Source: an uncultured Thalassovita sp.
GTDB taxonomy: Bacteria > Bacteroidota > Bacteroidia > Cytophagales > Flammeovirgaceae
Length of the DNA: 33,575 bases
Direction: 5' to 3'
Assembly: GCA_937129345.1 (NCBI GenBank)
Contig: CAKZMZ010000311.1
Coordinates: 1-33,575 of the forward strand
The translations under genes were made by a program, and so were the position numbers. Shown here piece after piece: positions 1 to 33,575 of this stretch (position 1 is the first letter of the stretch; every line of letters starts with the position of its first letter). The notes under the pieces are model-generated. The model made no database searches. It saw only the letters and a program-made list of their open reading frames with translations, and was not told where the DNA came from.

Positions 1-61
1 GAGAAAGTCGCTTGAGAAAGTCGCCAATTTCCTCATAGCCGAAAGCTTGCCGCTTCGGCTA
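1..61. repeat. Short tandem repeat plus strong hairpin at the left edge
   Basis: Two 12-13 bp units (GAGAAAGTCGCTT, GAGAAAGTCGCC) stand in tandem at 1-25. A bulged hairpin follows, with arms at 36-46 and 52-61 (TAGCCGAA-A-GC against GCTTCGGCTA) and loop TTGCC. The repeat core reappears inverted at 23791-23826. Neither strand has a terminal T-run directly after the hairpin, so a repeat element is likelier than a terminator. The element may extend left of the window. Confidence 0.5.
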
Positions 62-135
62 CCTTGTGCTTTTCGAAGTCTCCCAACATCAAACCACCTA
101 TCTAAAAATCTGTGATTTAAGTAGAATAGATAAAA

Positions 136-180
136 GGGGGATTACAAATCCTAGGATAGCAAGTTTGGCTTTGCAAAACC
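136..180. repeat. REP-like palindrome cluster
   Basis: Three imperfect or perfect palindromes follow one another between the AraC gene's 3' end and the window edge: GGATT-ACA-AATCC at 139-151, ATCCTAGGAT at 148-157, and the near-palindrome GGCTTTGCAAAACC at 167-180. Adjacent palindromes of this kind are typical of REP-like extragenic elements. I do not see a REP-associated transposase in the window, and no other copy of this exact element. Confidence 0.4.
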
Positions 181-236
181 CGAACAGCAGGTCTGGTTTC
201 GTGTTTTTTTATTAATTTCCATGTAAAAATCTCAAT

Positions 237-1109
237 TCAATCATAGGTAACGATGTTATTTTGCAGGGTTTTTACATAGGTGGTGGGGGCATATCCTGTA
301 TATTTTTTGAACAATTTACTAAAGTAGGCCATATCGTTAAAACCACATTTTTCAATCACCTCGGCTAGGCTTAGGTTTCTTTTAGATAGCAGTTCTTGCG
401 CCTTTAAAATTCTGTATTCGTTCAAAAAATTTACAAAGGTTTTGCCAGTAATTTTTTTGAAAAAACGGCAGAAGGAAGGAGTGGTTAAGCTACAAATATT
501 GGCGAGCTCTTCTATACTTACATTCTTTTGAAAGTTTTTGGTAACAAATTCATAAATGAGGTTCATTCTTTGGTGATCATTGCTCTTTATCTCTAGGGCC
601 ATACTGTTGGCCTGTAGCAAGGTATAAGAGGTAGCTGTTGCGAGCATTTGTAGTAACTCTACAAGCAATAGCAACTTTTTTAATGGAGGCGATGATACCA
701 TATCATCGAGATGCTCAGCGACTTCTTTTTTGGTTTCTTGAGAAAAACTAATCCCTTGCTCACTTCTTTTTAAAAGTGCGGCTATGGCCTGTGCTTCGGG
801 CAAACTGATAAGTTCTTGTGTAAAAAAGCGGTGCTTAAACTGAATAACCACCTCTTCGTTATCGGGTGTCTCATCGTTGCTAAAAGGTTGGTGCGGCAGA
901 TTTGGGCCTAGCATAATGAGCTCGCCATTGTAATAATTTGAGATGTGCGTTCCTACGCATCTAGTTCCGGACCCTGCTTTAATATATACAATTTCGTATT
1001 CGGGATGAATGTGCCAAAAGGGCATTCTGCACAAGCTGCTGTCTTTGTATTTTTCAATAAAAAAAGAGCTTCCGGGATTGGGATCTATATTTTCTCTGAC
1101 CGGTTTCAT
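237..1109 (-). CDS. AraC-family transcriptional regulator
   Basis: A 290-residue DNA-binding regulator. The N-terminal half looks like a cupin-type sensor domain, with an HIHPEYE stretch near residue 33 that resembles the metal or sugar pocket of AraC cupins. The last 100 residues hold the paired AraC helix-turn-helix motifs (SIEELANICSLTTPSFCRFF, then SLAEVIEKCGFNDMAYFSKL and the conserved F-K-x-Y-x-G-Y-x-P ending). This length and order match sugar-responsive AraC activators. It diverges from the VOC/MFS pair across about 120 bp, so those genes are its most likely targets. The ligand is unknown. The family call is secure and the targets are inferred. Confidence 0.93.
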   Translation of the reverse strand: MKPVRENIDPNPGSSFFIEKYKDSSLCRMPFWHIHPEYEIVYIKAGSGTRCVGTHISNYYNGELIMLGPNLPHQPFSNDETPDNEEVVIQFKHRFFTQELISLPEAQAIAALLKRSEQGISFSQETKKEVAEHLDDMVSSPPLKKLLLLVELLQMLATATSYTLLQANSMALEIKSNDHQRMNLIYEFVTKNFQKNVSIEELANICSLTTPSFCRFFKKITGKTFVNFLNEYRILKAQELLSKRNLSLAEVIEKCGFNDMAYFSKLFKKYTGYAPTTYVKTLQNNIVTYD

Positions 1110-1208
1110 ACTTTAATTAACTCATTTTTTATGTACTTACAACAATTTATGTTAAAATAAGACAAAAAGAGGTTAAGACTATACAAGTGTATTGCAAGCA
1201 AATCAGTG

Positions 1209-1216
1209 TAACTTTG
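1209..1216 (+). promoter_or_regulatory. -7 box TAACTTTG before the VOC gene
   Basis: The sequence matches the Bacteroidota -7 consensus TAnnTTTG and lies 12 bp upstream of the ATG at 1229. The nearest TTG (1192-1194) is only 14 bp upstream of it, shorter than the usual spacing, so the -33 element is poor. This weak promoter could depend on an activator, perhaps the divergent AraC protein. Confidence 0.4.
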
Positions 1217-1228
1217 TAAAAAAAAGAA

Positions 1229-1633
1229 ATGACTTTAGAACATGTAGCCGTTTGGACTTTTCAAATCGAAAGACTTAAGCTTTTTTACGAAAATTACTTC
1301 GGAGCAAGAGCTGGTAGCTTATACATCAATAAAGAAAAGGGTTTTCGTTCTTATTTTTTGTCTTTTGATCAAGGTGCACGACTAGAGATTATGCAAATGG
1401 AAGGCATACCCGTTTCTAAGAACAGTGCATATCAACAATTTACTGGATTAATACACATGGCCTTTGCATTAGAAAGCCAAGCAGCAGTAAATAAACTAAC
1501 AGAACGATTGGAAAAGGATGGGTTTGAAATAATAGGTCCACCTAGAATTACAGGAGATAATTACTATGAGAGCGTTGTATTAGACCCTGACAACAATCGT
1601 GTAGAGATTATATTTAATAGAAATCAGCAATGA
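1229..1633 (+). CDS. VOC-superfamily (glyoxalase/bleomycin-resistance fold) protein
   Basis: A 134-residue single-module VOC protein with two beta-alpha-beta-beta-beta halves. His5, Glu53, His76 and Glu126 sit at the four positions that usually bind the divalent metal in this fold, so a metal-dependent enzyme such as a lyase, isomerase or dioxygenase is plausible. The C-terminal VLDPDNNRVEI pattern is characteristic of the family. The last codons overlap the start of the MFS gene by 4 bp, which indicates one operon. The substrate cannot be read from sequence. Being paired with an exporter-like permease leaves both resistance and catabolism open. Confidence 0.85.
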   Translation: MTLEHVAVWTFQIERLKLFYENYFGARAGSLYINKEKGFRSYFLSFDQGARLEIMQMEGIPVSKNSAYQQFTGLIHMAFALESQAAVNKLTERLEKDGFEIIGPPRITGDNYYESVVLDPDNNRVEIIFNRNQQ

Positions 1634-2775
1634 AATCACTAAAGATATTTAAGCAAAAAAAGTACTTTGCCATTGGGTTTGGCTTTGCGGCAGTTAGTTT
1701 GCTGTTCAGTACTTGGATCATTTACATACCGCATACGGCGGCTAAACTCAACCTCAGTGAAGAAGAAATAGGGCTTGCGCTTTTCTTTATTTCGTTGGGT
1801 GCTTTTAGCATTATGCCATTGAGTGCTAAAATTTTAGAGCTACTTGGCGAAGGCAAAGCTACTATGTTGAGCATACTCTCATTGAGTGTGTTGCTCATAT
1901 TTCCCTTTTTAGCTATTAATATGTATGTGCTCTATGCCTGTTTGTATTTTGTTGGCGTAGCCTCTGGTTTTTTAGGAATAGCCGTAAATGCTTTGGTTAC
2001 CGTAGTTGAGAAGCAAGAAAAGGTAATGATTATGTCGGGTAGTCATGGGTTTTACAGTTTGGGTGGTGTAATAGGTGCAGGTTTAGGAGGCTTACTGGCC
2101 GCAGTATTGCAAAATCCGATTGTGCACGCCGTTTTAGTGGCCATTTTTATGTGGTCTACCCAATTGTTCTTGGCAAAAAGCTATATGCGTATTAGAACTG
2201 AAGGTAAGTTGCATCAAGAAAAAAAGCGGTTTAAAATTAAGCCCGTGTTGGGCCTTGCATTAACTGGCTTTTCTATTATGATCAGTGAGGGCGCTATTGC
2301 CGATTGGAGCAGCCTGTACCTGCAAAAAGTATTGTACGCCCCTACTTGGCTCATAGGCATGGGCTATGCCGGCTTTTCTATGACCATGGCAATTGGCAGG
2401 TTTTACGGCGATACGGTTACTGCTAGACTGGGTTCTGTTAAGATGATACAAGTAGGCATCATTACAGGTGCTGTTGGTCTTTTACTGGTAATTTCGGGAA
2501 ATTTGATTCCCGCTTTGCTAGGTTTTATGCTTATAGGTTTCGGTTTTTCGGGCATCATTCCCGAGCTATACCGCTTGGCGGGCAGTATGAATGATATCAA
2601 ACCTTCTGAGGGCATTGCCGCAGTGTCTGGCACTGGTTACATAGGCTTTTTGGTTGGGCCGGTCGGTTTAGGCTATGTGGCTGGGCAATTGGGTCTACAG
2701 GCCAGTTTTGGTGTGCTTTTCTTATTTACCCTATTCTCTTTTGTTATGTCTAAAACTGCCTTGAAAGTCAATTAG
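1630..2775 (+). CDS. MFS transporter, 12-TM type
   Basis: A 381-residue integral inner-membrane protein made of hydrophobic segments throughout. The N-terminal half has a charged helix-turn (AKILELLGEGKAT) where MFS motif A is expected. The second half repeats this with GRFYGDTVTARLGS near residue 260. Overall organisation resembles the YbjJ/fucose-permease side of the superfamily. Its ATG overlaps the stop of the VOC gene (ATGA), so the two are probably translationally coupled. The transported compound is not predictable. It could be an importer of a sugar-like compound or an efflux pump. Confidence 0.85.
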   Translation: MKSLKIFKQKKYFAIGFGFAAVSLLFSTWIIYIPHTAAKLNLSEEEIGLALFFISLGAFSIMPLSAKILELLGEGKATMLSILSLSVLLIFPFLAINMYVLYACLYFVGVASGFLGIAVNALVTVVEKQEKVMIMSGSHGFYSLGGVIGAGLGGLLAAVLQNPIVHAVLVAIFMWSTQLFLAKSYMRIRTEGKLHQEKKRFKIKPVLGLALTGFSIMISEGAIADWSSLYLQKVLYAPTWLIGMGYAGFSMTMAIGRFYGDTVTARLGSVKMIQVGIITGAVGLLLVISGNLIPALLGFMLIGFGFSGIIPELYRLAGSMNDIKPSEGIAAVSGTGYIGFLVGPVGLGYVAGQLGLQASFGVLFLFTLFSFVMSKTALKVN

Positions 2776-2811
2776 ATTTTTCTAATAAAACGCTTCCCGA
2801 CCTGGCGGATT

Positions 2812-2874
2812 CAATAGGATTTCCAATGGAGGTGTCCCAATGAGATTGTTTAACAGGATTGCTCCAATAGAATT
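2812..2874. repeat. Degenerate 12-14 bp tandem repeats between convergent genes
   Basis: Loosely related units of the form CAAT(A/G)GGATT recur at about 2812, 2824, 2838, 2852 and 2864. They lie between the stop of the MFS gene and the stop of the PII-like gene. A weak hairpin (ATTAGA/TCTAAT, 2771-2786) precedes them. Divergence between units is high and no function is evident. Confidence 0.35.
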
Positions 2875-2879
2875 TAGAG

Positions 2880-3170
2880 CTAATGCATTAACCACTGCGC
2901 ATCAGTAACTAGGCACATCCCTCCAGATTTGGCAAGCATTTTTCTGAGTGGCTCTACAATTTTATTGAGTTGTTCTTCACTGCAGGCCACCAGTAAATAG
3001 CGATTTTGAAAAGCCTCATGCAGTCCGTCGCCGTCTTGGTAGCCACTGTCGCCCTTGCCCATTACATTGTTGATAATAGTATAGCTAATGCTGTGTTCTT
3101 CTAGCAATTGTGTAATTTTTTTAGATTGTAATGAACCGGTTACTATTTCTATCTTTTTGACAAATTTCAT
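2880..3170 (-). CDS. sbtB: SbtB-like PII-family signalling protein
   Basis: A 96-residue protein with the ferredoxin-like PII layout: an N-terminal KKIEIVTGS strand, a T-loop-like region starting at GKGDSGYQDGDG (residues 39-50) and a second beta-alpha-beta half. The Gly-Lys-Gly segment matches the SbtB position that binds adenine nucleotides. The C-terminal CGPEGC redox extension of cyanobacterial SbtB is absent, so that mode of control is not expected. It lies about 100 bp downstream of the SbtA-type permease on the same strand. In cyanobacteria SbtB binds and regulates SbtA in response to cAMP/AMP-type nucleotides. A similar role here is inferred from homology and context. Confidence 0.75.
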   Translation of the reverse strand: MKFVKKIEIVTGSLQSKKITQLLEEHSISYTIINNVMGKGDSGYQDGDGLHEAFQNRYLLVACSEEQLNKIVEPLRKMLAKSGGMCLVTDAQWLMH

Positions 3171-3271
3171 GGCGTTGGGTTTTATTGGATCGAATTTTTG
3201 CTATTACCTAATGTTTGGTTGATTGAAAATAATCAGAATAATGCTCAGAGTAAATTAAGTTATCAAAAAAA

Positions 3272-4243
3272 TTAACTAGCCAACCAATTGATGCAATAGT
3301 AGTATATGGGGATTCCTAAAATTACATTAAAAGGAAAGGTAACTGCAAGAGAAAGCGGTACATATAGACCAGGATTGGCTTCAGGTACTGCCAGTCTTAT
3401 TGCTGCAGGTACTGCTATGTAAGAGGCACTTGCAAAAAGCACAGTGAGCAAAAGTGCATCGCCTTCTTTTACCCCCAACAAGTGGCAAACCAAAATACCT
3501 ATAATGGCATTAAAGATGGGTACTACAATACCAAAGGCAGTTAAAAACGTACCTGCTTTTTTAAGGGCCCTAATGCGTCGTGCAGCCAACAAGCCCATGT
3601 CTAAAAGAAAAAAAGTGAGCACCCCTTTAAAAATATCTTTTGTAAAAGGTTTGAGGGCTTCTTCTCCCTCGGTGCCCGTTAAAATACCAATGATCAAGCT
3701 GCCCAATATCATGACTACAGAGCCATTGGTGAGGGCTTCTTTAAAAATTCCTGAAGTGCCGTTCTCTTGATCATTGCCGTTTTTGCTATAAGACCTAATG
3801 AGAATAACGCCTACTATAATCGCGGGCGACTCCATTAATGCCATAGCGGCGATCATGTATCCTCCATACTCTACCCCGCGATCTGTAAGAAAAGAGACGG
3901 CGGTAATAAAAGTTACCGCGCTGATTGAACCATACGTGGCTGCAATTGCTCCCGCATTGTATACATCTAGTTTTTTCTTAAGAATAAAAAATGTGTATAC
4001 TGGTACAATTACAGACATGATCAGGGCCAAACCTAGGTTTATGACCACATCATGGGTCAAACCACTGTGCGAAAGTTCGGCGCCGCCGCTAAAACCTATG
4101 GAGAACAATAAGTATAAAGATAGAAATTTAGGAAGTGGCTGTGGTACTTCGAGGTCAGACTTGATCCAGACAGCAATCATCCCTAAAAAGAAAAATAGAA
4201 CGGGTGGGCTGCCCAGATTGTCTAGTATAAGTTGTAAGTCCAT
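3272..4243 (-). CDS. sbtA: SbtA-family sodium-dependent bicarbonate permease
   Basis: A 323-residue polytopic inner-membrane protein with two related five-helix halves. It has the SbtA/DUF897 hallmarks: the early FFLGMIAVWIKSDLEVPQPL segment, GFSGGAEL in the first half, the YGSISAVTFITAV stretch and the ASASYIAVPAAIRLAVPEANP motif near the C-terminus. Cyanobacterial members are Na+/HCO3- symporters. Here the family assignment is firm but the substrate in a heterotroph is inferred. It could supply bicarbonate for anaplerotic carboxylases or balance pH. The PII-like gene follows it and a universal stress protein gene diverges from it. Confidence 0.82.
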   Translation of the reverse strand: MDLQLILDNLGSPPVLFFFLGMIAVWIKSDLEVPQPLPKFLSLYLLFSIGFSGGAELSHSGLTHDVVINLGLALIMSVIVPVYTFFILKKKLDVYNAGAIAATYGSISAVTFITAVSFLTDRGVEYGGYMIAAMALMESPAIIVGVILIRSYSKNGNDQENGTSGIFKEALTNGSVVMILGSLIIGILTGTEGEEALKPFTKDIFKGVLTFFLLDMGLLAARRIRALKKAGTFLTAFGIVVPIFNAIIGILVCHLLGVKEGDALLLTVLFASASYIAVPAAIRLAVPEANPGLYVPLSLAVTFPFNVILGIPIYYYCINWLAS

Positions 4244-4286
4244 TTAGCTGTATTTTTTTTATAATCTGGTAAAACTATTATGCAAA

Positions 4287-4316
4287 TTGCAGATTATGAA
4301 AAAGGAAGTAGTTTTG
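4287..4316 (+). promoter_or_regulatory. Candidate promoter TTG-N19-TAGTTTTG
   Basis: TTG at 4287-4289 and TAGTTTTG at 4309-4316 are 19 bp apart, matching the Bacteroidota -33/-7 pattern (TTG, 17-23 bp, TAnnTTTG). The box lies downstream of the ATG at 4280 and upstream of that at 4328, which favours the shorter start. The resulting leader would be under 10 nt. Confidence 0.45.
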
Positions 4317-4327
4317 AGAATATATTT

Positions 4328-5281
4328 ATGAGTTCATTTAAAAACTGGCTAGTTGTAGCCGATATGACCCCAGGGGATTACCACCTATTATCTAATGTTC
4401 GGTTTTTTGCTGACAAGCTACACCCAGAAACGCTACACATCATACATGTAACTCCCAAGCTTGATTTGCCCTCTAGCGTACTTAAAGAGATTGCAGATTT
4501 GAACAAACCCCTGCTAGAGGGCGTGCAAAATCGCTTAGAGGAGATGTGCAAAAAAACCTTTGGCCAAGATTTTAAGTGGAAACTGACGGTAAAGGAAGGA
4601 AATGCATTGGCAGAAATTGTAAAGTTTAGCACCTCAAAACATGTAGACCTAATACTGATGAACCTGAAAGACGAAACTGCAGGGCAGGAGCTAAGCCATA
4701 AGAAAATTGCCCGCAAATCTTTTGTCTCTGCACTTTTTTTGCCCGAGCGGCCTATCAGAACTTTATCCCATACCTTATTACCTGTAGATTTTTCGGCATC
4801 TAGTAAAAAAGGTCAAAAGTTTTTAGACCATTGGGCAACACGTTTGGGCGTTGAGAAGGTGACTTGCCAGCACGTATACAAAAATGCAGATTGGTATATG
4901 GACCGGCTTTTTTATTCTGCACAAGAGGTAGAGCAAAACTTAGAGCAGAGGAAACTGCTTGAAAATAAATTGTATGATTATGCTGCCTACAAACTAAGTA
5001 AATTTGTGCAAGGCTTTAAGCAGCTAGACGCAAGAGAGGTAAAAACACTGGCAAGCAAAGCCAACAAGGGCATCCCTATTTGGCAACTTGTTTATAAAGA
5101 CATCAAAAAGCTAAACCCTGACTTTATAACTATTGGCGCAAGGGGCGAGTCGCGTTCCCCACTTGTGCTGCTCGGTAGTGTTACTGAAAAGATTATAAAA
5201 GCGGGTTTAGACATCCCCATACTTGTTTACAGAGATAAAAAAATGCCCTCTAGGTTCTTAAAATTACTCACCAGACTTTAA
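4328..5281 (+). CDS. Tandem universal stress protein (UspA family)
   Basis: A two-domain Usp protein of 317 residues from the ATG at 4328. An upstream in-frame ATG at 4280 would add 16 residues, but the Usp fold starts at FKNWLVVADMTPGD just after the second ATG, and a promoter-like element lies between the two. Each half has the Rossmann-like alpha/beta pattern (LVVADMTPGD...HIIHVTP; LLPVDFSASS...TIGARGESRSPLVLLGSVTEKII). The second half keeps the G-x-x-G-x9-G-S/T nucleotide-binding pattern; the first half looks degenerate. It is divergent from sbtA, so shared control is possible. It probably acts in the cytoplasm in stress physiology. Confidence 0.85.
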   Translation: MSSFKNWLVVADMTPGDYHLLSNVRFFADKLHPETLHIIHVTPKLDLPSSVLKEIADLNKPLLEGVQNRLEEMCKKTFGQDFKWKLTVKEGNALAEIVKFSTSKHVDLILMNLKDETAGQELSHKKIARKSFVSALFLPERPIRTLSHTLLPVDFSASSKKGQKFLDHWATRLGVEKVTCQHVYKNADWYMDRLFYSAQEVEQNLEQRKLLENKLYDYAAYKLSKFVQGFKQLDAREVKTLASKANKGIPIWQLVYKDIKKLNPDFITIGARGESRSPLVLLGSVTEKIIKAGLDIPILVYRDKKMPSRFLKLLTRL

Positions 5282-5381
5282 AAGTTTTCTCAAATGCCTG
5301 TTTGAGTGGATAAATAGCCCGAATTGCAAACGTTCCCGTGTAAATATTGCCGTACTCATCTTTCTTGGTGAAAAATATAAA

Positions 5382-5389
5382 TATATTTG
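5382..5389 (+). promoter_or_regulatory. -7 box TATATTTG before the DUF1080 gene
   Basis: An exact TAnnTTTG match 25 bp upstream of the ATG at 5414. The only TTG upstream (5365-5367) is 14 bp away, closer than usual. The box overlaps the left arm of the inverted repeat at 5386-5413. Confidence 0.5.
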
Positions 5390-5413
5390 TTTCAGTCACT
5401 TAACTGAAACAAA
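5386..5413 (+). promoter_or_regulatory. Perfect 11-bp inverted repeat abutting the start codon (operator candidate)
   Basis: TTTGTTTCAGT (5386-5396) and ACTGAAACAAA (5403-5413) are perfect inverted copies separated by CACTTA. The right arm touches the ATG of the DUF1080 gene and the left arm overlaps the -7 box. Transcription should start inside the element, so a DNA operator for a dimeric repressor is more likely than an RNA hairpin in the leader. Confidence 0.5.
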
Positions 5414-6817
5414 ATGAACATGAAAAGGAAAACGCATTTATTAGCTAGCCTGTTATTATTCTCTTTTTTATTTGCCCCCTTTTTACAGGCACAAGATGAT
5501 GATGATTACAATTGGCAACCATTATTTAATGGAAAGGATTTAAAAGGTTGGGAAAAACTCAACGGTACTGCTAAATACATGATCGATGGCGATGCTATTG
5601 TAGGTGTCTCCGAGTTGAACACGCCAAACACTTTCTTAGCTACAGAGAAAAAATATACCGATTTTATTTTAGAAGTAGACCTTAAGGTAGACAATCTGCT
5701 TAATTCAGGGATACAGATCAGAAGTAATTCTATGGAGTCTTACAGAGATGGTCGTGTACACGGTTATCAGGTTGAAATAGATCCGAGCAAAAGGGCATAC
5801 AGCGGCGGTGTTTACGACGAAGCCAGAAGAGGCTGGTTGTATCCTTTGGCGCGCAACCCAAAAGGAAGAGAGGCCTTTAGAACCGGGGAGTGGAACAATT
5901 ACAGAATTGAATGCATAGGCAACCACATAAGAACTTGGGTAAATGGCGTAATGTGTACCAACCTAGTAGATGACATGACCAACGAAGGTTTTATTGCATT
6001 ACAAGTCCATAGTATCCGAAATGAAGAACAAGCGGGAACCAAGGTTATGTGGAAGAACATCAGAATTCTTACAGAAGACTTGGAAGAGGCAAGATGGACG
6101 CCTGACCCTGATGTTCCTGAAATCAGCTATTTAAAGAATGAATTGACCGAAACAGAAACAAGACATGGTTGGAGATTATTGTGGGATGGCGAAAGTAGCG
6201 AAGGTTGGAGAGGTGCAAAACTAGATGGTTTCCCGGAGTCAGGTTGGCAAATTGAAGATGGTATACTTACCATTTTAGCAACTGATGGCGGTGAGGCTAC
6301 TGGCCCTGGCGACATTATTACTACCAATCAATTTAGCGAGTTTGAATTGGAGCTCGAGTTTATGATTACGGAAGGAGCCAATAGCGGTATCAAATATTTT
6401 GTAGACCCTACTTTAAATAAAGGTGCAGGTTCTGCCATAGGCTTGGAGTTTCAGATATTGGACGATAAGGAACATCCAGATGCTAAGAAGGGTGTGTCAG
6501 GCAACAGGACTTTAGGCTCTTTGTACGATTTGATCAGAGCAGATAACCTTTCTGTTGAAGGAAGAAGAAAAACATTTAGAGGTGTTGGTAATTGGAACAA
6601 GGCAAGAATAGTAGTAAAAGGCAACCATGTAGAGCATTGGCTCAACAACGAAAAAGTAGTTGAGTTTGAAAGAGGCAGCCAAATGTTTAGAGCTTTGGTG
6701 GCTTATAGCAAATATAAAGACTGGCCAAACTTTGGTGAGTACCCACAAGGTCCGATTCTTTTGCAAGATCATGGCAATACCGTACATTTTAGGAGCATCA
6801 AGATTAGAGAGTTTTAA
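5414..6817 (+). CDS. Secreted protein with two DUF1080 (3-keto-disaccharide hydrolase-type) domains
   Basis: A 467-residue exported protein. The signal peptide [25 protein letters not shown] ends near residue 27. Two concanavalin-like DUF1080 jelly-roll domains follow, at about residues 34-220 and 250-467. Each opens with the W-x-x-L-(F/W)-(N/D)-G-x-x-x-x-G-W pattern and carries the G-I-(Q/K) core ([20 protein letters not shown]). Some members of this family cleave 3-keto-glycosides made by a periplasmic oxidoreductase. An ATG two codons downstream (5420) is an alternative start. A strong terminator follows, so it looks monocistronic. Substrate and catalytic activity of each half are unverified. 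Confidence 0.88.
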
Positions 6818-6844
6818 GTCAGAACTTCCGGATTTTAATAATAT

Positions 6845-6874
6845 AATGAATGCCCACATTTGTGGGCATTTTTA
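6845..6874 (+). terminator. Rho-independent terminator
   Basis: AATGCCCACA and TGTGGGCATT form a 10-bp stem around a short TT centre. A T-rich tail follows, 28 bp after the DUF1080 stop codon. Confidence 0.8.
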
Positions 6875-6931
6875 TTTTATGTTGCTCAAATGTTAAGTAA
6901 TTTTAAAGACACCTAATACTACATTTATATT

Positions 6932-7447
6932 ATGGAAGATAAAAAACCAACAGACTCAAAGACTGAAAAGAAGACCACATCGAGTGCTTCTTCTAGCGGT
7001 AGTTCTAACAAAACTCCAACAAGGAAAAGAACCACGAGGACCAGAAAAACGAGTACTACCAATAAAAAAACGACAACAACGGCAAAAAAGGAACCGGCTG
7101 CGGTAGAGCAAAAGTCTGCCCAAGCAAAAAAGGGCACCCAAGAAAATGCATCATTAAAAGCTATGGCAGCCTCTTTAGTCGATGCCATTAATGCCAAAGA
7201 AGAAAGCTCCCTTTCAAAAAAGATTAAGCAAATCGATAAAGCCTTAAAAGAAGAGAAAAGGCTAAAAGAAGAATTGGCCAGTAACATAAAAAAGTTGGCC
7301 AGATACCACAGAAAAATTTCTAGGCTTGAAGAAAAAGTAGATGAGTTTGAAAAAACTTCTCTTGCGCTAAAAGAAAGGTGTACAGAAATAAAAGATAAAA
7401 TCAATCAATATAAAGACGGACTTGCCGATGAGCTTTCCTCTCTGTAG
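6932..7447 (+). CDS. Basic Lys/Thr-rich protein with C-terminal coiled coil (histone H1-like)
   Basis: A 171-residue soluble protein without a signal peptide. Residues 1-75 are low-complexity and rich in Lys, Thr, Ser and Arg, with TRKRTTRTRKTSTTNKK-type stretches like H1/Hc1-type nucleic-acid-binding tails. Residues about 85-171 form a long amphipathic, highly charged helix with clear heptad character (KIKQIDKALKEEKRLKEELA). DNA or RNA binding through the tail and oligomerisation through the coil are inferred. I do not recognise a named family. It sits alone after a terminator. Confidence 0.7.
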   Translation: MEDKKPTDSKTEKKTTSSASSSGSSNKTPTRKRTTRTRKTSTTNKKTTTTAKKEPAAVEQKSAQAKKGTQENASLKAMAASLVDAINAKEESSLSKKIKQIDKALKEEKRLKEELASNIKKLARYHRKISRLEEKVDEFEKTSLALKERCTEIKDKINQYKDGLADELSSL

Positions 7448-7449
7448 GC

Positions 7450-7487
7450 AAAAAAACTACAGGCTGCCTAGTCTGTAAGTTTTTACT
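7450..7487 (+). terminator. Probable terminator between convergent genes
   Basis: ACAGGCT and AGTCTGT pair with one G-T wobble around a short loop, and a TTTTTACTTTTT tail follows. The hairpin lies in the 42-bp gap between the H1-like gene and the convergent acyltransferase gene. Confidence 0.5.
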
Positions 7488-7489
7488 TT

Positions 7490-8362
7490 TTACGATAGGT
7501 CATTTGTCTTGGTATTGGACCGCTTCCTCTTCCACCTTTTGTGTGACCAAAGCCAGTAAGATGGTTGTTCCTTAATTTGCTTCTCAGTCTCCTTAATATA
7601 GCTATCCAAAATCATAGTAGATTCTTTGGGATAAGGCGGTTCACCTAGGGGCACAAAAGTTATTTCATAATAGCCTCTTTTAGGCGATGTTATTCTAAGG
7701 AATAAAACAGGTGTTCCCGTTTTTAGTGGTAAAATGCCAGGGCCTTTGTAAAAGGCAGTATCTTGGTTCAAAAATTCAGCCCAGTAAATATCGGATTTTA
7801 CTCGACCGGGAGGTGTTTGGTCTCCATTGATCACGATCAATCTTCTTTGCTTGCTTCTTCGGATAATTTCTCTGAGTGCATCGCCTTTTTTTATAGGTGT
7901 GCCACCAAATTTAGAGCGGGTCTTAAACATCAATTTATCGAATTTTTCGCTAGAGAGTTTTTGGTATATCACATCTACAGGGTAAGGCAATTGTAGGCAA
8001 CCCGCTAATAAGGCCCACTCCCAATTAAATTGGTGGGTAGCCAAAACCAAAAGAGACTGGCCGCTCTCATAATATTTATCAACCAGTTCGATATTTACGA
8101 ATTTAATACGCTTGTTAATTTCGTTAGAAGAGATGGTGAAAGACTTAAGCACTTCAACAGCAAAGTTGCTCAGGTTTTTGTAAAATGCTTTTGCAATGCG
8201 CTCTAGTTCTTTGTCTGCTTTCTCAGGGAAAGAATTGCGCAGATTGCCCAAAACTACTTTTTTTCTGTAACCCACTACTCGGTAAGCTACAAAGAACAGA
8301 AAATCTGCTATGCCGTAAAGCATCCACATAGGTAGGCGTGAAACCAATTTCAGTAGCCACAT
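7490..8362 (-). CDS. LpxL/HtrB-type lysophospholipid/lipid A acyltransferase
   Basis: A 290-residue inner-membrane-associated acyltransferase with one N-terminal hydrophobic segment (LPMWMLYGIADFLFFVAY). The catalytic H-x4-(D/E) motif is His110-QFNW-Glu115. Later family blocks include a FGGTPIKKGDALREIIR region, INGDQTPP and the C-terminal EQPSYWLWSHKRWK, a strong signature of LpxL/LpxM-like late acyltransferases. It probably adds a secondary acyl chain to lipid A, or acylates a Bacteroidota aminolipid. It is transcribed towards the H1-like gene. A terminator hairpin between it and the upstream dehydrogenase gene suggests an independent or attenuated transcript. Confidence 0.9.
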   Translation of the reverse strand: MWLLKLVSRLPMWMLYGIADFLFFVAYRVVGYRKKVVLGNLRNSFPEKADKELERIAKAFYKNLSNFAVEVLKSFTISSNEINKRIKFVNIELVDKYYESGQSLLVLATHQFNWEWALLAGCLQLPYPVDVIYQKLSSEKFDKLMFKTRSKFGGTPIKKGDALREIIRRSKQRRLIVINGDQTPPGRVKSDIYWAEFLNQDTAFYKGPGILPLKTGTPVLFLRITSPKRGYYEITFVPLGEPPYPKESTMILDSYIKETEKQIKEQPSYWLWSHKRWKRKRSNTKTNDLS

Positions 8363-8371
8363 AATTGAGCA

Positions 8372-8404
8372 TTAAAAATGCCTGCAGCTTTTACTGCAAG
8401 CATT
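8372..8404 (-). terminator. Terminator/attenuator hairpin (minus strand)
   Basis: Read on the minus strand, AATGC-TT-GCAG pairs with CTGC-AG-GCATT (a 2x2 internal mismatch) and is followed by a T-run. It lies between the sugar dehydrogenase stop and the acyltransferase ATG and probably ends the dehydrogenase transcript. Confidence 0.6.
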
Positions 8405-8429
8405 GGTGTATTCTTAATTATAAATGATC

Positions 8430-9620
8430 TTATTGCCCCTGAGTAGAGGAGGAATTAGGAAAAATTCTCACAATTTGTCCAGGGCTTTCCATAGCTACGT
8501 AAATGTAACCATCAGGGCCTTGCTCAACCGCTCTCATCCTGCCCATTGAATCTAATAGTTTTTCTTCATGCACGATCGAACCGCCTTGCACTTCGCATCT
8601 GGCCAAATATCTAAACTTGAGTGAGCCTACCAATAAGTTGTTTTTCCAAGTGGGGTATTTGTCTGAAGCAACGAAGGCCATGCCACAAGGTGCTATGGAA
8701 GGATCCCAATAATGCAATGGTTGCTCCATACCTGCTTTTGCGGTATCTTCTGTTATGATTGTATTATCGTAATTGATGCCATAAGTAATAACCGGCCAAC
8801 CATAGTTCACACCTGGTTTTATTTCATTTACTTCATCGCCACCTTGAGGGCCGTGTTCATGCTCCCAAATGGCACCCGTTTCGGGGTGTTTAGCCAAACC
8901 CTGAGGGTTTCTGTGGCCATAAGAGTAAATAGAAGCTATGGCATCGGGCTCATTTACAAAAGGATTGTCCTCTGGAATTCTGCCATCGTCGTACAAACGG
9001 TGCACTTTTCCGCAGTAGCTTTCTAAAGATTGTGGGTTTTTATCCCTCTCCCCTCTATCTCCTACTGTAATGTACATAAAACCGGCATCGTCAAATTCTA
9101 TTCTACTACCAAAGTGGTGCGACTTGCCCGTAAATGGCTCTGCTTGGAAAATGACTTCTTGCTCTACCAAAGAGTTGCCTTGTAATTTGGCTCTCATAAC
9201 AGCCGTATTGGCTCCACCATCGCCGGGGGCAGAATAAGAAATGTACAACCAACCATTGCTTTCATAGTCTGGATGTAGTCTTACATCTAATAGTCCGCCT
9301 TGGCCTTTGGCAACTACTTCGGGTACGCCCAAAATAGAATCGGGCATCAGTTTGCCTTCTTTTACCATTCTTAGCCTACCGGGCTTTTCAGTTATGAGCA
9401 TGCTTCCATCGGGCAAAAAGGCCATGCCCCAAGGTGATTCAAGCTCTGTGGCTACAGTATCTACTACAAATTTAAGTTTTTCTGATTCTACCACAGCTGC
9501 AGACTCAGAAGGTGCGGTAAAATAAACAGGCTGTTTTGGTTCATTAATAAGAGCAGTATCTTCTCTTGAACATGCTATTAGAAAAAATGTGGCCAATAGC
9601 AAAAAATGTATCTTCTTCAT
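8430..9620 (-). CDS. PQQ-dependent aldose sugar dehydrogenase-like lipoprotein
   Basis: A 396-residue secreted beta-propeller enzyme of the GSDH/YliI type. The N-terminus MKKIHFLLLATFFLIAC is a lipoprotein signal with Cys17 as lipidation site. Propeller signatures include SPWGMAFLPDGSMLITEKPG, HPDYESNGWLYISYS, HFGSRIEFDDAGFMYITVGD, and the hallmark YGHRNPQG and EHGPQGGDEVN around the active-site and Ca/PQQ region. It would oxidise aldose sugars in the periplasm or at the outer membrane and pass electrons to the respiratory chain. PQQ biosynthesis genes are absent here, so cofactor supply is unknown. A -7-like box TACCTTTG lies upstream. Confidence 0.88.
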   Translation of the reverse strand: MKKIHFLLLATFFLIACSREDTALINEPKQPVYFTAPSESAAVVESEKLKFVVDTVATELESPWGMAFLPDGSMLITEKPGRLRMVKEGKLMPDSILGVPEVVAKGQGGLLDVRLHPDYESNGWLYISYSAPGDGGANTAVMRAKLQGNSLVEQEVIFQAEPFTGKSHHFGSRIEFDDAGFMYITVGDRGERDKNPQSLESYCGKVHRLYDDGRIPEDNPFVNEPDAIASIYSYGHRNPQGLAKHPETGAIWEHEHGPQGGDEVNEIKPGVNYGWPVITYGINYDNTIITEDTAKAGMEQPLHYWDPSIAPCGMAFVASDKYPTWKNNLLVGSLKFRYLARCEVQGGSIVHEEKLLDSMGRMRAVEQGPDGYIYVAMESPGQIVRIFPNSSSTQGQ

Positions 9621-9657
9621 TGGTTTCGCTTTAAGGTTAAGCTAATCGTATTTTAAG

Positions 9658-9665
9658 CAAAGGTA
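9658..9665 (-). promoter_or_regulatory. -7 box TACCTTTG (minus strand)
   Basis: Reading leftwards, TACCTTTG matches TAnnTTTG about 38 bp upstream of the dehydrogenase ATG. No clear -33 TTG is present at the usual spacing, so confidence is modest. The remaining divergent intergenic DNA (9666-9892) holds only a small palindrome, TTACTT-T-AAGTAA, at 9846-9858, near the sigma factor gene. Confidence 0.35.
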
Positions 9666-9892
9666 ATGATATAAAACCAGATTACAGTTTTACTGCTTTA
9701 ACTTAGGCGAATAAGCGTACTAAATAAGGAAACTGCTGTTCTGATTTTTAGCAATTGTAAATGTTAAAGCGTAAAAATCTCTCTAAAATGATAAAAAACG
9801 GCTTTTACACTCTTAAAATGTGAATTGTTATTTCAAAAAAAATATTTACTTTAAGTAATCAATTAACCTTCTGATGACAAGATTGAATAGTA

Positions 9893-10576
9893 ATGACTAG
9901 GCTGGAGATAAGAAAAGTGTATAAAGATTTTATTGAAAAGAAGGACAAGCTGAGCTTTGGTGTTTTGTATGAATTATTGTTCAAGGATTTGATTTACCAT
10001 CCTTACTCAATCCTTAATGATATGCAACAAGCCGAGGATATCGTAAGCGATGTATTAATAAAATTGTGGTTAGATAGGCATGAGTTTACAGAAGATATGG
10101 ATATAAAAGCCTATTTGGTTACTGCCGTAAAACATAAATGCTTAGATATATTAAAAAGTAAAAGCTATAAAGGTAAGATATCAGCAGAAGAGCGAGACCA
10201 TTTGTTGGAACGCTTGAAAAACAGTGATCAAAGCCCTTTTGATATTTTGGTTTTTCAAGATTTGTGGCATATGCTAAAGCAGGCGATTTCTGAGATGGAG
10301 GGCGATCATAAAAAAGTCTTTGAACTCATAAAATTAAAAGGCCACACTTACAAAGAAGTAGCCGAAATGCTAAGCATAAGCGAGAAGACCGTAGAGAAAT
10401 ACATGCGTGAAAACCTCAAGATTTATGACAAATATGAATTGCCAGAAATAAGAAAGAAAAAGCGCTCTAACAGAGGTGGCGGCCCCAATACACTTTCTAT
10501 TTTAATTGCTCTTTTTGACCAAATTTTAATTTTTTTCAATTTTTTTTCAAAAAAGCGTAGGGTAAGTCTCGACTAA
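9893..10576 (+). CDS. ECF sigma factor (Bacteroidota FecI/RpoE type)
   Basis: A 227-residue ECF sigma factor. Region 2 spans about residues 20-95 (MQQAEDIVSDVLIKLWLDR, AYLVTAVKHKCLDIL). Region 4 is at about 130-180, with the helix-turn-helix GHTYKEVAEMLSISEKTVEKY. After region 4 comes an unusual tail: a basic stretch RKKKRSNRGGG, then about 19 hydrophobic residues (TLSILIALFDQILIFFNFF), then SKKRRVSLD. The tail could help hold the factor at the membrane near its anti-sigma partner. It starts a sigma-fecR-susC-susD series, with fecR 40 bp downstream. It probably directs transcription of the susCD pair. Confidence 0.92.
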   Translation: MTRLEIRKVYKDFIEKKDKLSFGVLYELLFKDLIYHPYSILNDMQQAEDIVSDVLIKLWLDRHEFTEDMDIKAYLVTAVKHKCLDILKSKSYKGKISAEERDHLLERLKNSDQSPFDILVFQDLWHMLKQAISEMEGDHKKVFELIKLKGHTYKEVAEMLSISEKTVEKYMRENLKIYDKYELPEIRKKKRSNRGGGPNTLSILIALFDQILIFFNFFSKKRRVSLD

Positions 10577-10616
10577 ATCGTCATTTATATAGAGCAGCCA
10601 ACTTCTTTGTTTTATA

Positions 10617-11636
10617 ATGACTGACATTTTTAACATACTTATCAAGAAAAAAAACAACTGTGCCACTGAGGAAGAGTTGAAGAAACTTGAGGGTTGGAAA
10701 AAAGAAGACGAGCGCCATAAGGTGGTAGAGACCCAGTTTCTCAATGTTTGGAAACTTGAGGAAAGTGACGTTGATGCTACAAAAGATAATGTTTGGGAAA
10801 GAGTAGCAGCACATATAGATAAGGAAGAGGCTGTCGAAAATGATTCATTTTTTAATATCTACAGAAGATTCTTACAGAAGGATTGGCGGAGAACAGCTGC
10901 TGTTGTTTCGTTTTTATTGATATCTTTTTCAGTATTGTTTTATTTCAGTACGAAAGATACCCCTCAACTATATACGGCAGAGATTCGGTATAACGAATAT
11001 GTAACCAAAGCCGGAGAGAATAAGAAAATTATCTTAGCAGATAACTCAGAAATTACACTTAGGGCGGGCAGTAGTATTAAAGTGCCTACTACAGATGTAT
11101 TTAATAAGGACAGAAAAGTTATGCTCAATGGACAAGCACTTTTTAAAGTAAGTTCAGATGAGACGCACCCGTTCGTGGTTGTTTCCCCCCACTTCGAATC
11201 AAAAGTAACGGGCACTTCTTTTAACATTATAGATTTTGATGAAGATGAAATGCACGAAGTGGTACTTTTAGAAGGCTCCATAAATGTGAATTTGGTGGAT
11301 AACAAAGGCAAGGGTCTAGATTTAACAGCAGGCGAGAGGCTTGTTTTTAAGAGCCAAAGTAAGCAACTTGTTAAGAGAGAATTGGGGAACAGTATTGCCG
11401 ATTGGTTAAGTAATAATTTGGTATTTGAAGGCGACGACTTTAATACAGTAATTAAGAAGTTGCAGAGATATTACGATATTAAAATAAAGGTACAATCAAG
11501 AAATATAAATAAGAAATTGTCTTTTAATGGAGTTTTTTATGAAGATGATACTATTGAAGATGTTCTTGAGATTGTAAGTAAACAATTTGAATTTACTTAC
11601 AAAACATTGACTAATGGAACTATCATAATTAAGTAA
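10617..11636 (+). CDS. FecR-family anti-sigma factor
   Basis: A 339-residue single-pass inner-membrane protein. Residues 1-90 are the cytoplasmic sigma-binding part. One membrane helix follows at about 93-111 (RRTAAVVSFLLISFSVLFYF). The periplasmic FecR domain runs from about 125 to 215 (VTKAGENKKIILADNSEITL, GQALFKVSSDETHPFVV, VTGTSFNI). The C-terminal DUF4974 domain (about 270-339) contains IKKLQRYYDIKIKV, the part that contacts the STN domain of the transducing receptor. The SusC encoded next has an STN domain, so the signalling chain SusC-FecR-sigma is complete in the locus. Confidence 0.93.
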   Translation: MTDIFNILIKKKNNCATEEELKKLEGWKKEDERHKVVETQFLNVWKLEESDVDATKDNVWERVAAHIDKEEAVENDSFFNIYRRFLQKDWRRTAAVVSFLLISFSVLFYFSTKDTPQLYTAEIRYNEYVTKAGENKKIILADNSEITLRAGSSIKVPTTDVFNKDRKVMLNGQALFKVSSDETHPFVVVSPHFESKVTGTSFNIIDFDEDEMHEVVLLEGSINVNLVDNKGKGLDLTAGERLVFKSQSKQLVKRELGNSIADWLSNNLVFEGDDFNTVIKKLQRYYDIKIKVQSRNINKKLSFNGVFYEDDTIEDVLEIVSKQFEFTYKTLTNGTIIIK

Positions 11637-11680
11637 ACACACAGGATACTGATCTTGGCCGGAGCATTATCTCTGTGTGT
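11637..11680 (+). promoter_or_regulatory. Stem-loop between fecR and susC
   Basis: ACACACAG-GATA starts at the base after the fecR stop codon and pairs with TATC-T-CTGTGTGT (11668-11680), leaving a single bulged T and a 19-nt loop. No T-run follows, so it is a poor terminator. It could be a processing or attenuation site that lets susC be expressed at a different level from its regulators. No TAnnTTTG box is visible between it and susC. Confidence 0.45.
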
Positions 11681-11738
11681 TGTTAGCAAATAAACTGCTT
11701 TCTCCAAAGTAAATAGATTATTTTTTTATAACAAAAAA

Positions 11739-14700
11739 ATGAAAGGAGGGAGCAGGTATTTATACCTAACAATCGCATTTTGCTTGATAGGCAGTTTTTC
11801 TGAGCTATCAGCACAAGAAAAAAGAGTAGCGCTAAATTTGGAAAACGCAGGGTTTAAAGAATTGAGAAAAGTCGTTAAAGATAGCTTTAACTTCAGGATT
11901 TATTATGTAGATCAAAACGTGCAAAGCGAAAGGTTTACATTCTCTGGCAGTGCTATGTCTTTACAGGATGTCATCCGCGAATGTGAAGCCCAAAGTGCTT
12001 TAGATTTCGTGGTCAACCACGAGAAAGAAACCATAGAATTGTTAATAAGGGAAGATGTATTAGTAACAGGTCAAGTACTAGAGTTAGGTACCCAAGACCC
12101 CTTGCCTGCAGCAACAATTCAATCTACCGATTCTTACAGTTCAACAATTACTGATATCAATGGAAGGTTTACTTTAAAGCTCTACCAAAAAGATTCCTTT
12201 GAGGTAAGTTATTTGGGTTATCAATCTACAAAATTGTTGCTTGATCCTCAAAACCCCAATCCGATAGTATATCTCAAACTTGATATAGTAAATCTTAATG
12301 AAGTTATTGTTGTCGCTTATGGGCAACAAGTGCAAAAATCTATAAAAGGTAGTATTGAGAAAGTACTTGCCAAAGATTTAAAGAAATTCAATTCTACCAG
12401 TCTCGAGCAAAAGTTGCAGGGTAGGGTAAGCGGTTTGCAAGTAATAAGTACTGGAGGAGAATCAGCTGCACCTGTAAGAATGTTGATCAGAGGTATCAAT
12501 TCTATTTCAGCAGGAGCAAATCCTTTGATTATTTTGGATGGTACTCCACTTATAAATGATCAGTATGGCCTAGAGCGGAGCGTTTATTCCAATCCTCAAA
12601 ATCCTTTTTCGATGATTAATCCTAATGACATCGTTTCGGTAGAGGTATTGAAAGACGCTGCTTCGACTACTTTGTACGGCTCAAGAGCATCGAGCGGCAT
12701 ACTTTTGATAACTACAAAATCAGGCGCTAAGGGATATGACGGCTTTAATTTTTCTTATAATTTAGGTGTATCTAAACCTGTAGATCCTGTTGAGGAGTTA
12801 AACTTGGCAGATACAGAAACTTGGTTTAACATAGTTGATAGAGCTAGAGAAAACAGCGGCCTGAGCCCATTTAATCCAGAAATTTTAATCAATGCTTTGC
12901 CATATGCCAATCCCGATCCTATAAGCAGGCAAGAAGCATTGCAAACCAATACTGATTGGTTCGATTTTATTAATCGTACAGGTATTTCGCACGATTACCA
13001 GTTTTCTTATCAAGACGATTTTGAAAAGGCCAATGTTTATATATCAGGCAACCATCGTACTGAGCGTGGAGTATTAAAAGGAGATAATTTTGATAGGTAT
13101 TCGCTTAGGGCAAATCTAGATATAGAGCCAGGCGAAAAAATCACCGCACGTTTGAGAAGTAGTATTTCTTACGCTTTTAAAACCAAGCCTTTAAATACTT
13201 CTGGGAGTCTGTTCTCAGGAGATTTGAAGGGAGGCTTTTCACAGGGTGTCTCTAGTTCGCTGCCTTGGTTTCCGGTCTACAGCGATACCAACCCATCTGG
13301 TTATTGGAATCCTGCCTCCGGGTCTAACCTAGCGGCTTCTTCTGATGAGTCTTTATTTTTTGATCATGTAAAGCAATATAGATATACTGGTAACTTATCT
13401 CTAGCATATGAGATTGTTGATAATCTCTACCTAAAAAGCTCGGTAGGATTAGATTTATTGAAAAATGATAATTCTCAATGGATCAGTAAGACATTGACAA
13501 GCGATGCCTCTATCAACACACAACAAAAAGTGACCGCTTCATTGCTCAATTATAACTTTTTTGGCGAATATGAAAAAGTTTTTGAGGAGAGTTCAGGTAG
13601 TGAGCATGAAATCAATATTCTGACGGGAATAGAGGCGCAGAGAAATGTACAAGATCTTAGCCTGTTTATTGGAGAAACTCAAAATAATAACTTTACGCCT
13701 ATCGCTCAAACCAACATTACCTTTGGCAGAGATGAAATCATAGAAGAAAGATACTTATTCTCTTATTTAGCGAAAGCAAATTATCAATATGAAGATAAAA
13801 TTTTTGTAGAAGGTAATTTCAGATTAGATGGTACGTCTGCCTTTGCTAAAGAAAATAGATGGAGTAGCTTTGCGGCCATTTCTTCTGCATGGATAGTTTC
13901 TGAAGAAACCTTCTTTGATATAGATTTTATTAACTATTTGAAGGTAAAAGGAAGCTACGGAGAAACCGGTAACCAAGAAGTGCCTGATAATCTTTTTGCT
14001 ACCAATTTTAGGAATGATCGAAGATACGGGCCTATAGATTTAATAAACGGGGGGACTTCCATTCAAAGTTTAGGAGCTAGAGATTTGTCTTGGGAAAGCT
14101 CTAAGAGTTTTGATTTAGGCATAGAGTACAGCTTATTAGACGACCGCCACTTCGGCACTTTTACCTACTTTAAGCAGTACATAAACGATTTGCTACTCGA
14201 GGTTCCCCTGCCTTATTCAGCAAGTCTTGATGGTTCTTCTGCTGAGATTTGGGAGAACACAGGTAGAATTACCAACACAGGCTTTGAGGTAGAACTCGGG
14301 CTTAACCTTTTTAATTCACAGTCTTTTAACTGGAACTTTAGCGTAAATTATACACATGTGCACAATCAGGTCGATGCACTCTACAGTTCTATTGATGACA
14401 CCGGAGAAGGCATAGCATCTAGAGACATTACACTTACTAAAAGTGGTGGTGTTCTAGGAGCTTACTACTTGGCTTCTTACGCTGGTATTGACCCAGAAAA
14501 AGGAGTAGAGATGATACACGAAATAGACCAATCTCTTTCCCAGAGTACAGGTAGAACTGTAAAAACAGGAAATTTAATCCCTGCTACAAGAGCCAACATG
14601 ATCAACAATAGGGTATACAATCCGGAGAAGTCGGGCATCCCTACTTTCTTTGGTGGAATCAATTCTACGTTAGATTTCAAAAGATTTACCCTTGATGTGC

Positions 14701-15212
14701 TTTGGAGTTTTGTAGGTGGGCATTATCTCTTTGATTATACCTACCACTTATCGCATTATCCAGAATTAGGTGCTAAAAACCTACAGGCAAGTTTGCAAAA
14801 TGATTCTTGGGAATCTAATAACCAAAACGCAAAATATCCTGAATTGAGATGGGACAATCAATACGATTGGAACAAAGAAAACGATGTTTGGGTCAATGAA
14901 ACATCTAACTATAAAAATGCCAGCTTTTATACTGATAGATTTTTGCAAAGAGGCGATTTTATAAGGTTGAGAAATGTACGATTGAACTATTCTTTTAAAA
15001 TAGACCAATTGAGCAAAATTAAGCTCAGATCTCTTGATTTATATTTTTCTGCACAAAACTTAATTACCATAACAAACTATGAGGGGCTAGATCCTGAAGC
15101 CATTAGCATTAATGTAGATGAAAGTATCAATAACCTTTCGCCAGGCCTGATTTACAATACTCCTCTACCAAATTTAATTAGTTTTAACATAGGGCTAAAT
15201 GCAAGTTTTTAA
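11739..15212 (+). CDS. SusC/RagA-family TonB-linked outer-membrane transporter with STN domain
   Basis: A 1157-residue outer-membrane TonB-dependent transporter. A signal peptide (about residues 1-25, ending LSAQ) is followed by an STN signalling domain (about 30-95), a carboxypeptidase-regulatory-like domain (about 105-180, VTGQVLELGTQDPLPAATIQ), a TonB-box-like NEVIVVAYG, a plug with LQGRVSGLQV and LIRGINSI...PLIILDG (about 205-330) and a 22-strand barrel ending in aromatic Phe (NIGLNASF). The STN domain marks it as a transducer to the FecR upstream. The SusD gene begins at the base after its stop. The substrate is probably an oligosaccharide but cannot be read from sequence. Confidence 0.95.
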   Translation: MKGGSRYLYLTIAFCLIGSFSELSAQEKRVALNLENAGFKELRKVVKDSFNFRIYYVDQNVQSERFTFSGSAMSLQDVIRECEAQSALDFVVNHEKETIELLIREDVLVTGQVLELGTQDPLPAATIQSTDSYSSTITDINGRFTLKLYQKDSFEVSYLGYQSTKLLLDPQNPNPIVYLKLDIVNLNEVIVVAYGQQVQKSIKGSIEKVLAKDLKKFNSTSLEQKLQGRVSGLQVISTGGESAAPVRMLIRGINSISAGANPLIILDGTPLINDQYGLERSVYSNPQNPFSMINPNDIVSVEVLKDAASTTLYGSRASSGILLITTKSGAKGYDGFNFSYNLGVSKPVDPVEELNLADTETWFNIVDRARENSGLSPFNPEILINALPYANPDPISRQEALQTNTDWFDFINRTGISHDYQFSYQDDFEKANVYISGNHRTERGVLKGDNFDRYSLRANLDIEPGEKITARLRSSISYAFKTKPLNTSGSLFSGDLKGGFSQGVSSSLPWFPVYSDTNPSGYWNPASGSNLAASSDESLFFDHVKQYRYTGNLSLAYEIVDNLYLKSSVGLDLLKNDNSQWISKTLTSDASINTQQKVTASLLNYNFFGEYEKVFEESSGSEHEINILTGIEAQRNVQDLSLFIGETQNNNFTPIAQTNITFGRDEIIEERYLFSYLAKANYQYEDKIFVEGNFRLDGTSAFAKENRWSSFAAISSAWIVSEETFFDIDFINYLKVKGSYGETGNQEVPDNLFATNFRNDRRYGPIDLINGGTSIQSLGARDLSWESSKSFDLGIEYSLLDDRHFGTFTYFKQYINDLLLEVPLPYSASLDGSSAEIWENTGRITNTGFEVELGLNLFNSQSFNWNFSVNYTHVHNQVDALYSSIDDTGEGIASRDITLTKSGGVLGAYYLASYAGIDPEKGVEMIHEIDQSLSQSTGRTVKTGNLIPATRANMINNRVYNPEKSGIPTFFGGINSTLDFKRFTLDVLWSFVGGHYLFDYTYHLSHYPELGAKNLQASLQNDSWESNNQNAKYPELRWDNQYDWNKENDVWVNETSNYKNASFYTDRFLQRGDFIRLRNVRLNYSFKIDQLSKIKLRSLDLYFSAQNLITITNYEGLDPEAISINVDESINNLSPGLIYNTPLPNLISFNIGLNASF

Positions 15213-16817
15213 ATGAGTAAGTTATCTTCCATATTGCCCCTTACTTTTATAATTTGCTTGTTAACGAGCAGCTGTGCAGACGATGATTTTTTTGAGCTGA
15301 AAAATCCACCTACAAAGCTATGGGAAAGTATCGAAGAATTTGAATATGCGGCTACCGGTGCTTATTGGGCAGCATTTAGACGCAGCCAGTGGTCTAACTT
15401 GGTAGGTGGCCCTAGGCTTTTAAAAACAGTACAGTCTGATATAGTGCAACTATTGCCCAGTACTACAGGAGACATCCCTTTTGAGGAAATGTACTTTAGA
15501 GAGTCGGTAAAAGAAATTTCTAAGACCAAAGACATTTTTGTAAATTCTTACAGGGTCATCAATATAGTGAACAGCGCCCTGCAGTTTTTAGAAGACAACA
15601 ATGGCAACCCTTTTGGTAATTTAAATACAGATCAAACAAAAAACCTTAGGAGGATAGAAGGAGAGCTATACTTTATGAGGGGGTACGCCTACTGGTCTCT
15701 TGCCACGGTTTTTATGCCCATATATGGAGTTGATAACAATAAGCCTTACCTACCGCTAAGAACTACTTTCGAAGAAAAAATTAATGAGATAAAAAGTCCT
15801 GAAACTGGTACAGTTAGCCAGATTTATGAGCTTATAGTATCAGACTTTGAACAAGCAAAATTATTGCTACCAGAAAGATTTGAAGATGGAGTGCACCACC
15901 CTTCTTATGCTTTTGGCCGGGCAAATGCCTTTGCCGCTTCGGCAATGCTTGCTAAAGTATATATGATGATGCAGCTTAACGAGGAAGCGCTGCAGGAGCT
16001 CAACTACATAATTAACCAAAATGGAGGTGATTATGATTTGACTCAAGACCCTATTGAGGCATTTAATAAAGATCAAAGGGCTCGCGGTAATGAAGTAATC
16101 TTTTATGCATTTTACGCCGATCAAATAGCCAACGTTAATGCATTTGAAGTAACCAGTATGACCCTACAATCTTTTAATGCTACCAACGGAGGCAATACCT
16201 GGCCTAATGGTTTTTCGAGAATTACCTGGAATCAGTTTGCTTATAGCTACAGTACATTAAAGCGAATAGGCTGGATGTTAGATCCAGAAAATGGAGACTT
16301 TACAGTAACCGAAGAGGCCAAACAGGATAAAAGGTTTAACCAACTTTACAGAGTATTAGAAGGATACAATGGAGAGGAAGGCGCAGACCCAAGTAAATTT
16401 GAAACCGTGCACGGTTCGATAACCAATCCTGTTATTTGGTGCGATAAATATTTTAGGGGTAAAGACAGAGGAAGGCTTACCAACATTCCTTTAATAAGAT
16501 TAGCAGAGATACATCTTAGCAGAGCCTTGCTCAGGCTTAGAGCAGGTAATGCGCAAGGTGCATTAGAAGATGTAAATAAGGTAAGGCAACGAGCCGGGCT
16601 CAATCCAATAACATTGGCTGCACTTACAGAAGATATTATTCATAATGAGAGAATAAAAGAGCTTGCATTTGAAGGTGATCGCTTAGACTACCTTCGTGCT
16701 TCGAGATTATCAATTCCAGGTGGAGATCGTCAAATTGCTCTGGCATTGCCACCAACTAGTCCCTCATTTGTTTGGAGTATTCCACAAAGAGAGATAGACT
16801 TGAATACTAATATGTAG
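15213..16817 (+). CDS. SusD/RagB-family surface nutrient-binding lipoprotein
   Basis: A 534-residue outer-membrane lipoprotein that would cap the adjacent SusC barrel. The N-terminal signal ends in LLTSSCADDD, giving a lipidation Cys near residue 21. SusD hallmarks include the TPR-like helices with RRIEGELYFMRGYAYW, the LIRLAEIHLSRALLRLRAG helix, ALEDVNKVRQRAGL, ERIKELAFEGDRLDYLR and the C-terminal IPQREIDLN. The ATG follows the SusC stop codon with no spacer, so expression is tightly coupled. A strong terminator 50 bp downstream closes the operon. No glycoside hydrolase, lyase or SusE/F-like gene follows, which is unusual for a full utilisation locus. Confidence 0.95.
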   Translation: MSKLSSILPLTFIICLLTSSCADDDFFELKNPPTKLWESIEEFEYAATGAYWAAFRRSQWSNLVGGPRLLKTVQSDIVQLLPSTTGDIPFEEMYFRESVKEISKTKDIFVNSYRVINIVNSALQFLEDNNGNPFGNLNTDQTKNLRRIEGELYFMRGYAYWSLATVFMPIYGVDNNKPYLPLRTTFEEKINEIKSPETGTVSQIYELIVSDFEQAKLLLPERFEDGVHHPSYAFGRANAFAASAMLAKVYMMMQLNEEALQELNYIINQNGGDYDLTQDPIEAFNKDQRARGNEVIFYAFYADQIANVNAFEVTSMTLQSFNATNGGNTWPNGFSRITWNQFAYSYSTLKRIGWMLDPENGDFTVTEEAKQDKRFNQLYRVLEGYNGEEGADPSKFETVHGSITNPVIWCDKYFRGKDRGRLTNIPLIRLAEIHLSRALLRLRAGNAQGALEDVNKVRQRAGLNPITLAALTEDIIHNERIKELAFEGDRLDYLRASRLSIPGGDRQIALALPPTSPSFVWSIPQREIDLNTNM

Positions 16818-16866
16818 GTATTCAAGGCGTTTTTCAATTGATAATTAGCGTTAATTTCTGGAAAAG

Positions 16867-16897
16867 ACCCTAGCTTTTAGCTAGGGTTCTTTTTTTA
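16867..16897 (+). terminator. Rho-independent terminator of the susCD operon
   Basis: A perfect 9-bp stem, ACCCTAGCT (16867-16875) and AGCTAGGGT (16879-16887), with loop TTT is followed by TCTTTTTTT. Confidence 0.92.
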
Positions 16898-17078
16898 TTT
16901 AAAAAAAGGTAATGAAAATTGATTTATTAGATTTTAACCTACCTATTGTTCATTAAAGATTTAATGCTCTGAGAAAAGATGGTCAACCAATAAATAATTA
17001 TACAGCAAGTACTCTTTTTATCTAGCAATCCTCATCAGGTATGCTTAATTTGGACTTCTGTAAAGAAAATAACAGAAG

Positions 17079-18077
17079 ATGACACACCATGCAGTTACTG
17101 CCCCCTTTGATCACGAATTGCTTGACCATAAAATTCCCGACATAGATAAAGAAAAACTTGAAAAATACTGTCAGCAGATTTATAGTATAGTAGGAAGGGA
17201 GTCTATCGACAATGAGCCCATACAAGATGACACAGTGAGTGCTTACTACAAAATTTCTAGAATACTCTACAGGCATTTTCACTCTTTGCATGGGGCAATG
17301 CATTTACCAATTGCCGAAAGCCCTTCGCAAAAGCATCATGAAAAGCTGCTATTTCAAGCAAAAGCCATTGGGCATTTTATACAAAAAAATAGCTATAAAC
17401 AGGTGCTAGAACTGGGTTGTGGTATGGGCTTTAACGGGAATTACCTGGCAAAAAAATTAGTAAATGTGCAATTTACTGCTCTTGATTTAACTCCTGCAAA
17501 CCTGCGTTTTGCAAAAAAAAATGCGTCTGCTTCGGGTAACATTCATTTTCTCCAACAAAACTTTGATGAGTTGGCATTAAATAGTACTTACGATTTAATC
17601 TACAGCGTAGAGACCTTATGCCACTCTAAAGATATTGGCTTGCTCATTAAAAAACTTAGTAAGCAGCTAAACCCGGGAGGAAGGATAATTATTTTTGATG
17701 GATACATAAAATCGAAAGCTAGAAACCTTGAAACATCCGTTGAAAAGAAAGCCTACAAACTCATGTCTTGGGGTTTTGCTATGGAGCGGTTTCAAACAAT
17801 AAATGAGGTTTTGGAGGCTGCCGATCAATCGGGTCTACAAATTGTTCAAACCACAGATTTCTCAAAAAATGTACTCTCTAATTTATTGGCTTTTCAAAAA
17901 GGTGCGATGCATGTATTGAATTACACTTGGTTACTTAAAGCACTTACCCGATTGGGAATACTGCCCAATGCTTTGATCAAGCAAATAACAGCTGGACTGC
18001 TAAGCGCTTATTTCGTACGGATCAATTATATAGGTTATTATCAGATAGAACTTAAAAAAGGATTGCAACCTCAATGA
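17079..18077 (+). CDS. Class I SAM-dependent methyltransferase
   Basis: A 332-residue cytoplasmic methyltransferase. The glycine-rich SAM-binding loop is VLELGCGMGFNG at residues 109-120. The acidic end of strand 2 is ALDLTPANLRFAKKN, motif II/III is DLIYSVETLCHSKD, and the post-core strand GGRIIIFDGYI follows. The roughly 105-residue N-terminal extension and the C-terminal helices resemble small-molecule methyltransferases of the sterol/tocopherol type, but the substrate is unknown. It follows the susCD terminator and precedes the histidine kinase gene by about 120 bp, so it may be its own unit. No promoter box with a confident match was found upstream. Confidence 0.87.
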   Translation: MTHHAVTAPFDHELLDHKIPDIDKEKLEKYCQQIYSIVGRESIDNEPIQDDTVSAYYKISRILYRHFHSLHGAMHLPIAESPSQKHHEKLLFQAKAIGHFIQKNSYKQVLELGCGMGFNGNYLAKKLVNVQFTALDLTPANLRFAKKNASASGNIHFLQQNFDELALNSTYDLIYSVETLCHSKDIGLLIKKLSKQLNPGGRIIIFDGYIKSKARNLETSVEKKAYKLMSWGFAMERFQTINEVLEAADQSGLQIVQTTDFSKNVLSNLLAFQKGAMHVLNYTWLLKALTRLGILPNALIKQITAGLLSAYFVRINYIGYYQIELKKGLQPQ

Positions 18078-18200
18078 AAACTCAAAAAAGTTATTCAACA
18101 TTCTAACAATTTATTCTTTTCTATGATTTGAGCTATGTATTTCATAAATTAAGAGAAGCGTTTCGTGTTTCTTGCCAACCGTATTTTTTCTCTACTGTTC

Positions 18201-21200
18201 ATGAAAGAAGAATTTTTTAGACTACTTCAAAAAGACATGTCAGTTGTTGATTTTATTCAGCAAGGTGCTGATGTTGGCTTTACTATCAAAAAATTAGATG
18301 CTGAGCAAGTCGAGTGGAGCAGTGCCGCTTTTTGGGATGTTTTTGGTATAGGCGAACCCGATAAAAGCCAACATGCGCAATTGAGAAAACAGCGTATTTT
18401 AGCCGAGGATTACGAAAAAGAAAATAGGCTCATTAAAGAAAAAGACACTTATAGCTATATCTTAAAGGTAAAAAAATCGGAACAAGAAGTATTTTCTTTG
18501 GGCTGTTCATTTAAGAAAATAGGCGATTACGCGATTATAAAGTATGCCAGGATAGGCACCAATCTCTCTTTGCTGTTTGGGCAAAAGTTTACAGATTTCT
18601 CTAAAGATTTGGTTGCCATCATTAATGAAAAATTTCAATTTGAATATGTAAACCAAGAATTGGACAAAACATTGGGATATGATGCGGGTCAACTTATCGG
18701 TAAATCAATAGAGCAGTTCTTACATGAAGAAGACAAACTGCAGCATATAGCCGCTTGGGAAGACCTGTTTAGTAGTCCTTCAGAACCTCGTAATACGATT
18801 AGTAGGGTTAAGAAAAGAGATGGGGACTTTATATGGCTAGAGTGGCGGGCTGTAGCCAACGCAGATTTTAACGCAGCCTTTTTTGTTGCTAAAGATATTA
18901 CAGAAGCCAAGCAAAAAGAAGCTTTGCAAAAAAGTCTGAATAAGTCCTTGCTCTCTCTTTCAAATCTTCCAGGCTTGATTGATAATAACTTTACTGACTT
19001 TATAAAACATCTTGTAATTGAAGTAGCCAAAAAATTAAAAGTAGACCGATTTTCTTTTTGGAGATTCTTAGATAAAGAAGAAGGCATACAGCTAGAGTTT
19101 CTTTACGATGGCAGATTTAATTTTATAGAAAACGGCACCATATTTAAAAAAAATGATTATCCCAACTATTTCAACGCCATAATTAATAATAGAGAACTTG
19201 CTGTAGTAAATGCAGCAGAAAATAAAAAAACACAAGATTTTGCAGGAAATTACCTTGACGAGTTCAAGATAAAGTCTCTACTGGATGTACAGGTTTTTGT
19301 TGGCGATAAATGTATTGGTGTTTTGTGCGCCGAGACTAGGAAAAAAAGAGCTTGGAAATACGAAGAATGTAATTACCTCTCATCTATTGCAGAAATATTT
19401 TCAACAACTTATGCGGTTAGTGAAAAAAGAGAAATAGAAAAAAAACTGAAAGACAGCCAAGCGCTCTACAAATCTTTGGTCAATGCCATGCCGCATTTTA
19501 TCTACAGAACCGATTTAGATGGTCGGGTAACTTTTGCCAATGATGCTATTCTACAAGATTTGGGGATGAGCAGGGATGAGATCGTAGGGAAAATCGGTTA
19601 TGACTTATTTCCTGAAGAACTCTCGATAAAATATAAGAAAGACGATCAGTATATCATTGAAAACAATGCGGTGTTTAGAGACACAGAGCTTCATTTTTTT
19701 AAGGGTGAAGACAAGGTGAAATATGTAGAGGTTGTAAAATTGCCTGTACTAGATGCCAATGGCAATATGGAAGGTATACAAGGGATTTACTGGGATGTTA
19801 CTGAATACAAAAGCAAAGAAATATCAAAAAACAAGCTGCTCGAAAAATTGAAAAGGCAAAATGAAGAATTAACGGCAGTTAGGAATCGTCTTGAATTCAT
19901 CAATAAATTTTCTACCAATGTTTTAACACAAAACACGCTTGAAGAAATAGCCGAAGTATTGGTAAACAGCGCCTGCTATGATTATTCATTATCTCACAGC
20001 CTTGTGTTTGTAAAGCATTTTTCTAGAGATACCTACGAAAAAATTGCAGAAGCGAGTGAACCCTCAAATAAAATTAAGAGTAGGGCTTTTGTTGATGATA
20101 TTCAGGATTTTATCTCAAATTCTTTAGATACAGTTGAAGTTTATTCGGCAGAGGCGAGCGAAATATTTGAGAAAAACAATGTTGAGTTGGGGAGTGACTG
20201 GAAGTGGATTTTTATTCCATTAAAAATTGATGTAAGGTCTGTAGGTGTTTTGGTGGTTGGCTGCGAAGAATCAATAGACGAGCAAGGACTTATTGAAAAG
20301 CTGGAAGCACTTTGCCGCATCGTTGCTATGCGCATCCAAAATAGTATTGGCGAGATCAAGCAAAAGGAAACCGACACCAAATTGCGCAAAAATGAAGAAC
20401 TTTATAAGTCTATTATTGATGCAGTGGGAGAAGGCATTGTAGTGCAGGATAGTGATGACGAGATCAAAGTGACCAATAAATCGGCCTCTCGCATATTAGG
20501 CCTAACAGAAAATCAATTATTGGGCAGAGATTCTTTTGATCCATTGTGGCAATCAACTCATGCAGACGGTACGCCTTTATTACCCGAACAGCACCCCTCA
20601 ATGGTTACTATAAAAACAGGTAAGCCGGTAGATAACTTTATGATGTGTGTAAACACTGGTAAGGGAGAGAAAAAATATATTTCTGTAAATACGCGTCCTG
20701 TTAAAGATCAACACGGGCACATGTACGGTTCAGTAGCGTCTTTTTCTGATATTACTGCTAAAGTTATTGCAGAAAAAGAGGTAAAACGCTTGGCACATGT
20801 TGCCGAAAAAAGTGGAGAGATCATCTTAACCTGTAATGCTTCAGGTAAAATATTTTGGGTAAATGCCGCTATTGCAGATGTGTTAGGCTACAATCCGGAA
20901 GAGGTAATTGGCAAAGAACCGGGAAACATCATTAAAAGCGATAACTCTGATAAGCTCACAATTTCAGATTTAGCCACAGCTTTGCAAAAACATCTTAATT
21001 TTACCGCTACCCTAGGCGGCACAAAAAAAGACAGTTCGCTTTGTTGGATCAGTTACGAAGTAACCCCAATTTTTGATAACAATAACAAGTTTTTGTACAG
21101 CATAGTTGTCATGAAAGACGACACAGAACTGATCAAAAGGCAAAAAGAATTAGAGCGCTTACTAAAGTCTACCGTTGATCAAAACGAAAGACTAAGAGAA

Positions 21201-21851
21201 TATTCTTATATTACATCGCACAACATTCGCTCTTCTGTGGCTAACATTATTGCCCTGAGCGATTTACTGCTGCAAGACCCTAACGAAGTAAGCTATGTAG
21301 AGTTGATCAACAAGACCATTCACAAGCTTGATTTGACCATAAAGAACATCAACCAACTATTAAACCTAGAAGAATCGCTCGATGAAAAGGATATGATTCC
21401 CTGTCAACTATTAGAGACGATTAAGCGTACCTTGAGTTTGCACAATGAGCTTATAAAACAGAAGGGAGCCAACATAAAAGTGCACGTACCTGCTCAATTG
21501 CATGTTAGAGCCATACCCGCTTACTTAGATAGTATTTTTTACAACCTTGTTACCAACGCTTTAAAATATGGTATTACGGAGCTATCTAAACAGATAGAGA
21601 TCAAGGCTTTTAGATTGGGGGATAGGGTTACGGTCCAAGTCAAAGATTACGGACTAGGCATCGATACTTTAAAATTCAAAGAAAAATTGTTTAAATTAGG
21701 AAGCCGCTTTCATGAACAAATAAGCGATGGACAGGGTATGGGGCTGTTTATTACTAAAAGACAAGTAGAAAACTTGGGCGGTAATATTGAAGTAGAAAGC
21801 AAAAAGGGGCTTCATACGATTTTTAAAGTAACGCTGCGTGTACATGAGTAG
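18201..21851 (+). CDS. Large multi-PAS/GAF sensor histidine kinase
   Basis: A 1216-residue kinase from the ATG at 18201. A GTG at 18165 would add 12 residues and is less likely. No transmembrane segments are evident, so sensing is probably cytoplasmic. Domain order is PAS (about 10-120), PAS (about 125-235, GYDAGQLIGKSIEQF), GAF (about 260-410), PAS (about 420-540), short coil, GAF (about 565-725), PAS (about 735-860), PAS (about 865-980), DHp and HATPase. The phosphoacceptor is His1007 in SHNIRSSVANI. The HATPase shows the N box (FYNLVTNALKYG), DYGLGID and GQGMGLFITK. Its end overlaps the response-regulator start by 8 bp, so the two form a phosphorelay pair. The signal is unknown; two GAF domains suggest small-molecule or redox input. 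Confidence 0.93.
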   Translation: MKEEFFRLLQKDMSVVDFIQQGADVGFTIKKLDAEQVEWSSAAFWDVFGIGEPDKSQHAQLRKQRILAEDYEKENRLIKEKDTYSYILKVKKSEQEVFSLGCSFKKIGDYAIIKYARIGTNLSLLFGQKFTDFSKDLVAIINEKFQFEYVNQELDKTLGYDAGQLIGKSIEQFLHEEDKLQHIAAWEDLFSSPSEPRNTISRVKKRDGDFIWLEWRAVANADFNAAFFVAKDITEAKQKEALQKSLNKSLLSLSNLPGLIDNNFTDFIKHLVIEVAKKLKVDRFSFWRFLDKEEGIQLEFLYDGRFNFIENGTIFKKNDYPNYFNAIINNRELAVVNAAENKKTQDFAGNYLDEFKIKSLLDVQVFVGDKCIGVLCAETRKKRAWKYEECNYLSSIAEIFSTTYAVSEKREIEKKLKDSQALYKSLVNAMPHFIYRTDLDGRVTFANDAILQDLGMSRDEIVGKIGYDLFPEELSIKYKKDDQYIIENNAVFRDTELHFFKGEDKVKYVEVVKLPVLDANGNMEGIQGIYWDVTEYKSKEISKNKLLEKLKRQNEELTAVRNRLEFINKFSTNVLTQNTLEEIAEVLVNSACYDYSLSHSLVFVKHFSRDTYEKIAEASEPSNKIKSRAFVDDIQDFISNSLDTVEVYSAEASEIFEKNNVELGSDWKWIFIPLKIDVRSVGVLVVGCEESIDEQGLIEKLEALCRIVAMRIQNSIGEIKQKETDTKLRKNEELYKSIIDAVGEGIVVQDSDDEIKVTNKSASRILGLTENQLLGRDSFDPLWQSTHADGTPLLPEQHPSMVTIKTGKPVDNFMMCVNTGKGEKKYISVNTRPVKDQHGHMYGSVASFSDITAKVIAEKEVKRLAHVAEKSGEIILTCNASGKIFWVNAAIADVLGYNPEEVIGKEPGNIIKSDNSDKLTISDLATALQKHLNFTATLGGTKKDSSLCWISYEVTPIFDNNNKFLYSIVVMKDDTELIKRQKELERLLKSTVDQNERLREYSYITSHNIRSSVANIIALSDLLLQDPNEVSYVELINKTIHKLDLTIKNINQLLNLEESLDEKDMIPCQLLETIKRTLSLHNELIKQKGANIKVHVPAQLHVRAIPAYLDSIFYNLVTNALKYGITELSKQIEIKAFRLGDRVTVQVKDYGLGIDTLKFKEKLFKLGSRFHEQISDGQGMGLFITKRQVENLGGNIEVESKKGLHTIFKVTLRVHE

Positions 21852-22194
21852 AGATATACTTTTGGTTGATGATGACGAGATTTTTATACTGACAGCTTCT
21901 GTTGTATTGAAAAAAGCTTATCCTGGCAGCAATATTTTGATTGCAAAAAATGGAGAAGAAGCGCTTAAATTACTAGATAAACAATCTCCCGATTTGATTT
22001 TGTTAGATTTGAATATGCCAATCATGGATGGTTGGGATTTCTTAAGCGCAGCCGCGAACAAGCCATTGCCACCTATTTTCATAGTAAGCTCTTCTGTAGA
22101 TCCTAAAGAAAAAGAGAAGGCATCTGCCATGAAACAAGTAAAAGGTTTTATTGAAAAGCCTCTCGATGCCAAAAAGATAGTCGGGCTTTTATGA
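21844..22194 (+). CDS. Single-domain response regulator (receiver only)
   Basis: A 116-residue CheY-like receiver without an output domain. The acidic pocket is DDDE near the N-terminus, the phosphoacceptor Asp is in LILLDLNMPIMDGW, the conserved switch Ser is in IVSSSVDP, and the conserved Lys is in FIEKPLD. The ATG at 21844 overlaps the kinase stop region; a GTG at 21838 is a weaker alternative. Lacking a DNA-binding output, it probably passes phosphate onward or acts by protein contact. Its partner is the adjacent kinase. Confidence 0.92.
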   Translation: MSRDILLVDDDEIFILTASVVLKKAYPGSNILIAKNGEEALKLLDKQSPDLILLDLNMPIMDGWDFLSAAANKPLPPIFIVSSSVDPKEKEKASAMKQVKGFIEKPLDAKKIVGLL

Positions 22195-22209
22195 TTTTTC
22201 ATTAAGTTT

Positions 22210-22259
22210 AGGAGTGATTTTATCTCTCTTCCCCTTTGGGAAAACAAACCATAACTCCT
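22210..22259 (+). promoter_or_regulatory. Nested stem-loop upstream of the sulfatase
   Basis: AGGAGT (22210-22215) pairs with ACTCCT (22254-22259), and inside it TTCCC (22229-22233) pairs with GGGAA (22238-22242). The element ends 7 bp before the sulfatase ATG. It could be a leader structure or an operator. No T-run follows, so it is not a clear terminator for the response regulator. Confidence 0.3.
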
Positions 22260-22266
22260 TTACCAA

Positions 22267-23640
22267 ATGTTTGTAAAGATTTACCTATCTCTGCTTTTAT
22301 TGGTCATTTCTCTAACAAAAGGCGAGCTACAAAAGGCTGCCCAAGAGCAACCCAACATACTTTTAATTTTTACGGATGATCAAGGGTACCACGATGTATC
22401 TTATTATGGAACTGAGGATATCAGGACTCCTAACATAGACCTGATTGCCAAAGAAGGTATGCGCTTCGATAATTTTTATGCAAATTGTCCGGTTTGCTCA
22501 CCTACGAGAGCGGCGCTTCTAACAGGGCGCTATCAAGACTATGTGGGCGTACCTGGGGTAATAAGGACAAACCCTGCAAATAGCTGGGGTTACTTAGACC
22601 CAACGGCAACGCTTTTGCCGCAAGAACTTAAAATGGCGGGTTACCACACGGCATTAATAGGTAAGTGGCATTTGGGCTTAGAGTCACCCAATACACCTGT
22701 AGAGCGCGGCTTTGATTACTTTCATGGCTGGTTGGGCGATATGATGGACGATTACTGGACACACAGAAGGCATGGCATCAATTACATGCGGTTCAATGGC
22801 AAGGAAATAGATTCAGAAGGGCATGCAACCGATTTGTTTACAGATTGGTCAGTAGATTACATAAAAAGCCAAGCCAATGACAATAGGCCTTTCTTTCTTT
22901 ATCTTGCTTACAATGCGCCTCACTTTCCTGTGCAACCGCCCGAAGATTGGCTTGCCAGAGTTAAGGCCAGAGAAAAAGGAATGGATGAAACGCGGGCAAA
23001 ACTAGTCGCATTTATAGAACATATGGACGATGGTATTGGCAGAGTAATCGAGGCTTTAAAGGAATCTGGCCAATATGAAAATACACTAATTGTTTTTAGT
23101 AGTGATAATGGCGGTCATCTGCCAAGTAAAGCTAATAACGGTCCTCTAAGAGATGGCAAACAAAGTATGTACGAGGGCGGACTTAAAGTACCTACTTGTA
23201 TAAGTTGGCCCGGTAAAATAAAAGCAAATAGCATTAACACAAACAACCGGCTTTCTATGGATATTTACCCAACTTTGCTCGAGGTAGCAGGTGCAAAACC
23301 AAATAATACAATTGAGGGGCAAAGCTTTTATACAGAACTCTTGGGAGGCGAGCCTGTAAAAAAAGCACAAGTTAGGCCTCTTTATTTTACCAGAAGGGAA
23401 GGGGGCACCCGCTATGGAGGACAATCCATCTATGCTGTTCGCTTTGGCGATTGGAAACTGCTGCAAAACAGCCCTTATGAACCTTATGAGCTTTACAATT
23501 TAAAAGATGATCCCAAAGAGGAAAATGACTTAATGGGTGTTGAAACAGATAAATATAAAGAACTTAATAAACTATTGATGAAACACCTACAAAAAGGTGG
23601 GGCAGTGCCTTGGCAAGCGCCTGCAACGGCAGATAAGTAA
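22267..23640 (+). CDS. Exported sulfatase (type I, formylglycine-dependent)
   Basis: A 457-residue exported enzyme with an N-terminal hydrophobic signal (FVKIYLSLLLLVISLTKG). The sulfatase core starts at PNILLIFTDDQG, with metal ligands Asp37 and Asp38. The catalytic motif is Cys77-Ser-Pro-Thr-Arg81 (VCSPTRAALLTG), where Cys is converted to formylglycine by anSME. Other family blocks are ALIGKWHLG, APHFPVQPP and the late metal site VFSSDNGG. No maturase gene is in the window. The length is close to compact arylsulfatases. Sulfated sugars or glycans are the likely substrate class, which fits a marine lifestyle. The specific substrate is not readable. Confidence 0.93.
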   Translation: MFVKIYLSLLLLVISLTKGELQKAAQEQPNILLIFTDDQGYHDVSYYGTEDIRTPNIDLIAKEGMRFDNFYANCPVCSPTRAALLTGRYQDYVGVPGVIRTNPANSWGYLDPTATLLPQELKMAGYHTALIGKWHLGLESPNTPVERGFDYFHGWLGDMMDDYWTHRRHGINYMRFNGKEIDSEGHATDLFTDWSVDYIKSQANDNRPFFLYLAYNAPHFPVQPPEDWLARVKAREKGMDETRAKLVAFIEHMDDGIGRVIEALKESGQYENTLIVFSSDNGGHLPSKANNGPLRDGKQSMYEGGLKVPTCISWPGKIKANSINTNNRLSMDIYPTLLEVAGAKPNNTIEGQSFYTELLGGEPVKKAQVRPLYFTRREGGTRYGGQSIYAVRFGDWKLLQNSPYEPYELYNLKDDPKEENDLMGVETDKYKELNKLLMKHLQKGGAVPWQAPATADK

Positions 23641-23646
23641 ATTTCT

Positions 23647-23686
23647 AGTAGCTACTCAGGAATAATTCCTTATAGAGGTTTATAAG
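23647..23686. other. Three adjacent palindromes after the sulfatase
   Basis: AGTAGCTACT (23647-23656), GGAATAATTCC (23659-23669) and CTTATA...TATAAG (23669-23686) lie back to back downstream of the sulfatase stop. No T-run follows, so a terminator role is doubtful. Confidence 0.3.
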
Positions 23687-23790
23687 TGGATTGTGAGCTA
23701 GCGCACTGCGCCACTACACTTCGCCAAAATTTACAGCTAATTTTGAAACACGTAGAGTAGGTTGATGCATAAAACTTGATGTGCAGCTTC

Positions 23791-23826
23791 GCGACTTTTC
23801 AAGCGACTTTTCAAGCGACTTACCAA
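23791..23826. repeat. Three tandem 12-bp repeats, inverted copy of the left-edge repeat
   Basis: GCGACTTTTCAA occurs twice in a row and then as GCGACTTACCAA. Its reverse complement TTGAAAAGTCGC matches the TTGAGAAAGTCGC unit at the left edge of the window. The array lies in the gap between the sulfatase and the convergent TPR/propeller gene. Confidence 0.6.
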
Positions 23827-23854
23827 GAAGCGGGTCTTCAAATGGTAAAAGCAT

Positions 23855-25114
23855 TTATAGCTTGATCTTAAGAATGAGCGGCTGCTGCAGTTTTTCAGGG
23901 ATTTGCTGCATGTTCCCACTATAAGCACTCCAAGGACTATTGGCAATATAATATAATTCATCTTGGCTAATAACGCCCAAAGTAGGCTCGTTCATTTCAG
24001 GCAAAGCTTTGTCTAAATACTCTAGGTTTGTTATGCTATTGCCTTGCTCGTTCAATTGAAATTGTACAACTTGGTAAGGTTGTAATCCATTACATATTGC
24101 TATTAAATGGTTATGATAAAAATACAAACCATCTATGCCTTTTAAAGGATGCAAAGTTTCGTTGGTCAATTTCTTTAGCGACTTACTTTTCACATCAACC
24201 AAAAACAGCCCATACCTATAATCTGTAATATAGAATTGTTCGCCATTAGGCTTAAAGGAAATACCTTGCAGAGAAATAAGTTCATCTAAGTAAAGCCACT
24301 CTTCAGTGATTTCTTTTGCTCTATTTACTTTGTAAATGGCAGGATGTGCAGTTGAACCACTAGTGCTGTACACTGTTCCGTTCGGTGCAATGGCCAGATC
24401 ACCCAACCAAGCAGCAGAGTCCTCAACGGGAAATGTGCCCAACAACTCTTTAGTAGCTATATCGAAACACAAAACAGCGGCTTTGCCTGCTAGTGCTTCT
24501 GTATAGCCTTGCATCTGAGGCACAGCTGTACTACAAACCCAAAGCAAGTCTCTTTGCTGATCAACGGCCATGCCCATAATTGCAAAAAGTGCATTTCCTT
24601 CATAAAAAACAGATACTTGCTTATCTGCATCGATTTTAAGGATTTTTCTTTGATGCACACTGCCTACATAAAATGAGCCTGATTCTTTATGAAAAGCCAT
24701 TCCTTCGGGATGCAGGGTTTTATCGGCTAGCTCAATGAAAACCTTACTTTTTTGCACAGATGCTTTAAGTAGGTTTGCCTGAGCAAGCAATTCTTTATAA
24801 GAGGCTTTTTCTCTTAATGAAGAAAAGTCCTCGTCTTGCAAGTCTATGTTGGCATTCATATAAATTACGCCATTTAAGGTTTTTATGGCTTTTTCGGGGA
24901 GTTGGTTCAGGGCTTGGGCTTTTGCCAAATTTTGGAGTATTACAGGATGCCCAGATCTAAGGCTATCTGCTTGTTGCATATGTTTTAAAAACATTGCATA
25001 CTCTTTTTGCTTGTATGCTTGCAAGCCCGCTTCATATATTTCTTGCAAGTCTTGGGCCCCTGAACAAAATGCAGTATTGAGGCACAGAAAGAGGATTGGT
25101 AAAAAAGATTTCAT
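23855..25114 (-). CDS. Exported TPR plus SMP-30/gluconolactonase-like beta-propeller protein
   Basis: A 419-residue exported protein from the ATG at 25114; the longer reading frame starting at 25192 has an implausible N-terminus, while the second start gives a clean signal peptide (MKSFLPILFLCLNTAFCSGA). Residues about 25-120 form a TPR-like helical region (YEAGLQAYKQKEYAMFLKHM, KAIKTLNGVIYMN). The rest resembles a six-bladed SMP-30/NHL propeller (LHPEGMAFHKESGSFYVGSV, WLGDLAIAPNGTVYSTS, QGISFKPNGEQFYITDY). Function is unknown. Binding or hydrolysis of a small ligand, or a scaffold, are options. It is convergent with the sulfatase. Confidence 0.72.
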   Translation of the reverse strand: MKSFLPILFLCLNTAFCSGAQDLQEIYEAGLQAYKQKEYAMFLKHMQQADSLRSGHPVILQNLAKAQALNQLPEKAIKTLNGVIYMNANIDLQDEDFSSLREKASYKELLAQANLLKASVQKSKVFIELADKTLHPEGMAFHKESGSFYVGSVHQRKILKIDADKQVSVFYEGNALFAIMGMAVDQQRDLLWVCSTAVPQMQGYTEALAGKAAVLCFDIATKELLGTFPVEDSAAWLGDLAIAPNGTVYSTSGSTAHPAIYKVNRAKEITEEWLYLDELISLQGISFKPNGEQFYITDYRYGLFLVDVKSKSLKKLTNETLHPLKGIDGLYFYHNHLIAICNGLQPYQVVQFQLNEQGNSITNLEYLDKALPEMNEPTLGVISQDELYYIANSPWSAYSGNMQQIPEKLQQPLILKIKL

Positions 25115-25256
25115 AAAAAATATACCGTTATATTGTGGCAATATAGGGCACTCAATAAGTAAATGCCACAACTTTAACCTGCCGATTTTCAATTTCCCGT
25201 AGTATGGGTGAAATATAATTTCATCAAAAAAGAAAATACGGAAACATTAATTATAT

Positions 25257-25291
25257 TTATATGTTACAACATATAATGGTATAACATATAA
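25257..25291 (+). promoter_or_regulatory. Three-half-site operator candidate before the SnoaL-like gene
   Basis: TTATATGTT (25257-25265) and AACATATAA (25268-25276) make a perfect inverted repeat with a 2-bp centre. A third identical half-site, AACATATAA, follows at 25283-25291, 15 bp from its twin, ending 10 bp before the ATG at 25302. The region is A/T-rich, so some symmetry is expected, but 9-bp exact repetition is more than chance would suggest. Confidence 0.45.
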
Positions 25292-25301
25292 ATAAAATCC
25301 T

Positions 25302-25661
25302 ATGAGTACAATTAAAGAAAACGTAGAAGAACTTAACAGCATGATTTTGAACGGCGAAATCTTGCCAGCTTTTGAAAAGTTTTATTCTGACGAAGTAGTG
25401 ATGCAAGACAACGACACAGAGCCAAGAAAAGGAAAGGCCGCTTGCAGAAAATTTGAAGAAGATTTTGTAAACAGCCTTACTGCATTTAGAGGCGCCGAGG
25501 TAAAAAATGTATTGGTGAGCGAAGAAGCAGGTATTGCCGCTATTGAATGGGCATTTGACTACTCGCACAAAGAGTGGGGCGATCGCAACTACACCCAAGT
25601 TGCTGTACAAAGATGGGTAGATGGCAAAATAGTTAGCGAGCAGTTTATGTACAATTCATGA
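25302..25661 (+). CDS. SnoaL-like / NTF2-fold protein
   Basis: A 119-residue soluble protein with the cone-shaped NTF2-like pattern: an N-terminal helix pair with LPAFEKFYSDEVVMQDN, a GKAACRKFEEDFVNSL helix and a C-terminal antiparallel sheet (AIEWAFDYSHKEWGDRNYTQVAVQRWVDGKIVSEQFMY). No catalytic residues can be named. SnoaL-like proteins range from isomerases to ligand binders. It is flanked by an operator-like repeat upstream and a strong terminator downstream, so it appears to be a single-gene unit. Confidence 0.8.
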   Translation: MSTIKENVEELNSMILNGEILPAFEKFYSDEVVMQDNDTEPRKGKAACRKFEEDFVNSLTAFRGAEVKNVLVSEEAGIAAIEWAFDYSHKEWGDRNYTQVAVQRWVDGKIVSEQFMYNS

Positions 25662-25682
25662 TGGGTTTTTAGCCTTCTTCCA

Positions 25683-25721
25683 AAAGGTCTCTCAGTGCAA
25701 TTGCTGAAAGACCTTTTTTTT
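25683..25721 (+). terminator. Rho-independent terminator after the SnoaL-like gene
   Basis: AAAGGTCTCTCAG (25683-25695) pairs with CTGAAAGACCTTT (25704-25716) with one mismatch, followed by more T residues. Confidence 0.85.
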
Positions 25722-25790
25722 AAAAAAGGATTTCCATTATGTCTTTGTAGTATAAATATGCTAAAAAATGGGCTTGACAGTATTATTAAA

Positions 25791-25806
25791 CATAATGCAC
25801 ATTATG
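25791..25806 (+). promoter_or_regulatory. 16-bp inverted repeat upstream of the metal operon
   Basis: CATAATG (25791-25797) and CATTATG (25800-25806) are perfect inverted arms with a 2-bp centre. The element lies upstream of the promoter elements at 25828-25861 and may be an activator or repressor site. Confidence 0.4.
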
Positions 25807-25827
25807 CTCTTTAAAAAAATCCTCATC

Positions 25828-25861
25828 TTTGTTCGAAGAAACGAACGATTTTATATTTTTG
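25828..25861 (+). promoter_or_regulatory. Promoter TTTG-N22-TATTTTTG with inverted repeat between the boxes
   Basis: TTTG at 25828-25831 and TATTTTTG at 25854-25861 match the Bacteroidota -33/-7 pattern with 22 bp between them. Between the boxes GTTCG (25831-25835) and CGAAC (25842-25846) form an inverted repeat with a 6-bp spacer, where a repressor would block polymerase. Transcription should start near 25867, 10 bp before the HYC gene. Confidence 0.55.
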
Positions 25862-25877
25862 CCGTTTAGGTTTAAAG

Positions 25878-26288
25878 ATGAAAAACACATTGGCCATATC
25901 ATTAGCTGTTTTCTACTGTCTCATTTCAATGGGAATGGGTCTACATTTACACTTTTGCGGTAGTAAAGTAGCAGATGTAGCCTTATATGCAGAAGGTGAC
26001 ACAGATAGATGTTGCCCAACTGATACAGATAGCCCTACAGAAGATTGTTGTCATAACGAAGCAATCATATTTCAATCGCAGATTGAAAATTTACCAAATA
26101 TAAAAGAGGTTGCTTTTACATCCCAAACTGTTAAAGCAGTTATAAAACCAAAAGTAAGATTTAACCTTGAAGATTTGCTCTTAGGGCATGTTGAACAAGA
26201 AAAATCCCTTAAACCTTTCCCACCACCTAAACAACTTTCGGGAAAATCATTCAGGATTGTATGTAAATCCTTAGTCTTCTACGCGTAA
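25878..26288 (+). CDS. HYC_CC_PP family small exported protein
   Basis: A 136-residue protein with an N-terminal hydrophobic signal or anchor (residues 4-21). It carries the elements that name this Bacteroidota family: LHLHFC (His23, His25, Cys27), two vicinal cysteine pairs (Cys45-Cys46 and Cys57-Cys58, the second followed by His59) and a proline cluster near residue 113 (FPPPK). The His/Cys pattern suggests binding of a soft metal at the cell envelope. Family function is not established. It is the first gene of the HYC/HMA/TonB series, downstream of an operator-containing promoter. Confidence 0.78.
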   Translation: MKNTLAISLAVFYCLISMGMGLHLHFCGSKVADVALYAEGDTDRCCPTDTDSPTEDCCHNEAIIFQSQIENLPNIKEVAFTSQTVKAVIKPKVRFNLEDLLLGHVEQEKSLKPFPPPKQLSGKSFRIVCKSLVFYA

Positions 26289-26291
26289 TAA

Positions 26292-26416
26292 TTGATGATT
26301 TCTAAGCTGATTTGATCCACTGTGCTTTATGCTTTGTAAAGCATAAAATTTCTTTTCACAAAGAATTTTTGGGTCAGCTATTCAAAAATTTAATCCATCT
26401 AAAAAGAAATCATCAA
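26292..26416 (+). ncRNA. Candidate structured RNA element between HYC and HMA genes
   Basis: The 130-bp gap folds on paper into a multi-branch structure. P1 is a perfect 12-bp stem, TTGATGATTTCT (26292-26303) with AGAAATCATCAA (26405-26416). P2 is AGCTGA (26305-26310) with TCAGCT (26374-26379). Inside lie hairpin P3, TTTATGCTTT with AAAGCATAAA (26326-26347, tiny 2-nt centre so the innermost pairs would open), and P4, TTCTTT with AAAGAA (26350-26365). P1 ends 2 nt before the HMA start codon, so it would hide the A-rich initiation region. It matches no riboswitch class I know. Pairing was found by eye and not by energy calculation. Confidence 0.5.
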
Positions 26417-26418
26417 AA

Positions 26419-26775
26419 ATGAAAAATATATATAAAATCCTATTGGTTGCTGTGGCTTTTTTAGCCATCTCAAATGTTCAAGCTCAAACCCAAAAAACAG
26501 TTTCAGAAGAAGTGCAAGTAACGGGTGTTTGTAAAATGTGCAAGGAGCGCATAGAGAATGCTGCCCTAGAAGTGAAAGGAGTTAAAATGGCAACATGGAA
26601 GCCTTCTACCCAAAAGCTGAAGGTGTACTTCAACACAAAAAAAACCGATCTGGTAAAAATCCAAGAAGGCATAGCCAAAGTAGGCCACGATACCGAAGCG
26701 GTTAAAGCCAAGGATGAAGACTACAAGCAATTGCCAGATTGCTGCCTTTACAGAGACGGAGTAGAAGTACATTGA
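26419..26775 (+). CDS. Exported heavy-metal-associated (HMA) domain protein
   Basis: A 118-residue protein with a signal peptide (MKNIYKILLVAVAFLAISNVQAQ). An HMA fold follows, with the metal-binding loop GVCKMCKERIE, Cys38-x-x-Cys41, then the KGVKMATWKPSTQKLKVYF strand. The usual Met before the first Cys is replaced (G-V-C). A vicinal pair, Cys108-Cys109 (LPDCCLYRD), lies near the C-terminus. The domain would carry Cu(I) or a similar soft metal in the periplasm. It lies between the HYC gene and the TonB receptor, and its start region is covered by the candidate RNA stem. Confidence 0.88.
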   Translation: MKNIYKILLVAVAFLAISNVQAQTQKTVSEEVQVTGVCKMCKERIENAALEVKGVKMATWKPSTQKLKVYFNTKKTDLVKIQEGIAKVGHDTEAVKAKDEDYKQLPDCCLYRDGVEVH

Positions 26776-26799
26776 TAAAGCATTTAAAGCTATTTGTAT

Positions 26800-29064
26800 A
26801 TGAAATATATATCATTATCAATATGCCTATTGATGACTGTAGTAACATCTGGCCTTTGGGCACAGAATACTACAGAAATTAACGGGCAAGTGGTGGAGTT
26901 GAAAGAAGATGGCAAAAAGGTGCCATTAACAGGGGCAAGTGTTTATTGGTTGGGTACTACTAAAGGGTCGGCTACCGATCCAGATGGAAATTTTAAGCTT
27001 AAAACCATTCCACAGACAGATAAATTAGTTATCAGTTTTGTAGGTTTTCGAAGTGATACAATAACCGCATCTACGAGTTCTGGGCCAATACTCATTGCCT
27101 TACAGAGCGACGAAACCCTTGAAGAAGTAACCGTAACCCATGAGCAAAAAAGTACAACTTTCTCTTTTACAAGTTCATTAAAAATTGAAGAGGTGAACGA
27201 GAAAGAGCTGTTGAAAGCAGCTTGTTGCAACCTTTCTGAAAGTTTTGAGACACTACCAAGTGTTGACGTCTCTTTTACAGATGCAGTAACGGGTGTACGA
27301 CAGATACAAATGTTGGGGCTAGCCGGGCCTTACACGCAAATTACACGCGAAAATATGCCTAATGTGCGTGGTCTTTCTGCCAACTATGGCCTTACCTACA
27401 CCCCGGGCACTTGGGTAGATGGCATGCAGCTTATTAAAGGAGTTGGTTCTGTAGTGAATGGCTTTGAGAGCATTGCAGGGCAAATTAATGTGGAGTTGAG
27501 AAAACCAGAAGAGGCAGATGCTTTATATTTTAACTCCTATGTAAACGAAATGGGCCGCATGGAAGGCAATCTAAATTTGGCTACTGATATTAAAAACACA
27601 GATTGGTCAACTGCCTTACTATTGCATACCTCGCACATGCCCTTCGAAAATGACAGAAATAGTGATGGATTTCTTGATAATACACTCTATAATGATTTTA
27701 TAGGGCTCAATAGATGGAAGTACATTGGCGCCAATGGACTAATGGCGCAGTTTGGTGTAAAATTTACCAATCTTAGCAAAACAGGTGGGCAAGTGGGTTT
27801 TGAAAGAGGTACTGAAATAGATCCGATGAGTCCCCAAAATAGCCTTTGGGGCATGGAATCTAACACCCGTAGAATAGAAGGCTGGGCGAAAATCGGAAAA
27901 GTCTTTATAGATATGCCTTGGAAGAGCTATGGCTTGCAACTTGCTGCAACGGCGCATCAACAAGACGATGTTTTTGGCTTGAGAAACTACTCGGGAAAAC
28001 AGACTTCTCTGTATGCCAATTTTGTGTATCAGAGCATCTTCTGGAATACCAACCACAAATTTAAAACAGGGCTGAGTTGGATGTATGACAACTATGAGGA
28101 GCAACTGCTTACCGATAGTTACGATCGAGTTGAGTCTGTGCCGGGTGCTTTCTTTGAATATACCTTCGAGCCTTCTGACAAAGTTTCGGCAGTTGCTGGC
28201 CTAAGAACAGATTACCACAATCTTTTTGGCTTTTTTGCAACGCCAAGAGCACAAATCCGTTATGCACCTTCTTTAAATACAGTATTTAGGGTTTCGGGTG
28301 GTCGCGGACAAAGAACGGCCAACCTACTAGCTGAAAATAGAAACTTACTGGCAAGCGCCCGTAATTTTGTAATTGAATCGAACAGTACCGATACACCCTA
28401 TGGCTTAGATGCTGAGGTAGCTTGGAACTATGGTGTTAATTTAACACAGTACCTCACTTTACTGGACAGAGAGGCTTCTTTGAGTGTAGACTTTTATCGT
28501 ACTGACTTCCAAAACCAAATTGTAGTAGATTTAGACCGTAATACGCAAGCAGTACACTTTTACAATTTAGAAGGCGAATCATTTTCTAATAGCTTACAGC
28601 TGCAAGCCGATTGGGAAATACTACCAAGGTTGGATGTGCGCTTGGCCTACCGTTGGCTAGACGTGAAAACTACTTACAGCGAACAGCTTTTAGAAAAGCC
28701 ATTGGTTTCTGAACACAGGGCTTTTGGTAATTTGGCCTATGCCACCAATAAAAATTGGAAATTTGATGTGACTCTAAATTGGCAGGGTAGTCGTAGGTTG
28801 CCAGATACACGAAGCAATCCTGAACAGTATCGCTTAACTGAGCGATCGCCAAATTTTTATACGCTAAACTGGCAAGTATCCAAAGCTTGGGGGCGAACAG
28901 AAATTTATCTAGGAATGGAAAACGCACTTAACTTTAGGCAAGATAACCCCATCTTGGCAAGTGCCCAACCCTTTTCCCCCTTCTTTGATAGTACCATGGT
29001 TTGGGGGCCCATTTTTGGGCGAAATACTTATGCAGGTCTTAGGTATAGAATTGGTAGAGATTGA
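26800..29064 (+). CDS. TonB-dependent receptor of the HYC/HMA metal module
   Basis: A 754-residue outer-membrane receptor. A TTG two codons upstream (26794) is a weaker start. The signal peptide ends near LWAQ. A CarbopepD-regulatory domain (about 25-110) has GKKVPLTGASVYWLGTTKGS. The plug contains Cys142-Cys143 in KAACCNLSESFETLPSVDVS, then TGVRQIQMLGL and the GVGSVVNGFESIAGQINVEL block. The barrel ends with YAGLRYRIGRD. No STN domain is seen. The CCNLSESFE segment recurs in Bacteroidota receptors that neighbour HMA proteins, and its Cys pair probably touches metal. Copper is the leading candidate; zinc or nickel are possible. Confidence 0.9.
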   Translation: MKYISLSICLLMTVVTSGLWAQNTTEINGQVVELKEDGKKVPLTGASVYWLGTTKGSATDPDGNFKLKTIPQTDKLVISFVGFRSDTITASTSSGPILIALQSDETLEEVTVTHEQKSTTFSFTSSLKIEEVNEKELLKAACCNLSESFETLPSVDVSFTDAVTGVRQIQMLGLAGPYTQITRENMPNVRGLSANYGLTYTPGTWVDGMQLIKGVGSVVNGFESIAGQINVELRKPEEADALYFNSYVNEMGRMEGNLNLATDIKNTDWSTALLLHTSHMPFENDRNSDGFLDNTLYNDFIGLNRWKYIGANGLMAQFGVKFTNLSKTGGQVGFERGTEIDPMSPQNSLWGMESNTRRIEGWAKIGKVFIDMPWKSYGLQLAATAHQQDDVFGLRNYSGKQTSLYANFVYQSIFWNTNHKFKTGLSWMYDNYEEQLLTDSYDRVESVPGAFFEYTFEPSDKVSAVAGLRTDYHNLFGFFATPRAQIRYAPSLNTVFRVSGGRGQRTANLLAENRNLLASARNFVIESNSTDTPYGLDAEVAWNYGVNLTQYLTLLDREASLSVDFYRTDFQNQIVVDLDRNTQAVHFYNLEGESFSNSLQLQADWEILPRLDVRLAYRWLDVKTTYSEQLLEKPLVSEHRAFGNLAYATNKNWKFDVTLNWQGSRRLPDTRSNPEQYRLTERSPNFYTLNWQVSKAWGRTEIYLGMENALNFRQDNPILASAQPFSPFFDSTMVWGPIFGRNTYAGLRYRIGRD

Positions 29065-29077
29065 ATATCTTCATAAT

Positions 29078-29113
29078 AAAAAAGGCTGCCCGTAGTTAAG
29101 GGCAGCCTTTTTT
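29078..29113 (+). terminator. Rho-independent terminator of the metal module
   Basis: AAAAAAGGCTGCCC (29078-29091) and GGGCAGCCTTTTTT (29100-29113) form a perfect 14-bp stem with an 8-nt loop. It lies 14 bp after the receptor stop and may work in both directions. Confidence 0.93.
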
Positions 29114-29229
29114 AGCAGGCAGAATAACTCTTTACATTTAAAATGCAATTACATCATTTCTGTAGATTTTACTTCTACTGGTAATTTTCTATATTAAAGC
29201 AATCATCAATCTTAACTAAACTATGGATT

Positions 29230-30183
29230 ATGGATCGCCGACTTTTTATTAAATCTACCGCAATTGCTACAGCCGCTATGGCTTTCCCGATATCGGTGCA
29301 GAGTAAAACAAGGGCCATGAAAAGAAAATTTAAACTATGTTTAAATCCTGGTAGCATTGGGGTAAAGTTAGATCAAAAAGGTTTGCTGGAGGCTGCAGTT
29401 AAATACGGTTATGAGGCCATGGTTGCGTATCCGAGCGAGCTGCAAAATTGGACAAACAAAGAAATCACCGACTTAAATAAAGAAATGAAAGCCCATAATA
29501 TTTCTTGGGGCTCTGCAGGTTTACCGTTAGATTTCAGAAAAGACGAAGGCACGTTTAAAGAAGGTTTAAAGCAATTGCCTGCTGCCGGAGCGGCCCTGCA
29601 AAAAGTGGGCGCAAATAAAATGAATACCTGGATCATGCCTACACATCCCACACTCGCCTATTCGGCCAACATGAAACAGCATGCCGAGCGGCTTGGGGAA
29701 TGCGCAAAAATTTTAGCTGATTACGATGTAAAACTAGGCCTAGAGTATGTGGGTCCTAAAACATTAATGGCGCGTGATCGCTACCCTTTCATCCATACTT
29801 TTGGCGAGTGTATGGAATTGATAGAAAATACCGGACAGGAAAATGTGGGCATTCAGCTAGATAGTTTTCATTGGTATTGTGGAGAAGACACTGTGGAAGA
29901 TTTACTGAGCTTAAAGCCCGAGCAAATTGTAACTGTAGATTTAAACGATGCGCGCAGCGATCTTTCAAGAGATGCCCAAATTGACGGTACCCGCGAACTA
30001 GTAGGCACCACAGAAGTGATAGACATCAAAAGCTTTTTAAAGGCTTTGGTAAAAATTGGCTATAATGGCCCTGTTCGTTCGGAGCCTTTTAATAAAAAGC
30101 TCAATAACATGGACGATGAAAAAGCCATGGCCTTGGACATTAAAAATTTAAGGGATGTACTTGAAAAAAGCGGTATAGCTTGA
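29230..30183 (+). CDS. Exported sugar phosphate isomerase/epimerase-like TIM-barrel protein
   Basis: A 317-residue protein of the xylose-isomerase-like TIM-barrel (AP-endonuclease 2) superfamily. The N-terminus MDRRLFIKSTAIATAAMAFP is a Tat-type signal with the twin arginines at 3-4, so it is folded in the cytoplasm and exported to the periplasm. Metal-binding barrel ends are seen at LGLEYVGPKT (Glu), VGIQLDSFHWYCG (Asp/His), VDLNDARSD (Asp) and VRSEPFNKK (Glu). An overlapping upstream ATG at 29223 is out of frame. The substrate is unknown. Exported family members act on keto-sugars or inositols, and the tandem-DUF1080 protein at 5414 is the kind of partner often seen with them. Confidence 0.85.
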   Translation: MDRRLFIKSTAIATAAMAFPISVQSKTRAMKRKFKLCLNPGSIGVKLDQKGLLEAAVKYGYEAMVAYPSELQNWTNKEITDLNKEMKAHNISWGSAGLPLDFRKDEGTFKEGLKQLPAAGAALQKVGANKMNTWIMPTHPTLAYSANMKQHAERLGECAKILADYDVKLGLEYVGPKTLMARDRYPFIHTFGECMELIENTGQENVGIQLDSFHWYCGEDTVEDLLSLKPEQIVTVDLNDARSDLSRDAQIDGTRELVGTTEVIDIKSFLKALVKIGYNGPVRSEPFNKKLNNMDDEKAMALDIKNLRDVLEKSGIA

Positions 30184-30199
30184 ACATTCCGCTTTAAAA
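30167..30199. terminator. Weak hairpin between convergent genes
   Basis: AAAGCGG (30167-30173, inside the last codons of the isomerase-like gene) pairs with CCGCTTT (30189-30195) around a 15-nt loop. The following T-run is short, so efficiency is doubtful. Confidence 0.35.
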
Positions 30200-30223
30200 T
30201 GCAATAAGAAATAGACAGGGCTT

Positions 30224-31693
30224 TTATCGTACTTTGGCAGTTTGCATAGAAGCAAGAATAAAACTTTCCACAAAATCTAAAAACAGATAAATGTCCTTCA
30301 GGTTGGTAGCCAAACCCACCGAAATACGAATGGCACCTCGCATTTTGTCTAGATGCTTGGTCATGTCTTCTATGCTAGAAGATTTTGCGAATTTAAAGTA
30401 ATTCTCTAGCTCCCCTGATAGTAAATTATTGTTGATCTCGTCTATACCCGGATTGCAAAAACAACCTGTACGCAAGGAGACATTTCTTTTATTGGCTTCT
30501 TTTTCTACGTGCAAGTAAGGGTACACTTCGCCATCGGGCTTTAAAAAGTTATAGATAATGGTACCGCCTCGGTCTGTATTATTAGCAGGGCCAAATATTT
30601 TTACCATAGGTTTGCCATTGTCGTATTTGAGTGCTTTTAGCTGCTCAAGCAATATTTTGGTCAACAAAGAAACCCTTTTGTTGATCAAATCTATGCCTAT
30701 ACTTTCTATGTGCTCTATGCCGATTTTCAAGGCAGGAATGTCTAGATAGTTAATGGTGCCATCTTCAAATTTAGAATGATCTTCTGTTAGGAAAAACTGA
30801 TCGGTCATGGTAGAAGCCAAGGTAACCGTGCCGCCTGCAAACCATGGCTTACTCAATTTTTTAAAAGCATCTTTTTTGATAAATAGGCCACCCAAACCCG
30901 TAGGATATCCGAACATTTTATAAAAAGACAGGCTCACAAAATCGGGCTGCACTTCGCTTAAATCTAGGCGATTGGTGGGCACAAACGCAGAGGCATCCAA
31001 CAACACATCCCAACCGTGGGCCTTAGCCAAGTCTACCCATTTAAGCGAGTGTTTTACACCAGAAACATTAGATTGGGCAGGATAGGCAAACAGCTTATTT
31101 TCCTTGCCGGCGTTTCGCTTCAAATTATCTAAGAGAGACTTTTCATTGAAACGGAGGCTATCCAGTTCCAAAGGAGAATAACTGTAGCCAGTGCCCTTTG
31201 ACTTGGCATATTCTCTGATGCCATTTACCGAATTGTGGTTGTCGAAAGGCAATAAAAAATGGCTGTCTTTAGAGAAAGGATAAGATTCTCCAATGACCTT
31301 GAGTGCTCCCGAAGCATTGGGCGTAAAGACTAAAAAATAATCTTCTAAGGCATTAAAATACCGAAGGATATGCACCCTGGCTTCGTCTACTAAATGCGAA
31401 GCCTCTAAAGATGAAGGATTTAGAGAATGTGGATTTCCGTAAATACCTTTGGTTAGCAGTTCATGGTGTTTTCTTATCTGACTAATTGCATAAAGATTAC
31501 CCCCGGTGTAGTCGAGGTAAACATGGTTTTGCTCATCTAGCCGGGCGTAATCTTTTTTCCTTAATTCATCTAATTGCTGAGTTGCTTCAAACTCGGGGTA
31601 GTTAGTAAGAATATTTTTTGTAAAGCTTTCAAAAGAACCTAAGTATTTCATGACCTGTAAATGTTTATCTGGCCCTAAAATAAAATTATTCAA
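30224..31693 (-). CDS. PLP-dependent class V aminotransferase-fold enzyme (cysteine desulfurase / MoCo sulfurase-like)
   Basis: A 489-residue fold-type I PLP enzyme. An in-frame ATG at 31651 would remove 14 N-terminal residues and is a possible start. Recognisable parts are YLDYTGGNLYA (61-70), the cofactor ring ligand Asp233 (LLDAS), the Schiff-base Lys259 in SLSFYKMFGYPTGLGGL, and RTGCFCNPG with Cys411 and Cys413. The LDYTGG opening and RTG-C-F-C-N end are characteristic of the molybdenum-cofactor-sulfurase branch, in which the Cys takes up sulfur as persulfide. It lacks the MOSC C-terminal domain. A peroxiredoxin gene lies 54 bp upstream on the same strand, so co-transcription is likely. 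The true acceptor of the sulfur is unknown. Confidence 0.82.
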   Translation of the reverse strand: MNNFILGPDKHLQVMKYLGSFESFTKNILTNYPEFEATQQLDELRKKDYARLDEQNHVYLDYTGGNLYAISQIRKHHELLTKGIYGNPHSLNPSSLEASHLVDEARVHILRYFNALEDYFLVFTPNASGALKVIGESYPFSKDSHFLLPFDNHNSVNGIREYAKSKGTGYSYSPLELDSLRFNEKSLLDNLKRNAGKENKLFAYPAQSNVSGVKHSLKWVDLAKAHGWDVLLDASAFVPTNRLDLSEVQPDFVSLSFYKMFGYPTGLGGLFIKKDAFKKLSKPWFAGGTVTLASTMTDQFFLTEDHSKFEDGTINYLDIPALKIGIEHIESIGIDLINKRVSLLTKILLEQLKALKYDNGKPMVKIFGPANNTDRGGTIIYNFLKPDGEVYPYLHVEKEANKRNVSLRTGCFCNPGIDEINNNLLSGELENYFKFAKSSSIEDMTKHLDKMRGAIRISVGLATNLKDIYLFLDFVESFILASMQTAKVR

Positions 31694-31747
31694 ATAAAAT
31701 TTACTACTCCAAAGCTTGTTTAAACCATCAATTTATTCATTAGCAAG

Positions 31748-32407
31748 TCAGATGCTTTTTTTAGCAAGATAGAAATCAACTTTTTCTATAGAGTCATCGG
31801 CAAGCCTTGCATCCATTTCCTCTAAGGTTTTTGGCGGTGGAACGATTACCTTATCTCCCTTTTTCCAATCTAGTGGCATAGCAACTTTATACTTGTCTGA
31901 AGTCTGTAATGCTTCAAGCGCCCTAAGGATTTCATCCATGTTTCTGCCTACATTTAAAGGATAGTACATGATGAGTCTTACCTTTTTGTCCGGGTCTATG
32001 AAGAAAACCGCTCTCACTGCAGCCGTTTCACTCTCATTTGGCTGTAACATGCCGTAAAGTTTAGAAACCTTCATGTCGAGGTCTGCTATGATCGGGAAGT
32101 CAAAATAAACACCCGTATTTCTTCTTACATTATCTACCCATCCTAGGTGTGCATGAATGCTGTCTATACTTAAGCCTAGTAATTCTGTGTTAAGTGCATC
32201 AAATTCTTTTTTCCTTTGTGCAAAGCCACTCATTTCAGTAGTGCATACTGGAGTAAAATCAGCTGGATGCGAAAACATCACTATCCACTTTTCCTGGGCA
32301 AATTCGGAAAGCTTGATGTCTCCTTTTGTTGTTTTAGCTGTAAAATCTGGCGCTTTATCTCCTATACGGGGCATTTGTACTTGCTTATCTTCTAATGTAT
32401 TTTCCAT
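31748..32407 (-). CDS. 1-Cys peroxiredoxin (Prx6 type)
   Basis: A 219-residue thioredoxin-fold peroxidase. The peroxidatic motif is PADFTPVCTTEM with Cys55, the only cysteine in the protein, so it is a 1-Cys enzyme needing an external thiol reductant. The second half (KKVRLIMYYPLNVGRNMDEIL and the DWKKGDKVIVPP C-terminal arm) and the length match the Prx6 subfamily. It reduces hydrogen peroxide or lipid peroxides in the cytoplasm. It precedes the PLP enzyme gene on the same strand. The 448-bp DNA upstream, shared with the TrkA-C-like gene, shows no strong promoter match for it. Confidence 0.93.
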   Translation of the reverse strand: MENTLEDKQVQMPRIGDKAPDFTAKTTKGDIKLSEFAQEKWIVMFSHPADFTPVCTTEMSGFAQRKKEFDALNTELLGLSIDSIHAHLGWVDNVRRNTGVYFDFPIIADLDMKVSKLYGMLQPNESETAAVRAVFFIDPDKKVRLIMYYPLNVGRNMDEILRALEALQTSDKYKVAMPLDWKKGDKVIVPPPKTLEEMDARLADDSIEKVDFYLAKKSI

Positions 32408-32855
32408 ATCTGTTATTTGTTTTTAGTTTACTTCAAAGAAACCTCAGCAATCATTACATCTGGGTAACATTTGTTACAATAAGCCAAAAAGTTTTAACAA
32501 TTGTAGTAAATATATTGCCCATTTAGCGATTCAATTCTAAGCTAAAAAAACACTTCAGAATATATATTTGGAAAAGTATTATTATTTGCTACCATATTAA
32601 AAAGCAATAAGAGGCAAACACAATTACTTATGGCCAAATAGCCATTTAATTTAAGGTTGGGCGCCATTAAGGTTTTGGCATTTTTTAAGGTTGTAAAACC
32701 AAAATATAAAGACCATTATTTGGTGTTTTACAGATTGGCGTTATTGGAGCAAACGTCCAACTAAGACCAGTTTTCAATCAGAAAAGTAAAGTAACCCCCA
32801 CTTTGGGAAACGCTGCCTTCTTGTAAAAAATCTAGTAGTTTAAAATCAATGAATC
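32408..32855. other. Divergent intergenic region with TTAAGGTT repeats and a hairpin
   Basis: No reading frame of note. TTAAGGTT occurs three times in direct orientation at 32651, 32667 and 32685 (16- and 18-bp steps). A bulged hairpin follows: TGTAAAAC-CAAA (32692-32703) with TTTG-GT-GTTTTACA (32719-32732). A small CCCA-CTT-TGGG hairpin occurs further down, near 32810. The repeats could be binding sites for a regulator of one or both flanking genes. Confidence 0.4.
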
Positions 32856-33575
32856 ATGGCATCTGTCATCACCTTTTTTATTATAATCATAGTTTCTTTA
32901 CTTATTAACAAAATAGCTACCAAGGCTTTGGTGCTTTCAGGACTCTCTAGACATTCTGCGCGATTTCAATCCATATCGGCTTTTACAGGAGTTGGCTTTA
33001 CTACCAATGAGGCAGAACATATTGTAAATCATTCTGTTAGAAGAAAAATTGTAATCGTTTTAATGCTGTTGGGTAACGCAGGCTTTGTTTCCGCCATTTC
33101 GTCATTGGTCATCACCTTTGCCGGTGTTGAAGATCAAATGACCGATTTTAAGAACATAGCTATCATTTTAGGGGGCCTGTTCATCATATGGCTCATATCG
33201 AAAAGCCAATATCTGGACTTTTTACTAGAAAAAATTATTGATGCAGCCCTTAGAAAATATACCGATCTAAATATCATGGATTATCAAAAAATCTTGGACA
33301 TTACTGGTAATTACGAAGTAACAGAACTGACCATACATGAAAACGATTGGATTTCGGGGAAAACCCTGTCTCAGTGCTCATTAAGAGATGAGGGCATTGT
33401 GGTGCTTAGCATAAAAAGGAAAAATGGTAAGTTTTTAGGCGTGCCCAGTGGCGACACCATCATTAATGCAGGAGATATGCTGATTTTGTATGGCAGGCAA
33501 GCCACCTTAAAAGAATTGGACAATAGAGAAAAAGGTATTTTAGGCGATAGGGCACACGGAGAAGCTTCTGAAGAA
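32856..33575 (+). CDS. Membrane protein with TrkA-C-like (RCK_C) domain, partial at window end
   Basis: An open frame of 240 codons from the ATG at 32856 to the window edge, with no stop, so the 3' end is missing or very close. The N-terminal part has three to four hydrophobic segments (ASVITFFIIIIVSLLINKIA; KIVIVLMLLGNAGFVSAISS; ILGGLFIIWLISK). Between them AFTGVGFTT resembles the TrkH/KtrB pore-loop region. Residues about 150-225 (LTIHENDWISGKTLSQCSLR, GDTIINAGDMLILYG) match a TrkA C-terminal domain, which binds small ligands in K+ channels and transporters. Role in ion transport or its gating is inferred. Confidence 0.75.
   Translation, partial: MASVITFFIIIIVSLLINKIATKALVLSGLSRHSARFQSISAFTGVGFTTNEAEHIVNHSVRRKIVIVLMLLGNAGFVSAISSLVITFAGVEDQMTDFKNIAIILGGLFIIWLISKSQYLDFLLEKIIDAALRKYTDLNIMDYQKILDITGNYEVTELTIHENDWISGKTLSQCSLRDEGIVVLSIKRKNGKFLGVPSGDTIINAGDMLILYGRQATLKELDNREKGILGDRAHGEASEE

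Follow-up and report, generated by a model that had tools for sequence, protein, structure and literature searches.

The window analysed here, the whole 33,575-nt stretch of DNA, contains a short operon comprising a promoter motif, a gene of the HYC_CC_PP family (hereafter HYC), a gap of 130 nt, a gene for an HMA-domain protein, a gene for a TonB-dependent receptor and a terminator-like repeat (Table 1). The HYC-HMA gap is occupied by a 125-nt element that a preliminary description had regarded as an ordered multi-stem structure hiding the HMA start, with possible metal- or temperature-dependent control. This raises the question of whether the element is a genuine RNA structure and, if so, what would open it.

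The first gene was assigned to NCBIfam NF047658 (HYC_CC_PP) with a whole-protein score of 41.8 bits against a curated cut-off of 28. Its product has a hydrophobic N-terminus, HFC and CC cysteines, a PPP motif and a C-terminus that reads LVFYA directly before the stop codon. Upstream, TTTG at 25828-25831 and TATTTTTG at 25854-25861 (TAnnTTTG), separated by 22 nt, form a candidate promoter called from sequence alone, in what we take to be the -33/-7 consensus of Bacteroidota. The spacer of this motif also holds a GTTCG-AAGAAA-CGAAC inverted repeat (25831-25846), a candidate operator for a metal regulator. Further upstream, a SnoaL-like gene (25302-25661) is directly preceded by a 13-bp perfect inverted repeat at 25254-25294, a possible operator or leader hairpin. 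The receptor start was taken as ATG 26800, with TTG 26794 as a possible alternative.

Table 1. Features of the HYC-HMA-receptor operon and of the element in its first gap (window coordinates).
Feature	Position	Strand	Evidence
Bacteroidota-type promoter motif upstream of HYC	25828-25861	+	Read from sequence
HYC_CC_PP gene, 136 aa	25878-26288	+	NF047658 match, C-terminal anatomy
HYC stop codon, predicted ribosome pause site	26286-26288	+	Maximum of block slide in the model, edge just beyond stop
P1 5' arm, TTGATGATTTCT	26292-26303	+	Inverted-repeat search, pairing probabilities
P2 5' arm, AGCTGA, alternative inner stem	26305-26310	+	Pairing probability ~0.7
Inner hairpin 1, 26321-26330 with 26336-26345	26321-26345	+	Minimum-energy fold
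Inner hairpin 2, TTCTTT/AAAGAA	26350-26365	+	Minimum-energy fold, repeat search, pairing probabilities
P2 3' arm, TCAGCT	26374-26379	+	Pairing probability ~0.7
P1 3' arm, AGAAATCATCAA, over region just upstream of HMA start	26405-26416	+	Repeat, opening-cost and pairing computations
HMA-domain protein, 118 aa, masked gene	26419-26775	+	PF00403, 28.0 bits, cut-off 24.8
TonB-dependent receptor, carboxypeptidase-like N-terminal domain	26800-29064	+	PF13715 and PF07715
Terminator-like perfect inverted repeat, operon end	29077-29114	+	Repeat of at least 14 bp, sequence

The closing stem P1 had been described exactly. It is a perfect 12-bp pairing around 101 nt, with a 5' arm that begins 3 nt after the stop of HYC and a 3' arm that stops 2 nt short of the HMA ATG (26419). 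Its mean pairing probability was 0.97 in local context, and it was similarly stable when the whole HYC-HMA stretch was folded. The inner structure is less settled. The nested AGCTGA/TCAGCT stem P2 is present, but it competes with a rival register and does not appear in the minimum-energy fold. Both internal hairpins that had been noted exist, and P2 and these hairpins form partly as alternatives. A 9-bp hairpin register at 26326-26347 was rejected (probability ~0.03); the hairpin of the minimum-energy fold is the one listed in Table 1. Comparison of the folding energy with that of shuffled sequence, one of the checks that had been proposed, gave -31.4 kcal/mol for the 125-nt element (z = -4.64), and none of 200 shuffles folded equally well. 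Of 3000 shuffles, 5 produced a perfect inverted repeat of at least 10 bp that reached across 110 nt or more of the element. Since the element had been chosen from 33.6 kb for its repeat, these statistics alone are merely suggestive, and it is the comparative evidence that establishes the structure. Covariance models of Rfam 15 gave no match to a known riboswitch or cis-regulatory RNA within the gap (E up to 5). A search for further copies of the element in the genome found none, hence it is not a repeat family or MITE.

We gathered HMA genes across the order and the class and compared their HYC-HMA gaps. These gaps were mostly unrelated in sequence, and several had a helix joining their first and last bases. 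For a wider set, a local HYC profile retrieved 215 HYC genes, which were reduced to 105 divergent representatives with the window left out; the genes downstream of HYC in this set include ones for HMA proteins, TonB receptors and, judged by their N-termini, RND pumps. Because composition after a stop codon differs from that before a start codon, within-gap shuffling alone was replaced as the test by cross-pairing, in which the 5' end of one gap is paired with the 3' end of another and positional composition is preserved. The HYC-HMA gaps gathered first already paired with themselves in excess of this control. The stop-to-start pairing score across the 105 loci was 13.66 for self-pairing versus 11.21 for cross-pairing (permutation z 10.4, 0 of 10,000). 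Strong end-to-end stems were found at 23 of the 105 loci, versus 1.66 expected from cross-pairing; the other 82, the majority, fell below the strong-stem threshold and lack a perfect end-to-end stem. As controls we took 238 ordinary co-directional gaps lying in these regions, of which 6 passed the same threshold. On inspection, four of these six followed HYC genes, three located before TonB receptors and one before HMA, and their removal left 2 strong stems in 234 control gaps. This ties the signal to HYC rather than to HMA.

When windows were scanned on both sides, the excess was highest between the first 15 nt after the stop codon and the last 15 nt before the ATG, and second highest when this pre-ATG window was set against the final 15 nt of HYC. 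In the 23 strong cases the helices start 0-7 nt after the stop and finish 0-13 nt before the ATG. What is general is this outer pairing alone, for the inner stems differ from one lineage to another. The ordered multi-stem architecture that had been proposed needs correction in this respect, and P1 is the part that matters.

Several individual loci deserve mention. HYC genes before RND-type genes (L247, L237, L214, L035 and L240) also have stop-to-start stems, of 15 bp in L247, and the control therefore extends beyond HMA or TonB operons. The HYC homolog at L119 (~9563-9628) has no PP near its end, yet 9 bp of stop-to-start stem are present, and PP may thus be dispensable. In some Flavobacteriaceae (L054, L056, L061) HMA directly follows a receptor-type gene with no HYC between them, which shows that gene order in the operon is variable. 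On a contig labelled Phycisphaeraceae (L055, PAIY01000082.1), which is probably mis-binned, HYC and HMA form a Bacteroidota-like pair whose stop-to-start stem has 13 bp.

Covariation was examined in an alignment (A2) of congeners of one genus in which HYC precedes a TonB receptor, aligned without reference to structure. This genus belongs to a different lineage from the window. The species of the window has no close relative that shares its gap, and in its one congener a different gene follows HYC, so the covariation is that of counterpart stems and bears on P1 indirectly. RNAalifold recovered the same stop-to-start stem from A2, with 94.8% of cells paired and double-sided changes in 5 of 10 pairs, whereas shuffled and slid controls were far lower. 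In a second alignment, of long-gap congeners (A1), P1 was nearly invariant and hence carries little information. A strand test comparing G-U with A-C mismatches gave 7 versus 3, where composition predicts near equality; these counts are too few for use. The search for covariation and conserved stems in homologous gaps that the preliminary description had called for thus favored the stem.

To quantify masking, we calculated how much energy it costs to unfold the region around the next start (-15 to +6), both in free mRNA and in mRNA blocked to +12 past the HYC stop, the block being a static occlusion with an assumed footprint. The block lowered this cost by a mean of 3.80 kcal/mol at 101 HYC loci versus -0.04 kcal/mol in 210 control gaps (Mann-Whitney p 1.7e-26) and 0.41 kcal/mol in shuffled gaps, and the gain was at least 3 kcal/mol at 58 of the 101 loci. 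For the HMA start in the window, the cost fell from 9.5 to 2.7 kcal/mol, a gain of 6.78 kcal/mol that none of 500 shuffles reached. The proposal that the element masks the HMA start is strongly supported. A 27-nt block slid along the mRNA had no effect over most of the HYC gene; the gain rose from about -12, was optimal with the block edge +6 to +18 past the stop and fell off beyond, and controls were flat. This optimum is where the leading edge of a ribosome would lie if its A site were at the HYC stop codon. The recurrence of the arrangement across Bacteroidota suggests that pausing of a ribosome at the end of HYC uncovers the next gene and switches it on. A pause at the PP motif was considered as an alternative opener and discarded: a ribosome halted there, ~16 codons earlier, is out of reach of the stem in the block model, and a block at that site had no effect.

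The HYC protein itself fits this picture. Residues -3 to -1 have the highest conservation (information) of the last 32, with a tripeptide consensus of F/L/Y, then L/R/Y, then I/G/A, right at the stop; residues conserved directly before the stop are likewise the mark of stop-codon arrest peptides. The distance from PP to the C-terminal end is nearly fixed, mostly 15-17 residues across the family and 20 in the window. Six HYC proteins had no match to Pfam families, including DUF2946 (E up to 10). Literature searches confined to articles without their supplementary files found none that names HYC_CC_PP and none that describes such a stop-to-start structure.

Taken together, we consider it probable that HYC exerts cis control in the manner of CutF and SecM, with metal-binding nascent HYC pausing its ribosome at the stop codon and so unmasking HMA and the TonB receptor. 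HYC would be a cysteine-containing upstream ORF, putatively exported to judge from its hydrophobic N-terminus, that controls the genes behind it. In free mRNA, the ~12 nt after the HYC stop would pair with the region before the next start, and HMA and the receptor would initiate poorly. Once a ribosome is held with its A site on the HYC stop, the 5' arm would be covered, P1 would open and the downstream start would become accessible. We infer that HYC stalls the ribosome through its conserved C-terminal tripeptide at the stop and the PP ~16 residues back in the exit tunnel, and that metal bound by the exposed HYC/CC cysteines would lengthen or shorten the pause. The response to metal may turn the operon on, as with CutF, or off, as with CruR. 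Bacteroidia ribosomes do not use Shine-Dalgarno (SD) sites, and reduced structure at the start region is one determinant of initiation (PMC9976891); a stem over the start should therefore be an effective lock. The preliminary description had placed metal control in the RNA element, but nothing points to the RNA itself as the metal sensor. The stem keeps its register relative to the stop codon of HYC, which makes the nascent protein, together with its ribosome, the most likely sensor.

The same geometry is what would be expected of a reinitiation bridge, in which stem formation places the HYC stop only a few nucleotides from the HMA start, so that a terminating ribosome hops and restarts. The stem would then promote expression, and sensing would be unnecessary. 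Few bases lie outside the stem between stop and start (5 in the window, and small numbers in the strong cases), which fits this reading. However, the 3' arm covers the 30S landing region and raises its opening cost, at the very site where Bacteroidia initiation prefers low structure (PMC9976891), and a bridge leaves the conserved HYC C-terminus unexplained; we regard it as unlikely. Transcription attenuation, with a terminator or Rho site in the gap whose use is governed by translation of HYC, has a precedent in CruR, a functional analogue upstream of a TonB receptor that acts through Rho (PMC9426467). A hairpin with a T-run can also be read in the gaps of some relatives (e.g. L013, L099, L125). 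Against this, a terminator-like site was looked for in the gap of the window and none was found, and the conserved feature stops at the start codon, for which a terminator has no need. We regard attenuation as improbable.

P1 might have arisen by chance in an A/T-rich gap, given that the window has three inverted repeats of at least 12 bp within 140 nt, or it might be a DNA-level repeat element. The element is single-copy in its genome, though, and the data from relatives (recurrence with different sequences, covariation and register) make this account very improbable. A multi-stem fold before a metal gene also invites the idea of an RNA-only switch, either a metal riboswitch or an RNA thermometer. 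This is the least credible of the alternatives, given the lack of Rfam matches in the gap, inner stems that are not conserved between lineages and a register that follows the upstream stop codon. The temperature-dependent control that had been suggested is also not supported by the model, in which P1 hardly melts from 10 to 45 C and is still 95% formed at 45 C.

Beyond this locus, we lean, with less assurance, towards the view that HYC_CC_PP proteins are metal-sensing arrest peptides throughout the phylum. Each would stall at its own stop codon and, through the stop-to-start stem, switch the SD-independent translation of the metal gene behind it, whether for an HMA protein, a TonB receptor or RND efflux. 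If true, this would give a function to an unstudied family named from its motifs alone, and would bring metal sensing by nascent chains, with a defined RNA lock, into a phylum that ignores SD sites. The model is specific as to where stalling should occur, namely at the HYC stop codon, and stop-to-start complementarity would be a general sequence signature with which to find other upstream ORFs that control the next gene.

The principle has precedents. In SecM-secA, MifM-yidC2 and VemP, ribosome stalling unfolds a stem in the intergenic region and thereby frees the next start from its mask (summarised in PMC9973294). These systems sense translocation, have no metal site and differ in sequence from HYC. 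Within Bacteroidota, the stop-codon arrest peptides uA_NSP-stop, uDF_NAP-stop and uDF_DGMK-stop precede secA or secDF, and toeprinting showed for two of them that the ribosome arrests when the stop codon occupies its A site, as is likely for the third (PMC10987492). They share with HYC the phylum and conserved residues right at the stop codon. In contrast to HYC, they have other C-terminal motifs and are linked to protein localization rather than to metals; where such peptides lie upstream of secA, secDF or yidC, HYC is followed by HMA, TonB receptor or RND genes. CruR of Bordetella pertussis is, like HYC, a cysteine-bearing upstream ORF at the head of a TonB-dependent-receptor operon, and its C-terminal motif is required in cis (PMC9426467). 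CruR ends in RAPP, matches DUF2946 and works through Rho-dependent termination, whereas RAPP is absent from HYC C-termini, HYC has no Pfam match and its gap carries a stem that covers the start.

The closest parallel is CutF of Rhodobacter capsulatus, in which cysteine and proline motifs and an intergenic stem control cutO by copper (PMC9973294). Each system has a short protein, exported in CutF and putatively so in HYC, that bears metal-type cysteines and, close to its end, a proline motif; a metal gene follows on the same strand, with an intergenic stem over the start region of that gene. With 136 aa and a gap of 130 nt, HYC is within the size and spacing used for CutF-like proteins (<150 aa, same-strand gene within 1000 nt), and the stem over the start is predicted in the window by opening costs of 9.5 kcal/mol free and 2.7 kcal/mol blocked. 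The window PP, 20 residues from the end, is outside the CutF-like filter of 15 residues (PMC9973294). Unlike that of CutF, the HYC stem ties the stop of the first gene to the start of the second across 101 nt and has no SD to shield, and we found no sequence relation between HYC and CutF. Gap lengths of CutF-like loci have been reported for other phyla (PMC9973294), and we found no report of conserved stems there. CutF-like proteins have already been listed for Bacteroidota (PMC9973294); what is new here is a stop-anchored long-range mask on SD-less starts, together with a predicted stall at the stop codon.
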